Shown here piece by piece: positions 1-39,164 of a DNA stretch of 39,164 nt. The notes beneath the pieces were generated by a model. It was not told where the DNA came from and ran no database searches. It was given only the letters and a program-made list of their open reading frames with translations. Positions within the stretch are counted from its first letter, which is position 1. Each line of letters begins with the position of its first letter. The position numbers were made by a program, and so were the translations under genes. The stretch is from positions 1-39,164 of the IMG/VR virus record IMGVR_UViG_3300038701_000855; one strand, written 5' to 3'. Source of the stretch: a virus.

Positions 1-1108
1 GATTTACAAATAATGCTTCTTCTGTGCTCGCATATCCAAGCGTTAGACGAGTCGACCCACTAACTCCAAATGATATTATTCTATCTACCACACCATCAAC
101 TGCACGATTAACAACGGTAAATATTGTACTATCTCCTTCGGGTAAGGTGTATAGCGCACTTGGCAAATCTAAATAATCACTATCATCAAAAACGGCTGCT
201 TGCAATCCATTAATCTGATTGTCTGTTCTTGTTGGTCTAGCCGAAGCCGTACCTTGCACGCCTGTATCGTTACCATTGCCAGAGCGGTCTAGCATTTGAG
301 TTATTGCAGTTCCATCAAGCGTTAAGTATGAATCGTCTGTTGTATCGTACCAAGCTTGTAGACCTGCAATATCAGTTGGAGTTTTAAAGCCTAGCCATTT
401 GTTAGTTAGATAAGACTTTACTAAGTTTTGTTCGGCTGTGGATAGCAAGCGATTGTAAACGATAATCTCACCTATATCACCAATCAAGAATACAGCACTT
501 CCAGTTTGAGAGCCGATAAAGCAGTTTGTAGCCGTAAAAGCAACACCATTTGTATCACTTACTTCTGTGCCGTCATTTATAGCTATTGTGGTTGTGTCTG
601 TGCCGTTAAAAGAGCCAGTTAGAACTTGATAATCTGCACTCGCTCCTGACGCTTGTGCTCCTAAAGGGTCAAGATTACTATCTACTTGGAATACAACCTC
701 CGTATCTGATGCAGCTCCCGCTTTTGTTTCATAAGCCATTTTATAACGAGCTGTTCCACCATTTGTCATAACAAAAAGTCTGCGTTGCGCCGTTGTGTCA
801 GTAGCACGAGAAACTATAAATAATGTACTTTCATCACTTGGTATTGAGTAAACACCGCTCCCAACTTCCAAAGTGTCGTTACCATCGAAAAATATAGCAT
901 TTTTTCCATTAGCTGTGTTCAACCCTGTTGTCGGCTGTGCACTTCCTGTGCCTTGTGTTGCATTATTACCATTGCCAGACTTATCAGCCCATGCACTAAC
1001 ACTACCGCTAGAATCAGTTATTGTGGACGTGTCAGAGGCATCTAGCCAGAGAGTGTTGCCCTCTAATTGCGTTGGTTGAAAATCACTACTACCAAAGAAA
1101 AAAAACAT
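1..1108 (-). CDS. LamG-type tail fibre/appendage protein, N-terminal part (continues at 38737-39164)
   Basis: N-terminal 369 codons of a protein cut by the linear contig end. It starts with ATG at 1108, which shares its A with the TAA stop of the upstream gene (TAATG coupling). Translation is open to base 1 and is in frame with the 38737-39164 piece across the 123-bp end overlap, giving 469 residues in all. Two repeats of a concanavalin/LamG-like jelly-roll are seen: the first has LWLDASD and WADKSGNGNNAT near residues 20-50, the second has LQAWYDTTDD and MLDRSGNGND near 240-265. Such domains bind surface glycans, so a host-attachment role at the tail tip or side is likely (inference). Confidence 0.85.
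   Translation of the reverse strand, partial: MFFFFGSSDFQPTQLEGNTLWLDASDTSTITDSSGSVSAWADKSGNGNNATQGTGSAQPTTGLNTANGKNAIFFDGNDTLEVGSGVYSIPSDESTLFIVSRATDTTAQRRLFVMTNGGTARYKMAYETKAGAASDTEVVFQVDSNLDPLGAQASGASADYQVLTGSFNGTDTTTIAINDGTEVSDTNGVAFTATNCFIGSQTGSAVFLIGDIGEIIVYNRLLSTAEQNLVKSYLTNKWLGFKTPTDIAGLQAWYDTTDDSYLTLDGTAITQMLDRSGNGNDTGVQGTASARPTRTDNQINGLQAAVFDDSDYLDLPSALYTLPEGDSTIFTVVNRAVDGVVDRIISFGVSGSTRLTLGYASTEEALFVN
2..124. repeat. Left copy of 123-bp contig-end overlap
   Basis: Identical to 39040-39162. The match breaks at base 1 (g versus t) and at base 125 (t versus c). It lies in the middle of one continuous reading frame, so it is best read as the join of a circular or circularly permuted genome and not as a true terminal repeat. 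The odd bases at the very ends (1, 39163, 39164) look like assembly-edge errors. Confidence 0.85.
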
Positions 1109-1461
1109 TAGTCAATATTCCTAATTAAAGCTGTAAAAGTTTTTGCTGTTTCAGATGCGCCAGACGTTAATTTAATACATCTTAACCCTGCCGATATTGT
1201 AGGCTCAATATAAGTTTGTCTTGAATTAGTGTCGGTTGTAATTGAAAAGTCTGTGTTTTCTTTATTACATACAGTTACATAATCCCCCTCTAAATATGGG
1301 GCGTTTTGTATAGTTAAAGATGTTCCAGCCATAGATGCAGGGCGTATAATGGCAACTAAAGTGCCACCCTCCAAGTCTAAAGCCTCTGTTTGTGTTCCTG
1401 TTAAAGCTTCAAAATCCTTAACTACGATTTTACCAGTTTTAATATCTTGTGAATAACCCAT
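1108..1461 (-). CDS. Putative virion protein, 117 aa
   Basis: Unrecognised small beta-rich protein between two fibre genes. AGAGGA lies 6 nt before the ATG. Its stop overlaps the start of the LamG fibre gene (TAATG), so the two are probably translated together. The sequence alternates short hydrophobic strands (VAIIRPAS, SLTIQNAP, DYVTVCNK) and has no signal peptide or membrane segment. Position and composition suggest a tail or fibre accessory protein (inference). Confidence 0.65.
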   Translation of the reverse strand: MGYSQDIKTGKIVVKDFEALTGTQTEALDLEGGTLVAIIRPASMAGTSLTIQNAPYLEGDYVTVCNKENTDFSITTDTNSRQTYIEPTISAGLRCIKLTSGASETAKTFTALIRNID

Positions 1462-1536
1462 TATTTTTTCCTCTTTTAAGCTTTATTCCCTTGGTATTCT
1501 GCTTTAATAACTATGTCGGTTTCCGCTGTTATACGT

Positions 1537-3138
1537 CTACGTTATTGTTAGTGATTCATTTTCTATTACTATGTTTGTTGTATCATCAACGTTTTTGTAT
1601 TTCACCTCTAGTGTATCATCTTTTTCTATAAAAAGCGATAGTGTTATTACATACAACCCTGTCTTTGTTCCTGTTGGGTCTGGTGCAACTGTTACTTCAT
1701 ATTGCAATGTATTATTTAGGAAAACCCCCACCTGAACAACTTTACTACTTCCAGACGCCATTGATATATTACCATTAATATGTATCGTTTTAGTGTTTGG
1801 TTGTTTAGCTGCGCTAGTCACAATGCTGCCTGTTACAGTAAAACCCTCGTTTGAAGCTTCCGCTGTTGGCGATAATCCACTTGAGGTATATGCATCTGCG
1901 GTTGTAATTACAGTCGCTGTTGAATTGGTTGCTAGACGATAACCACCTATATACGCACTATTACGACTATTTGCATTGCCTGACAACGTGACATCAACAT
2001 CGTCATACTGTTTACCAGTAGGGTCTATTAATCCACCACCGCCAGTTATATTAACTGGACAATTAGACACTTCAATGTCATCAATAATATTTAAACTATT
2101 GTCAAACTTAAAAGCATATTGACTTGTATTAAGCCTAACCTGAACGCCGTTAATATTAACTAAGCCAGTTAATCCTGTGAGTGTTATTGCTGTTAGCGAG
2201 GTAGTAAAGTTTACCTCGTTGCCAATACGACCACTAATCCATATAAAATCTGGCTCACTAGTTGTGTTGTTAAAAATCAAGCCAGCATTAAAGTTGGTGA
2301 TATCAGGCGTTATAGCACCAAACGTTAATATATCAGTTACTGTGCCAAGCGTACCAAATAACGTGAGTAAACAACTATCCCATAATAGGGTAGATCGAAC
2401 ACCTACAGCACCAGTTATATTGAATAGTGTTGCGTTAGCATTGCCCGCTATAACTAAATCTTTAATTTCTAATCTTTGAGGGTTACCAGTAAACAACGTG
2501 TCACTTCCTGTATATACAAGAAAGTTCTTAAACTTGTGTGTTGTTCCAAACGCAACTATTCCACCCTCTGGAATAATAAAATTACATGTAAGAATAACTG
2601 TAGCATCTATAATATAACTTTTATCTTCGAGTGTTATCGAGCCATCTACACACTCTCCAAAATCGGATTCTTTTCGTACGATTACCACGCTATCGGGCAG
2701 TCTAGTTTCAACGTTACTGTAAATATAACTAAGTGCTGCGCCACTACCGCCTCCACCCTCTCGATAAGAAATAACTTCACGAACAAGATTTTTGCCATCC
2801 TCGCCTTTCTCACCTTTAATGGATGCTATAAATTCTTTTTCAGAACCTTTATTGCCTAAATTAAGCCACACTTCATAAGCGGATAAACCGTCCTGTCCGC
2901 CTATTCCGTTAAAACCTCTATCGCCCTTATCGCCCTTATCGCCCTTATCGCCTTTTATAGACTTGCCATCTCGTCCGTTTTTTCCATCCTTACCATCACG
3001 ACCATCTTTGCCATTTACACCGCTCTTTCCATTCTGTGGCTTTTTCTGTGTAGCTATCTCGGCAAATACTTCCGACACAGTTATTTCTAACTCGTCAATA
3101 CGCTTTAATAATTGCTCGCTTAGTTTATTGCTTGGCAC
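1537..3138 (-). CDS. Collagen-like tail fibre protein
   Basis: 533-residue fibre. Residues about 1-30 form a helical coiled coil (KLSEQLLKRIDELEITVSEVF). Residues about 36-80 are Gly-X-Y collagen-type repeats rich in GDKGDKGD and GRDGK. Then comes a phage-typical linker (GLSAYEVWLNLGNKGSEKEF), a second short G-E-K-G-E-D-G stretch, and a long beta-rich C-terminal region with many Asn/Thr/Gly, suggestive of a beta-helix trimer. The order coiled coil, collagen triple helix, beta domain is typical of trimeric receptor-binding fibres. It overlaps the upstream gene by 14 nt. Confidence 0.8.
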   Translation of the reverse strand: MPSNKLSEQLLKRIDELEITVSEVFAEIATQKKPQNGKSGVNGKDGRDGKDGKNGRDGKSIKGDKGDKGDKGDRGFNGIGGQDGLSAYEVWLNLGNKGSEKEFIASIKGEKGEDGKNLVREVISYREGGGGSGAALSYIYSNVETRLPDSVVIVRKESDFGECVDGSITLEDKSYIIDATVILTCNFIIPEGGIVAFGTTHKFKNFLVYTGSDTLFTGNPQRLEIKDLVIAGNANATLFNITGAVGVRSTLLWDSCLLTLFGTLGTVTDILTFGAITPDITNFNAGLIFNNTTSEPDFIWISGRIGNEVNFTTSLTAITLTGLTGLVNINGVQVRLNTSQYAFKFDNSLNIIDDIEVSNCPVNITGGGGLIDPTGKQYDDVDVTLSGNANSRNSAYIGGYRLATNSTATVITTADAYTSSGLSPTAEASNEGFTVTGSIVTSAAKQPNTKTIHINGNISMASGSSKVVQVGVFLNNTLQYEVTVAPDPTGTKTGLYVITLSLFIEKDDTLEVKYKNVDDTTNIVIENESLTIT

Positions 3139-4813
3139 TGTTCTTTCTCGCTATCGCTTCATTTATACGTTGTAAAAGTTCACTTCCAGCTCTCGGCTCG
3201 GTTGGTGTTTCCTGCTCTATAGGCTGCTCCATAACTGGTGGCAACTCCTCTTTCTCTACAACATCAGACTTATCAATCATGTTTTGCACCATATTTCTAT
3301 CAAATAACAATTGCTCTTTTAAGCCTTTGTCAGTCGTTTCTAGTATCGCTTTTTCCGAAACTTTCAATAAGTTACCTAACACGCTTTTTGCTTGTGGTGA
3401 TATTGCAAACTTACCTGCGCCATACAAACCAACTGTAGGAATAATAGTATACGGGCTTATTATACCCGCAGCACCCAATCCACCCAATGCAGCCAAACCT
3501 AATATTTCAGTCTTTAAAGGAATAGCTTTTGATACATTATTAGCTAGTCTGGCAATCGCATTGCTTCCTTCATCAGCTGCTTTGCCCGCAATATTATCCA
3601 TTGCAGATAGTAAATTATGCTGCCTATTTAATGATTTTTTAATCGCAACGTTTTTAACATTTTTATCAAGATAGTCATGTGTTGTATTGCGTATCTCTCG
3701 CACAGCCGTAGAAAATGCGCTTTCACTCTTAGCATCAAACACTTTTGGCTTAAAGTCCTTTGCTAGAGCATCAAATTCTTTTCGTGCCTTTAATAATCCA
3801 GCAGGGGTGCTTGGGTGCTTTGCAACTATTTTATTATATTCTCCCGCCAATTTAGCAGCCATCTTCTCCGCATCACCAACCAAGAAAGGATTATCTTTTA
3901 ATCTCTTTGACATATTAGATAACTCTTGTTGAAAATCGCTCGGGTCAAAAGTCTGTCCTAACTTTTCCAACGACTCCTCTAGCCCTTTCGATTGCTTACC
4001 CACAGCATCTTTAATAACGTTGTAATTCCCTTGTAAGGTGTTCTTTTTTGTTATCCCTTGCAGTTTATTAACCTCTTGGGCTATTTTTAATTCACGTGGA
4101 GAGGGGGTAACATCAGCACGCTTTAGTAAACCTTTTTCTATTGTGCGCCCCACCTGCTCTTTTCGCACAGCAGCGGTTTGTTTAGGTGCTATCAAATCTT
4201 TGACGAAATCCGCCTTTCTTGTGGCTTTTTGGTTTAAACTACTTTGCAATAACTTTTCCCCACTTTTGCCTATCGGGGTTTTGCCAGATGCTTTTGCTAA
4301 GTTTCCAGTTCCAAACGTGAATATATTTGTAAGTGATTTTATGTTTTGCGCCATATTCGGGTCACTTTTCTCTAATTCATTTAGAGCATTAGCACCTTGT
4401 GAATATTTCTCTGCAACGAATTCACCTGCGGGAGTGTCTGCAACCGCTCCAACTACTGTAGATAAAACCTCCTTCACACTATCTGGCGTATACTCTCCTA
4501 TAACCTCACCTAAAGCATCAAAGCCACCACCAATAGTTATACCTATTCCTTGCATAGCTAATTCTGGTAAAGAAGTTTCTCCAGTTCCAATTCTTTGGAT
4601 GGCTTGCAAATACTCCTGCCCTCGACCTTGCATATCTTCACTTATACGACTTGACAGCTCTGGTTGTGCGTCTACACCTTGCAGCGGTTGTTCTTGCGCT
4701 ACACCCATAACAAAACCTTCTGGCATTGGCGGAACTACGCTATTATCAATAGGTAAATCACCTAATACAAACCCCGCTGGTAGTGGTGGTAGATTTTTTA
4801 TATCGGTTGCCAT
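3125..4813 (-). CDS. Internal virion/ejection-type protein, 562 aa
   Basis: Large Ala/Lys-rich, mostly helical protein. The N-terminus is Pro-rich (PPLPAGFVLGDLP, then PPMPEGFVMG: a short internal repeat). Residues about 90-135 and 415-460 contain glycine/alanine hydrophobic stretches (ILGLAALGGLGAAGIIS) that could enter a membrane. Between them lies a long Lys-rich helical region. Its place after the tail genes and before the fibres, beside two other helical proteins, matches the ejected internal proteins of podoviruses (inference by context; no family recognised). It overlaps the upstream gene by 16 nt. Confidence 0.65.
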   Translation of the reverse strand: MATDIKNLPPLPAGFVLGDLPIDNSVVPPMPEGFVMGVAQEQPLQGVDAQPELSSRISEDMQGRGQEYLQAIQRIGTGETSLPELAMQGIGITIGGGFDALGEVIGEYTPDSVKEVLSTVVGAVADTPAGEFVAEKYSQGANALNELEKSDPNMAQNIKSLTNIFTFGTGNLAKASGKTPIGKSGEKLLQSSLNQKATRKADFVKDLIAPKQTAAVRKEQVGRTIEKGLLKRADVTPSPRELKIAQEVNKLQGITKKNTLQGNYNVIKDAVGKQSKGLEESLEKLGQTFDPSDFQQELSNMSKRLKDNPFLVGDAEKMAAKLAGEYNKIVAKHPSTPAGLLKARKEFDALAKDFKPKVFDAKSESAFSTAVREIRNTTHDYLDKNVKNVAIKKSLNRQHNLLSAMDNIAGKAADEGSNAIARLANNVSKAIPLKTEILGLAALGGLGAAGIISPYTIIPTVGLYGAGKFAISPQAKSVLGNLLKVSEKAILETTDKGLKEQLLFDRNMVQNMIDKSDVVEKEELPPVMEQPIEQETPTEPRAGSELLQRINEAIARKNSAKQ

Positions 4814-5820
4814 GCGCCATTCCTTAATATTAATTTTTCACCTGTTGTTGGGTTGGTTATAACCACGCCATCATTTGGTGCTGCTTCCGCTTCCACTAAA
4901 TTCAAATCCAAAGCCACATCCTCTGGTGATAAACCACTTTTCTCTGCAAGTTTTGTGTATTGCCTCACACGTTTATCTTGTTGATTCTGCGCTTTACTAA
5001 ATAACTTATTCGCTCTATCTACAAAGTCCTTACGCATCCCATCAGACAATCTCTGCCCTTCCAAAACCTTATTAACTTGAGCTTGTATCCTTTCACCATA
5101 TGCACCAGTTCTAGCTGCTTGTGCAAATTCGCTTTCTCGAACAACTGACGCTGGGTCTAATATCTTCATATAGTTAAAGATTAAGGCTAAATCACCCGCT
5201 GCACTTGGGTTTTCAGCAGAAGCTGCCACACGTCCAAATGCGTCACGCTGCTTAATAAACTCACCAGATAAGCCTGTAAACTCTTTTCTCAATTTTTGCG
5301 TGGTATCAAATACATCTTTCGGGTCTAAGCCACCACCTTTTAACTTTTGGTTAAACTCTTTTACTGTTTGGTTGAATTTATCTTGCTCCAACTTGAACTG
5401 CTCACCCTCACGCTCTCGCTTTACTGTTCTAGCCTGCCTTTCTTGCTCCGCTTGCTCTGGTGTTATAAACCCTGCCACTTCATCAGCTTTTAATTTAGCT
5501 AAGTCCGTCATAGGCGTTGCTGCCTCTTGCATCAAAGGTGATTGTTTAGCAATAATATTTAACGCTTCCTTATTGCCCTGCCCTGCTAAATTAGCTAATT
5601 GTGCTAGTTGAGCTTGTTTTATTTCTTCTGCACTAGATGGCTCTGCACCACCTGCACGAGCAAATTGTGGGATTGTTTGTCCTGCAAGGATATTAGCTAA
5701 CTGTGCTTGTTGGTCTAATTGCTTTTGCTCGTTGATTCGACGCATCTCTGAGGCACCTATCGACGTTAACGCTTCAAATCCCCTGCCTAATCCACCTACT
5801 AATTTTTGAATATCAACCAT
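4798..5820 (-). CDS. Helical internal virion protein, 340 aa
   Basis: Start chosen at ATG 5820 (MVDIQKLVGG), which follows an AGGGGG Shine-Dalgarno and lies 1 nt after the stop of the upstream gene. Longer readings into that gene have no ribosome site. The protein is Gln/Ala/Lys-rich and strongly helical, with a charged coiled-coil stretch around residues 110-160 (EQERQARTVKREREGEQ). Together with its two neighbours it forms a three-gene set that looks like podoviral DNA-ejection proteins. The function is inferred from position only. Confidence 0.6.
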   Translation of the reverse strand: MVDIQKLVGGLGRGFEALTSIGASEMRRINEQKQLDQQAQLANILAGQTIPQFARAGGAEPSSAEEIKQAQLAQLANLAGQGNKEALNIIAKQSPLMQEAATPMTDLAKLKADEVAGFITPEQAEQERQARTVKREREGEQFKLEQDKFNQTVKEFNQKLKGGGLDPKDVFDTTQKLRKEFTGLSGEFIKQRDAFGRVAASAENPSAAGDLALIFNYMKILDPASVVRESEFAQAARTGAYGERIQAQVNKVLEGQRLSDGMRKDFVDRANKLFSKAQNQQDKRVRQYTKLAEKSGLSPEDVALDLNLVEAEAAPNDGVVITNPTTGEKLILRNGAWQPI

Positions 5821-5821
5821 A

Positions 5822-6568
5822 TTATTTGCCCCCTGTACCGCCACTACCACCACCGCCGAACACATCAGACCACGCACTAGTTAAATTGTTTAATATTGGG
5901 TTTGTTGCCCCTCTCGAAGTGCTTACTCCTCCACCGCCAGTAGGGAAGCCCTGCGCTAATTGTGCCAAGAAATTCACAGCATTTAACGGAGCTTGTGTAG
6001 TTGCTGTGTTAATACCACGCTGTATCTCTCCCAAATCAAATAAATTAGTTGCTACGTCTTGACTTCTGGCTATGTCTGCCAACGTTCTATCAGCAGCAGA
6101 TTGAAAGCCTGCACTTCTTAATTGCCCTGATGTTTGCGCTATATTCTCACCAAGATTCTTTATAGCTTCACTTTCTAATAACGCTTGTCTTGTGCCACCA
6201 AAGCCCCCAGCCTCTGTTGCACCTGTCTTTATATCAGACAAAGCACCTTGAGTACCAACCTGTAAATCACGAATAGCATTTTGAACAACTTGCTCCTCAT
6301 ACGGGTCACTAAATGTACTAATCCCTTGCTGAAATTGTGATGCACTTGTTGGAGTTAGTCCACTTGTTAATGTTGCTAATGCTGCTTGCTGCTCACTTGT
6401 AATTGGAGCAGGTGCAAATAGGCTAGTATCTAGAGAAAGCTCCTCACCACGTGCTAATGAATCTAAAAAAGCTTGTTGCGCCTCTTTTGGTAGTGTAGCA
6501 AAGCCAGTCGGGGTGGTTGTGTTCGACTTTGAACGCTCCCCTTTAAAAAAACTGCTTAAAAATCCCAT
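5822..6568 (-). CDS. Putative DNA-ejection/tail accessory protein, 248 aa
   Basis: Starts at ATG 6568 after GAGGAAG. Begins MGFLSSFFKG, then an Ala/Gln/Thr-rich helical body containing GGFGGTRQALLESEAIKNL, a motif I associate with small internal proteins of podoviruses. It ends with a glycine-rich tail (GGGGSGGTGGK). It has no signal peptide. The stop is 1 nt from the next start, so it is translationally linked to the 340-aa protein downstream. Confidence 0.6.
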   Translation of the reverse strand: MGFLSSFFKGERSKSNTTTPTGFATLPKEAQQAFLDSLARGEELSLDTSLFAPAPITSEQQAALATLTSGLTPTSASQFQQGISTFSDPYEEQVVQNAIRDLQVGTQGALSDIKTGATEAGGFGGTRQALLESEAIKNLGENIAQTSGQLRSAGFQSAADRTLADIARSQDVATNLFDLGEIQRGINTATTQAPLNAVNFLAQLAQGFPTGGGGVSTSRGATNPILNNLTSAWSDVFGGGGSGGTGGK

Positions 6569-6600
6569 AACTTCCTCGTTTTTTCTTTATTATATCACAC

Positions 6601-6903
6601 TTACCAACTAGTATCTAGCGTTCTTCTATCCCATTTAAGAGTGCCAGATATATTTAGTAATTTATATTCATATGTTGCATCATTTACTATATCGCCCTCA
6701 ACATCAGCAGCCAATACATCAGTTGCAGAACTTGGAGCTGCGCGGCTTGTAAATCGACCACGCCCAAGCACAAAGCGACTATTTAGATTAGTAAAGTCTG
6801 AAATATCCTCTTGCTCTCGTAATCGAACAATCTCTGCAAGTATCTCTTGCACTTCTTCTAAACTCTCTAAAACTCCAATATCAGGGTATAAACTTGTTGT
6901 CAT
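6601..6903 (-). CDS. Small structural protein, 100 aa
   Basis: The start overlaps the stop of the 682-aa tail gene by 4 nt (ATGA). Residues 8-35 form an acidic helix (VLESLEEVQEILAEIVRLREQE); the rest is mixed with aromatic ends (GTLKWDRRTLDTSW). The family is not recognised. The coupling suggests it acts with the tail protein encoded just upstream. Confidence 0.6.
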   Translation of the reverse strand: MTTSLYPDIGVLESLEEVQEILAEIVRLREQEDISDFTNLNSRFVLGRGRFTSRAAPSSATDVLAADVEGDIVNDATYEYKLLNISGTLKWDRRTLDTSW

Positions 6904-8948
6904 CGCTTACTACCTTGAGTTATCATTGCAGACCATAAACCAGCACGCCAATTTTGCCCCAACTCCTCACCACTAAACGTATATTGAACATAACGCCCTT
7001 GCGTCTTAAAGTCTATCATTTCAGTATCGGGGCTTACTGTCATTGTCTTAGTGTTATATTTGCTTGCGCTTTGTGGATAACGATAACTATCGGCTTGTAA
7101 AGTTATGTCACCACTTTGTATACTATCAGGAATTAAGCCATTTACAGAAACCTCATAATCCTCTCCACCAACAAGGTTAGTTTTTAAATTCCACGCCATC
7201 GCCACTCCATCCGCATCATTTCCTTTCTCTTGAAAGTATAAAGTAGATGTGGTTGTTGCGCTATCATACTCTGCCAAATAAGGAAACTCTTTTAAAGGCG
7301 TTGGATATTCCCCTGCCGACCTATCCATAGTGTCAAGCACCCAAGTGTTATCTTTAACATTTACCCTAACAACCCTATCTGGCTCATTTGACGCATTAGA
7401 TGGAATATGAAACCAAACTTCGTTAAACTTTCTATTAAACCATGCAAAGATTTTACTCTTTTGACTTAGGTTAATATCTTCAAACACTTTCTTTTTTAAT
7501 GTTGTTTCGTTAGTAGAATTAGAGCGCATTATCTGCACATTACCAGACTTATAAACATAAAAGTTATCTGTTCCCATCCAATAGCCTGCGCCATTATGCT
7601 CAACTCTTGCATTCTTTGCAATAATACCAGATTTATTATCAAGCAACTTTGTTTCCCATATAAAAGGGCGACCAATATATCTTGAAGTGTAAACTTGCGA
7701 ATCTGTAAACTCTAAATTAATCCCTTTAACATTCAAATGCGATATAAATTCACTCGCGCCCTCAATGTCATCTTCACCCGCTTGGTTTGTTGCTGCTGCT
7801 GTCCATACTGTAGAATCTCCAACATCAGACCACTTTCTTCTATTACCAACGTTAGAATCACCAAGTGTTACAACAATATTATTACTAACATATAGATAAT
7901 TAACCGCCGTTGGTGCATTAGATAAAGCAACTGGTGCTACATCTGTGTCACTATCCCAAGTATAAACGCCAGTTTGCCCCCCTGCTGTCATTACAACATT
8001 ATTACCAAATCTATCAAACACCCAAGAACGAACAGGAATAACACCCGAAGAACTAACTAAAGCCGTGCCGTATAATCCCACGCCATAAAGCCCTGCGCCA
8101 TATCCTTGCGCTGCCGTTGCGTCTGCCTGTCCATCAGCTATTTCACCTTGAACAGTTGTTGAGCCACCACCGCCACTAGAAACACTAGAAGTTGCCGTTG
8201 TATTAACTACAATATCATAAGCGTTTGTCGATATATTTCGGATAATATGCTCGATATTTATATCCGTGTCAGGAATCCCTGCAAATGTAGCAGCAGATTG
8301 CATTAATATCCGTGCACCCTCTGGGAAGCTATGCGCTGTTTGATTAACTGTAATAATAGGGGTTGCCTGCACCACACTAGCACCACCACCAGAACCACTA
8401 GAAGTTGCTGCTGTAGTTACTGTAAAAGTATAGCTGTCTGTGCTCTGCGTTCTTACAAAATGAGTTGTGTTTATCTGCCCTGCTGGCACGCCATTAACTG
8501 CTGTTGAACCCGACAATGTAATTGTATCGCCAACCCTTACTTTTGTGCCTGTGTCTGAAACTGTAACTGTAGTGCTACCATCAACTGTTGTAATAGGATT
8601 TGAGCTTAAAGTGCCATAATTTGAATCTAAACTATTAGCAATAGCCGTTGGCGCAGTTACTAAGGGCGTAACGTTGGTTAATTTACTGCCAATTAAGTAA
8701 TAAAGATTACTATGCGTTCCAATTAAATATCTTTCGTTTCTACTTAAATTGTAAGAAAAGATAGCTCTTGCAGCCCCATTAACTGGCAAGTCATCATCTA
8801 TGGTTATTGATTCCCAACCGCCAATCTTTTCAGGATACCCATCTACAAAGCGTATTTTATCAGCACTCACATAATGCGGGGTTGAAAACTCCGTAAAATC
8901 TGTGGCATATTGAACGCCCGCTTGTGATAATATTGGTATAATTGGCAT
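6900..8948 (-). CDS. P22 gp10-like tail/DNA-stabilisation protein
   Basis: 682 residues. The N-terminal signature DKIRFVDGYPEKIGGWE and later blocks RSWVFDRFGNNVVMTAGGQ, SHLNVKGINLEFTDSQVY and FAWFNRKFNEVWFHIPS are those of the podoviral tail hub/nozzle protein often annotated as packaged-DNA stabilisation protein (P22 gp10 type, beta-propeller). It would form the short tail tube below the portal ring and plug the packaged DNA. Thr/Ser/Gly-rich repeats at about 120-270 (TSSGSGGGAS, TSSVSSGGGGS) look like inserted immunoglobulin-like beta domains. It is immediately followed by a coupled small gene. Confidence 0.72.
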   Translation of the reverse strand: MPIIPILSQAGVQYATDFTEFSTPHYVSADKIRFVDGYPEKIGGWESITIDDDLPVNGAARAIFSYNLSRNERYLIGTHSNLYYLIGSKLTNVTPLVTAPTAIANSLDSNYGTLSSNPITTVDGSTTVTVSDTGTKVRVGDTITLSGSTAVNGVPAGQINTTHFVRTQSTDSYTFTVTTAATSSGSGGGASVVQATPIITVNQTAHSFPEGARILMQSAATFAGIPDTDINIEHIIRNISTNAYDIVVNTTATSSVSSGGGGSTTVQGEIADGQADATAAQGYGAGLYGVGLYGTALVSSSGVIPVRSWVFDRFGNNVVMTAGGQTGVYTWDSDTDVAPVALSNAPTAVNYLYVSNNIVVTLGDSNVGNRRKWSDVGDSTVWTAAATNQAGEDDIEGASEFISHLNVKGINLEFTDSQVYTSRYIGRPFIWETKLLDNKSGIIAKNARVEHNGAGYWMGTDNFYVYKSGNVQIMRSNSTNETTLKKKVFEDINLSQKSKIFAWFNRKFNEVWFHIPSNASNEPDRVVRVNVKDNTWVLDTMDRSAGEYPTPLKEFPYLAEYDSATTTSTLYFQEKGNDADGVAMAWNLKTNLVGGEDYEVSVNGLIPDSIQSGDITLQADSYRYPQSASKYNTKTMTVSPDTEMIDFKTQGRYVQYTFSGEELGQNWRAGLWSAMITQGSKR

Positions 8949-9662
8949 TTATAAAACCCTTATAATTGCACCCATTGCTATACTTGGTTGTACGTTAGCA
9001 CCAGTTGTTCCTGTCCATGCTGAGCCAGTATGAGTATGTGAACCACCCCCGCCATTAGTTGCCCCCGTTATTGTGTAAGTAACTCTTGGGGTCAAGCCCG
9101 ATGCAACGCTTAGACCACCTGCCACTCTATTTGCATCGTTATAACTTTGACCCGATGCAGCTGTAGAACTATTCCAATAACTAGCATCTATGTTTAAGTC
9201 AGGCACTTGAGAGGCTGATAAAGTGGTAGAGCCAACGCTTCCATTTGTTCCTTGGTCGGTTTCGTTACCAACACCAGTATTATTTAAACTATCCGCATTC
9301 GTATCCGTTATTCTATCAGCACTTGAACCGCCTAAGTTATCCAAGCCAACAATAGAACGTCCTCTACAATCTGGCAGATTAAACGTTGTTGAACCATCAC
9401 CCGCGCCAAAGCTTGTACTCACCAAACTAAATAACGCAGAATAAGTTGTTCGGCTTACCGCCTGTCCATAAGCAAGCAACCAACGTGAATTCGGTGCGCT
9501 TGTATCTGTGTAAGCTTGAACTGTGCCAATAGGTGTTAAAGCATCGAGAATAGTATCTACACTATCCCAATTGCTATTTAACTGCCCACCCCATAAATCT
9601 TCATCAATAGGGTCGTTTACTAATGGCTTATTAAAACTAAAATTACTGGTTAGATTTGGCAT
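8949..9662 (-). CDS. Tail-collar domain fibre protein
   Basis: 237 residues. The N-terminus has DEDLWGGQLNSNWDSVDTIL, common in short fibres. The centre is a phage tail-collar domain (GTVQAYTDTSAPNSRWLLAYGQAVSRTTYSALF read in blocks at about residues 42-75, then FNLPDCRGRSIVG). The C-terminus SIAMGAIIRVL is the usual end of this family. A trimeric appendage attached near the head-tail junction is the likely role. It ends one base before the ATG of the gp10-like gene. Confidence 0.82.
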   Translation of the reverse strand: MPNLTSNFSFNKPLVNDPIDEDLWGGQLNSNWDSVDTILDALTPIGTVQAYTDTSAPNSRWLLAYGQAVSRTTYSALFSLVSTSFGAGDGSTTFNLPDCRGRSIVGLDNLGGSSADRITDTNADSLNNTGVGNETDQGTNGSVGSTTLSASQVPDLNIDASYWNSSTAASGQSYNDANRVAGGLSVASGLTPRVTYTITGATNGGGGSHTHTGSAWTGTTGANVQPSIAMGAIIRVL

Positions 9663-9909
9663 TTATCCAATGCTCCCATAATTGTTTTGTTACTCTGTCC
9701 GCACTATCTCGTGCATCTTTTGGCAATAATGCACGAGCCTTTGCAGTTTTTCTCGCAGCTTCAATTTCATCTGGATTAGGAAGATTAGCACCAGTTATAG
9801 TGCCTTTCATGCGCCCTGTGTCATCATCAAGACGTACATATTCCTGTAAGTCACGATTATAATACCACGTCCAATTCCGTCTGAACTCTTTGCATACAAG
9901 CTCTAACAT
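9643..9909 (-). CDS. Hypothetical protein, 88 aa
   Basis: Small charged protein overlapping the collar gene by 20 nt. It is rich in Arg, Lys, Asp and Trp (FRRNWTWYYNRDLQEYVRLDDD), followed by a basic helix (AARKTAKARALLPKDARDSADRV). It has no membrane segment. It sits between a putative decoration protein and the collar fibre and is likely a structural or assembly factor (inference). Confidence 0.55.
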   Translation of the reverse strand: MLELVCKEFRRNWTWYYNRDLQEYVRLDDDTGRMKGTITGANLPNPDEIEAARKTAKARALLPKDARDSADRVTKQLWEHWINAKSNQ

Positions 9910-9911
9910 TT

Positions 9912-10154
9912 CTATAGAACCGCATAGTTATAAACAGAAGTATCAGAAGCCGTACCTGCAATTGTAAAGCCTGTACCCGCTGTCTTTGTTTTTACGGCAG
10001 GAACAGCACCAACTGTGCCACCAACCGTTTTAAGCGTCACAACAATAACGCTATCTTCTGTAACTTCTGGAGCTACAACAGTAACAGCACTTGCGCCATT
10101 GCATGTAAATGTTCCAACTAAACGTCCAACTTGGTTTCTAATAGGGTGAGTCAT
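9912..10154 (-). CDS. Small beta-rich structural protein, 80 aa
   Basis: 80 residues, nearly all Thr/Val/Gly/Ala. The pattern VTLKTVGGTVGAVPAVKTKTAGTG followed by ASDTSVYNYAVL is one I recognise from small phage virion proteins and from the ends of fibre or decoration proteins; it should fold as a beta sandwich. GGAG lies upstream of the ATG. Head decoration or fibre-tip role is inference. Confidence 0.6.
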   Translation of the reverse strand: MTHPIRNQVGRLVGTFTCNGASAVTVVAPEVTEDSVIVVTLKTVGGTVGAVPAVKTKTAGTGFTIAGTASDTSVYNYAVL

Positions 10155-10169
10155 TGCAATATCTCCTTT

Positions 10170-10847
10170 TTAATAATTGCGTCTGTAATAGTAATATCTT
10201 GAATCATCATACTCGGCTATATTCTCACCAACAATCTTGCCAGTTGCCGTTCTATTGTATGTTTCGTTTTCTATTGTCTTGTATTCTTCTTTAACTTTCA
10301 TTGAATATGTTGCTTGCCTTGCATCTTCTGGCTTGTAATCCTCAATAAGGTCTAATAGCGTTTTATATTCAATCAATCTAGTTGCGTAATTTGTAAAGTC
10401 ATTCTCGTCTGCGTCGTCAACTAAGTCTGCATAGCTTTTATAGTAATACAAATTTACTGTGTATGTATCATCAGCAAGTGGCGTTATCTCAAAAGCTCCA
10501 TCACGATATGTATAATATCTCGGCAAACCATTACTAACATCATTTGCTATAGCGTCAAACTGACTAGCAGATATATGCTCTAATTCGTATCTATAATTAT
10601 TCTTAAGCAACACCAAGCTATTAGGGTGTACTTGAAATTTAAAGTCAGTTGGGAGGCTCGAAAGCCCCCCGCTGCCCGCTGTTGTTGTTAATGCTGCCAC
10701 GCTCTCTTGAAACCAAAAATATTTGTTCTCATAAAAGTCAATAGCAGCATTAACGGCTTGGTCTATCTGCGCACTATTCGGGCGGAGCAATTCACCGTCT
10801 GACAATTTAGCAGCAATTCTAGTGCGTAATTCAGATAGAGTAGCCAT
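10170..10847 (-). CDS. Head-tail adaptor protein
   Basis: 225 residues. The N-terminus MATLSELRTRIAAKLSDGELL and a following helix (QIDQAVNAAIDFYENKYFWF), then a beta part and C-terminal helices with NLYYYKSYADLVDDADEN and TRLIEYKTLLDLIEDY, match the podoviral adaptor family (SU10/P22 gp4-like) that docks under the portal. The order capsid, small protein, adaptor, tail nozzle fits. The C-terminus is rich in Tyr/Arg (SRYYYYRRNY). Confidence 0.72.
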   Translation of the reverse strand: MATLSELRTRIAAKLSDGELLRPNSAQIDQAVNAAIDFYENKYFWFQESVAALTTTAGSGGLSSLPTDFKFQVHPNSLVLLKNNYRYELEHISASQFDAIANDVSNGLPRYYTYRDGAFEITPLADDTYTVNLYYYKSYADLVDDADENDFTNYATRLIEYKTLLDLIEDYKPEDARQATYSMKVKEEYKTIENETYNRTATGKIVGENIAEYDDSRYYYYRRNY

Positions 10848-10849
10848 TT

Positions 10850-11320
10850 TTAGTACCTCTCGTAAGTAACACGAGCTTCTAATGTGATATCACCCGCTGT
10901 AGTGGTAGCACCACCGCCAGTAGTAATAGCAATCCATCCATCAGCTTCGGCAACAAAACCAAAACCGCCAGTTCCATCTGCACCAACATAAGCAGCAGCA
11001 GATTGAAAACCAGTATTAGATGTTATAAAAGCATCTGGGTCATTTGTGTAAGTTGTATTATCATCATACACATAACCCAACGTAAAGGTTACATCAGTTC
11101 CTGTGTCTAAATCAGCAGTCAATAAAGCTATACTGCCCATCTCAACACTTGCGCCCTTTTGAAAAGGAATCAAACCAACAACAGTTCCGCTTGCACTAGA
11201 TGCAGCAATAGTTGCAGTAGCACGCACAGGGCGGGCAGGGATTCCTTGTCCACTAGGAGCATTTAAAAAAGCGTCTGCGCTATTAGAATAGCCATCAGCA
11301 AAAATATCAGGTGTAGTCAT
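10850..11320 (-). CDS. Putative head decoration protein, 156 aa
   Basis: Acidic Ala/Thr/Gly-rich beta protein directly after the major capsid gene, with a GGAG ribosome site. It contains ATATIAASSASGTVVGLIPF and ends LEARVTYERY. A gene of this size in this place usually encodes a capsid decoration or stabilisation protein; no specific family is recognised. Confidence 0.6.
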   Translation of the reverse strand: MTTPDIFADGYSNSADAFLNAPSGQGIPARPVRATATIAASSASGTVVGLIPFQKGASVEMGSIALLTADLDTGTDVTFTLGYVYDDNTTYTNDPDAFITSNTGFQSAAAYVGADGTGGFGFVAEADGWIAITTGGGATTTAGDITLEARVTYERY

Positions 11321-11335
11321 CGTATTATCTCCTTA

Positions 11336-12481
11336 TTATGATGTGTGACTTGCGCCATAAGTTGAAATAACGATGCTATTAAGGTCTTCAGATTCAAATT
11401 GTTGTTTCTTAACACCATATAGCATACGACCTTCTGTCGCTTCCACATATTGGAAATCTCTATCTTCACGGAAGAATTGCAAAGGAACATTACCGCCCTT
11501 TGTATCATCACCAGTCAAAGCACCAGAGAACTTAGAAGAGAATAACAACGCATCTTTACCACATAGAACCGCACGTCTTACTGTAGAGATAGCAGAACTA
11601 TCAGCAGAAGAAACTCCAGTTGCAACTCTATTTGAAGTATAGATATTCACGTTTTGATATTTTCCAATTGGTTTAGTGCCATAAGCGTCACCAGTCATAA
11701 TTGGATTATCAGTTAAGTTACCGCCTTCCATAGCAGATAGATAGTTTGTGTACCACTGGATTGAGCCAGAAGTGTCACGGCGCAAATCTAAAGCTTGTTG
11801 GTGTGAAAGATAAATATCAAACTCATTACCATCAAGAGCTTCCGCAGTTGGATAAGTAGTTTGTAGTTTTTCTAAAGCAACATCAATCAAATCAAGCGTC
11901 ATTTTATCAGCAGACGTGATAGATTGGTCGTTAGCAGCACCACCAGCACGGATAATTCTATTCGTAGATGGAGCAGCAATTGAGTTTAAACCTTGCACGA
12001 AAGTTCTAGCAGCACCAGAGTAAACTGTACCATCAACATCAATTGTAGTTGAATTTACGCCGCCTAGTTGGTTAAAGCAAGAAGCATCAAGGCGTGAACC
12101 ATGAAAGTTTCTTAAAGCTTCTTCCGCTCTTTCTTGATATTTCACAAGAGTTCTAGCTTGTTGTACTGTAGATTTACCATAGTAAGCAACAGCATGACGG
12201 AATACGTTAAACACCATTGAGAAACCTTGTTGGTTAAGAGCTTCCTCATTACCTTCTAAAGTTCCACCTTCGCCAATACCTTCACCAGTAAGGCGACCAA
12301 TTTGTTGGATTGTAATTTTATCCCCTGCTTCCGCACGGTCTAGTTCGTCGGCACGCATGATTGTTCCACGAGCTGCCATATGACCGAACTGATAACGCTT
12401 CATCATTTCAACGAAACGTAACTGGCTCGACCACAACTCAACATTCAATGCGTCACCTCTATTCATAGGAGTAACAGCCAT
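11336..12481 (-). CDS. Major capsid protein (N4 gp56-like)
   Basis: 381 residues from the second ATG (12481), which is 9 nt from AAAAGG. ATG 12487 is only 3 nt from it and is the alternative. Blocks such as GDKITIQQIGRLTGEGIGEGGTLEG, FRHAVAYYGKSTVQQ, FDIYLSHQQALDLRRD and LLFSSKFSGA belong to the N4gp56/HK97-fold capsid family. It follows the scaffold and has a 127-nt leader with its own promoter-like sequence, consistent with high expression. The family assignment is from recall of motifs. Confidence 0.82.
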   Translation of the reverse strand: MAVTPMNRGDALNVELWSSQLRFVEMMKRYQFGHMAARGTIMRADELDRAEAGDKITIQQIGRLTGEGIGEGGTLEGNEEALNQQGFSMVFNVFRHAVAYYGKSTVQQARTLVKYQERAEEALRNFHGSRLDASCFNQLGGVNSTTIDVDGTVYSGAARTFVQGLNSIAAPSTNRIIRAGGAANDQSITSADKMTLDLIDVALEKLQTTYPTAEALDGNEFDIYLSHQQALDLRRDTSGSIQWYTNYLSAMEGGNLTDNPIMTGDAYGTKPIGKYQNVNIYTSNRVATGVSSADSSAISTVRRAVLCGKDALLFSSKFSGALTGDDTKGGNVPLQFFREDRDFQYVEATEGRMLYGVKKQQFESEDLNSIVISTYGASHTS

Positions 12482-12576
12482 TTGCATGTACCTTTTTTAA
12501 GTTATAAAATGTAAAATTATTGTCTTTTTGCTAGATACGTTTCATATTTTACAACCGTGAAAGTCGGCGAGTGCAA

Positions 12577-12595
12577 TAAGATATACCTTATCTTA
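12577..12595. promoter_or_regulatory. 19-bp palindrome over capsid promoter -10
   Basis: On the minus strand TAAGATA-AGGTA-TATCTTA: two perfect 7-bp arms around a 5-bp centre. It covers the -10 of the candidate capsid promoter. It resembles the palindrome at 26247-26265 at 14 of 19 positions. It could be an operator or, in RNA, a leader stem-loop. Confidence 0.5.
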
Positions 12596-12618
12596 ACACA
12601 CTATTTTACTTCAATCAA
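12590..12618 (-). promoter_or_regulatory. Candidate capsid-gene promoter
   Basis: Minus strand TTGATT, 17-nt spacer, TAAGAT. The start would fall near 12583, giving a leader of about 100 nt before the capsid ATG. It lies at the end of the scaffold gene, in the only sizeable gap (about 130 nt) of the late operon. Confidence 0.5.
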
Positions 12619-13592
12619 GAGTATGCTTTAAGTCTTGCGATTCTCAACGCATCATGCGCTTTCTTCATATCACCTTTAGATTTAGCAAGTTTACCCACCT
12701 CACTAAAGTTTTTACTCATACGCTTCAATTGGTTTTCGCTAAATCCTATCTCACCATTTGCACTTGGCGCATCATTAAGACTAGCTGATTTACTCATATT
12801 ATGCTTTAGCTTCTTATTATCACGCTTTGGAGTTGGGATGTTTTCCTTATAACCCATATTAATCGCTTTAGCTTTTATAGTCGTAAAGATATCGTCTGGT
12901 TGAAATCCTGCCTTAGCTAGAGATTCAACAAGTTTATACTCCTCAAACTTCACCTCTTGTTTGATTTGCTCGTCAGTAGCTGCTGGGTATTGTGCTTTTA
13001 ATTGCCTTGTACGTTCATTTACATAATAAGCTTTTGCCTCATTATAAGACGCATCTTTTTTAGTATAATCGCTTTCTAGGTTTATGTAAGCTGCTTCCGC
13101 TTGGCTAGTGGCTGTTTGTTGAGTTATAGCATCAAACTTGCCAGTTAATTCCTCTATCTGCTTATCACGTTGTTTTAACTGATATGCAACCCATTCTTCT
13201 GGCTCTAAATCCTTATCTGGCTCTTGCTCAACTTGCGGGGCTTCTTCTTGCGGCTTTAACATAGCCTCTTGCATTCCTTGCAGCTTTGCCATCTCTCGGC
13301 GCATTTCTTCTATTGCAGCATCACGCTCTTTAAGCTCTTGGCGCATCTTCTGAAAAGCGTTCTTTGCTTTAGGATTCTTTTCTTGCTCCTCATCAAGCTC
13401 TAAATCATCCTCTTCTTCTTCTGGCTCATCAATGTCGTTTTCAGTCGGCTCTTCTTCAACCTCCTCAACAACTTCCTCTTGCACTTCTTCAATAGGCTCT
13501 TCAACATCACCTATTTCACTTTGCAAAGATTCCTCCTGCTCCGCTCGTGCTTGCTTTATCTTTTCCTTTAGTTCTAATTCTAAATCACTCAT
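12615..13592 (-). CDS. Scaffolding protein
   Basis: 325 residues, very acidic in the first third (long runs of Glu at about residues 28-70), then a coiled coil (ERDAAIEEMRREMAKLQGM) and a basic, Lys-rich C-terminal helix (KLAKSKGDMKKAHDALRIARLKAYS). An acidic coiled-coil body with a basic C-terminal capsid-binding tail between portal and capsid genes is the standard podoviral scaffold pattern. It would direct shell assembly and leave before or during DNA packaging. Confidence 0.82.
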   Translation of the reverse strand: MSDLELELKEKIKQARAEQEESLQSEIGDVEEPIEEVQEEVVEEVEEEPTENDIDEPEEEEDDLELDEEQEKNPKAKNAFQKMRQELKERDAAIEEMRREMAKLQGMQEAMLKPQEEAPQVEQEPDKDLEPEEWVAYQLKQRDKQIEELTGKFDAITQQTATSQAEAAYINLESDYTKKDASYNEAKAYYVNERTRQLKAQYPAATDEQIKQEVKFEEYKLVESLAKAGFQPDDIFTTIKAKAINMGYKENIPTPKRDNKKLKHNMSKSASLNDAPSANGEIGFSENQLKRMSKNFSEVGKLAKSKGDMKKAHDALRIARLKAYS

Positions 13593-13614
13593 ATTTTTTG
13601 CTCCTAATTAGTGA

Positions 13615-15678
13615 TTAAACAGTAAATGAAATCTGATTTGTATTAGCATTAAGAAGTTGGTCATTCTCTATATCCAACTTTTGCGCCTCTTCAATTGTCT
13701 TAGTTGTGTCCGCTCTTGTCTTATCAGAATCAACAGCCAATTTAGCAATTTCGCTTTGTATCTTTTGAACTTCCGCTTGCTTCTTAATCAAGTCTTGTTG
13801 CAATGATTCAAGGTTTAACGCTTCAACTTGTTGCGCTAACTCTGCTTGTCTTAGTTGTTGCGCTTGTTGCTCGGGCGTTAATTGCGGGTCAAGCTGCTGT
13901 CTTACACGCTCTTTTGTTGTTTCTTTTATCGGCATATCATCAATCAATGCTGGATAAATGTTTTGCCCTGTCATCAATAAGTTTTGCGCTATTCCCAACA
14001 TAAGTGTTAAATTCTCTCGCTTCTGTACTGGAGTTGTTGGCACTTCTTGCACATCAACATCATATTCAGCAAATAAAGCGTTATCATTCACCGCTTCCAT
14101 TGCAGCAACGCCATTCTCACCAATAACACGAACCAACACACTAGGATTATTCTCAAAGATAACTCGCATATACGTCAACATTAAACGTGCAGATTCTTTT
14201 TGATATAACGTAATGCTATCAAAGTATGTAGCAAGCGTGGAAACAACCTGTTCTATTCTTTGCGCCTCTAATAATGCAGACACTTGTTTATTTTCTGAAC
14301 TTCCTAAAAACTCTGGGTTAACACCAGTAACTTCAAACATACCCGCTTTTGCAGCAGCTAAAACATTCTCATAACCACTTGGCAACGCACTTTGCGCTTT
14401 TGGTTGTATCTTGCCACCAGACAATGCGCCATCATTAACACGGATAGCAGCATCAGTTGAAGCCCATTGTTGCTCAAACCTCTTAGGGTCATTAACAGCG
14501 TTAATCTCATACATAACACCACCTTTAGAATTGTTGGCAATTGTGTATAATATCTCTGTTAATGCTTTATTTGCATAGCGTGACGGCTCTCTTAACTGGT
14601 CAACCATTCCATGCCACACACCTCTTGTTTCATCATAGTCGCCAGTCTTAAACTTGATTGTGAAGCCGTTTTGGTCTTTAGATTTAAACGATTGAAATAC
14701 TTTCTTACCAGATATAATAGCCGTATAATAAACTTGACGCTTATGCTTTACTTCCTCTGCTTCAATTCCGTATTCATCAAACAACGCATGTAACAAATTT
14801 CTTGTCTTAGTCGTCACAACTAGTTCTTCTGATGCAGGGTCAAATGAAAACAAATCTTCTAAAACATCATCGTCCTCATTTTCCATATCTATTTCATCAC
14901 GCAACAATTCAAATGCTTCTGCTATCTCTTGCCTAACAAGCGGGTCTATATCTTCATATAATGGATTCTCAATGCGATAATATGTTTCATACTCCCACCA
15001 TTGATAATAGAATACTTGAACCAAATCTTCATCAACTTCGTTTTCGGCGTACAATCTATCTCTTGTGCTTGTTGTAGACAACGGACTTTCAACAGCCTCA
15101 AAATCTTCTTCTTCTGCACTAAACAAATCAGCGGCATCTTCACGATTCATAACTTTACGGCGATAAACCCAACGGCTATCAAGTAAATTAGCAGCTCTAG
15201 CCTGCGGGTCATAACCAAACTCGTCAAACTTCAAAGAACACGCAGCAACTTCACCAAATGGATTTTTAATATAAGACACACTCTGGTCAACCGCCCCAAT
15301 ACCCGTGATAAGCATCTCTTTATCTTGGCGTGATTCCACTTGCTCAACATTTGCATTTGCTCGTATGTAATCTGAAAATGAATTAGTGCTAGTTGAATAT
15401 TCTTTTTGTAATTGTGCTTCTGGGATTCTAGCTTGATAGTCGGGCTTTCTTCTTAGCTTAATCATAAAGCCTGTAATAGAGTTTATAAAAGGCTTAATGC
15501 GATTAAACACAACAATCTTTCTTTGTTTACCTGCTGATACCCCAACACTATAAGCCATCTCATCACCGCTATAAAACTGGTGGTTAAGCTCTCCTATTTG
15601 ATATTGCAAGTCAAGCCCCGCTTCCGAAATGCTATGATGCTCTTTAAACTGCTTTAATAGGTCTGATTTATTTAACAT
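13615..15678 (-). CDS. Portal protein (P22-like)
   Basis: 687 residues from ATG 15678, which shares its A with the terminase stop (TAATG); an upstream TTG inside the terminase gene is less likely. The N-terminal region YSVGVSAGKQRKIVVFNRIKPFINSITG with VDQSVSYIKNPFGE is P22-type portal. The C-terminal 100 residues form a long Gln-rich coiled coil (QQAQQLRQAELAQQVEALNL), the barrel-like end. It forms the dodecameric ring for DNA entry and tail joining. TAATG coupling to terL suggests matched translation. Confidence 0.83.
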   Translation of the reverse strand: MLNKSDLLKQFKEHHSISEAGLDLQYQIGELNHQFYSGDEMAYSVGVSAGKQRKIVVFNRIKPFINSITGFMIKLRRKPDYQARIPEAQLQKEYSTSTNSFSDYIRANANVEQVESRQDKEMLITGIGAVDQSVSYIKNPFGEVAACSLKFDEFGYDPQARAANLLDSRWVYRRKVMNREDAADLFSAEEEDFEAVESPLSTTSTRDRLYAENEVDEDLVQVFYYQWWEYETYYRIENPLYEDIDPLVRQEIAEAFELLRDEIDMENEDDDVLEDLFSFDPASEELVVTTKTRNLLHALFDEYGIEAEEVKHKRQVYYTAIISGKKVFQSFKSKDQNGFTIKFKTGDYDETRGVWHGMVDQLREPSRYANKALTEILYTIANNSKGGVMYEINAVNDPKRFEQQWASTDAAIRVNDGALSGGKIQPKAQSALPSGYENVLAAAKAGMFEVTGVNPEFLGSSENKQVSALLEAQRIEQVVSTLATYFDSITLYQKESARLMLTYMRVIFENNPSVLVRVIGENGVAAMEAVNDNALFAEYDVDVQEVPTTPVQKRENLTLMLGIAQNLLMTGQNIYPALIDDMPIKETTKERVRQQLDPQLTPEQQAQQLRQAELAQQVEALNLESLQQDLIKKQAEVQKIQSEIAKLAVDSDKTRADTTKTIEEAQKLDIENDQLLNANTNQISFTV

Positions 15679-18113
15679 TACCAACTCATAAAATCATCAT
15701 TTGAATAGCTACTTTGTTTCGCTACTGTTTCACCGCCCGCTAAATACTCCACTTGCTCTTGTGGAAAATACGCCTCAACATCATAAATACGCGTCCACGC
15801 ATCAATCATGTCGTCATTTTTACCAACAGGGAAAAGCATCAATTCATCTTCTATAAATTCACTTGACAAATCATGCACTTCACCTTTGTAGTTATTATAT
15901 AGGATTTTATCAGCAATGTAAACACGGCTATTATCCCAATCAGGGATGGCTCTTCTTATCCTATCCTCTTTGCTTAATCTACCTTTTAACTCCTCTAATC
16001 CAAAGCGATAGTTAATTGCCTCTTGCGCTTTCTGTATGTAATACTTATCCGTCATCATTCCGTATTGCTCAACTCCAACTCTCGGAGGCTTACCGCCTTT
16101 GAAATTCCACTTCTTATGCAGCTTAATAAGCGCATTAACTCTTTCAGTAGGGTTTAGCTTGTCACGCACTAAATCAAGAATATAATAGTTTTGGTCTGGT
16201 GCTAGCCCCACAACAACCATTGCCGTGTAGTCTGCGTTCTCTTTCTTTGTGTTTGCTGGGTCGTAGAATATCCATATATTCATTTCTCGGCAACTAAAGC
16301 TCTCATGGTTTGGATTAAAGAATTGTATTCTATCCTTGCTAAACTCACCATTGCCAACTGGTGCAGGCTCTTGCATGTACTGTCCGTAGAAAACATATTT
16401 CTCTTTAGAACTTCCCTCGTCACGCTGCTTAACTAAGTCCTTAAAGTTTTCTTTGTACTCCCAATAAGATTTATCTTCGCCTGTTTCTTCATCCTTAATA
16501 ATGGCAGGGATTTTAATATGCTTTACTGGCAAGTTTAATCCACCATTACGAATAAAGCCCGTTGGGTCATTCTCATGCAGTCTTTGCATAATCAAGAGAA
16601 TAGGAGTTGCAGGGTTCGCTTTACGTGATTTAATCGTATTAACTAGAATGTCGTTTATTCTATTTCTATCTGCTGTTGACTCTGCCATTTCTGGGCTAAG
16701 GGGGTCATCGATAATTATACAATTATGTGCGAGTATTCCGTCAACAAAGAAGTTATTGTTTCCCTCAACTTGTATGTCATAGACTTTTGTCGGCTCTCTA
16801 CTAACAACTTCATATCTGGAAATTTGTGTCGCTTTGATTTGTGTATTCTTACATGACAACTCGAACACATTGTTGCAAGATTGCTCGGACTGTTGTTGTG
16901 TTTGTTCTCGTCTATATGATGCACAACCAAACGAACCTCGCTCTCGCACGCTAAACACTGCCCATCCCTTAATTTTATTAAAGGCTTCAACTTCTGAAAT
17001 AGCACTCGATAATCTTTGTGTATATTCTTGTAATTTGAATTGCCCTCTCCTCGCATATTCCTTGAGTGCGCTAAGTCTGCGCATGAGCGGGAACAATGCT
17101 GCGTTAAATAACTTATTGGCATAAACCCACTCGAACAAATAGGACAGCTTTTTTCTGATAAAGTTTTTAATCTTCCCGATTCTTTTGCATCCAAGTTGCT
17201 GCACTCCCTTGAACAGAATATTATCGTCTGATTTCTCTCTATTGATTTCCTCACATCGCTGCGGGCTCTTTTCTTTACCTTTGAACACCTCTTGCATTGA
17301 ATCCAAATGCTTCCCTTGAAGCTGTTGAAGCTTTCCATAGATTGAGGATATTTCTTCGTAGGATTCTCCATTGAAGAACCTGTGGCAAGGCGTGCAGGTG
17401 ATTTCTTTATCACCTGCGGTGAATCTAATAATCTCATGCTTGATACTCTCTTGAACAGCCACAACCCTTTTAGGCTCGACTGTATTAGTTAGATGATTAT
17501 AAGATAATACTATATCACCTTTTTTAATTTCATCAATAACTTTCGTACCCTTAACCATGTTGACTTTTGAGCCTGCTACAAAACAACCTTGCCAGCCATC
17601 ATTCATATGCCCTGCACGAAAGCCAGTCACCTGCCCACGCATTGACGTTGCATATACACCGCCTGCATTCCTTTCCGTGCCATCCTCGTCAAATATAACA
17701 TTCCAACGCTTCTTTGATTTACTATCAGGTCTTATTTTAAGATTCCACAACTCTTGATACTCGTCACTTTCAACAATATCTTTCGCACCTAACGAGTTTT
17801 GTTCAGCTAACTGGTCTGAATATGATAAATGCAAGAACCTGCAACGTGGATTAATAGCAAGTGAACGAGCAATCCAATTAACTACTGCCATTTGAGTTTT
17901 AGAGCTTCCAGGCGAAACGTTAATAATAACAACATGCCCGTCATACACTCCCCGCTCAATCTCAAGCAATGTATCTGCAATAAGGCGGTGATGCCAGTTT
18001 GTTATAAACTTCATCCCTTCACGATGCTTAAAGAAATAACGAGTAAAAAACAACGGGTCTTCTTCACACGCTGCTTTTATTATCTGCCGTCTAATTTCTT
18101 CTTTTGTTGTCAT
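15678..18113 (-). CDS. terL: Terminase large subunit with in-frame intein
   Basis: 811-residue precursor. N-extein residues 1-176 contain the Walker A motif NVSPGSSKT (about 65-73). Residues 177-464 are an intein. The C-extein begins CIIIDDP (465-471), the Walker B motif, and ends with the nuclease region (YDPANTKK near 600 and KNDDMIDAW near 775). The spliced product would be 523 residues, normal for TerL. It cuts and pumps DNA into the head with the small subunit and portal. ATG 18113 overlaps the upstream stop (ATGA). The ATPase site is split by the intein, so activity must depend on splicing (inference). Confidence 0.9.
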   Translation of the reverse strand: MTTKEEIRRQIIKAACEEDPLFFTRYFFKHREGMKFITNWHHRLIADTLLEIERGVYDGHVVIINVSPGSSKTQMAVVNWIARSLAINPRCRFLHLSYSDQLAEQNSLGAKDIVESDEYQELWNLKIRPDSKSKKRWNVIFDEDGTERNAGGVYATSMRGQVTGFRAGHMNDGWQGCFVAGSKVNMVKGTKVIDEIKKGDIVLSYNHLTNTVEPKRVVAVQESIKHEIIRFTAGDKEITCTPCHRFFNGESYEEISSIYGKLQQLQGKHLDSMQEVFKGKEKSPQRCEEINREKSDDNILFKGVQQLGCKRIGKIKNFIRKKLSYLFEWVYANKLFNAALFPLMRRLSALKEYARRGQFKLQEYTQRLSSAISEVEAFNKIKGWAVFSVRERGSFGCASYRREQTQQQSEQSCNNVFELSCKNTQIKATQISRYEVVSREPTKVYDIQVEGNNNFFVDGILAHNCIIIDDPLSPEMAESTADRNRINDILVNTIKSRKANPATPILLIMQRLHENDPTGFIRNGGLNLPVKHIKIPAIIKDEETGEDKSYWEYKENFKDLVKQRDEGSSKEKYVFYGQYMQEPAPVGNGEFSKDRIQFFNPNHESFSCREMNIWIFYDPANTKKENADYTAMVVVGLAPDQNYYILDLVRDKLNPTERVNALIKLHKKWNFKGGKPPRVGVEQYGMMTDKYYIQKAQEAINYRFGLEELKGRLSKEDRIRRAIPDWDNSRVYIADKILYNNYKGEVHDLSSEFIEDELMLFPVGKNDDMIDAWTRIYDVEAYFPQEQVEYLAGGETVAKQSSYSNDDFMSW
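16715..17371 (-). CDS. HNH endonuclease nested out of frame inside the terL intein
   Basis: Reads the same strand as terL but one base downstream in frame. From ATG 17371 it has 218 residues; ATG 17437 (AAGAGAG upstream) is an alternative start. It has zinc-ribbon pairs (CKRCSK with FCSRECS; CPICSSGF with HCSRSC) and a C-terminal HNH module: LRDGQCLACE, VVHHIDENKHNNSPSNLATMC, SSCHVRIHKS. This is a complete, well-formed HNH homing-type enzyme, not a random shadow. Its TAA lies 5 nt past the intein's last Asn codon, so its last 30 codons overlap intein blocks F and G. Likely role: cutting intein-less terL alleles so the element spreads (inference). Confidence 0.8.
   Translation of the reverse strand: MENPTKKYPQSMESFNSFKGSIWIQCKRCSKVKKRARSDVRKSIERNQTIIFCSRECSNLDAKESGRLKTLSEKSCPICSSGFMPISYLTQHCSRSCADLAHSRNMRGEGNSNYKNIHKDYRVLFQKLKPLIKLRDGQCLACESEVRLVVHHIDENKHNNSPSNLATMCSSCHVRIHKSKRHKFPDMKLLVESRQKSMTYKLRETITSLLTEYSHIIV
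16722..17585 (-). mobile_element. Intein (Hint domain) in TerL, 288 aa
   Basis: Block A: Cys1 in CFVAGSKV (codon 17585-17583) with two further strands (GTKVIDEIKKGDIVLSYN). Block B: DKEITCTPCHRFF with the TxxH motif. Block F: VYDIQVEGNNNFFVDG. Block G: ILAHN ending in His-Asn, followed by Cys+1. All splicing residues are present, so it should be active. Between blocks B and F the terL frame has about 170 residues with no LAGLIDADG or HNH motif; that DNA instead encodes an HNH enzyme in the +1 frame. The insertion point is the conserved Walker B site, a known preferred terminase intein site. Confidence 0.9.
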
Positions 18114-18310
18114 GTTATGTTTTGCTTTTCTTTATTATGCTCATTCAAGATGTTTTGCAACTTAACTAACAAAGCCCCATGTTCTTTATCATCCTTAACT
18201 CTCTGTGATAAGCGAACACAATTTGCCATGTTCTTCGCAACAACTGCCAACGATTCACTCAACTTATCAAGCTCTTTAGTCGCTAGATTATATTCTTTTG
18301 AAAACTCCAT
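18110..18310 (-). CDS. Small helical protein upstream of terL, 66 aa
   Basis: Start set at ATG 18310 (MEFSKEYNLATKELDKL), 11 nt after AAGGA. A longer frame upstream begins with TTG and has an unlikely Cys/Pro-rich start. The protein is an amphipathic helix pair (KLSESLAVVAKNMANCVRLS). The stop overlaps the terL start by 4 nt. It lies between terS and terL; family unknown. Confidence 0.6.
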   Translation of the reverse strand: MEFSKEYNLATKELDKLSESLAVVAKNMANCVRLSQRVKDDKEHGALLVKLQNILNEHNKEKQNIT

Positions 18311-18419
18311 GTTACACTTTTTCCTTAGATTTTGTGGTTTTTCTTGATTTTCTTGTGTTTTCCCCGTGAGCGAATAGCATTTATTTCCACCATCTGTGAC
18401 AGTACAAGGACACAAGTGT

Positions 18420-18851
18420 CTAAAACTCCTCTTTCAAGTCCTTTGCTATCTCTTTGGCGATCTTGTCTATTTGAGTTTCTGGCACTTCATCAACTTGGCT
18501 TTCTAATGTTTTATTGTAAATTGTGCTAGTTTCGCTGTAATCATCACGGAAACGGCAAGATACAATCTTATTATACAACGCTGTGTTGAACTTTTTATCG
18601 TTGTCTGTGATAACGTTTTCACGCCCCATTTTCTCGTACCAAGACTGCGCTAAAGAAACGGCTGTCTGCATTGCGTCAAAGAATTTGCTATGCGTTTTCA
18701 TCCAATTATAAACTGTTTGTTTACTAACTCCACATTCTGCGCCTATTTCTGCAATGGAATATCCTTTCTTCCCACATTCAATTGCTAGTTGACAATATTC
18801 TTCTTTATAGCTTGTTGGTTGTCCTGCGGTTATATTTGGCTTATCACTCAT
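18420..18851 (-). CDS. terS: Terminase small subunit
   Basis: 143 residues. The N-terminal helix-turn-helix IECGKKGYSIAEIGAECGVSKQTVYNWMKTH (read in blocks at about 24-54) is the DNA-recognition part. The middle DAMQTAVSLAQSWYEKMGREN is the helical oligomerisation part. The C-terminus is acidic/Lys (KEIAKDLKEEF). Size, HTH and position upstream of terL fit TerS, which selects the packaging site. Five nt separate it from the SAP gene. Confidence 0.75.
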   Translation of the reverse strand: MSDKPNITAGQPTSYKEEYCQLAIECGKKGYSIAEIGAECGVSKQTVYNWMKTHSKFFDAMQTAVSLAQSWYEKMGRENVITDNDKKFNTALYNKIVSCRFRDDYSETSTIYNKTLESQVDEVPETQIDKIAKEIAKDLKEEF

Positions 18852-18855
18852 ACTA

Positions 18856-19392
18856 TTAACCTAAATTAGGGTTTGCATCTTGAAACTTCTTCATAGCTTC
18901 TTCTGGTGTATCACCACCTTTAGTTATGTAGATTCCTTTTGTAGGGCTAACGAACTTCTGCGCCATTTGTAGGATGGTTTTCTCACCTGCAGTTATGTTA
19001 ATACATTCAGAACGTCTTGCAGCTCCTTTAAACACAACGCTATAGTTGTTAGGGCAGTTCTCTTGGAGGAAGTACTGAACACGTCCAGCAAAGATTATAT
19101 CAAGCTTTCTGCTTAGTGATTCCCAGTTCGCTTCATGCGCTATCTTTCTTGCGTCTAGTTCATTATTAGCAAGGATTTGTTTATTTTCAACTGTAGGGTT
19201 TTTAATCTCTATTTCTTCTGGGCTAATGTCTATATTATCATCTTCTGCTGTAAATACTTTCTCGCTTACATCACCTTTAAGAAAGCCATCTAATCTCTTT
19301 TGTAAGTCTGCTTTAGTGCCTTGCCCGCCTAAACCTAAACGAGCGCATTCTTTTTGCAACTCGTTAAACTTCATATTCTCTATATCTGTCAT
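18856..19392 (-). CDS. SAP-domain protein, first gene of the late operon
   Basis: 178 residues. Residues about 5-40 (MKFNELQKECARLGLGGQGTKADLQKRLDGFL, in blocks) form a SAP helix-extended loop-helix, a DNA-binding motif. The C-terminal half has a compact domain with VQYFLQENCPNNYSVVFKGAARRSECINI. It may assist terminase with DNA (inference). It stands directly behind a TTGCCT-N17-TATAAT promoter, with GGAG before the ATG. Confidence 0.7.
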   Translation of the reverse strand: MTDIENMKFNELQKECARLGLGGQGTKADLQKRLDGFLKGDVSEKVFTAEDDNIDISPEEIEIKNPTVENKQILANNELDARKIAHEANWESLSRKLDIIFAGRVQYFLQENCPNNYSVVFKGAARRSECINITAGEKTILQMAQKFVSPTKGIYITKGGDTPEEAMKKFQDANPNLG

Positions 19393-19425
19393 GTTATTAT
19401 GCTCCTTTATTTAAACAGTATTACA

Positions 19426-19454
19426 ATTATAAGCTATAAAGCATAAAAAGGCAA
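19426..19454 (-). promoter_or_regulatory. Candidate late-operon promoter
   Basis: Minus strand TTGCCT, 17-nt spacer, perfect TATAAT; start near 19419, about 27 nt before the SAP gene ATG. The -35 overlaps the T-run of the terminator that ends the replication/accessory block, so the two transcription units are cleanly split here. Confidence 0.65.
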
Positions 19455-19471
19455 CTAAGTTGATGATTGCC
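19445..19471 (-). terminator. Terminator of the accessory operon
   Basis: Minus strand stem GGCAA/TTGCC with a 12-nt loop (19450-19471) followed by TTTTT (19449-19445). The stem is short, so it may be partial; it lies 13 nt after the stop of the 105-aa gene. Confidence 0.5.
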
Positions 19472-19483
19472 CTCTCTACGCAT

Positions 19484-19801
19484 TTATTTCTTGTATACAG
19501 TTGCTATAGTTTTATTAACTATCTTAAACACCATATCACCAATTGGAACAGATCTTGCTCCGTTGTTTAGTGCATATTCAACGTCTGGCGTATACATCTC
19601 GTCCCTTATAGCTTGCACATCAATATCATAATATCTCTCTAAGTATCTTAATACTGCGTGATCTGATATATTAGGGGATTTTTTCTTTGGTATCTTCTTT
19701 AAGTTTGCAACCACCCTGTTTTTATCTTTTATAGCCTTTGTTATCTTCTTAGCTTTTACTGCACGTTTTATTGTCTTCCTTGTTTTTTTAATGTGCCTCA
19801 T
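19484..19801 (-). CDS. Basic phage protein with ISDHAVLRYLER motif, 105 aa
   Basis: ATG 19801 is preferred: GGAGAG lies 4-9 nt upstream and the ATG overlaps the upstream stop (ATGA). ATG 19813 precedes the ribosome site itself. Residues 1-45 are extremely Lys/Arg-rich. The C-terminal 60 residues hold SDHAVLRYLERYYDIDVQAIRDEM and MVFKIVNKTIATVYKK, a compact domain seen in many phage hypothetical proteins. A nucleic-acid-binding role is inferred from charge. Confidence 0.65.
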   Translation of the reverse strand: MRHIKKTRKTIKRAVKAKKITKAIKDKNRVVANLKKIPKKKSPNISDHAVLRYLERYYDIDVQAIRDEMYTPDVEYALNNGARSVPIGDMVFKIVNKTIATVYKK

Positions 19802-20148
19802 TCTTCTCTCCATATATCATAGGTTTTGTTTATCTTATCAAGGTGTATCTGCCTAATAGCTATCTCACCACTCGCCCATCTTCTTACTGTTCTAGGGTTA
19901 AGCCCAGCCATCTTAGATAGTTGAGCTTTCCATGTTTCCCCGTAAAGGGCTTCGCATTTATCTATCCAGTTCATATCTATTGCATCACCTAAGAAGCCAT
20001 AGCCTTGATATATAGTTTTAAGGTCTTTCAAGCCCTCTATGTCTAGAGTAGTAAGGTCTATAACCTCATAATCTTCACTATGTTCTTGATTCTCTTGTGT
20101 CATCTCTTGAAACATAGTTTTATATTTAGTTATTACTTGTGCTGTCAT
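19798..20148 (-). CDS. Helix-turn-helix regulator, 116 aa
   Basis: The C-terminal half has WKAQLSKMAGLNPRTVRRWASGEIAI, a clear phage-type HTH (recognition helix NPRTVRRWASG). The N-terminal 60 residues are acidic. It is the penultimate gene before the late promoter at 19426-19454, so it is a reasonable candidate for control of late genes (inference). Confidence 0.65.
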   Translation of the reverse strand: MTAQVITKYKTMFQEMTQENQEHSEDYEVIDLTTLDIEGLKDLKTIYQGYGFLGDAIDMNWIDKCEALYGETWKAQLSKMAGLNPRTVRRWASGEIAIRQIHLDKINKTYDIWREE

Positions 20149-20876
20149 TATATACCTTTCTTTTGTAGATATTCGCTTGTAAGTTTTGCTAACTCATTAA
20201 TTTGTTGTCTTAAACCCTCTATACTTGCGTGTTGAACACGACCATTAACTATAAGATAATCCATTAATGTTTCTTCTGGCTCTTGTTTATCTTCTACTAT
20301 GCGGTAGTGTGTTATACACCCATATGTATCAACATCTTCCCAATCCCATTCGTCTGCTGTCATAACTTGATGATATCTTGAGCTTGTTAATGTTTCATCT
20401 AACAACTTAACCTCAACCATCACATCATCAGCAACTGGCTGTTTACCCGTAGTGTGTTCTATCCAACCGTCTTCGTCTGGTTGTTCTTGCCATAGGGATT
20501 GAAAACATGATTCACTAGATATATGCACAAAATCTTCTTCATCTTGCTCTGATATAAACTCTCTACCTTTTGATATATATTTTAACACACTTTTTCCGTA
20601 AGGGTGGATATTATACTCCTTCCCCACCTCTATTAAGTCACCATTCTTGCAGTAGTATTGGTTATCCTCTTGGAGTACTGATACTATATCTCTACCACTT
20701 TCACCTTTTTTTATAAAAAACCTTCCATTTTCTGTCCATACATTATACTTTCCGTGTATAGGATAAGTATGGTTGACCCAAATATTAATTATCTCATCTT
20801 CCTCACCATTCCTCAACTTAACCCTATCACCAACTTTAAAAGTGTGGTTGTCTATCGGTTCCCATTTTTTAGTCAT
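20148..20876 (-). CDS. Hypothetical protein with WIE..TGKQPV domain, 242 aa
   Basis: ATG 20876 (MTKKWEPID) chosen; ATG 20882 is 6 nt further up. The N-terminal part holds two KOW/SH3-like strands (FKVGDRVKLRNGEEDEI). Residues about 130-190 have DGWIEHTTGKQPVADDVMVEVKLLD, a short domain repeated in many phage proteins, ending in YRIVEDKQEPEETL. The C-terminus is a helix. The function is unknown. Confidence 0.6.
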   Translation of the reverse strand: MTKKWEPIDNHTFKVGDRVKLRNGEEDEIINIWVNHTYPIHGKYNVWTENGRFFIKKGESGRDIVSVLQEDNQYYCKNGDLIEVGKEYNIHPYGKSVLKYISKGREFISEQDEEDFVHISSESCFQSLWQEQPDEDGWIEHTTGKQPVADDVMVEVKLLDETLTSSRYHQVMTADEWDWEDVDTYGCITHYRIVEDKQEPEETLMDYLIVNGRVQHASIEGLRQQINELAKLTSEYLQKKGI

Positions 20877-21132
20877 TCTCATTAACCTCTTTTATTGTTA
20901 AAATGCCGCTCATTTGATCATATTTTAAACCCTTTCCTCTTACCTCATAAGTATAACAATCACTAACCATTCGCCAAAACTTTACTCTTACGCTCTCCGC
21001 TTGCTTAGCAGCTTTTGCAGCTTTTTTATAACCAAATAATCGTTTAGTATAAACATCTCTTAAGCTTATTAAAGAGGCATATTCATTAAAGATGTTCTGT
21101 AAATCTATAGCTATTTCTATCTCCTTAGTCAT
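20869..21132 (-). CDS. Hypothetical protein, 87 aa
   Basis: Helical Lys/Ala-rich centre (RLFGYKKAAKAAKQAESVRVKF) with a beta C-terminus (GLKYDQMSGILTIKEV). It overlaps both neighbours by 8 nt, typical of this tightly packed small-gene block. Family not recognised. Confidence 0.55.
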   Translation of the reverse strand: MTKEIEIAIDLQNIFNEYASLISLRDVYTKRLFGYKKAAKAAKQAESVRVKFWRMVSDCYTYEVRGKGLKYDQMSGILTIKEVNEND

Positions 21133-21382
21133 TGCTTTCCATCTCCTTTATAGCTTGTTCACATGCTTCTTTAGTGGGGTAAATGCGACATTGCTCGTGC
21201 CACAATGGGGCAAATATATACAAACCTAAATCATCAACGTTAACTCCCGTTCTATTATCACACACATCACTAATAACACCCCGATAACAAGTTCGGTCAC
21301 CAGTTAGTTGCTTTTTATCATCTCTATTAGCTATAGGAACCCAAACCTCTTGCCCTATATCATACTTAGTTTCTATTTTCAT
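21125..21382 (-). CDS. Hypothetical KOW-like protein, 85 aa
   Basis: Begins MKIETKYDIGQEVWVPI, with GVISDVCDNRTGV and FAPLWHEQCRIYPTKEACEQAI. This is the common short phage domain with an SH3-like barrel and a C-terminal helix. Function unknown. The start overlaps the stop of a possible 20-aa ORF (ATGA). Confidence 0.55.
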   Translation of the reverse strand: MKIETKYDIGQEVWVPIANRDDKKQLTGDRTCYRGVISDVCDNRTGVNVDDLGLYIFAPLWHEQCRIYPTKEACEQAIKEMESND

Positions 21383-21441
21383 TTCTTCCTCACTGGTATT
21401 GTTATTGGCACATCAAGCTTGCCTAGTGGGTAGTTAGTCAT
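21379..21441 (-). CDS. Possible 20-aa micro-ORF
   Basis: ATG 21441 has GAGG 6 nt upstream, overlaps the stop of the ASCH gene, and its own TGA overlaps the next ATG. The product starts MTNYPLGKLDVPITIP and ends in RKK. The perfect coupling at both ends is the only support; it may instead be a translational bridge. Confidence 0.35.
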   Translation of the reverse strand: MTNYPLGKLDVPITIPVRKK

Positions 21442-21742
21442 TAACGACCTCATTTAATTTTATTTTTATACAAGCTATCTCAATGTTTAGTGTGCCGTAT
21501 ATCATTTTAATGGCTTCTTTGTTGTCTAATTCAATTCCTTTTTTAACCTCAAATCCAACAACTTCACCCTCCAACCTATTTTGCTTACCATAACCTTTTG
21601 ATATAGTTACTTGCCTACCTACAGTACAAGTACTTTCATTCCATCTACTGCCATATCTACGAAACTCTGTGTTTTTTCTTCCACTTTTAAACGCCTCATA
21701 GTATTCTGTTTTTAAAGGTATAAACAATGCTTTATCAGTCAT
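21434..21742 (-). CDS. ASCH-domain protein
   Basis: 102 residues: LFIPLKTEYYEAFKSGRKNTEFRRYG, then VGRQVTISKGYGKQNRLEGEVVGFE. This is the ASCH beta-barrel, with the conserved Lys/Glu-containing KNTEFR at the ligand cleft. ASCH proteins bind RNA, and some hydrolyse modified nucleosides. In a phage early block it could act on RNA or on nucleotides (inference). Confidence 0.75.
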   Translation of the reverse strand: MTDKALFIPLKTEYYEAFKSGRKNTEFRRYGSRWNESTCTVGRQVTISKGYGKQNRLEGEVVGFEVKKGIELDNKEAIKMIYGTLNIEIACIKIKLNEVVND

Positions 21743-22034
21743 TCTCTAACTCCTTATCTATACATTCATCACAAAGCTTGTAGTTGTTAATTCTAAAATT
21801 AACTTGCTTTTCTTCTTGGCACTTATCGCATTTATCTTTCGTGCTTTTTGGTGGTTGTGGCAATGGCATCCAATAGGTTGGTGCTTCTTTACTGTATTCT
21901 ATGCCAATATAGTGCCATTCTTTTACATGTGGGTTATAACAAGTAATTCTCCATCGCACACCACCCTGCCATGTTAATATTATAGTTCCATCCTTAGGTG
22001 CTGTTTCTATAGGCTGCCATTTATCTTCACTCAT
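21735..22034 (-). CDS. DUF551-like protein with C-terminal zinc ribbon
   Basis: ATG 22034 chosen (MSEDKWQPIETAPKDGT; GGGGG before it). The N-terminus WQPIETAPKDG..IILTW and later YWMPLPQPPKS are the DUF551 signature. The C-terminal CDKCQEE...CDECIDKE gives two CxxC pairs for a zinc ribbon, an addition I do not expect in every member. Role unknown. Confidence 0.68.
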   Translation of the reverse strand: MSEDKWQPIETAPKDGTIILTWQGGVRWRITCYNPHVKEWHYIGIEYSKEAPTYWMPLPQPPKSTKDKCDKCQEEKQVNFRINNYKLCDECIDKELEND

Positions 22035-22036
22035 AA

Positions 22037-22420
22037 CTACCCCCAAAACTCACTAAATCCAAAGGCTATTATAGCACAAGCACCCAGAATATATAAGAAA
22101 CTACTGATAAATATCTTAATTAACCTACGCCTTTCGCTTGCTCTAATTTGCTCAATAATTGCTTGTTTGCGCTCTTGTTTAAGCTGCTCTTGTTGTTCTA
22201 TAATCGGAATACTTACCACCAAACCAGTAACTTCATCAAATTCAAAAAATTTACTCAATGCTAGATATGTCTTTTCTGACACTATACTGCTTTTATGATA
22301 CATAACACCGTGTAATTGTGCGTATGTCATGCCACATTGTTTAGCTACATAATCAAAACTTAGTTTATATTTTAATCTTTCTGCTGTAATGCTTGGTTTA
22401 TCTATTTTATATTTAGGCAT
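22037..22420 (-). CDS. Membrane-anchored HTH protein, 127 aa
   Basis: Residues about 10-60 form an XRE-like helix bundle (LSFDYVAKQCGMTYAQLHGVMYHKS). Then come a basic/Gln-rich helix (EQQEQLKQERKQAIIEQIRASERRR) and one C-terminal membrane segment (IFISSFLYILGACAIIAFGF). AAGGAG lies 9 nt before the ATG. It is the first gene behind the shared CAAGTAG promoter. An HTH tethered to the membrane suggests a sensor or immunity regulator (inference). Confidence 0.65.
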   Translation of the reverse strand: MPKYKIDKPSITAERLKYKLSFDYVAKQCGMTYAQLHGVMYHKSSIVSEKTYLALSKFFEFDEVTGLVVSIPIIEQQEQLKQERKQAIIEQIRASERRRLIKIFISSFLYILGACAIIAFGFSEFWG

Positions 22421-22452
22421 AATCTATACTCCTTTTATTGTTGTGTAAACCT

Positions 22453-22481
22453 ATAGTATCTAGCTTTTTCCTACCTGTCAA
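22453..22481 (-). promoter_or_regulatory. Shared-type early promoter C
   Basis: Minus strand TTGACA, 17-nt spacer, TACTAT. The leader has ACACAACAA (22446-22438) and AAGGAGTAT (22434-22426). Spacer, leader and upstream repeat match promoters at 27470 and 33146. Confidence 0.75.
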
Positions 22482-22488
22482 CTACTTG
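22471..22488 (-). promoter_or_regulatory. Operator-like direct repeat C
   Basis: Minus strand CAAGTAG-TTGA-CAGGTAG, 11-bp spacing (one helical turn), spanning the -35. It has the same arrangement as at 27463-27480 and 33139-33156. Confidence 0.6.
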
Positions 22489-22490
22489 TT

Positions 22491-22961
22491 TTAATAATAT
22501 CCATCTTTTTGTAATTTAGCTATTAACTTCGTAGCGTGCTTTTCACATGAACGATATATTTTTACTATATCCTCTTGCGTTAAATCTGCGTCTGGGTCGT
22601 TAAAAGCTTGTTCAACTATATTGTTCGTGTCTTGTATAACCTCGATAACCCCACTTGGAAGCTCTGCAAGCTCATTATCATTTAAAGCTGCGCCCATATT
22701 AGCAATTGTTATAAAACACTTTCTTGTATCAAACTTATTATCCACGAAATGCTCAAACACATTACCAGCCTCTTTCTTTAGCCTCTTTACAACTTTTGTA
22801 TCTAGACCACATAAGCTTTTTAAATCTTGCTCTAGGAGGCTCTTTGCCTTTTTAAATGAGTCGGTGTTTTTATATTTTCCCTCCCATTGCCTTATAACTT
22901 CCAGATATAACTCTGATATTAAACAATCCTCTACTGTTCTTTTTGCGTTTCTATATGTCAT
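22491..22961 (-). CDS. Hypothetical helical protein, 156 aa
   Basis: All-helical, acidic, no signal peptide: VEDCLISELYLEVIRQWEGKY, LLEQDLKSLCGLDTKVVKRL, EHATKLIAKLQKDGYY. It overlaps the 140-aa gene by 11 nt. No family recognised. Confidence 0.55.
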   Translation of the reverse strand: MTYRNAKRTVEDCLISELYLEVIRQWEGKYKNTDSFKKAKSLLEQDLKSLCGLDTKVVKRLKKEAGNVFEHFVDNKFDTRKCFITIANMGAALNDNELAELPSGVIEVIQDTNNIVEQAFNDPDADLTQEDIVKIYRSCEKHATKLIAKLQKDGYY

Positions 22962-23373
22962 TTTTTACCTTTTGTTTTGTTTTCTCTTCTATCCAATACC
23001 CTATACCGGCTAACAAACCCTTTGCACAATCAAATTGCACATGGTCGGCATAGATAGCCCTCCTGTAAATTTCCACGTCATTTTTTCTTACTGTAAAAGC
23101 CCATGTTGTTTTTTCATCGTCATCATCTTCATTTGCAAATAAAGGGTGTATAGCTTCTTCTTCATAACCGTAATAAAAACTATATTCCCCAGCTGAAAAG
23201 CCTGCATAATCGCTAGCGCAATAAATATTTTCCTCTATCTTCGGGTTATATATTTTTACTTGCTGCCGTCTTTCATTCTCTTCTAATATAGCTTTGGTTT
23301 TCCTTATTTCTTTCTCTATTTTAGTTTGTGACGCTATTAATTGGTTTAGCTTGTCTTTTAATTCTTCTATCAT
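22951..23373 (-). CDS. Hypothetical protein with N-terminal coiled coil, 140 aa
   Basis: Residues 1-40 form a charged coiled coil (KDKLNQLIASQTKIEKEIRK). The rest is a compact Tyr/Asp-rich domain (YCASDYAGFSAGEYSFYYG, NEDDDDEKTTWAFTV). Function unknown. Confidence 0.55.
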   Translation of the reverse strand: MIEELKDKLNQLIASQTKIEKEIRKTKAILEENERRQQVKIYNPKIEENIYCASDYAGFSAGEYSFYYGYEEEAIHPLFANEDDDDEKTTWAFTVRKNDVEIYRRAIYADHVQFDCAKGLLAGIGYWIEEKTKQKVKNDI

Positions 23374-23405
23374 CTAAAATACTCCTCTATTTGTTGTAAT
23401 GCTGT

Positions 23406-23564
23406 TTAATCAATCAAGCCCAGTTTATCTTCAAGCTCGGTTATGTATTCGTTTTTCTTTTCAAGAACCATTGATAATTCCCTTAATTGCATTTTTAAGT
23501 TTCTCTTATCAACACTCAATGATGTCATAGTGTTTTGTAGTTCTTGTTCTGTTTTAGCTTCCAT
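23406..23564 (-). CDS. Coiled-coil protein, 52 aa
   Basis: Begins MEAKTEQELQNTMTSLSVDK and ends LEDKLGLID, nearly all helix with heptad-like Leu/Met spacing. GAGGAG lies 8 nt before ATG 23564. It starts 2 nt after the helicase stop, so it is part of the replication operon. It could assist the helicase (inference). Confidence 0.6.
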   Translation of the reverse strand: MEAKTEQELQNTMTSLSVDKRNLKMQLRELSMVLEKKNEYITELEDKLGLID

Positions 23565-23566
23565 AA

Positions 23567-24838
23567 TTATATCTCCTCAAAATGTGTTCCGTTTTTGTTA
23601 ATAGTTAGTATTGGGTTGTTTTCATCTCCTAAAGGCACTCGCTCCGTATAACGAGAATATTGCAGTTTAAGCCACGCTGTATTACCAACTGGTATATCTT
23701 CATTGTCTAGTGGTCGCTTAATCATGTAAAGCTGGTCACATGCTCTAGCAAGACCGCCAGAGCCTAGCACTTTACCATCATAGTTTGCTTGTACTAGTAA
23801 GACGCACCAAATATCATGTCGCTTGCATATTCTGTGAACCCAGTTTGCTACATCTTCAAGATGCTCTGCTTTATTCTGCCCCCTTTTTACACCACCCACT
23901 AATTGGTAGTAATCCAAGATAAAACCCTCAATCTTACTTTGGTGAACATACTTCTCAACACTCGCTTGTAAGCTTTCAAAAGTTATTCCTGCTTGGTCTT
24001 CAAATATAATATTTTCTTGAATCTTTTTTGTTTCCTCTATTACTCGAGAAACTATAGAATCTCTTTGACTTCCTTTAGTATAAAAAGCTTTAGATGGCAA
24101 GTTTAACCTCTGTCCTAACTGGCGTTTTATTAACTCATCACTTCCCATTTCTGCGCAAATAAATAAATGTTTATGATTGTCACTTGCTAATTGATTTGAA
24201 ATAGTTGTTGCCATTAAAGTCTTACCGCACTTTGGGGGAGCAAGAAACGCATATACTCTCTTTTTTTCAATTCCACCTCCCATCGCAACATCTAACATCG
24301 TCAAACCTGTTGTAGCTTGATATTGAGGTGTTTCTTTCATCATTTCTTCACATAATAGGTTTGCAGCCTCTTTAAAGGTTGACGCTGTTTTACTTTTACC
24401 TTTTGTTAATAAGTTAGTCATGTTTGCTAGTGTTGTAGATAATATTTCATCGATAGGAGCATCACTTGGCACGTCAATTAAAGCATCATTGCAGACTTTA
24501 GATACTTCTCTTCGCAAAAATAAATCCTGCAAGGTTGTTATGTTATGTTTAAAATTCATCACGCCAACATTGCTATATGCGTTAATAATATCAGCATAGT
24601 TATCATCTAATTTATTACCAAATTCGTCTTTTACATCATCAAAACGATGTCTTAATTGTACTGGTGAAATTGTTCCTTGCGACATAATCAATTCAACAGC
24701 AAGAGTATAGAATTTTCTATGCAATGCGGTTGTAAATAAATCTACATGCAACTTGTCTATATGTTTATAATAAATTTCTGGTTTACTCACCAATACGCTC
24801 AATAATTGTATTTCTGCTTTCTCATTTACTATTTCCAT
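23567..24838 (-). CDS. DnaB-like replicative helicase
   Basis: 423 residues. The N-terminal DnaB-type helical domain is at about 1-110. The RecA-like motor has Walker A APPKCGKT (200-207), Walker B GFILDYYQLV (305-314), and the C-terminal motif QANYDGKVLGSGGLARACDQLYMIKR. The second Walker A residue is Pro and Lys-Cys precedes GKT, which is acceptable in phage DnaB relatives. It unwinds the fork and is loaded by the upstream initiator-like protein. It overlaps that gene by 10 nt. Confidence 0.87.
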   Translation of the reverse strand: MEIVNEKAEIQLLSVLVSKPEIYYKHIDKLHVDLFTTALHRKFYTLAVELIMSQGTISPVQLRHRFDDVKDEFGNKLDDNYADIINAYSNVGVMNFKHNITTLQDLFLRREVSKVCNDALIDVPSDAPIDEILSTTLANMTNLLTKGKSKTASTFKEAANLLCEEMMKETPQYQATTGLTMLDVAMGGGIEKKRVYAFLAPPKCGKTLMATTISNQLASDNHKHLFICAEMGSDELIKRQLGQRLNLPSKAFYTKGSQRDSIVSRVIEETKKIQENIIFEDQAGITFESLQASVEKYVHQSKIEGFILDYYQLVGGVKRGQNKAEHLEDVANWVHRICKRHDIWCVLLVQANYDGKVLGSGGLARACDQLYMIKRPLDNEDIPVGNTAWLKLQYSRYTERVPLGDENNPILTINKNGTHFEEI

Positions 24839-25578
24839 AACTCTAACTCCTGCTTTAATTCATCAAAAGATTTTGTGTATATTTCTTTCTTAGCAGGGCA
24901 TTTCTTTTCTATATCTTGCCAAGCAAAAGAGTTTCTAAACGTGGCAACATAATCTTTCTTAGGTTTTGCACCAGCAGCCCAATTCTTAAAGTATTCCAAT
25001 AAAGCAACTTCATCTATGTTTTTGTAATAACCATCTTTGCGTTTATTATCTAACCAAGATTGGATGTGAGATATAGACAAATCACCAAGAGAAACCCCCT
25101 CTTTATTTTCTTTATTACTTCCTTTATTTATTCCTTTATTATTATTCTTGTTTATAGTGGAGCCAGTCTGGTGCTTTGATGGTGCTTCATTGGAGCTTTC
25201 ATTGGAGCTTTCATTGGAGCTTTCGTAGTTTTTAGGGTTCTGATACTTCCCGTAATTACTGATAGTAATCAACATCCCTCTGGTGCTTACGTTGGTTGTT
25301 ATCATAGATGCTTTCTTAAGGGCTTTCATTGCCTTCTTCATCTGGTCTTTCGTATAACTCTCTTTTCTATACCCTACATACCACGCCAAACCATCCCTTA
25401 TATCATCGAGCCGGACGAATAACTGCCCCCTTTCAATCGTGATTCCTGACGACTTTCCTTCTGTGTGATTAGCATTCATTAACAACCAATCCCATACTTC
25501 ACGTACATAAGGAGGTTGTGACATTATCTGGCTTTCCATAATGCAGCGAGCTTTAATGTAATATCCTTTATATATCAT
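24829..25578 (-). CDS. Replication initiation/helicase-loader-like protein
   Basis: 249 residues from ATG 25578, 7 nt after AAGGGG. The N-terminal half is a winged helix of the phage O/DnaD type (VREVWDWLLMNANH, GITIERGQLFVRLDDIRDGL). A low-complexity linker follows (SSNE three times, then Asn/Lys-rich). The C-terminal domain has LLEYFKNWAAGAKPKKDYVATFRNSFAW, typical of DnaT/DnaD-like replication proteins. It lies directly upstream of the helicase and overlaps the HNH gene by 11 nt. Confidence 0.72.
   Translation of the reverse strand: MIYKGYYIKARCIMESQIMSQPPYVREVWDWLLMNANHTEGKSSGITIERGQLFVRLDDIRDGLAWYVGYRKESYTKDQMKKAMKALKKASMITTNVSTRGMLITISNYGKYQNPKNYESSNESSNESSNEAPSKHQTGSTINKNNNKGINKGSNKENKEGVSLGDLSISHIQSWLDNKRKDGYYKNIDEVALLEYFKNWAAGAKPKKDYVATFRNSFAWQDIEKKCPAKKEIYTKSFDELKQELELWK
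25189..25224 (-). repeat. Three tandem 12-bp repeats
   Basis: ATTGGAGCTTTC on the plus strand, three perfect copies, encoding Glu-Ser-Ser-Asn units in the linker of the replication initiator. Likely a slippage-prone, length-variable linker. Confidence 0.8.
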
Positions 25579-26134
25579 ACTTTGCCCCTTTCTTGCTATT
25601 ACAAGTAGTGCATAATGTTTGCAGATTACTTTCTTTGTTGTCACCACCCTTTAAGACTGGTATTATGTGGTCGATAGATAAAGATTCACTAATTCCACAC
25701 GACTTACACGCATAACCATCTCTTTGAAATATCTTTTCTCTTAGCTTTTTATTTGTTATTTTTGCGCTAGCTACCTTGCGACGTCGTTTATAAGTCTTTT
25801 CATTTTCATAATACTCTTTGCAAAATATAACTTTTCTTTTAAAGGAGAATTGCTCGTTTACATCTATAAGGTCGTCCAATTTATAATATTCTTTACCATC
25901 TATAAAAGATAACAAGAAGTTAATATCTTCTTTCGGGATATATACCCCGTAAGATGCAAAGGGGTCACTCCACCTTGCAAATAAAACCTTCTCATAACAC
26001 ATTAATGGCTCAATTGATTTACTGGCATTATACTCCACAAGAGAGTCAGTTAATACTCTATTAGGCACATCATAAGAGCCGGGTCTAACTATATTAAAAT
26101 TATCTAAGAAATCTAAAACATCTGTAATGTTCAT
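25568..26134 (-). CDS. HNH endonuclease, free-standing
   Basis: 188 residues from ATG 26134, preceded by a strong GGAGGG; the longer upstream reading has no ribosome site. The C-terminal module is canonical: REKIFQRDGYACKSCGI, SLSIDHIIPVLKGGDNKESNLQTLC, TTCNSKKGAK. The N-terminal 110 residues look like an AP2/NUMOD-like or otherwise unknown targeting domain (DFLDNFNIVRPGSYDVPN). A homing role is likely; it stands at the head of the replication operon. Confidence 0.82.
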   Translation of the reverse strand: MNITDVLDFLDNFNIVRPGSYDVPNRVLTDSLVEYNASKSIEPLMCYEKVLFARWSDPFASYGVYIPKEDINFLLSFIDGKEYYKLDDLIDVNEQFSFKRKVIFCKEYYENEKTYKRRRKVASAKITNKKLREKIFQRDGYACKSCGISESLSIDHIIPVLKGGDNKESNLQTLCTTCNSKKGAKYDI

Positions 26135-26246
26135 TTGATACCCTCCATTCAGGTTATTGCGTTTCACTTTTAAAAATCGGCGGGTGGAGTGAATGGAAAC
26201 CACCCTTTTCATCGTTCGGAGCTACCGAAGACTAGCCTATTGTTAT

Positions 26247-26265
26247 TAACGTAAGGTCTACGTTA
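26247..26265. promoter_or_regulatory. 19-bp palindrome, operator-like
   Basis: TAACGTA-AGGTC-TACGTTA: two perfect 7-bp arms around 5 bp. It is in the gap between the leftward replication genes and the first rightward promoter, 22 bp before that promoter's -35. Confidence 0.55.
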
Positions 26266-26286
26266 TCCCCACTTTATCACCAACGA

Positions 26287-26315
26287 TTGACAATATCAAG
26301 AGAAAAGTTTATACT
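26287..26315 (+). promoter_or_regulatory. Strong promoter P1
   Basis: TTGACA (26287-26292), 17-nt spacer, TATACT (26310-26315). Start near 26322. No gene of normal size lies before the terminator-like hairpin at 26438. Confidence 0.7.
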
Positions 26316-26321
26316 TCTCTA

Positions 26322-26468
26322 TACAACTGACATGAGTTATGTGCATATATAACTTAAGTTGTTATAGCCTTGCGTACCTAGTGTATGTCCAAGTTCCTGA
26401 GTTCCTGTAATAGGCTCTCTGCTTAAACATGTATTCGAAGCCCTGCTATTAGTGGGGCTTTAGTTTTA
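26322..26468 (+). ncRNA. Candidate small RNA from P1
   Basis: Promoter P1 and a terminator-like hairpin bound a stretch of about 147 nt with only a 6-codon ORF. The 5' end could fold: ACAACT (26323-26328) pairs with AGTTGT (26357-26362) outside an inner AGTTAT/ATAACT stem. The rest to 26437 is weakly structured. It may be a small RNA or a long leader ending in an attenuator. Confidence 0.5.
26438..26468 (+). terminator. Terminator-like hairpin T1
   Basis: AAGCCC/GGGCTT stem extended inward by two wobble pairs and C-G (26438-26460), then TTTAGTTTT. It shares CCCTGC...GTGGGG with hairpin T2. Confidence 0.6.
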
Positions 26469-26482
26469 TGGTAGGTGATATA

Positions 26483-26511
26483 TTGACAAGCAGTTAACCT
26501 CTAGCTATAAT
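26483..26511 (+). promoter_or_regulatory. Consensus promoter P2
   Basis: TTGACA (26483-26488), 17-nt spacer, TATAAT (26506-26511): both hexamers are perfect. The -35 continues as TTGACAAGCAG, one half of the CAAGTAG operator motif. It drives the zinc-ribbon microprotein gene through hairpin T2. Confidence 0.8.
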
Positions 26512-26587
26512 TACGTTTAGCACAACAGTAAATATTACTTGAACATTTTATAAGCCCAATAGCTATTAATAAATCTTGTAAAATTTA

Positions 26588-26618
26588 TAACCCTGCATTT
26601 CTATGTGGGGTTATTTTT
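26588..26618 (+). terminator. Attenuator-like hairpin T2
   Basis: TAACCCTGCAT pairs over 11 positions (two wobbles) with ATGTGGGGTTA around a 4-nt loop, followed by TTTTT. It lies between promoter P2 and the AGGAG of the gene at 26628, so readthrough must happen for expression. Confidence 0.65.
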
Positions 26619-26627
26619 AGGAGTACT

Positions 26628-26798
26628 ATGACAAATATTATCGATTTAAAAGAACGAGTTGCAGAAAAAGAACGTTTTGTTTGGATGTGCGATTGCGGTA
26701 ATTGTAGCTTTATTATCTATAGTGACGGCTCTCTTGATTGTGCAGAGTGCGATGCTCCTCAAAATGAAGATGCTCATTATTATACTGTCAAAAGATAG
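26628..26798 (+). CDS. Zinc-ribbon microprotein, 56 aa
   Basis: ATG 26628 with AGGAG 5 nt upstream. The N-terminus is an amphipathic helix (IIDLKERVAEKERFVW), then CDCGNCSF and CAECDAP: four cysteines in a rubredoxin-like zinc knuckle, followed by an acidic end. It is the only protein gene on the plus strand between P2 and the nuclease. Such small ribbons in phages often modulate host proteins (inference). Confidence 0.7.
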   Translation: MTNIIDLKERVAEKERFVWMCDCGNCSFIIYSDGSLDCAECDAPQNEDAHYYTVKR

Positions 26799-26870
26799 AC
26801 TAGAAAAGAGCGTGACGAACAATAAATCAGCTAAATAATTGTATATGCAATAAGTTTATATGATAAGCAT

Positions 26871-26912
26871 AAAAAAAGAGGGTAACTAGACATTTCCTGC
26901 CTTAACCCTCTT
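26871..26912 (-). terminator. Strong intrinsic terminator
   Basis: Minus strand AAGAGGGTTAA (26912-26902) pairs with TTACCCTCTT (26885-26876, one bulge), followed by seven T. It ends the nuclease/small-RNA transcripts. Confidence 0.75.
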
Positions 26913-27020
26913 ATATAACAGGCTTAACCCGAAGGAAGCAAATAGGGCTAGCACAACGCTATAGAAAAACACACAACAACAGCGTGAACGCACCAGCCCA
27001 AACTAAGGAGTATCTTAGAT
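26871..27020 (-). ncRNA. Candidate regulatory small RNA complementary to early leaders
   Basis: About 150 nt on the minus strand with its own promoter (27027-27054). Stem-loop 1: CUAAG/CUUAG (27018-27003) with AUACUC in the loop. Stem-loop 2: GGGCUGGUGC pairs with GUGCUAGCCC, then ACGCU with AGCGU (26999-26945), exposing a 20-nt U/G-rich loop. Three G-U pairs in stem 2 would be A-C mismatches on the plus strand, which fixes the RNA strand. Stem-loop 3 is the terminator. The loops complement the shared leader elements ACACACAACAAC and AAGGAGUAU. Confidence 0.6.
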
Positions 27021-27026
27021 TGTTAT

Positions 27027-27054
27027 AGTATACCATCAAACTAGTTTATTTCAA
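27027..27054 (-). promoter_or_regulatory. Candidate small-RNA promoter
   Basis: Minus strand TTGAAA (27054-27049), 16-nt spacer, TATACT (27032-27027). The -35 touches the end of the nuclease gene; start near 27020. Confidence 0.5.
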
Positions 27055-27426
27055 GTTGTTTTCCACAAACTCATGAAACTCATCTATTGACTTAATCTGT
27101 ATTGTATCAACTAAAGTATTATTAAACGCCTCTACAACGTCTTTTTGTTCTTTTGTGTATGTATTCTTGCCATATTTAAACTCTATCAACCACACCTTAG
27201 TTAAATGCTTTCTTGCGCCTATTATAGTAAGGTCAAAGACTCCCGCCTCATAACCATCTGCTTTGGCAGCCATCTTCTGTGGCATAGTTAGAGCTGCAAG
27301 GTCTGGAGGGCACGCCCAATATACAGCGTCCCACTTCTTTAATTGACGTAGCCTTATCATATTGCGTAGATATGCTATGCAAGGTCGTCTTACTTTCATT
27401 CTTTCATGTTGCTGTTTTCTTGCCAT
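27046..27426 (-). CDS. VRR-NUC/PD-(D/E)XK-type nuclease
   Basis: 126 residues from ATG 27426 (MARKQQHERMK). Core motif: YEAGVFDLTIIGARKHLTKVWLIEFKYGKNTYTKEQ, read in blocks at about 65-105, giving the catalytic D...E-x-K. It is the size of free-standing VRR-NUC nucleases of phages (Holliday-junction or flap-type cutting). Its -10 TATAAT lies 6 nt before the ATG, so the message may be leaderless. Confidence 0.75.
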   Translation of the reverse strand: MARKQQHERMKVRRPCIAYLRNMIRLRQLKKWDAVYWACPPDLAALTMPQKMAAKADGYEAGVFDLTIIGARKHLTKVWLIEFKYGKNTYTKEQKDVVEAFNNTLVDTIQIKSIDEFHEFVENNLK

Positions 27427-27432
27427 AACAAC

Positions 27433-27461
27433 ATTATACAAGTTTTTTTAATTAATTACAA
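27433..27461 (-). promoter_or_regulatory. Nuclease promoter, likely leaderless
   Basis: Minus strand TTGTAA, 17-nt spacer, perfect TATAAT (27438-27433). The ATG begins at 27426, at the expected start point; there is no ribosome site. It is back-to-back with promoter A. Confidence 0.6.
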
Positions 27462-27462
27462 A

Positions 27463-27480
27463 CAAGTAGTTGACAAGTAG
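27463..27480 (+). promoter_or_regulatory. Operator-like direct repeat A
   Basis: CAAGTAG-TTGA-CAAGTAG, two exact copies 11 bp apart over the -35 of promoter A and just upstream of the divergent nuclease promoter. Confidence 0.65.
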
Positions 27481-27498
27481 GAAATGGGGTGTTAGGAT
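27470..27498 (+). promoter_or_regulatory. Shared-type early promoter A
   Basis: TTGACA (27470-27475), 17-nt spacer, TAGGAT (27493-27498). The leader from about 27505 carries ACACAACAAC and AGGAGTA. It drives the main early operon. Confidence 0.75.
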
Positions 27499-27532
27499 GG
27501 GAACACACAACAACAATATAGGAGTAGCAGAT

Positions 27533-27682
27533 ATGAATAACGTTACAGACATAACACCAAAATTAATTGAGAAGCAAAACAAGCAAGCAGCCAAAAGCTT
27601 TGTTGCTAAGATGGATTGTAAAGGTGAAGCTTATTATGAGCTTATGGCATTAATGGCGCAGTTGGAGAAAAAGCATGACTGA
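27533..27682 (+). CDS. First early-operon protein, 49 aa
   Basis: ATG 27533 (MNNVTDITPKLIEKQNKQ), 8 nt after AGGAG; earlier in-frame starts fall inside the promoter. The helical middle AAKSFVAKMDCKGEAYYELMALMAQLEKKHD suggests a small regulatory or DNA-mimic-like protein, but no family is recognised. It overlaps the next gene by 8 nt. Confidence 0.65.
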   Translation: MNNVTDITPKLIEKQNKQAAKSFVAKMDCKGEAYYELMALMAQLEKKHD

Positions 27683-28103
27683 ATTATATTATGACGACCC
27701 AGTAATAGCTGCATATATGATGCGTGAGTTTGGTGTTAATTATTACACTGCTGAGTATGGTAATGGTGAGGGCATGGATTTGATAGATGATTATGATAAT
27801 TTATTAGATGAATATACAGCTTCTTATAATGATTTTCCTAATCTATTTGTCCACTCAGACAGCTTATATATATTTTATCCTCAAGTTGGTGATATGGTGA
27901 TAGAGCGAGGTAGAATAAGGGCGCAAGATAGGATTGGCACAATAGATTATATAACAAAAGATGAGCAATGTATAGCGGTTGCTGATTATCATGACGATGA
28001 AGATTGTAAGGGCGTTCTTACGCATAACATTTTTCACAAAAAGGCTGAGATATTACAGCGCAACGGCGAACACTTCTTCATGCCAAAGGGGGGGGCAAGA
28101 TGA
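27675..28103 (+). CDS. Hypothetical acidic protein, 142 aa
   Basis: Strongly acidic and Tyr-rich N-terminus (ELYYDDPVIAAYMMREFG, DLIDDYDNLLDEY), then an SH3-like stretch (VGDMVIERGRIRAQDRIGTIDYI). The acidity could mean a DNA-mimic or inhibitor, as many first early-operon genes are (inference). Confidence 0.6.
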   Translation: MTELYYDDPVIAAYMMREFGVNYYTAEYGNGEGMDLIDDYDNLLDEYTASYNDFPNLFVHSDSLYIFYPQVGDMVIERGRIRAQDRIGTIDYITKDEQCIAVADYHDDEDCKGVLTHNIFHKKAEILQRNGEHFFMPKGGAR

Positions 28104-28180
28104 AACTAACTAGAACAGAATCAACATTATTGGTAGTAACGTTTTGTGGTTTATTTTTATTAGCTATAGGAGTGAATTAG
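28100..28180 (+). CDS. Single-span membrane microprotein, 26 aa
   Basis: MKLTRTESTL followed by a hydrophobic stretch LVVTFCGLFLLAIGVN. The start overlaps the upstream stop (ATGA), and the gene after it starts at the very next base. Coupling at both ends supports translation. Confidence 0.55.
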   Translation: MKLTRTESTLLVVTFCGLFLLAIGVN

Positions 28181-28414
28181 ATGGCAAAAGAGGATTATTT
28201 CTGGACGCAAAAAAACGGAGTTAAATCTCATATTAAAGACTTGGAAACTAGCCATTTGCTTAATATTTGCAAGTTATTAGAAAAAAACAACTACACATAC
28301 ACTACAACTTTTTATATAGAAGATTATGGGTGTGATAAAATAGAGCATTGCTTGTATAACTTATATGAAAACATAAGGATTGAGTTGCGATTAAGAAAGC
28401 TAGAGGGGAGTTAG
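28181..28414 (+). CDS. Hypothetical protein, 77 aa
   Basis: Charged, Tyr/Leu-rich alpha-beta protein (HIKDLETSHLLNICKLLEKNNY, ENIRIELRLRKLEGS). The ribosome site TAGGAG sits inside the preceding 26-aa gene. Family not recognised. Confidence 0.55.
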   Translation: MAKEDYFWTQKNGVKSHIKDLETSHLLNICKLLEKNNYTYTTTFYIEDYGCDKIEHCLYNLYENIRIELRLRKLEGS

Positions 28415-28417
28415 GTT

Positions 28418-28525
28418 ATGGATGAATTTGATTATGACTATTTAGCTAATTTTTGGATGTTACAAGAAGAATTATATTTAAAGGAGCAAGAAAAAGATGA
28501 CAAGCAATCTAGATCTGTGGAATAA
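28418..28525 (+). CDS. Acidic microprotein, 35 aa
   Basis: AGGGGAG precedes ATG 28418. MDEFDYDYLANFWMLQEELYL then a Lys/Glu/Gln-rich tail. It overlaps the annealing-protein gene by 29 nt in another frame, and its own codons carry that gene's AAGGAG. Confidence 0.5.
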   Translation: MDEFDYDYLANFWMLQEELYLKEQEKDDKQSRSVE

Positions 28526-29120
28526 AGTAAAAGACACAGACGAAAAAGCAAAAAAGCCTGTAACGTTTGGTAGAACTTTTACAGCTATAGACCCTTACTA
28601 TCAGTTTATGCGAGCAACAGAGGAATTTGGTGTAGCAGGTGAGGGGTGGGGCTATAGTATAGTTGATACTAAGTTTCTAACTACAAACGATGTGACTGTT
28701 TTAATAAGACTTTGGATAAAAAACAAAGATACGTTTGTTGAGCAATGGGGGCAAGCAGGGCTTTATACAGATAATGCACAGACTAAAAAAGATGGCGATT
28801 GCATGAAAAAAGCCACAACAGATGGCATAACAAAGTGTTTGTCTATGTTTGGTTTTAGTGCTGATATATTTTTACATAAGTTTTGTGATAATAAATATAC
28901 TAAAGAGAATTGCCCATTAGCAAAAGCGGAGACGTTGTATAAATCACTTGTTGCTGCATTAGATACCGTTGATAGCTTAGATAGATTAAAGCTTATGGAA
29001 AGTAACAATGTAATACAAGAGCGCAAAACAGAGCTGCAAGGCATGTCGGAAGTTTTGTATGATATCATCCTTAAACAAATAAAGAAAAAGGAGCTTAGTT
29101 TTGCAGAGCCTAACAACTAA
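28497..29120 (+). CDS. ERF/Rad52-like ssDNA-annealing protein
   Basis: 207 residues. Core blocks: FTAIDPYYQFMRATEEFGVAGEGWGY, VTVLIRLWIKNKD, and DCMKKATTDGITKCLSMFGFSADIFLHKF, the signature of the ERF/Sak-type phage annealases. It pairs complementary single strands during recombination and genome maturation. Next to it are a coiled-coil partner and an SSB-tail protein, forming a recombination cassette. Confidence 0.8.
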   Translation: MTSNLDLWNKVKDTDEKAKKPVTFGRTFTAIDPYYQFMRATEEFGVAGEGWGYSIVDTKFLTTNDVTVLIRLWIKNKDTFVEQWGQAGLYTDNAQTKKDGDCMKKATTDGITKCLSMFGFSADIFLHKFCDNKYTKENCPLAKAETLYKSLVAALDTVDSLDRLKLMESNNVIQERKTELQGMSEVLYDIILKQIKKKELSFAEPNN

Positions 29121-29174
29121 AGATTCAACGAAATTAGAAATTAATAAATAAAACAACAGAGGAGTTAAAAATAA

Positions 29175-30020
29175 ATGACTGAATTAATTAAACAAGAAGC
29201 ATTAACTGCGGCAATATTTAGTGACGAAGGTAAAATAGAGTCTTTGGTGTTGGATGTAGAAAGTCGTGTATCTGATTATATATACGACGTAGATACAAAA
29301 GGCGGTCGTAAAGATATAGCATCATTTGCGTTAAAGATTGCTAAGTGTAAAACTGCAATCGATGGACTTGGCAAGGACTTAGTCGCTGATGCTAAGAAGG
29401 AAATTAAACTAATTGATAATAAAAGAAAATTTGCTCGTGATAAGCTGGATGCTCTTAAAGAGTCTTTTAGAAAGCCGCTAACAGACTTAGAAGATGCGGA
29501 AAAAGCCCGCGTGCAAAGTTTGAACGATGGTATAAATTCTATCAGGGAAGATGGTGAAAGGGTTGTGTTGGAGTGGATAAATTATTCCGTGCAAGAGCTT
29601 AATGACTTGTTAGTTAGCACCGAGCAGAAAGACGATGGTACATGGGAGGAGTTTAACGATGCGGCGGTTAAAGTGATTACTGAAGCAGTTAAAAACATTA
29701 ATACAGCAATTACTAAGCGTTCTCAATATGACATTGAGCAAGAGCAACTTGCAGCCCTTAAAAGACAAGAGGAGGAAAAGGCTCAAAAAGAAAGGGATGA
29801 GAGAATTGCTAAAGAAGCAGTAGAGAAAGCTCTTAACCAACAGAAAATAGAGCCAGTAAAAGAAGAGGTGGTTACTACTGAGACTTTAAGTAAGGCTGAT
29901 ATTAATAATAGCGCAAAGGATGCCCTTATAAGTCATACTGGAATTAGTCAGCAAGCTGCAAAAGATATAATTATTGCAATTGCTCGTGGACAAATACCGC
30001 ATGTGTCAATCAAATACTAA
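29175..30020 (+). CDS. Recombination-associated coiled-coil protein, 281 aa
   Basis: Residues about 55-120 form a long coiled coil (AKKEIKLIDNKRKFARDKLDAL, FRKPLTDLEDAEKARVQSLN), typical of phage proteins found beside annealases or exonucleases. A second coil follows (QEEEKAQKERDERIAKEAVEKAL). The C-terminal SQQAAKDIIIAIARGQIPHVSIKY is a short conserved end. Function is probably support of annealing (context). Confidence 0.65.
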   Translation: MTELIKQEALTAAIFSDEGKIESLVLDVESRVSDYIYDVDTKGGRKDIASFALKIAKCKTAIDGLGKDLVADAKKEIKLIDNKRKFARDKLDALKESFRKPLTDLEDAEKARVQSLNDGINSIREDGERVVLEWINYSVQELNDLLVSTEQKDDGTWEEFNDAAVKVITEAVKNINTAITKRSQYDIEQEQLAALKRQEEEKAQKERDERIAKEAVEKALNQQKIEPVKEEVVTTETLSKADINNSAKDALISHTGISQQAAKDIIIAIARGQIPHVSIKY

Positions 30021-30038
30021 GCAACATTTAAAGAATTA

Positions 30039-30060
30039 ATTAATGAACAGGAGAGTAAAT
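30039..30060 (+). repeat. 22-bp repeat with ribosome site, copy 1
   Basis: Same 22 bases as 30410-30431; contains AACAGGAGAGTAAAT. The two copies flank the 124-aa gene exactly, as a cassette-insertion or duplication footprint would. Confidence 0.75.
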
Positions 30061-30433
30061 GACTGATAAAATAAAACAAGATTTAAAAGCTGTAGCCGAT
30101 GCTTTAATAGATTCTTATGAGCAAACAAGAAAAGCCGACCCAGAATGGCAATTATTATTTAAAAATGTGGATGGAGTTGATTTTAAATCACTTCTTAGGG
30201 AGGCTGCTCATAAAATGCAAACTATAGCATTGGATGTATATAGCCTTATTGAAGAACAGTTAACAAAAGAGGGGAAAGAAACTTCTAGAGAAATATTAGA
30301 TGTAACATACGCATTGCCATTCCTAGAAAGAAGACTTGCAAAACATGCGTGTGATACGGAGTATTCTGCTTGCAGCGTTGATAAAGCCTTTTATATTCTA
30401 AATAAATATATTAATGAACAGGAGAGTAAATAA
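30059..30433 (+). CDS. Hypothetical helical protein, 124 aa
   Basis: All-helical (IKQDLKAVADALIDSYEQTRK, YALPFLERRLAKHACDTEY). Its start region and its last seven codons lie in two copies of the same 22-bp repeat, so it may have been added as a cassette. Family not recognised. Confidence 0.55.
   Translation: MTDKIKQDLKAVADALIDSYEQTRKADPEWQLLFKNVDGVDFKSLLREAAHKMQTIALDVYSLIEEQLTKEGKETSREILDVTYALPFLERRLAKHACDTEYSACSVDKAFYILNKYINEQESK
30410..30431 (+). repeat. 22-bp repeat with ribosome site, copy 2
   Basis: Encodes the C-terminus of the 124-aa protein and also supplies the ribosome site of the next gene. Confidence 0.75.
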
Positions 30434-30735
30434 TGGATTACAAACTAAAAGTACATAACCCAGAGGGTAGCGAGTACAAATATAGCGAGGTTGGCAATAT
30501 TAGACCCAACAAGAGCGGTAATGATATGATTGGTATTATGGTGAGTAGAATAGAACCTGCTATCGAAAGAGCTAAACAAGAGGCTAAAGCTAAAGGCGTA
30601 GCACCAGAGAAAGTATGGCTTAACATAATGATGTTTGACCAACAATCACAAGGCAACTATCAAAAGCACAACCAAGAGAAGCAAGACGGGTATCAACCAC
30701 AAGATGATATAGACTCAGATCAGATCCCGTTTTAA
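30433..30735 (+). CDS. Protein with SSB-like C-terminal tail, 100 aa
   Basis: Ends DDIDSDQIPF, the acidic tip with terminal Pro-Phe that SSB proteins use to recruit replication partners. A Gln/Lys/Asn-rich linker precedes it. The first 70 residues (HNPEGSEYKYSEVGNIRPNK, KAKGVAPEKVWLNIMMF) are too short for a standard OB fold. It may be a reduced SSB or a competitor for SSB partners. Located in the recombination cassette. Confidence 0.55.
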   Translation: MDYKLKVHNPEGSEYKYSEVGNIRPNKSGNDMIGIMVSRIEPAIERAKQEAKAKGVAPEKVWLNIMMFDQQSQGNYQKHNQEKQDGYQPQDDIDSDQIPF

Positions 30736-30779
30736 AGCTTTTGGAAATATAGAATTAATAATAAAAAAAAGGAAAACCT

Positions 30780-31076
30780 ATGGATATAGACTCGATTTTA
30801 GATAAATTACCAACTGATGATAAGAAAGATATATTAATGTCTGAACAAATAACAGAAGTTTTTGCAGAAATGTGTAACACGCCAAATGTTACTACAAAGG
30901 CAAGTATTATGGCTGCGTCTAGTATTGTAGGTGTGGTTGTTGATGCTTTGAAAGAGGGTGCATCAAATTCTAGCGATGCAGATGCTAAAAGTTTTAACAC
31001 AGCTCTATATCGTTTTAAACAAGCACTTAATTACCATTTGCAAGATATTGTGGCGGTGGATGAGTTAAGTAATTAA
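30780..31076 (+). CDS. Hypothetical helical protein, 98 aa
   Basis: Acidic, Ala/Ser-rich helices (MAASSIVGVVVDALKEGASN, TALYRFKQALNYHLQDIVAV). AAAGGAAAA precedes the ATG in a leader module also seen at 31076-31104 and 33559-33591. Function unknown. Confidence 0.55.
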   Translation: MDIDSILDKLPTDDKKDILMSEQITEVFAEMCNTPNVTTKASIMAASSIVGVVVDALKEGASNSSDADAKSFNTALYRFKQALNYHLQDIVAVDELSN

Positions 31077-31101
31077 CAATTAATAATAAAGGAAAAGCAC
31101 T

Positions 31102-31368
31102 ATGACATTTTACGGCGGATTATCAGCAGAACATTTAAAGCAATTTGTAGAACGCATCGAGCGTTTAGAGGAAGAGCGTAAAAACATATCTGATGATATA
31201 AAAGAGGTTTACAACGAGGCTAAGTCTAACGGCTTTGATAACAAGATATTACGTGAGGTTATTAAATTACGCAAGCTTGAAGCAACAGAGCGTGAAGAGT
31301 TAGAGCATTTGCTTGATACATACTTACGAGCTTTAGGAATGACACCAACATTAGATGATGGAGAGTAA
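31102..31368 (+). CDS. gapR: GapR/DUF2312 family DNA-binding protein
   Basis: 88 residues: [40 protein letters not shown] and [25 protein letters not shown] are the GapR signature almost end to end. GapR of alphaproteobacteria binds overtwisted DNA ahead of forks and RNA polymerase and stimulates topoisomerases. A phage copy could help replicate or transcribe its own genome or shift host chromosome topology (inference). It is also good evidence for the host class. Confidence 0.88.
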
Positions 31369-31369
31369 T

Positions 31370-31618
31370 ATGAAAAAATTATTTTTTATCGCGGTCTTAT
31401 TAAGTCTTACAACATCTTGCACAAGCGAGAGCGATGTTGAAAAGTATGCTAGAAAAGAACAATGGGATACTTACAAGATTGAGGGTTATTGCTTCTTGGG
31501 TTGTGGAAAAGACGATTTCTTTCAAACTTCTTTTACTGCAAAAAAGAATGGGGTTACATTTAAGGGCTGCACCTGTAGTGGTCTATGGACAAAAAATGCG
31601 ACTATGAGGTTGGATTAA
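31370..31618 (+). CDS. Small lipoprotein, 82 aa
   Basis: ATG 31370, preceded by GGAGAG. Signal sequence MKKLFFIAVLLSLTTSC with the lipidated Cys at 17. The mature part has a cysteine-rich domain (GYCFLGCGKDDF, FKGCTCSGLW). It is exported to the envelope. Phage early lipoproteins often block superinfection at the cell surface, which is possible here (inference). Confidence 0.68.
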   Translation: MKKLFFIAVLLSLTTSCTSESDVEKYARKEQWDTYKIEGYCFLGCGKDDFFQTSFTAKKNGVTFKGCTCSGLWTKNATMRLD

Positions 31619-31622
31619 TAAG

Positions 31623-32393
31623 ATGATACCAGAGCTTCTATTAGAAAAGGCAAAGGCAAAAGGGAGTGACGCAGAATATCAAGCGTATGTGCGACGCTTC
31701 CCTAGCGTTTTAACTAACGATTATAAAGCTTGGGTAGATGGTGAGCCTGTATCTGAATACTCGCATGAACGTGATGTATCTGATGGTGCAGGGGTAGCTA
31801 TCAAGCCAGATTATAGCGGTTTACCTTTAACGCACGAACAACATAGAAACTGCCACCAACATGGGCAGAGTTTTTATAACCCTCCAGAGTGGTGGTATAA
31901 GAAAAAAGTTGAAATGCTTACTAAGTGGATAAATGGGAGCAATCCTCCAGTATTGCCAGAAAAACGCACTAAGGAAACTTATGTTGTTGAATCTGCAAAT
32001 CACTTAAACGCATTGCGTGAAATGCTAGAGCATTACTTTCAAAACCCTAAATCAAAGCCTGTGGAAGTTACTATATCAACGGGCAAGAAAAGAAGTAGTA
32101 GTCAGAACGCTGGGATGTGGGCTGCAATTTATGGCGACATACTAGACTTTTATGCTACACGTCCAGATGCACTAGCTAAAGATGTAGTTGAGTATGTATT
32201 GACGCACCAACCAAGTAATAACTTTATTCACGAGTTATTAAAGGGGCTTTGCAATGATGGTAAAAGCACAGCAAGCTTAAAAGTGCAAGAGCATTGCAAT
32301 TACTTTGATAGGATAGCCCAACGCTTTATAGAAAAGCATGAGCATGAGGTTAAAATGCCAGTAAATAACAAAGGATATAACGAGTTTTATTAA
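31623..32393 (+). CDS. HNH-like plus NinB-like recombination protein
   Basis: 256 residues with two parts. The N-terminal part (about 20-95) has YSHERDVSD, AIKPDYSGLPLTHEQHRNCHQHG and YNPPEWWYKKK, an HNH-like fold of the DUF968/Ref type but without the usual Cys zinc ligands. The C-terminal part has KKRSSSQNAGMWAAIYGDI, as in NinB (ssDNA-binding recombination helper). Such a fusion would fit branch or strand processing with the annealase (inference). Confidence 0.62.
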   Translation: MIPELLLEKAKAKGSDAEYQAYVRRFPSVLTNDYKAWVDGEPVSEYSHERDVSDGAGVAIKPDYSGLPLTHEQHRNCHQHGQSFYNPPEWWYKKKVEMLTKWINGSNPPVLPEKRTKETYVVESANHLNALREMLEHYFQNPKSKPVEVTISTGKKRSSSQNAGMWAAIYGDILDFYATRPDALAKDVVEYVLTHQPSNNFIHELLKGLCNDGKSTASLKVQEHCNYFDRIAQRFIEKHEHEVKMPVNNKGYNEFY

Positions 32394-32402
32394 GGAGTTA
32401 AC

Positions 32403-32612
32403 ATGAACAGAAAACAAATACTAGGCGCAAAGCTTAGAAAAGCAAGAGATGATAAAGGGTTAACAAGATACGCATTAGGTGCAAGGCTTGGCGTTACCTT
32501 TGAAGCTGTGAAGCATTGGGAGGATGGAACTAATATGCCTAACAAGCAAAGACGCTTAGAGGTGTTGAAAGTGCTAGGGATTAAAAGCAGAAAGTTCTTC
32601 GAGGGGGTGTAA
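32403..32612 (+). CDS. XRE-family HTH regulator, 69 aa
   Basis: One Cro/CI-type HTH: ILGAKLRKARDDKGLTRYALGARLGVTFEAVKHWEDGTNMPN in blocks at about 6-47. The size fits a Cro-like repressor with no further domain. It is a candidate to bind the CAAGTAG direct repeats or the 19-bp palindromes (inference). Ribosome site AAGGAG. Confidence 0.75.
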   Translation: MNRKQILGAKLRKARDDKGLTRYALGARLGVTFEAVKHWEDGTNMPNKQRRLEVLKVLGIKSRKFFEGV

Positions 32613-32613
32613 G

Positions 32614-32982
32614 ATGTATAAAACTTGCGCTTATGTAGAGTGTGATAACGTGTTTAGCTCAAATGGCAAAGGTCATAATAAAAAGTTTTGCTGCATAGAG
32701 TGTAAGGTAAAGCACAAATCGCAGTACAGCAAAGATTATGGCAGAAAGTTAAGGGATAATACATACACGCCGAAAACGATTGTAAGCTCTATTAAAAGAA
32801 CAATCGTTAAACTAACAAACCCTAAACCTAAAGTATGTGGTGGTTGCGGTGAAACGTATTTAATGAAAGAGGCTCATGAGATATATTGTATACCATGCAA
32901 CCAGAAACTTGATAAGATGAGAAAAACTAAGTACCAAAAAGGTGAGGATGATTCACACTTACACCCGCAGGATATAATATGA
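32614..32982 (+). CDS. Two-zinc-finger protein, 122 aa
   Basis: Finger 1: CAYVECDNVF...KKFCCIECKVKHK. Finger 2: CGGCGETYLMKEAHEIYCIPCN. A basic linker joins them. The first finger resembles those found in front of phage HNH enzymes, but no HNH motif is present. Probably binds nucleic acid. Confidence 0.65.
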   Translation: MYKTCAYVECDNVFSSNGKGHNKKFCCIECKVKHKSQYSKDYGRKLRDNTYTPKTIVSSIKRTIVKLTNPKPKVCGGCGETYLMKEAHEIYCIPCNQKLDKMRKTKYQKGEDDSHLHPQDII

Positions 32983-33149
32983 CTTATCCCTTTGTGCTAT
33001 TATACAACGACGGACACAAGCAAGAGATAACTCTAACGTGTGATAGTATAGAGGAAGCAAAGGAGCAACAACGCCTGATAATACAGGACTATAACAGGGA
33101 TATGATGCGCTGTATAATATTATTTCCTGTTCGTGAAATAAGTAGTTGA
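32979..33149 (+). CDS. Hypothetical protein, 56 aa
   Basis: ATG overlaps the upstream stop (ATGA). MTYPFVLLYNDGHKQEITL is a short beta start, then a helix (SIEEAKEQQRLIIQDYNRDM). Its last codons overlap the operator repeat and the -35 of promoter B. Confidence 0.55.
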   Translation: MTYPFVLLYNDGHKQEITLTCDSIEEAKEQQRLIIQDYNRDMMRCIILFPVREISS

Positions 33150-33156
33150 CAAGTAG
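33139..33156 (+). promoter_or_regulatory. Operator-like direct repeat B
   Basis: TAAGTAG-TTGA-CAAGTAG, 11 bp apart, over the -35 of promoter B; one base differs from copy A. Confidence 0.6.
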
Positions 33157-33174
33157 TTTTTAAGCTGTTAATCT
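33146..33174 (+). promoter_or_regulatory. Shared-type early promoter B
   Basis: TTGACA (33146-33151), 17-nt spacer, TAATCT (33169-33174). The leader has ACACACAACAA (33181-33191) and AGGAGTA (33195-33201). Confidence 0.72.
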
Positions 33175-33207
33175 GTACTTACACACAACAAAACAGGAGT
33201 AAATAAA

Positions 33208-33555
33208 ATGTTTATAACTTTCGTTAAAGGTCAGATATCACCAGCGTTAGCATACGATACAAAAGAGCAATTACTTAGTGCCTTAGAAGATGATTTGAAG
33301 TTTGAAGTATTATCACAGAAAGAGTTTACAGATTCAGTTATTCTTGACACAGAAGCTATTGATTATACTTATAGCCCTTGTCATGCAGATTACTATATTA
33401 ATATAACTGACTATACAAGCAATGGTGAAGAGTTAAGCGTATATTCACATGATGAAATGGCAGGGCGTTCATTTGACAATGAGGAGTTCGTGGGGGTTTA
33501 TAAAGATGGTGAATATGCTATCTTTGCAGGGAATAAGTTGGAGTTTAGCGAGTAA
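33208..33555 (+). CDS. Hypothetical protein under promoter B, 115 aa
   Basis: Acidic Tyr/Asp-rich alpha-beta protein (MFITFVKGQISPALAYDTKEQ, DYYINITDYTSNGEELSVY). No membrane segment. First gene of the second early operon; function unknown. Confidence 0.6.
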   Translation: MFITFVKGQISPALAYDTKEQLLSALEDDLKFEVLSQKEFTDSVILDTEAIDYTYSPCHADYYINITDYTSNGEELSVYSHDEMAGRSFDNEEFVGVYKDGEYAIFAGNKLEFSE

Positions 33556-33588
33556 TTTAATTTTTAATAATAATAAAAGGAAAAAACT

Positions 33589-33975
33589 ATGAATATTAAT
33601 GATTTAACAATTGGTGAAGCTAGAGAGTTGGCAAATTTATTTGGAAGCACTAGTAAACAAGAGTCTAGCTTGTATAGCCGATATATTGGCAAGTATGTAA
33701 TAGCTAGAACTCGTAATGAAGGTATTAATGCGGGTAAAGTATTAGCATTAGATGAAACAGGTGTGATTTTAGAAGATGCAAGACGTTTGTATTATCATAA
33801 ACCTGCTGATAAAAGCCTTAGTTGGTATGAAGGTGTGGCTATAGATGGATTATCATCTGATTCTAAAGTTGGTGCACCAGTAGAGAAAATATTAGCAGAA
33901 GATTATTCTTTAACTATATGCACTGATAAAGCCGAACAATCTATAAGAGGAGCGCAAACAAATGAGCAAAGTTAG
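33589..33975 (+). CDS. DUF6948-like phage protein, 128 aa
   Basis: LTIGEARELANLFGS, RYIGKYVIARTRNEGINAGKV, ILEDARRLYYHKPADKSLSWYEG and LTICTDKAEQSIRGA are the conserved blocks of the DUF6948 family, common in proteobacterial phages. Function unknown. It is followed, with a 14-nt overlap, by the Gly-Tyr repeat gene, a pairing I recall from other phages. Confidence 0.7.
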   Translation: MNINDLTIGEARELANLFGSTSKQESSLYSRYIGKYVIARTRNEGINAGKVLALDETGVILEDARRLYYHKPADKSLSWYEGVAIDGLSSDSKVGAPVEKILAEDYSLTICTDKAEQSIRGAQTNEQS

Positions 33976-34294
33976 AGATTTAGTTTTTAATAAAGGCTAT
34001 GGCGATGGCTATGGCTATGGCTCTGGCTATGGCTATGGCTCTGGCTATGGCTATGGCGATGGCTATGGCTATGGCTCTGGCTATGGCTATGGCTATGGCT
34101 ATGGCTATGGCTATGGCGATGGCTCTGGCTCTGGCTATGGCTCTGGCTATGGCGATGGCTCTGGCGATGGCTCTGGCTATGGCGATGGCTCTGGCTATGG
34201 CGATGGCTCTGGCGATGGCTCTGGCTATGGCTCTGGCTCTGGCTATGGCTATGGCGCTGGCTATGGCTATGGCTCTGGCTATGGCTATGGCTAG
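33962..34294 (+). CDS. Gly-X repeat protein (Gly-Tyr/Ser/Asp), 110 aa
   Basis: After MSKVRDLVFNK the whole protein is Gly-X, with X being Tyr, Ser, Asp or once Ala, for 99 codons. It has no signal peptide or membrane segment. The Tyr/Ser/Gly content resembles disordered proteins that form condensates or adhesive coats (inference). RBS GAGGAG at 33948-33953. Function unknown. Confidence 0.72.
   Translation: MSKVRDLVFNKGYGDGYGYGSGYGYGSGYGYGDGYGYGSGYGYGYGYGYGYGDGSGSGYGSGYGDGSGDGSGYGDGSGYGDGSGDGSGYGSGSGYGYGAGYGYGSGYGYG
33995..34291 (+). repeat. Degenerate hexanucleotide array
   Basis: About 49 units of GGC followed by TAT, TCT, GAT or GCT, i.e. GGCKMT: only positions 4 and 5 vary, and all four combinations occur. 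Gly is always GGC and the X codon always ends in T. Tandem structure makes it prone to length change. Confidence 0.9.
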
Positions 34295-34310
34295 AAAAAA
34301 GGAGCGAGTA

Positions 34311-34391
34311 ATGACTAGATTAATACGCCATATATTAAGATGGCAACCTAAACAAGAGAATGATGAAATTTATATAAGGAGTTGGGAGTGA
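34311..34391 (+). CDS. Basic microprotein, 26 aa
   Basis: ATG 34311, 6 nt after GGAG. MTRLIRHILRWQPKQ then acidic/aromatic end. It follows the repeat gene by 16 nt and overlaps the next start (GTGA). A small amphipathic, Arg-rich helix. Confidence 0.5.
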   Translation: MTRLIRHILRWQPKQENDEIYIRSWE

Positions 34392-34579
34392 ATAATTCAG
34401 GAAATAATATTTTAGCAGTATTATGTAAGTTAGAGAGTGAAATTGCTTATGTACAAAAAAGGCTAGTTATTCGCAACTCTAGCGAGTCCGTTAAATCAGC
34501 ACTTAATATGTGTGCTAAATATGCAGCGGAAGCAACTCTAGAAGCGGAAAAAAGAATAGAACAAACCGAATCCCGTTAA
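34388..34579 (+). CDS. Hypothetical helical protein, 63 aa (GTG start)
   Basis: GTG 34388 lies 6 nt after AAGGAG and overlaps the upstream TGA; the TTG at 34382 is too close to the ribosome site. Helical (ILAVLCKLESEIAYVQKRL, MCAKYAAEATLEAEKRIEQ). It ends just before the structured RNA. Confidence 0.55.
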   Translation: MNNSGNNILAVLCKLESEIAYVQKRLVIRNSSESVKSALNMCAKYAAEATLEAEKRIEQTESR

Positions 34580-34585
34580 GGGCTA

Positions 34586-34707
34586 GGGGGTGCGGTGCTG
34601 AAAGTAGAAGCATAGATGCATTGTGCAGCATTGGCGAGGCTACATGACTTAGAAAAATGCACGAGATAGTTAAACCCTACAGCAGGATTAACGCCCTGCC
34701 ACCCCCG
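34586..34707 (+). ncRNA. Candidate structured RNA with tRNA-like arm layout
   Basis: A 7-bp closing stem GGGGGTG (34586-34592) / CACCCCC (34700-34706), directly stacked on a 5-bp 3' hairpin GCAGG/CCTGC with an 8-nt loop (682-699). On the 5' side, 2 nt then GTGC/GCAT (4 bp, 11-nt loop), 1 nt, then GATGC/GCATT (5 bp, 8-nt loop): the arm sizes of a tRNA, but with 49 nt in the variable region, no TTC loop and no CCA. An alternative fold pairs CGGTGCTG (593-600) with CAGCATTG (626-633). It could be a riboswitch-like leader of the next gene or a free RNA. Confidence 0.5.
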
Positions 34708-34725
34708 ATAATAAAGGATAAGATT

Positions 34726-34878
34726 ATGACAATGAGTAGAGAGTATATTTTAAGGCTATGCGTTTTGGATTGTAATTATAAATTTCCAGAAGAGCTAAAA
34801 GCTAGTGGAGTTATGTTTTATCTTGGAGAGAGAATAACTCAAAAAGAATTTAAAAAACTAGCAAGGGAAATGAAATGA
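34726..34878 (+). CDS. Hypothetical protein after structured RNA, 50 aa
   Basis: ATG 34726 (MTMSREYILRLCVLDC), 7 nt after AAAGGA. A longer frame from 34657 has no ribosome site and would run through the RNA stem. The product is mixed helix/strand, basic at the end (KEFKKLAREMK). Possibly controlled by the RNA in front. Confidence 0.55.
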   Translation: MTMSREYILRLCVLDCNYKFPEELKASGVMFYLGERITQKEFKKLAREMK

Positions 34879-35186
34879 CAGATAAACTAGAAACTATTAA
34901 AGAGGCTTTAAATGGTTATAATCGTGCTAAGCTTAATAATGATATTTCAAATTGGTTGCACATAAATACTGATTTATTTGTTGATTTGCTTAATAGCTAT
35001 ATAGAGGCTAGAGATAGTGAGGAGATGGTGGAAAGAGTGGCTAAGGCTATATATGATTTACAACCTGATTATAATTCTATTGGTGAAAAGAAAGAATGGC
35101 ATCATATTGAAAACGACTCACCACTTAAAGAACATTACGTAGATGTTGCGAATACAGCAATTCAAGCTATGGAGGGCGGGGAATGA
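34875..35186 (+). CDS. Hypothetical helical protein, 103 aa
   Basis: KLETIKEALNGYNRAKLNND, LFVDLLNSYIEARDSEEMVERVAKAIYD, DVANTAIQAMEG: a helical phage protein with the MVERVAKAIYD/AIQAM pattern that is frequent in small phage ORFs. Overlaps both neighbours by 4 nt. Confidence 0.55.
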   Translation: MTDKLETIKEALNGYNRAKLNNDISNWLHINTDLFVDLLNSYIEARDSEEMVERVAKAIYDLQPDYNSIGEKKEWHHIENDSPLKEHYVDVANTAIQAMEGGE

Positions 35187-35383
35187 TTCACGCACTACCA
35201 TTAATAGCATACACAATAATAGTTTGGTTGTTCGGCTCGTTTGCAGCTTGGGATATTACTTGGTTTTTAGATATAGGTGAGTGGGCGGTATTCGAAAGGG
35301 TTGCATTGTTTTTTGCAGCTCTTATTGGTTGCGTTCCTTTTGTAGCTATACCATGTATAATTAAAGAGATGAAAGATGATTAG
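35183..35383 (+). CDS. Two-span membrane protein, 66 aa
   Basis: Two hydrophobic segments (HALPLIAYTIIVWLFGSFAAW and VALFFAALIGCVPFVAIPCII) with a short loop, Lys/Asp-rich end. Coupled to both neighbours. Could be an inner-membrane partner of the lipoprotein downstream (inference). Confidence 0.6.
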   Translation: MIHALPLIAYTIIVWLFGSFAAWDITWFLDIGEWAVFERVALFFAALIGCVPFVAIPCIIKEMKDD

Positions 35384-35864
35384 GCTATGCTTGATATTAA
35401 CCCTACTAACAGGATGCGTTGCGAACATAGAAGCACCAAAGGTAAATCACGCTAAGAATAAAGAGGCGTGGGAGGTTGTTAAGGCTTTTCAACTATTACC
35501 ACCTAAAAAGAAAGAATCATCACTAGAGGGGCTTAAAACCGCATATAACGACTGTTTACTTCCCTATGCTACTGATAAAGAGGTTTGGACGTATGAAGAA
35601 TACTTTGCAACACCAAATGAATATTTTAGTAAAGGCAAGGGGGATTGTGAAGATTTTGCTATATGCGTGTTCTATAAGGCAAAAGAAATGGGGGCAAACG
35701 CTACACTAGTCTTTGGGGATAATGGACACCCAACTGAAAACCACGTTATAACAGAAGTTGTTATAGATGGTACGTTATACATAGCAGATAATACAAAGGG
35801 CAGAATTCTGAAAGCTAGCCAGTTTTATCCTATGAGCTTTACGCCAATACAGAGGTTAAGATAA
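35376..35864 (+). CDS. Transglutaminase-like cysteine peptidase lipoprotein (BTLCP type)
   Basis: 162 residues. Lipoprotein signal MIRLCLILTLLTGC with Cys14. Catalytic triad visible: Cys91 in GKGDCEDFA, His123 in ENHVI, Asp138 in YIADN. The family is bacterial periplasmic transglutaminase-like cysteine proteases, common in alphaproteobacteria. Last gene of the early operon. It may process envelope proteins, for surface exclusion or for lysis (inference). Confidence 0.78.
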   Translation: MIRLCLILTLLTGCVANIEAPKVNHAKNKEAWEVVKAFQLLPPKKKESSLEGLKTAYNDCLLPYATDKEVWTYEEYFATPNEYFSKGKGDCEDFAICVFYKAKEMGANATLVFGDNGHPTENHVITEVVIDGTLYIADNTKGRILKASQFYPMSFTPIQRLR

Positions 35865-35940
35865 ATGCAGTTAGGGCGACTAGACCAAGTAGGACTAGCC
35901 CCCTATACATTACTGGAATTTTTAACCAGTATTTACGCAT
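35839..35940 (-). CDS. Single-span membrane microprotein, 33 aa
   Basis: ATG 35940 shares its A with the TAA of the secreted-protein gene (TAATG). MRKYWLKIPVMYR then a hydrophobic span GLVLLGLVALTAFILTSVLA. Its 3' end overlaps the convergent transglutaminase-like gene by 26 nt. Confidence 0.55.
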   Translation of the reverse strand: MRKYWLKIPVMYRGLVLLGLVALTAFILTSVLA

Positions 35941-36659
35941 TATCTTTTGCTCGCTTTACATGCAGGTGTAGGATAAGCACAAACGTCACGCTCTTCATAA
36001 GCAGATGTTTTATTCAAACCCCAGAATGAAGTCTTAACAGTTGCTTTAGCACCAACGCAATATTTGTTATACTCACCAGTTACTTTGTAAGCTTCTTTAA
36101 CTCTATCAGACTGGCAAAGAGTAGCTTTCACTAAGCTTTCATCTTTTGTCAATGCAGCAACTAATTTAGCATCTTCACGGATATTACAAGGCTCGCTGTT
36201 AGTAGTAAAACCAAGAGTAGCACCGAAGCTTGAACCTTGTCCACCACCAGAAACAGAACCCAAACAATCAGACGTAGCAATAACAGTTGGCGCATATGCT
36301 GTATTTACCACGTTTTCAGCTTCAACATAGTTATCACCACCAATAGAAATATCATTAGAGCTTGAAGCGTCTTGTTTTTGCTTGTTGCTTGTGCGTGAAG
36401 CGTCAACTTGTGCGTTTAGGTTAGCACTATTGCCCGAACCATATACACCAGATTTAGATTCACTATTACCGCTATTTTTAACACCAGACTTACTGCCAGA
36501 AATAGCACCAGAAAGCGCAGCAGCTCCTGCATTAGCATTGCCACCATTAGCAGTGGGATTGTTATTAGTTGAATTATCTGTATTGTAAGTGTTGCCAAAA
36601 GCAAATGCACTTGTTGACAAGATTGATAGTATAGCTGTTGTAGCTAGTAGTTTTTTCAT
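35940..36659 (-). CDS. Secreted Asn/Ser/Gly-rich protein, 239 aa
   Basis: Signal peptide MKKLLATTAILSILSTSAFA, cleaved after AFA. Residues 21-110 are low complexity (Asn, Ser, Gly, Lys). The C-terminal part has DCLGSVSGGGQGSSFGATLGF, EPCNIREDAKLVAAL and VKATLCQSDRVKEAY, with paired cysteines; I recognise this as a family recurring near phage lysis genes, function unknown. It has its own promoter. Confidence 0.7.
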   Translation of the reverse strand: MKKLLATTAILSILSTSAFAFGNTYNTDNSTNNNPTANGGNANAGAAALSGAISGSKSGVKNSGNSESKSGVYGSGNSANLNAQVDASRTSNKQKQDASSSNDISIGGDNYVEAENVVNTAYAPTVIATSDCLGSVSGGGQGSSFGATLGFTTNSEPCNIREDAKLVAALTKDESLVKATLCQSDRVKEAYKVTGEYNKYCVGAKATVKTSFWGLNKTSAYEERDVCAYPTPACKASKR

Positions 36660-36691
36660 GAGTAATACTCCATTAGATTAATAATGCAAGG

Positions 36692-36719
36692 AGTATACAA
36701 CAAAGGGTTGAAATGTCAA
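36692..36719 (-). promoter_or_regulatory. Promoter of secreted-protein gene
   Basis: Minus strand TTGACA (36719-36714), 16-nt spacer, TATACT (36697-36692). GGAG lies before ATG 36659. Confidence 0.68.
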
Positions 36720-36720
36720 T

Positions 36721-37107
36721 CTAGCGGGATTTATCCTTGATTTTCTCAACTGTACGGCTAACGCCATACAAGCCTAACGCCCCAAGAAAAGCTGTTACTG
36801 ACATATCTGCATACCATTCAGGAATTGCACGCTCGAACCACATAGCCACATTTAACGATGCTACATTTAACCCCGCTATCCAAACACAGAACGGACGGGC
36901 AGCAGCGACAAACCATATCTTACTATTAGCATTAAGCATATCTAAAGACTTTTGCCACAACGTTGGATTCTGATTTGTGCGCTCTAACACTTCTTGTTTA
37001 GTTAATCTTTCTTCGTCTGATGTAAACAATTTATCTAACGCATTACCAACTGCATTAACTGGTTCTGAAACTTCTTTGCCAAAACCTAACCATTTTGCTA
37101 TCCCCAT
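36721..37107 (-). CDS. Holin (GTA 3TM type)
   Basis: 128 residues. The amphipathic N-terminal half ends in LERTNQNPTLWQKSLDMLNANSK. Membrane segments around 64-90 (IWFVAAARPFCVWIAGLNVASL) and 100-118 (MSVTAFLGALGLYGVSRTV) carry the ARPF...WIAG motif of the GTA-type 3TM holins. It forms the membrane lesion that frees the endolysin. Basic tail KIKDKSR. It abuts the DUF5675 gene. Confidence 0.75.
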   Translation of the reverse strand: MGIAKWLGFGKEVSEPVNAVGNALDKLFTSDEERLTKQEVLERTNQNPTLWQKSLDMLNANSKIWFVAAARPFCVWIAGLNVASLNVAMWFERAIPEWYADMSVTAFLGALGLYGVSRTVEKIKDKSR

Positions 37108-37502
37108 TACAGCCCCACCACTTCAATTGTAAACGAGTTCTTAACACCAATAATATCTCGTAACTTCTCTAGCGTATGACGGCTATTAGTTATCATCTTC
37201 TTGCCGTTATAATCAGCAATAGCACGACCTATTAAAATACAACCTCTTGTGTCTTCTTCAAAATTCCCTGCATGTATTAATATTTTGCTTCTATCTTGTA
37301 CGTTTTGAAGCTCCCATACATTATGATACTTAGCAGAGCTATAAGGTTTACACTCATATTCACCTTCTGGGATACAAGAAACATTGCGTCTATTATCTAA
37401 CCACGGATTCTCTAAAGTATAACAAATAACACCCTCACTATTAGATAGTACGCCTAACGTACAACCATGTTCTTCATTCATTCTTTGTAGTGTAATGTGC
37501 AT
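37107..37502 (-). CDS. DUF5675 protein, candidate endolysin
   Basis: 131 residues with the family blocks TLENPWLDNRRNVSCIPEGEYECK, ILIHAGNFEEDTRGCILIG and MITNSRHTLEKLRD. The His-x-Gly-Asn and Arg-Gly-Cys-Ile pattern recalls L,D-transpeptidase-type active sites. With a holin downstream and no other muramidase or amidase in the genome, it is the best endolysin candidate (inference from context). Confidence 0.7.
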   Translation of the reverse strand: MHITLQRMNEEHGCTLGVLSNSEGVICYTLENPWLDNRRNVSCIPEGEYECKPYSSAKYHNVWELQNVQDRSKILIHAGNFEEDTRGCILIGRAIADYNGKKMITNSRHTLEKLRDIIGVKNSFTIEVVGL

Positions 37503-37751
37503 TTATTTACCTTTATAATAAACCTTATCTATCAAGTGCTTTACATCACGCTCAACACCAACCATACGATTGTTTAATATATTTACCTGCTCTTGGTTTT
37601 TTTGAACAACCTGTGTTATGTTGTCCATAGACGTTATGTATATGTATGTTATCAACCCCCCTGCGATTCCACCGAAAAGTATAAACATTCCCATATAATA
37701 GCGAAACTCCTCTCTCACTACCTCTTGTATTGATTTTTCATCTTGCGTCAC
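37503..37751 (-). CDS. Membrane/coiled-coil lysis accessory, 82 aa
   Basis: One membrane segment (YYMGMFILFGGIAGGLITYIYI, about 18-40) followed by a coiled coil (VQKNQEQVNILNNRMVGVERDVKHLIDKV). The topology is like XhlA or an inner-membrane spanin. It lies between a membrane protein and the DUF5675 gene; stop and start are adjacent. Confidence 0.6.
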   Translation of the reverse strand: MTQDEKSIQEVVREEFRYYMGMFILFGGIAGGLITYIYITSMDNITQVVQKNQEQVNILNNRMVGVERDVKHLIDKVYYKGK

Positions 37752-38068
37752 AATACCACCTCATTAAATAAACCTTGCTCTCGTGGCTCTGTAATGGCTG
37801 AAAAAGCAAATGTCACCAACAACAACACAGATATACCAAAAGCTATTTTAGACAAGTTCTTTGCTAATCTACTGCAATATGTAAGGTGCATAAAGTGCAT
37901 AACATAAGCAGCGTATATAATACAAATAACTCTGAATATAAGATTATCTAACAAGACTGTTCCTGTGTCATTTAAACAGGTAACTTCCAAACGATTAGGG
38001 CAACCAACCAAAAGAAAAGGTATAGCATGCAGTAATATAATGATAATTAAGCCAGTTATTTTAAGCAT
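37748..38068 (-). CDS. Three-span membrane protein, 106 aa
   Basis: ATG 38068 (MLKITGLIIIILLHAIPFLL) chosen; it lies within the last codons of the small basic gene. Spans near 4-22, 42-62 and 75-92. A possible second holin or antiholin (inference). Confidence 0.55.
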   Translation of the reverse strand: MLKITGLIIIILLHAIPFLLVGCPNRLEVTCLNDTGTVLLDNLIFRVICIIYAAYVMHFMHLTYCSRLAKNLSKIAFGISVLLLVTFAFSAITEPREQGLFNEVVL

Positions 38069-38180
38069 TCTTGTAACTCTTTTTCTTTGGGGCTTTAGGT
38101 GTAGAGGTCTTTTTGTTACCTTTACCATACGCACGTTTTAAAATGCTACTAGCTTTACTGTTCTTTGTTTTCTTAGGCAT
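38061..38180 (-). CDS. Small basic protein, 39 aa
   Basis: MPKKTKNSKASSILKRAYGK and a Lys/Pro-rich end (KAPKKKSYKNA): about one third Lys/Arg, no hydrophobic segment. First gene behind the promoter at 38209. It overlaps the next start. Probably binds nucleic acid or acidic surfaces. Confidence 0.55.
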   Translation of the reverse strand: MPKKTKNSKASSILKRAYGKGNKKTSTPKAPKKKSYKNA

Positions 38181-38208
38181 ATACTCACTCAATTATTGGT
38201 TTACTCTA

Positions 38209-38237
38209 AGTATATGATAAACAACGTCTTTTGTCTA
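38209..38237 (-). promoter_or_regulatory. Candidate lysis-cassette promoter
   Basis: Minus strand TAGACA (38237-38232), 17-nt spacer, TATACT (38214-38209); start near 38202, 22 nt before ATG 38180. Confidence 0.6.
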
Positions 38238-38241
38238 CAAC

Positions 38242-38499
38242 CTAATATCTAACCCAACCAAAAAGCCTTACTGCTATAAAAGTTAAGATAGTTGTAGGCT
38301 TGTAGATAAACCATTTACTAATAATATTCTTACTTTTTATGGCATCGTTCATATACTTATAAAGCACTATATCGCATTGGAGCCTAGATAACTCACGCTT
38401 CTCGTATAGCTTATCGTGCATAGCGCAGGCGTTGCTAAAGTTCTTCTCAAACCATTTACGCAAGTTAAACATCTCTGGTATGCTGCAATATCTACGCAT
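38242..38499 (-). CDS. Phospholipase A2-like small protein, 85 aa
   Basis: FSNACAMHDKLYEKRELSRLQCDIVLYKYM has the CxxHDxxY...CD spacing of prokaryotic PLA2-like domains (His-Asp pair at about 28-29). The basic/aromatic C-terminus has a hydrophobic stretch (PTTILTFIAVRLFGWV). It could act on membranes at entry or lysis; similarity is by motif only. Confidence 0.5.
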   Translation of the reverse strand: MRRYCSIPEMFNLRKWFEKNFSNACAMHDKLYEKRELSRLQCDIVLYKYMNDAIKSKNIISKWFIYKPTTILTFIAVRLFGWVRY

Positions 38500-38737
38500 C
38501 TTCTAACTCTGGTAAATCAACACTATCAACTGGTGTAAGTGTAACACCTACCATCATCTGCTCGCCTGTAAAGCCGTTGTAGCCTTTTGTAGGAGCTTCA
38601 CAATAAAACTCTCCATCATTAGCTGTTGGCTTTGCACTATCCCAACAAATAGCTGCCTCACTAGGGAAGCCACAATTGGAGTTAATAGTTGCTAAAGCTG
38701 TGTTAATTTGCTCTTCTGTTCCTATGTAGTATTTCAT
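38492..38737 (-). CDS. Fibre-linked hypothetical protein, 81 aa
   Basis: ATG 38737 shares its A with the TAA of the LamG fibre gene (TAATG). MKYYIGTEEQINTALATINS then a Cys/Gly-rich middle and an acidic end. Possibly a fibre chaperone or tip protein (context). Confidence 0.55.
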   Translation of the reverse strand: MKYYIGTEEQINTALATINSNCGFPSEAAICWDSAKPTANDGEFYCEAPTKGYNGFTGEQMMVGVTLTPVDSVDLPELEDA

Positions 38738-39164
38738 TATGCTAAACCTATGTTGTATTTGTTAGATAAGTACGTGTTAATGTTATCTATTTCAGTAGAT
38801 GTTAATGCTCTGTTGAAGATTAAAAGCTCTGCAAAAATTCCGTTAAGGAAATTTGAATCCGCCGCTGGGTTTACCCCTATTCTACCCTGATTTACACCTG
38901 TGCCATTTACTGCATTTGAATCGGTAGTGGCAGCACCGCCATTGACTGAAATACTTTGTGTAGTTCCGCTTCTAAATCCAGTTATAATATTATCAACTCC
39001 AGTGTCAGCATCAGCTCTAACTTCCGTAAATGATGTATTATTTACAAATAATGCTTCTTCTGTGCTCGCATATCCAAGCGTTAGACGAGTCGACCCACTA
39101 ACTCCAAATGATATTATTCTATCTACCACACCATCAACTGCACGATTAACAACGGTAAATATCC
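38737..39164 (-). CDS. LamG-type tail fibre/appendage protein, C-terminal part (continues from 1-1108)
   Basis: C-terminal end of the second LamG repeat: SGSTRLTLGYAS, FRSGTTQSISVNGG, NFLNGIFAELLIFNRALTS and a helix-like close (EIDNINTYLSNKYNIGLA). The ELLIFNRALT...YLSNKY end is typical of LamG domains and mirrors the first repeat (EIIVYNRLLS...YLTNKW). The Met at 39129 is internal. The last two bases (39163-39164) differ from the matching copy. Confidence 0.85.
   Translation of the reverse strand, partial: IFTVVNRAVDGVVDRIISFGVSGSTRLTLGYASTEEALFVNNTSFTEVRADADTGVDNIITGFRSGTTQSISVNGGAATTDSNAVNGTGVNQGRIGVNPAADSNFLNGIFAELLIFNRALTSTEIDNINTYLSNKYNIGLA
39040..39162. repeat. Right copy of 123-bp contig-end overlap
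   Basis: Same as 2-124. The reading frame of the fibre gene is kept when the copies are merged (offset 39038). Confidence 0.85.

What the first reader, a model, noticed from the sequence alone, without database searches (positions are those of the whole stretch)
16715..17585. Homing-type HNH endonuclease written out of frame inside an active-looking intein
Seen: the intein of TerL has intact splicing blocks in the terL frame, while the +1 frame of the same DNA encodes a full zinc-ribbon HNH enzyme whose stop is 5 nt past the intein. More than 200 codons are open in both frames. Known: intein homing enzymes are normally fused in frame between blocks B and F. Inference: here they are separate proteins sharing DNA, so the endonuclease is made without terminase and the terL-frame linker is a by-product of the HNH code. 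The linker reading YRREQTQQQSEQSC is the shifted image of the HNH helix HHIDENKHNNSPSN. I recall similar YRR-x-Q stretches in other Hint proteins, so this may be a broad, poorly annotated class.
Basis: partly seen in the sequence, partly recalled or inferred. Interest (0 to 1): 0.93.

Follow-up and report, generated by a model that had tools for sequence, protein, structure and literature searches.

The report
Hidden homing enzyme inside an intein
A self-removing protein segment (intein) in a phage DNA-packaging gene carries its likely spreading enzyme, an HNH DNA-cutter, in a second overlapping reading frame; dozens of diverse phages share the arrangement, so a whole class of such enzymes has been missed because gene finders report only the host gene.

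Summary
The TerL intein (window 16722-17585, minus strand, 288 aa, class-1 residues intact) overlaps a complete zinc-ribbon HNH reading frame in +1 (16715-17488 open). Frame-agnostic searches gave 66 non-identical loci (about 50 clusters at 80% identity) where this HNH lies in a TerL intein at the Walker-B site. All are in +1; none is in frame. Cultured members include Synechococcus phage S-EIV1 and Gordonia phage Clown, whose GenBank records show only "terminase". In the overlap, substitutions pile up at HNH wobble positions, Zn and catalytic residues are invariant, and the terL-frame linker drifts yet never stops: 0 of 2960 dangerous wobble Ts, against 1139/3650 in 97 free-standing relatives, all of which have stops. 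A close relative (89% identical flanks) has the empty site. Two decayed copies keep the intein but lost most of the HNH. Best reading: a homing intein whose endonuclease is an overprinted, separately translated gene. Splicing, cleavage and start codon are untested; the window's own start signal is weak. The arrangement recurs with other HNHs and phases in portal, PolIII-alpha and a second TerL site. Closest precedent: ShiLan, an out-of-frame HNH without an intein. One relevant preprint was unreadable, so novelty is "new variant".

The parts
15678..18113 (-). terL, terminase large subunit, 811-aa precursor with intein
   Evidence: PHROG 38 E=1.4e-89 and PHROG 4758 2.2e-57 on the exteins
16722..17585 (-). 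intein, 288 aa, inserted directly before the Walker-B strand (Gly|Cys ... His-Asn|Cys-Ile-Ile-Ile-Asp-Asp)
   Evidence: coordinates; Pfam Intein_splicing 1.5e-11; empty site in L001; fold matches solved Hint structures
17559..17585 (-). intein block A, CFVAGSKVN
   Evidence: Cys1 invariant in 48 sequences
17373..17414 (-). intein block B, GDKEITCTPCHRFF (TxxH)
   Evidence: Thr65 and His68 invariant in 48 sequences
16722..16784 (-). intein blocks F and G, VYDIQVEGNNNFFVDG-ILAHN
   Evidence: Asn288 invariant
16785..17372 (-). terL-frame linker between blocks B and F: low-confidence model, image of the HNH code (YRREQTQQQSEQSC at 16875-16916)
   Evidence: pLDDT 45-65; drifts at host codon position 1
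16715..17488 (-). +1-frame open stretch holding the HNH gene; stop TAA at 16715-16717 lies in the extein codons Cys-Ile-Ile
   Evidence: the same TGTATAA is present in the empty site of L001
16715..17371 (-). HNH endonuclease, most plausible start ATG 17371 (218 aa); alternative starts ATG 17437 and TTG 17464
   Evidence: model mean pLDDT 87.1; start candidates
16856..16957 (-). catalytic HNH / treble-clef region, CLAC - VHHID - SPSNL - CSSC
   Evidence: HHI, N, N, C, C, H, H invariant in 15 sequences
17135..17296 (-). N-terminal zinc-ribbon cysteines of the HNH (CKRC ... CSREC ... CPIC)
   Evidence: cysteines invariant

Best explanation
This is a mobile homing intein with a split reading plan. 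In the terL frame the DNA encodes an ordinary class-1 Hint splicing domain interrupted at the usual B-F position by a loose linker; the precursor is made, the intein excises itself and active terminase results. In the +1 frame the same B-F stretch encodes a complete zinc-ribbon HNH endonuclease, made as its own protein by internal initiation inside the terL message. That enzyme cuts intein-free terL genes around the Walker-B codons, and repair copies the whole intein across. The linker peptide is simply what the HNH code reads as in the terL frame; it is tolerated because the two Hint halves fold around it. It stays open because every host-frame stop begins with T, that T is always an HNH third-codon base, and it can always be avoided by a synonymous HNH codon. 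Shown by sequence: the overlap, its recurrence and fixed phase, dual selection, empty-site polymorphism, decay of the HNH with retention of the intein. Inferred: splicing, separate translation, cleavage and homing.
For: Same +1 arrangement in 66 of 66 non-identical loci with this HNH beside intein blocks, at the TerL Walker-B site, 52 clusters at 80% identity, found by searches blind to frame. Zn and catalytic residues invariant at 26-40% identity. Substitutions in the overlap fall at HNH wobble = host position 1 (L004/L011: 38, 21, 92; HNH identity 0.81 against host 0.48). Host-frame stops: 0/2960 risk wobbles are T, against 1139/3650 in 97 free-standing HNH relatives, none of which is stop-free in that frame. 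All host stops avoidable synonymously in +1 for 61/61; in +2 44/61 would keep at least one. Intein-free relative with exact empty site, flanks about 89% identical, no HNH found in its record. Intein and HNH more alike than the exteins in some pairs (48-52% against 24%). L250 and L023: HNH truncated, host frame open. SD-like sites enriched at HNH-frame ATGs, 22/105 against 2/73, p=0.0003. Models.
Against: The window's own start codon has at best a weak Shine-Dalgarno and start sites are not conserved across the class. No promoter signal above chance. No experiment shows splicing, a free HNH product or cleavage. The HNH model has no confident whole-fold match in the PDB, though the profile matches HNH domains by sequence. 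The C-terminal tail of the HNH frame is confounded with intein blocks F and G.
Confidence: 0.8

Rival explanations
1. The HNH is made as a fusion: ribosomes translating terL shift +1 inside the intein N-half and produce TerL-N/intein-N/HNH.
For: The +1 frame is open well before the first plausible ATG (17488 against 17371), and starts are variable across loci.
Against: No conserved shift site was seen or searched for in depth; SD-like signals are enriched at HNH-frame ATGs; in several relatives strong SD plus ATG is present (AAGGAGG-ATG in L010, GGAGG-ATG in L046).
Confidence: 0.1
2. The HNH is not a homing enzyme but a packaging partner of terminase, expressed from within terL because the two work together.
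For: HNH proteins are known terminase partners in some phages (Kala et al. 2014, cited in PMC12613952). All the main-family cases are in terL.
Against: Intein-free relatives show no HNH in the record held (incomplete records); decayed HNHs with intact TerL (L023, L250); similar arrangements in portal, PolIII-alpha and methylase genes.
Confidence: 0.07
3. The HNH frame is a dead relic that is no longer expressed, retained only because it does no harm.
For: No expression data; weak start in the window.
Against: Purifying selection on the HNH frame in the overlap in several lineages and invariant active-site residues; only 2 visible decayed copies.
Confidence: 0.04
4. Sequencing or assembly frameshifts have split an ordinary in-frame HNH intein.
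For: Known HNH inteins are in frame (Dalgaard et al. 1997, cited in PMC8966425).
Against: Both frames are open over about 255 codons; 66 loci from many independent assemblies and two finished phage genomes show the same phase and no frame breaks.
Confidence: 0.01

Closest known systems
[quoted passage not shown] also Applejack gp54/gp55, PMC12613952)
   Same: HNH with zinc fingers, encoded out of frame in an insertion that adds no stop to the host gene; patchy distribution; expression route unsolved.
   Different: ShiLan has no intein splicing blocks by the authors' analysis and no predicted splicing, and sits in the third frame in a non-essential methylase. Here a real intein carries the HNH, in +1, in terL. 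C5-methylase cases of the ShiLan kind were also met here (L052, L267, L282, L285).
Ordinary homing inteins with in-frame endonuclease (LAGLIDADG; HNH in Dalgaard et al. 1997, cited in PMC8966425)
   Same: Endonuclease lies between blocks B and F; homing cycle with decay of the endonuclease (PMC8966425, PMC6801210).
   Different: Known ones are one polypeptide in one frame; here two proteins in two frames.
Fractured genes / split inteins with a free endonuclease gene between the halves (Dassa et al. 2009, cited in PMC3229294; content from my own knowledge)
   Same: Endonuclease is a separate protein associated with an intein.
   Different: There the intein is split and trans-splices; here the host frame is continuous and only the code overlaps.
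Mycobacteriophage TerL inteins at P-loop, Walker B and C-motif (PMC5050341)
   Same: Host gene and insertion near the ATPase motifs.
   Different: No out-of-frame HNH is described in the passages read.
Gosselin, Arsenault, Gogarten 2025, bioRxiv 2025.01.02.630785, 'Actinobacteriophage Inteins: ... Non-Canonical Architecture'
   Same: Title and citing sentence suggest overlapping frames in actinophage inteins; could include Gordonia phage Clown.
   Different: Could not be read here; if it describes this layout, the novelty falls to a new member.

Membership tests
Class-1 intein | Cys/Ser at position 1, TxxH in block B, terminal Asn, Cys/Ser/Thr at +1 | tested here: met
   C1, T65xxH68, H287-N288, C+1 in the window; C1, T65, H68, N288 invariant in 48
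Class-1 intein | Hint fold | tested here: met
   model matches BIL2, gp41-1, NpuDnaB and other Hint structures, E 6e-8 to 4e-4
Class-1 intein | self-splicing | not testable with these tools
   needs expression
HNH endonuclease | ββα-metal motif with HH...N...H and Cys pairs | tested here: met
   Pfam HNH above cut-off, PHROG 1271; invariant residues
Homing intein with in-frame endonuclease | endonuclease domain in the host frame | tested here: not met
   HNH is +1 in 66/66
Homing element | occupied and empty alleles of the same site in close relatives | tested here: met
   L001 empty, exact junction
Homing element | endonuclease cuts the empty site | not testable with these tools
   needs enzyme
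ShiLan-type out-of-frame HNH insertion | no intein or intron in the insertion | tested here: not met
   intein blocks and Pfam Intein_splicing present
Group I intron with HNH | ribozyme structure; host frame normally interrupted | tested here: not met
   no Rfam intron match in 16300-18200; host frame open throughout
Split intein / fractured gene | host gene in two pieces | tested here: not met
   single 811-codon ORF

The most novel reading that the evidence does not exclude
Overprinted homing inteins are a general design that arose several times: a full endonuclease gene is lodged out of frame in the B-F loop, freeing endonuclease expression from the host protein. Seen here for the zinc-ribbon HNH in +1 at the TerL Walker-B site (over 50 clusters), an HNH in +1 in a PolIII-alpha intein (L261), and HNH_3 enzymes in +2 in a second TerL intein site (L008, L288) and in a portal intein (L019).
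Probability: 0.55. Interest if true: 0.85.

Novelty: new variant of a known kind. Interest (0 to 1): 0.78.

Why it matters
Intein endonucleases are usually sought in the intein's own frame. Here many inteins that look like they carry a meaningless linker hold a hidden enzyme. It gives a clean natural case of overlapping genes under separate selection, with a simple rule (host stops begin with T and fall on the HNH wobble) for why the +1 phase costs nothing. It makes the translation of ShiLan-like hidden HNHs testable in cultured phages (Clown, S-EIV1), and it means protein databases hold 'families' that are frame images of nucleases (PHROG 30251 and 35162 align to such a linker).

Tried and rejected
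Sequencing frameshift: rejected. Group I intron: no Rfam match. First alignment A1 used the wrong frame for the window and was replaced by A2. Start-codon mapping: no single conserved start; enrichment only. Whole-fold search of the HNH gave no hit below E=0.06. A search with the PolIII-alpha HNH found only itself. The Gosselin preprint and the Dassa 2009 paper are not held. Statement that +1 is the only phase was narrowed: true for the zinc-ribbon family, but HNH_3 cases use +2.

Full report
What is there. The minus strand holds terL (15678-18113). Its ATPase half is interrupted, one residue before the Walker-B strand, by a 288-aa intein (16722-17585) with Cys1, a TxxH block B, His-Asn at the end and Cys+1. 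In the +1 frame the DNA is open from 17488 to a TAA at 16715-16717, and encodes a zinc-ribbon HNH protein. The stop codon is supplied by the extein codons Cys-Ile-Ile; in 38 of 60 relatives the HNH stop likewise lies beyond the intein, and the same TGTATAA stands in the empty site of L001.

Recurrence. tblastn with the HNH frame against cultured phages hit Synechococcus phage S-EIV1 and Gordonia phage Clown, both inside the annotated terminase. Their HNH is in +1 of a TerL intein at the same site, in genomes of 46-66% local G+C; GenBank lists only the terminase. Profile searches of viral contigs and of one genome per bacterial or archaeal species and a frame-agnostic classification gave 66 non-identical loci with this HNH next to intein blocks: all +1, all followed by the Walker-B Asp-Asp. 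They form 52 clusters at 80% and 44 at 60% identity (63 sequences). Genome records with it include Paraburkholderia adhaesiva and MAGs of Planctomycetaceae, Bacteroidetes and Polaromonas. The four in-frame HNH inteins met carry only distantly related HNHs.

Selection on two frames. In the overlap the HNH cysteines and HH...N...H residues are invariant at 26-40% identity to the window. In the L004/L011 pair the middle region has 38, 21 and 92 substitutions at HNH positions 1, 2 and 3; HNH identity is 0.81 and host-frame identity 0.48. The pattern repeats in other pairs, while the N block shows more change at host position 3 in most pairs. So the HNH protein is what is preserved in the linker. 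Yet the host frame never stops. A host stop needs an HNH codon ending in T before a codon starting AA, AG or GA. In 60 overlapping HNHs this occurs 0 times in 2960 chances, though T ends 26% of other codons. In 97 free-standing HNH relatives it occurs 1139 times in 3650, and none is free of such stops. The window itself has 0/63 against 42/105. Dynamic programming shows that in +1 all host stops can be avoided by synonymous HNH codons in 61 of 61 proteins, whereas in +2 44 of 61 would keep at least one. That is a plausible reason for the phase; common descent is enough to explain its constancy within the family.

Structure. With an alignment of 48 inteins, residues 1-88 and about 250-288 model at pLDDT near 95 as a Hint domain that matches BIL2, gp41-1 and DnaB inteins; the linker models at 45-65. 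The HNH frame models at a mean of 87. Its whole fold has no confident PDB match, but its profile matches HNH domains by sequence, such as DotN, IscB, EcoKMcrA and the GVE2 phage HNH. The tail of the HNH frame after the Ser-Met-Thr-Ser image of Val-Tyr-Asp-Ile coincides with blocks F and G; in 15 of 60 relatives the HNH stops at about that point, 47-56 nt before the intein end, so the tail is probably dispensable.

Mobility and decay. L001 has flanks about 89% identical to the window and no intein, with an exact empty junction already coding Cys+1; no HNH was found in its partial record. In pairs such as L040/L211 the HNH (48%) and intein (52%) are far more alike than the exteins (24%). L023 has lost the zinc-ribbon part of the HNH, and L250 has a deletion plus an in-frame stop in the HNH frame; both keep an open host frame and intact splicing blocks. 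This matches the homing cycle (PMC8966425) and shows that the intein does not need the HNH.

Expression. Start codons with a Shine-Dalgarno-like site are enriched in the HNH frame (ATG: 22 of 105 against 2 of 73 in the two other frames, p=0.0003), and some relatives have strong ones. But no start is universal, and the window's candidates (ATG 17371, 17437) are weak. Internal initiation is therefore the best guess, not shown; a +1 frameshift fusion remains open.

Beyond the family. L261 has a PolIII-alpha intein with another HNH in +1. L008 has a second TerL intein in its nuclease half with an HNH_3 enzyme in +2, and L288 has the same with a 45% identical enzyme. L019 has a portal-gene intein with an HNH_3 in +2. 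[quoted passage not shown]).

Prior knowledge. ShiLan (PMC11855218) is an out-of-frame HNH insertion for which the authors found neither intein nor intron. I found no readable paper that describes an out-of-frame endonuclease inside a true intein, but a preprint by the same group with 'Non-Canonical Architecture' in its title is not held and may. I therefore rate it a new variant of a known kind.

Noticed in passing
L008:6649-7338 and L288:2968-3615: A second TerL intein site in the nuclease half, with an HNH_3 endonuclease in the +2 frame overlapping the intein linker; 45% identical to each other.
   Followed up: partly
L019:7570-8082 (L280): Portal-protein gene with an intein whose linker overlaps an HNH_3 gene in +2.
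   Followed up: partly
L261:3315-3785 (L278): PolIII-alpha intein at the GYGFNKSHA-type site with an HNH in +1; 0/50 host-frame risk wobbles are T.
   Followed up: partly
[quoted passage not shown] ShiLan-like elements outside mycobacteriophages.
   Followed up: partly
L288 intein linker: PHROG 30251 and PHROG 35162 align over this intein's linker, so some database families may be frame images of hidden nucleases.
   Followed up: no
window 25568-26212 (-): A second, apparently free-standing HNH endonuclease (PHROG 16726 E=6e-18) near the DnaB-like helicase gene.
   Followed up: no
L232 and L250: TerL precursors with a further intein upstream at the P-loop; in L250 it has LAGLIDADG matches.
   Followed up: no
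window 17504-17536 (-): Extended -10 promoter-like site (TTGATG-16-TATAGT) inside the intein upstream of the HNH starts; count of such sites is not above shuffles.
   Followed up: no

Follow-up and report, generated by a model that had tools for sequence, protein, structure and literature searches.

Introduction

Among the RNAs that resemble the one reported here, the c4 RNA of phages P1 and P7 is phage-encoded, carries loops that match its target, pairs around the ribosome-binding site and blocks translation; it also takes part in the heteroimmunity of the two phages (PMC12197685). Its single target is the ant mRNA and its role is in prophage immunity. It is made from the same transcript as ant and is encoded upstream of it. 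P22 sar and lambda OOP and aQ are likewise small antisense RNAs that control their phage's own genes, with one target each as described there (PMC12197685); OOP and aQ are encoded opposite that target, and none of the three reads a shared leader address. GcvB, an RNA of enteric bacteria, pairs with ACA-rich elements just upstream of several Shine-Dalgarno (SD) sequences, where such motifs act as translation enhancers that are silenced by the pairing (PMC3879156). The GcvB seed is GU-rich and sits in a single-stranded linker. Finally, RNAs with C-rich loops, such as RNAIII of Staphylococcus aureus and sX13 of Xanthomonas, can pair with several SD regions through their UCC-type loops and are not known to carry a second address element.

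Here we analyse a locus of about 150 nt on the minus strand (26871..27020) of an uncultured phage, IMG/VR virus record IMGVR_UViG_3300038701_000855, whose 39,164 bases are referred to throughout as the window. We consider it likely that this locus encodes a trans-acting antisense RNA that jointly lowers translation of three phage operons. Transcription, pairing and repression are inferred, there being no expression data; the architecture of the RNA, its complementarity to the three leaders, the rank of these leaders across the genome and covariation in a second phage are shown by sequence.

The locus combines features of the systems above. As in c4, loops are complementary to the ribosome-binding region of phage operons and covary with it in a phage-specific manner, a likeness of working and not of descent. 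As in GcvB, a GU-rich seed is complementary to ACA-rich elements upstream of several SD sequences, although here the evidence is sequence complementarity only. Unlike c4, the RNA addresses three dispersed operons through a common leader, has its own predicted promoter and terminator instead of sharing its target's transcript, and comes from a phage in which no integrase was found. The phage antisense RNAs named above (c4, sar, OOP and aQ) have one target each, against three operons here. Whereas GcvB is a host chromosomal RNA, this is a phage RNA with a hairpin-loop seed that tracks the phage's own leaders; RNAIII and sX13 are also host RNAs, and neither has an Rfam match here. Rfam gave nothing at threshold in the window, and the C4 and GcvB models were absent up to E = 10 from the RNA regions of both phages; weak matches to the S15 leader, abiF and rnk_pseudo were judged to be chance. 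By Rfam, then, the RNA is a member of neither family, and that it works like c4 and GcvB is an inference.

Results

A predicted small RNA downstream of a nuclease gene

Directly upstream of the RNA, and on the same strand, lies a gene (27046..27423, minus strand) for a VRR-NUC/PD-(D/E)XK-like nuclease, so named on the basis of sub-threshold Pfam matches. The predicted RNA promoter (27027..27054, minus strand) reads TTGAAA-16-TATACT, with a TG before the -10 hexamer (extended -10) and a -35 that overlaps the stop codon region of the nuclease gene. Taken alone such a promoter is not rare: the region contains 66 promoter-like sites, compared to 62 in shuffles. From a predicted 5' end at around 27020, the RNA would extend to a run of seven U residues at around 26871. 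Its 5' hairpin CUAAGAUACUCCUUAG (27003..27018, minus strand) presents the loop AUACUCC, which is complementary to AGGAGUA(U) SD sites and has an unpaired probability of 0.99 for six of its seven bases. The second hairpin (26945..26999, minus strand) consists of a 15 bp stem (10+5 bp) and a large apical loop, within which lies the antisense segment UGUUGUUGUGUGUU (26968..26981, minus strand), the complement of AACACACAACAACA. The RNA would end, by fold and sequence, in a terminator hairpin AGAGGGUU...UACCCUCU (26912-26876) followed by U7 (26871..26912 in total, minus strand), which a simple terminator scan missed owing to its large inner loop.

The minus strand folds with -48.0 kcal/mol (z = -3.7), a value matched by only one of 200 shuffles, and the plus strand of the same region with -32.7 kcal/mol. 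The minus strand folds better because three G-U pairs in the stem of the second hairpin become mismatches on the plus strand.

Complementarity to the leaders of three operons

The three putative targets are scattered across the window. The first (22421..22481, minus strand) comprises the promoter TTGACA-17-TACTAT, the element ACACAACAA (22446-22438) and the SD AAGGAGUAU before a start at 22420; the second (27470..27532, plus strand) the promoter TTGACA-17-TAGGAT, the element AACACACAACAACA (27502-27515) and the SD AGGAGUA before a start at 27533; and the third (33146..33207, plus strand) the promoter TTGACA-17-TAATCT, the element ACACACAACAA (33181-33191) and again AGGAGUA, with a start at 33208. 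The RNA is encoded on the strand opposite to two of the three. A direct repeat, AAGTAG-TTGAC-A(A/G)GTAG, spans the -35 of exactly these three promoters (22487-22465, minus strand; 27464-27482 and 33140-33158, plus strand); it is likely to be an operator, possibly one bound by the HTH_3 protein encoded at 32403-32612.

The loop of the second hairpin is an exact complement of 14 nt in the 27533 leader (27502-27515), 11 nt in the 33208 leader (33181-33191) and 9 nt in the 22420 leader (22446-22438). When the 90 SD-preceded ATG starts of the window are ordered by longest exact match to the loop, these leaders take ranks 1 to 3, a further start (4813, minus strand) also reaching the 9 nt of the third. 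Dinucleotide shuffling of the loop reached the summed match in 13 of 50,000 cases. A match of 9 nt in all three leaders was reached by 569 of 50,000 shuffles, which is weaker evidence given the low complexity of the loop.

In each leader the ACA-rich element lies at the predicted mRNA 5' end or shortly after it, approximately -14 to -31 from the AUG, and only a few nucleotides separate it from the SD. With the SD (AGGAGUA), the AUACUCC loop shows complementarity in all three leaders, and the two loops follow one another in antisense order. Taken alone, the anti-SD loop lacks specificity; the sequence CUCCUUA in the region of the 5' hairpin equals the tail of 16S rRNA. The leaders have almost no structure (-0.9 to -3.4 kcal/mol, with CACAAC 77-100% unpaired), so that the RNA need open no hidden target site.

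The original prediction, made without database searches, had claimed a minus-strand promoter, stem-loops and a strong terminator, and every one of these was found where it had been placed. Its further claims, that the loop complements the three leaders, that the 5' loop complements their ribosome sites with antisense order preserved and that G-U pairs mark the minus strand as the folded one, held as well, the 14-nt match to the 27533 leader being slightly better than had been noted.

Loop and leaders covary in a mosaic relative

Among named phages we found no close relative of the window, no DNA match and no match to the nuclease. Using the nuclease gene as a marker for relatives, we did recover IMGVR_UViG_3300038701_000915 (36,052 bases, hereafter G1). 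G1 has replication genes and small early-type genes in common with the window, at 30-94% amino-acid identity, and contains no match to the window's terminase, portal or capsid; since replication and small genes are shared while structural genes mostly are not, G1 is a mosaic relative. The window's large terminase subunit (15678-18113, minus strand) contains an intein (Pfam Intein_splicing, residues 192-464).

The nuclease of G1 is 93% identical to that of the window, against 46-48% in a relative that lacks the RNA, and is directly followed, as in the window, by an RNA homologue (L002:10407-10480; blastn, 77% identity over 75 nt). This stretch scores 88 bits with our RNA model, but is itself one of the two sequences from which the model was built. 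The homologue retains both promoter hexamers and their 16-nt spacing, with a diverged spacer sequence, and its 5' hairpin is identical (16 of 16 nt). By manual alignment the stem of hairpin 2 is also preserved: one pair has changed in a fully compensatory way (C-G to U-A), and in two others only one side differs (G-U to G-C and G-U to A-U). The 3' half of the RNA has diverged: the terminator sequence is not conserved and no clear U-tailed terminator is present in the G1 version, so the full set of general small RNA features (promoter, structured RNA, intrinsic terminator) is predicted in the window only.

What has changed in G1 is the loop segment, from UGUUGUUGUGUGUU to UUCGUUGUG, and the leaders have changed with it. 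All three homologous leaders carry CACAACGAA, in front of genes that are only 32-60% identical: the first has CACAACGAA at 2776 (product 60% identical), the second CACAACGAA at 35037 on the minus strand (51% over 41 aa) and the third CACAACGAAT at 30133 on the minus strand (32%). Put differently, ACAAC-AA in the leaders has become ACAACGAA and UUGUUGU in the loop has become UUCGUUGU, with the anti-SD hairpin unchanged. The 9-mer CACAACGAA, for which 0.25 copies would be expected in the 36 kb of G1, occurs there only four times: once in each of the three leaders and once, in inverted form, in the RNA loop. Longest exact matches of cognate pairs measure 14, 11 and 9 nt in the window and 10, 9 and 9 nt in G1, compared to 7, 7 and 7 and 6, 6 and 6 nt for swapped pairs. 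Among 84 starts in G1, the three homologous leaders again rank 1 to 3 by longest exact match. In simulations that gave the window's loop random mutations and one insertion, matches of 9 nt to all three G1 leaders were regained in 0.1-1.5% of cases.

Energy-based measures are less clear-cut. Co-folding does not clearly place swapped pairs below cognate pairs, the reason being that it allowed no pseudoknots and has no way to represent loop-loop pairing; by duplex energy, the third G1 leader is not among the 14 best. In a further fragment, IMGVR_UViG_3300038701_000559, a G1-type leader occupies the 22420 position; the RNA was not found in its 21 kb.

The original prediction had named loops that fail to covary with leader sequence as a refutation; this test was run and passed, in that the loop and three leaders changed alike in the one RNA-carrying relative. 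Its central claim of a riboregulator of three operons is thereby supported, with transcription, repression, "early" and "shuts down" remaining inference. That the operons are early is not established, as the 22420 operon runs on toward the terminase genes.

Only two RNA alleles were found, so the covariation rests on a single phage pair: two homologous RNA alleles, with one RNA change set against three leader changes. The search for alleles covered IMG/VR and GTDB species genomes and did not include metagenome contigs. Searching viral contigs for the exact 5' hairpin returned, apart from G1, only a copy within a terminase-like gene that was ascribed to chance; a stem pattern search returned 64 stretches, none with the RNA beyond G1; 42 loci of DUF6948 relatives held no RNA beyond G1; and GTDB genomes offered no useful relative. 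Two nuclease relatives (L003 and L014), at 43-48% identity, have no RNA downstream of the gene and no model match. One locus (L049) combined a weak model match with a shared leader word, and was rejected when the word turned out to be a promoter -10 and the match the antisense of the locus's own leader.

Discussion

We propose that an independent phage RNA, acting in trans, is encoded at 27020-26871 on the minus strand, and that its two exposed loops read a two-part address, an ACA-rich element plus an SD, on three scattered operons. We envisage 9-14 bp between the ACA element and the large loop of hairpin 2, and pairing of the SD to the UACUCC loop of hairpin 1, the two contacts following antisense order. 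Such pairing would cover the landing site of the 30S subunit and lower translation of the three operons together. Since the landing site would be covered, and ACA motifs of this kind are enhancers that GcvB silences, joint translational repression is the most likely effect. Inference enters this model at several points: transcription and termination as predicted, pairing in vivo, repression as opposed to activation, binding of both loops at once, and timing during infection. Simultaneous binding in particular would, we infer, require either that hairpin 2 opens or that the mRNA bridges its 15-bp stem.

If the model is correct, a single RNA recognises the 5' address shared by three separate operons of the phage, much as a repressor acts on several operators, and specificity should be exchanged when loop and leaders are. 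Two natural allelic sets are already known. We found no tyrosine or serine integrase in the window record or its relatives, records that may be incomplete; prophage immunity is consequently only one role that the RNA might have, infection timing being another. A bolder reading, which we put forward merely as a possibility, is that the RNA is a master post-transcriptional switch, that RNA and addresses co-evolve as allelic sets, and that the outcome is an RNA heteroimmunity among phages that apparently do not integrate.

Three alternative explanations need to be considered. The first is that a regulator of the phage, the HTH_3 protein for instance, binds ACACAACAA as DNA or nascent RNA at all four loci. 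Four copies that change together are also expected of an operator, a candidate HTH regulator is present in the phage, and promoter motifs are shared: AAGTAGTTGACA(A/G)GTAG around the -35 of the window's three promoters and, in G1, GTRGTAAAGTRGGG around the -10, before the element. However, at the RNA locus the likeness to the leaders is confined to what is transcribed (ACA element and SD), and the shared promoter motifs are absent. The copy there is inverted relative to transcription, at a distance of some 40 nt downstream from its own promoter start. It occupies the apical loop of a stem that is conserved, and an anti-SD hairpin that has not changed accompanies it in antisense order. Inversion, apical loop and anti-SD hairpin are needed for RNA-RNA pairing and not for an operator, and we therefore favour RNA pairing and regard the operator explanation as unlikely.

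A second alternative accepts a real phage RNA but holds that its main targets are host mRNAs of the CACAAC type, or that it activates or stabilises the three operons. The loop is indeed GU-rich like the GcvB seed, ACA-rich leaders are GcvB targets (PMC3879156), and prophage RNAs that interfere with GcvB, such as AgvB, are known (PMC12197685). Against host targets, the loop tracks the phage's own leaders upon their change to CACAACGAA, and there is no GcvB match in Rfam even at permissive E-values; against activation, the leaders are short and open, without inhibitory structure to relieve. This alternative, too, appears improbable.

Least credible of all, and very unlikely in our judgement, is that the plus strand is functional, as a decoy leader (ACACACAACAACA ... 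AAGGAGUAU) ending the transcript of the 26628 gene, or that the locus is a dead leader copy: the leader elements do stand in sense orientation on the plus strand, which has a consensus promoter at 26483, but this strand folds much less well with its G-U pairs lost, the SD-like sequence has no start codon and reading frame after it, the minus-strand promoter is conserved in G1, and a dead copy would not be expected to retain its match when the leaders change.

Returning to the proposed trans-acting repression by the minus-strand RNA, we record some further observations on its surroundings. The promoter at 26483 is one of two near-perfect promoters (26287 and 26483) in the stretch 26287-26616 on the plus strand. 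A hairpin resembling a terminator lies after each of them, at 26437-26461 and at about 26590-26616, and the second of these hairpins immediately precedes the SD of the 26628 gene; both units might be further small RNAs or attenuators. Pairing of the 26483 transcript (UAGCACAAC) with the 3' stem of the RNA, 9 nt in the window, is not retained in G1 and was therefore judged to be chance. Beyond the RNA terminator, a block of about 27 nt, ACTTATTGCATATACAATTATTTAGCT, whose core is nearly palindromic, is identical between the window (about 26827-26855) and G1 (L002, about 10544-10572), within DNA that has otherwise diverged. Lastly, the leader of the 36659 gene (36719-36660, minus strand) contains AUACUCC 18 nt before GGAGUAU, in a predicted SD-hiding hairpin that is kept in G1 (L002 872-940, plus strand).

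What the first reader, a model, noticed from the sequence alone, without database searches (positions are those of the whole stretch)
34586..34707. Structured RNA with tRNA-like arm geometry and a 49-nt variable region
Seen: 7-bp closing stem, 4-bp/11-nt and 5-bp/8-nt arms at tRNA spacing, and a 5-bp 3' hairpin flush with the closing stem. It lacks a T-loop motif and CCA. The block appears richer in G and C than its surroundings and is not coding in a convincing frame. It is 5' of a 50-aa gene. Inference: a tRNA mimic, a riboswitch-like leader, or a new phage RNA.
Basis: partly seen in the sequence, partly recalled or inferred. Interest (0 to 1): 0.72.

Follow-up and report, generated by a model that had tools for sequence, protein, structure and literature searches.

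The report
New structured RNA family in phages
The stretch is a member of a widespread, previously uncatalogued family of folded RNAs carried by many unrelated bacterial viruses, with a conserved core that bends together rather like a transfer RNA and a swappable middle section; what it does is not yet known.

Summary
Window 34586-34706 folds as P1 (GGGGGUG/CACCCCC), CG, hairpin P2 (5 bp, loop GAAAGUAGA), a 68-nt insert, and hairpin P4 (GCAGG AUUAACGC CCUGC) flush with P1. Pattern scans of IMG/VR, GTDB genomes and cultured phages gave 169 distinct relatives. P1, P2 and P4 covary strongly (98.4% of cells paired; covariation score 0.668 against 0.194 +/- 0.014 in shuffles). One Synechococcus phage suggested a contact between loops L2 and L4. 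A scan for the variant L2 bore it out: L2-C goes with L4-G in 108 members, L2-U with L4-A in 51, C with A never. G-U wobbles (52 against 3 A-C) place the RNA on the + strand.

It is not in Rfam 15, not a tRNA or tmRNA, and not tied to one neighbouring gene. The acceptor-, D- and T-like arms are real; the proposed anticodon arm is not conserved, so the tRNA-mimic reading is only partly supported. Function is unproven. I favour an operon-embedded, trans-acting phage RNA with a tRNA-elbow-like core carrying exchangeable modules. Rivals: a cis-acting mRNA element, a ribozyme or aptamer.

The parts
34586..34592 (+). P1 5' strand (GGGGGTG)
   Evidence: 7 bp with 34700-34706; 7 of 8 P1 pairs show double-sided changes across 37 relatives
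34593..34594 (+). J1/2, CG (CG in 168 of 169 members)
34595..34613 (+). P2 hairpin GTGCT-GAAAGTAGA-AGCAT; loop L2 = GAAAGYAGA in nearly all members
34604..34605 (+). L2 bases G,U predicted to pair with L4 A,C (34691-34692)
   Evidence: L2-C/L4-G 108, L2-U/L4-A 51, U/G 2, C/C 1, C/A 0
34614..34681 (+). Variable insert (68 nt here; 44-207 nt in the family), ending in A in 159 of 169 members
34621..34627 (+). Possible P3 5' strand (TTGTGCA), pairing with 34658-34664 (TGCACGA); this sequence only
   Evidence: pair probability about 0.5; not shown by covariation
34682..34699 (+). P4 hairpin GCAGG-ATTAACGC-CCTGC, flush with P1
   Evidence: 15 IMG/VR contigs share the exact 18-mer; stem covaries
34691..34692 (+). 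L4 bases A,C, partners of L2 34604-34605
34700..34706 (+). P1 3' strand (CACCCCC)
34382..34579 (+). Upstream ORF (65 aa, no Pfam match); ends 6 nt before P1
34726..34878 (+). Downstream 50-aa ORF (AAGGAT Shine-Dalgarno); absent from relative L001

Best explanation
The block encodes a member of a new family of structured phage RNAs. Shown: the RNA is on the + strand; it has helices P1, P2 and P4 joined by a near-invariant CG linker and a near-invariant A; loops L2 and L4 contact each other through at least one Watson-Crick-covarying base pair next to a near-invariant G-C; the middle insert is exchangeable and different subfamilies carry their own conserved inserts, occasionally with tRNA T-arm or whole-tRNA-like parts. 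Inferred: P1 stacks on P4 as the acceptor stem stacks on the T stem, and P2 folds back onto P4 through L2-L4, giving a compact L-shaped, tRNA-elbow-like core. Inferred, most likely function: the RNA is transcribed within phage operons like a phage tRNA, acts as a stable trans-acting RNA (a scaffold or decoy for a host or phage protein that reads the elbow), and uses the insert as the specificity module.
For: 169 distinct members from separate scans. RNAalifold recovers exactly P1, P2 and P4 unaided on 37 members. 98.4% of cells paired, 15 of 20 pairs with double-sided change, covariation 0.668 vs 0.194 +/- 0.014, slid controls at most 0.13. Of 197 P2-pattern hits, 163 have flush P1 + P4 against 1 with shuffled downstream sequence. 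The L2-L4 pair was suggested by one sequence and then confirmed by a new scan; both states occur inside each of three insert-defined subfamilies, so the switch happened more than once. WC 2801, GU 52, AC 3 fixes the strand. Trans-acting or stand-alone role: no recurrent neighbour family; varied locations in cultured phages (terminase/portal, after integrase and before a terminator, immunity region, recombination genes); two copies each in L118 and L205; some lie in tRNA clusters. Exchangeable inserts with T-arms: 8 against 0.1 expected; one tRNA-Ala inside an insert. The window scores 70.2 bits, E 4.5e-13, but it is one of the model's own sequences.
Against: No expression, processing or binding data. 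Position is sense-biased (51 sense/sense against 9 antisense/antisense clean contexts), which also fits a cis element in phage mRNA. L2-L4 pairing is antiparallel Watson-Crick and not the tRNA G18-Psi55/G19-C56 contact, so the elbow analogy is structural only. The closest relative L001 has lost everything but a P1-like hairpin, so the RNA is dispensable at least there. Members were collected partly by requiring helices, which inflates the P1/P2/P4 pairing percentages (not the L2-L4 result).
Confidence: 0.5

Rival explanations
1. It is a cis-acting element of phage operon mRNA: an RNA-only antiterminator (as HK022 put), an mRNA processing or stability element, or a translation leader.
For: Sense-biased and usually inside operons; 51 of 80 clean contexts have sense genes on both sides. 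In the window P1 ends 19 nt before a start codon. Several temperate-phage copies lie at the start of early operons.
Against: 12 of 80 clean contexts have a convergent gene downstream and 9 are antisense on both sides. In Persinger the RNA follows integrase and is followed directly by a terminator. No recurrent downstream gene. The model does not match HK022.
Confidence: 0.28
2. It is a small ribozyme or a ligand-binding aptamer: the conserved loops and junction (CG, GAAAGYAGA, A, UARCG) form an active or binding site.
For: About 17 near-invariant unpaired nucleotides converge on one junction and one loop-loop contact, similar in amount to known small ribozymes (own knowledge).
Against: No conserved position flanks P1 that would mark a cleavage site. 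Members do not match any ribozyme or riboswitch in Rfam, also at lax threshold. No consistent gene context for a riboswitch.
Confidence: 0.17
3. It is a degenerate tRNA or tmRNA with an expanded variable region.
For: Arm spacing equals that of a tRNA; T-arm sequences occur in 8 inserts.
Against: No tRNA/tmRNA call or Rfam tRNA hit; the loops are conserved as GAAAGYAGA and NNUARCGN, not as D- and T-loops; P1 runs from 5 to 25 bp; no conserved anticodon arm; the family's own conservation shows it is under selection as something else.
Confidence: 0.03
4. The tRNA-like fold is a chance fold, or a mobile hairpin (the nearest relative keeps only the P1 arms around a simple hairpin).
For: MFE z only -1.8. 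L001 keeps the flanks and P1-like arms but replaces the interior with about 30 nt.
Against: Compensatory changes and a confirmed loop-loop pair in 169 relatives.
Confidence: 0.02

Closest known systems
tRNA (RF00005)
   Same: Closing stem, 2-nt linker, D-like hairpin, T-like hairpin flush with the closing stem, and a loop-loop contact between the last two.
   Different: Different loop sequences; antiparallel Watson-Crick loop contact; variable insert in place of the anticodon arm and variable loop; stem 5-25 bp; no CCA; no tRNA hit.
tmRNA tRNA-like domain
   Same: tRNA-like core without a normal anticodon arm and with a long insert in its place.
   Different: No tmRNA call in the window; real or candidate tmRNAs are called separately in three other contigs, away from the RNA (L102, L123, L128).
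Phage T4 small stable RNAs C and D
   Same: Phage RNAs of similar size (119-139 nt) beside tRNA genes, function unknown; several family members also sit in phage tRNA clusters.
   Different: The covariance model finds no match at E<=1 in the T4 region (L156); the GAAAGYAGA hairpin is absent (read).
Bacterial Y RNA (YrlA)
   Same: End-closing stem plus a tRNA-like module, stable ncRNA, some in phages (own knowledge).
   Different: No Rfam match of any kind to members; Ro-binding features not tested.
HK022 put RNA
   Same: Structured phage RNA inside early operons.
   Different: put is two adjacent stem-loops in leaders (own knowledge); the model does not match HK022; many members are not in leaders.
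GOLLD / ROOL large phage-associated RNAs
   Same: Structured ncRNAs of phages/prophages.
   Different: These are several hundred nt (own knowledge); no Rfam match to members.

Membership tests
tRNA | Recognised by tRNA models | tested here: not met
   ARAGORN 0 genes; Rfam 0
tRNA | T-loop (TTCRANY) and CCA end | tested here: not met
   L4 is NNUARCGN; P1 3' strand is followed by GATAAT in the window
tRNA | Conserved anticodon arm | tested here: not met
   Insert of 44-207 nt with no common helix at that place
tRNA | Acceptor/D/T arm spacing and D-T loop contact | tested here: met
   Geometry; L2-L4 covariation, but the pairing pattern differs from the tRNA elbow
tmRNA | tmRNA model match with tag ORF | tested here: not met
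   No tmRNA call in the window
Any Rfam 15 family | Covariance-model match overlapping the RNA | tested here: not met
   Gathering threshold; permissive: nothing overlaps the RNA except weak chance hits (E 0.7-0.9, far below gathering)
HK022 put antiterminator | Homology to HK022 put sites | tested here: not met
   No match in NC_002166 up to E = 5
Riboswitch / gene-specific leader | Recurrent downstream gene family in sense orientation | tested here: not met
   No PHROG shared by more than 2 of 62 downstream genes; 21 of 80 have the downstream gene in opposite orientation
Self-cleaving ribozyme | Self-cleavage | not testable with these tools
   Needs in vitro transcription
T4 RNA C / RNA D | Homology | tested here: not met
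   No match in L156 up to E = 1

The most novel reading that the evidence does not exclude
A previously undescribed class of phage RNA: a small, conserved, tertiary-folded core (P1/P4 stack with P2 docked through L2-L4) that serves as a platform for exchangeable modules and acts in trans during infection, spread over phages of cyanobacteria, Rhodobacterales, rhizobia, pseudomonads and others.
Probability: 0.55. Interest if true: 0.9.

Novelty: categorically new. Interest (0 to 1): 0.8.

Why it matters
Widespread phage RNAs with strong structural conservation and no known function are rare and usually turn out to matter for infection (own knowledge). This one has a precise, testable fold, including a loop-loop contact supported by compensatory changes, and sits in cultured Pseudomonas, Sulfitobacter, Ochrobactrum and Synechococcus phages, so deletion, RNA-seq and pulldown experiments can start at once. 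It may also account for intergenic gaps in phage genomes now annotated as empty or as spurious ORFs. 'Categorically new' refers to the RNA family (no Rfam 15 match, no hit in the open-access literature searched); its biochemical role could still prove to be of a known kind.

Tried and rejected
Flank 18-mer CCCGTTAAGGGCTAGGGG: hits in jumbo phages look like bidirectional terminators, unrelated. DUF6948 relatives: only the near relative L001/L008 shares the locus and it lacks the RNA interior. Major capsid relatives: fragments that do not cover the locus. BLAST of the whole RNA in phages and plasmids: nothing, because only short loops are conserved in sequence. T4 RNA C/D, HK022 put: no model match. 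Conserved P3: 3'-end pairing in inserts is little above shuffles. Intrinsic terminators after the RNA: 14 of 169, near background. Permuted tRNA in L103: looks plausible by eye, ARAGORN on the doubled insert does not confirm. Pseudomonas genus search with the model: none at E<=1e-4 in 25 genomes, but a known positive was also missed at that cut-off, so uninformative. An idea that GUUAA in the insert pairs with L4 was dropped because L4 pairs with L2 in the family. Literature: no paper in the held library contains the core sequences.

Full report
What was checked. The finding places a structured RNA at 34586-34707. The sequence confirms a 7-bp stem GGGGGTG/CACCCCC closing a 121-nt block, with a 5-bp/8-nt hairpin flush against its 3' strand. 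The block lies in the only long, G+C-rich gap (146 nt, 48% GC) of an otherwise tight and AT-rich operon (27-36 kb; other gaps 20-31% GC). ARAGORN finds no tRNA or tmRNA in the window and Rfam 15 no family. Rfam at permissive threshold gives only two weak chance hits. Thermodynamics alone would not convince: z = -1.8. The exact tRNA geometry described is rare by chance: one place in the window, 0 of 3000 local shuffles, 2 of 200,000 interior shuffles. One arm, the 'anticodon' arm, has a pair probability of about 0.01.

Nearest relative. A contig about 80-93% similar in neighbouring genes (L001) keeps the flanks GAATCCCGTTAAGGGCTAGGGGG and CCACCCCCGATAAT but replaces the interior by a plain hairpin of about 30 nt, and lacks the 50-aa downstream gene. 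Taken alone this suggested a variable hairpin; it is better read as loss of the RNA in that phage.

Finding the family. An exact scan of IMG/VR for the 3' hairpin GCAGGATTAACGCCCTGC gave 15 contigs, more than the one or two that I estimate by chance. Nearly all of them share one anatomy with the window: a closing stem of unrelated sequence, CG, a hairpin with loop GAAAGTAGA, a variable insert, and the 3' hairpin flush with the closing stem. A scan with the degenerate 5' hairpin found 59 contigs. A scan of GTDB genomes added members in Bradyrhizobium, Pseudomonas delhiensis, Methylobacter and several MAGs. BLAST with the core found cultured phages: Synechococcus phages Ssp-JY40 and Yong-M3-232, Sulfitobacter phages pCB2047-A, -C and NYA-2014a, Pseudomonas phages PotUPM1, Persinger, vB_PaeS-D14H and the Ori group, and Ochrobactrum phage POI1126.

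A prediction and its test. In Ssp-JY40 the L2 loop reads GAAAGCAGA instead of GAAAGUAGA and the L4 loop AGUAGCGC instead of AGUAACGC. This suggested a base pair between L2 position 6 and L4 position 5. Members were then collected by helix pairing only, with no condition on the L4 sequence; the final set of 169 was trimmed with a loose L4 filter. Result: C with G 108, U with A 51, U with G 2, C with C 1, C with A 0. The neighbouring G (L2) and C (L4) are nearly invariant and can form a second pair. Both states occur inside each of three subfamilies defined by their own inserts, so the change took place several times.

Covariation. On 37 members with short inserts, RNAalifold unaided returns exactly P1, P2 and P4. 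Counting P1, P2, P4 and L2-L4: 98.4% of cells paired, 15 of 20 pairs with changes on both sides, score 0.668 against 0.194 +/- 0.014 for shuffles and at most 0.13 for slid partners. Collection by helix inflates the paired percentage. A less biased count is that of 197 P2-pattern hits, 163 have both a flush P1 (at least 6 bp) and a perfect 5-bp/8-nt P4, against 1.0 when the downstream sequence is shuffled. Mismatch types (GU 52, AC 3) show that the transcribed strand is the window's + strand. A covariance model gives the window 70.2 bits, E 4.5e-13, though the window is among the 37 training sequences. It also matches members outside the training set, such as the Synechococcus and Ochrobactrum copies and the Bradyrhizobium prophage copy, at 55-65 bits.

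Anatomy. P1 5-25 bp, mostly 7-9, sequence free except a conserved inner G-C pair; CG; P2 of 5 bp; L2 GAAAGYAGA; insert 44-207 nt ending in A; P4 of 5 bp; L4 NNUARCGN, whose first and last bases are often A-C or G-U. The insert varies freely between most members, but some groups have their own conserved inserts. T-arm-like sequences occur in 8 inserts against 0.1 expected. In L127 ARAGORN calls a tRNA-Ala inside the insert.

Context. After codon-usage-based gene calling, 80 clean intergenic cases split 51 sense/sense, 12 sense upstream with convergent downstream, 9 antisense on both sides, 8 at divergent starts. No PHROG recurs in more than 2 of 62 neighbours on either side and Pfam agrees for the downstream side. 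Cultured phages place it between terminase and portal, just upstream of the terminase genes, directly after integrase and before a terminator, in immunity regions or before recombination genes. Some contigs have it in tRNA clusters and two carry two copies (L118, L205). Intrinsic terminators are not clearly enriched after it. No match was found in E. coli genomes and no convincing one in plasmids.

Interpretation. The family is real and structural (confidence about 0.97, from the covariation). The fold resembles a tRNA core in spacing and in having its two side hairpins meet at the loops, but its loops are its own and it fails the tests for tRNA, tmRNA, T4 RNA C/D and HK022 put. Changing location and neighbours, with sense bias, are what phage tRNA genes show. 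I therefore favour a trans-acting RNA excised from operon transcripts, with the core as a recognition or stability platform and the insert as a module (about 0.5). A cis-acting mRNA element (0.28) and a ribozyme or aptamer (0.17) remain open.

Limits. No expression data; Rfam 15 and an open-access paper library are the only novelty checks (searches found nothing); only short conserved patterns were used, so divergent members are missed; the genome-wide model search was not sensitive enough to estimate host prevalence.

Noticed in passing
L010:4504-5220: A roughly 600-700-nt intergenic block downstream of the GYG-repeat gene folds very strongly (-209 kcal/mol) and has no Rfam match. It contains a 12-bp stem, CG, CATA and a GCTAG-AGTAACGC-CTAGC hairpin like P1/P4 of this family (17 bits): possibly a large phage RNA that shares the module.
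   Followed up: partly
L012:343-485: A G+C-rich, structured-looking intergenic block just upstream of a DUF6948 gene, without a match to the new model or to Rfam.
   Followed up: partly
L103:5458-5630: Insert carries T-arm, acceptor 3' strand and CCA followed by acceptor 5' strand and D-arm, as in a permuted tRNA; ARAGORN did not confirm it.
   Followed up: partly
window:15678-18113 (-): The 811-aa ORF, by position and sequence the likely large terminase, contains an intein splicing domain (Pfam PF14890).
   Followed up: no
window:33589-34294: DUF6948 gene followed by a protein made almost wholly of GYG/GSG/GDG repeats; the pair recurs in related phages. The repeat is also near another family member (L191).
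   Followed up: partly
L001:3552-3593: The nearest relative keeps only a P1-like hairpin where the window has the full RNA, apparently a natural loss or replacement.
   Followed up: yes
L009:5925-5967: A GGGGGTG...CACCCCC hairpin upstream of DUF6948 in a more distant phage; same stem sequence as the window's P1, different interior, no L2/L4 motif.
   Followed up: partly
L003-L007: Jumbo-phage contigs share the hairpin CCCCTAGCCC-GTTAA-GGGCTAGGGG as likely bidirectional terminators.
   Followed up: no
L282:2493-2966: In Pseudomonas phage Orimi01 an annotated hypothetical protein overlaps the RNA core and is probably a mis-called start or spurious ORF.
   Followed up: no
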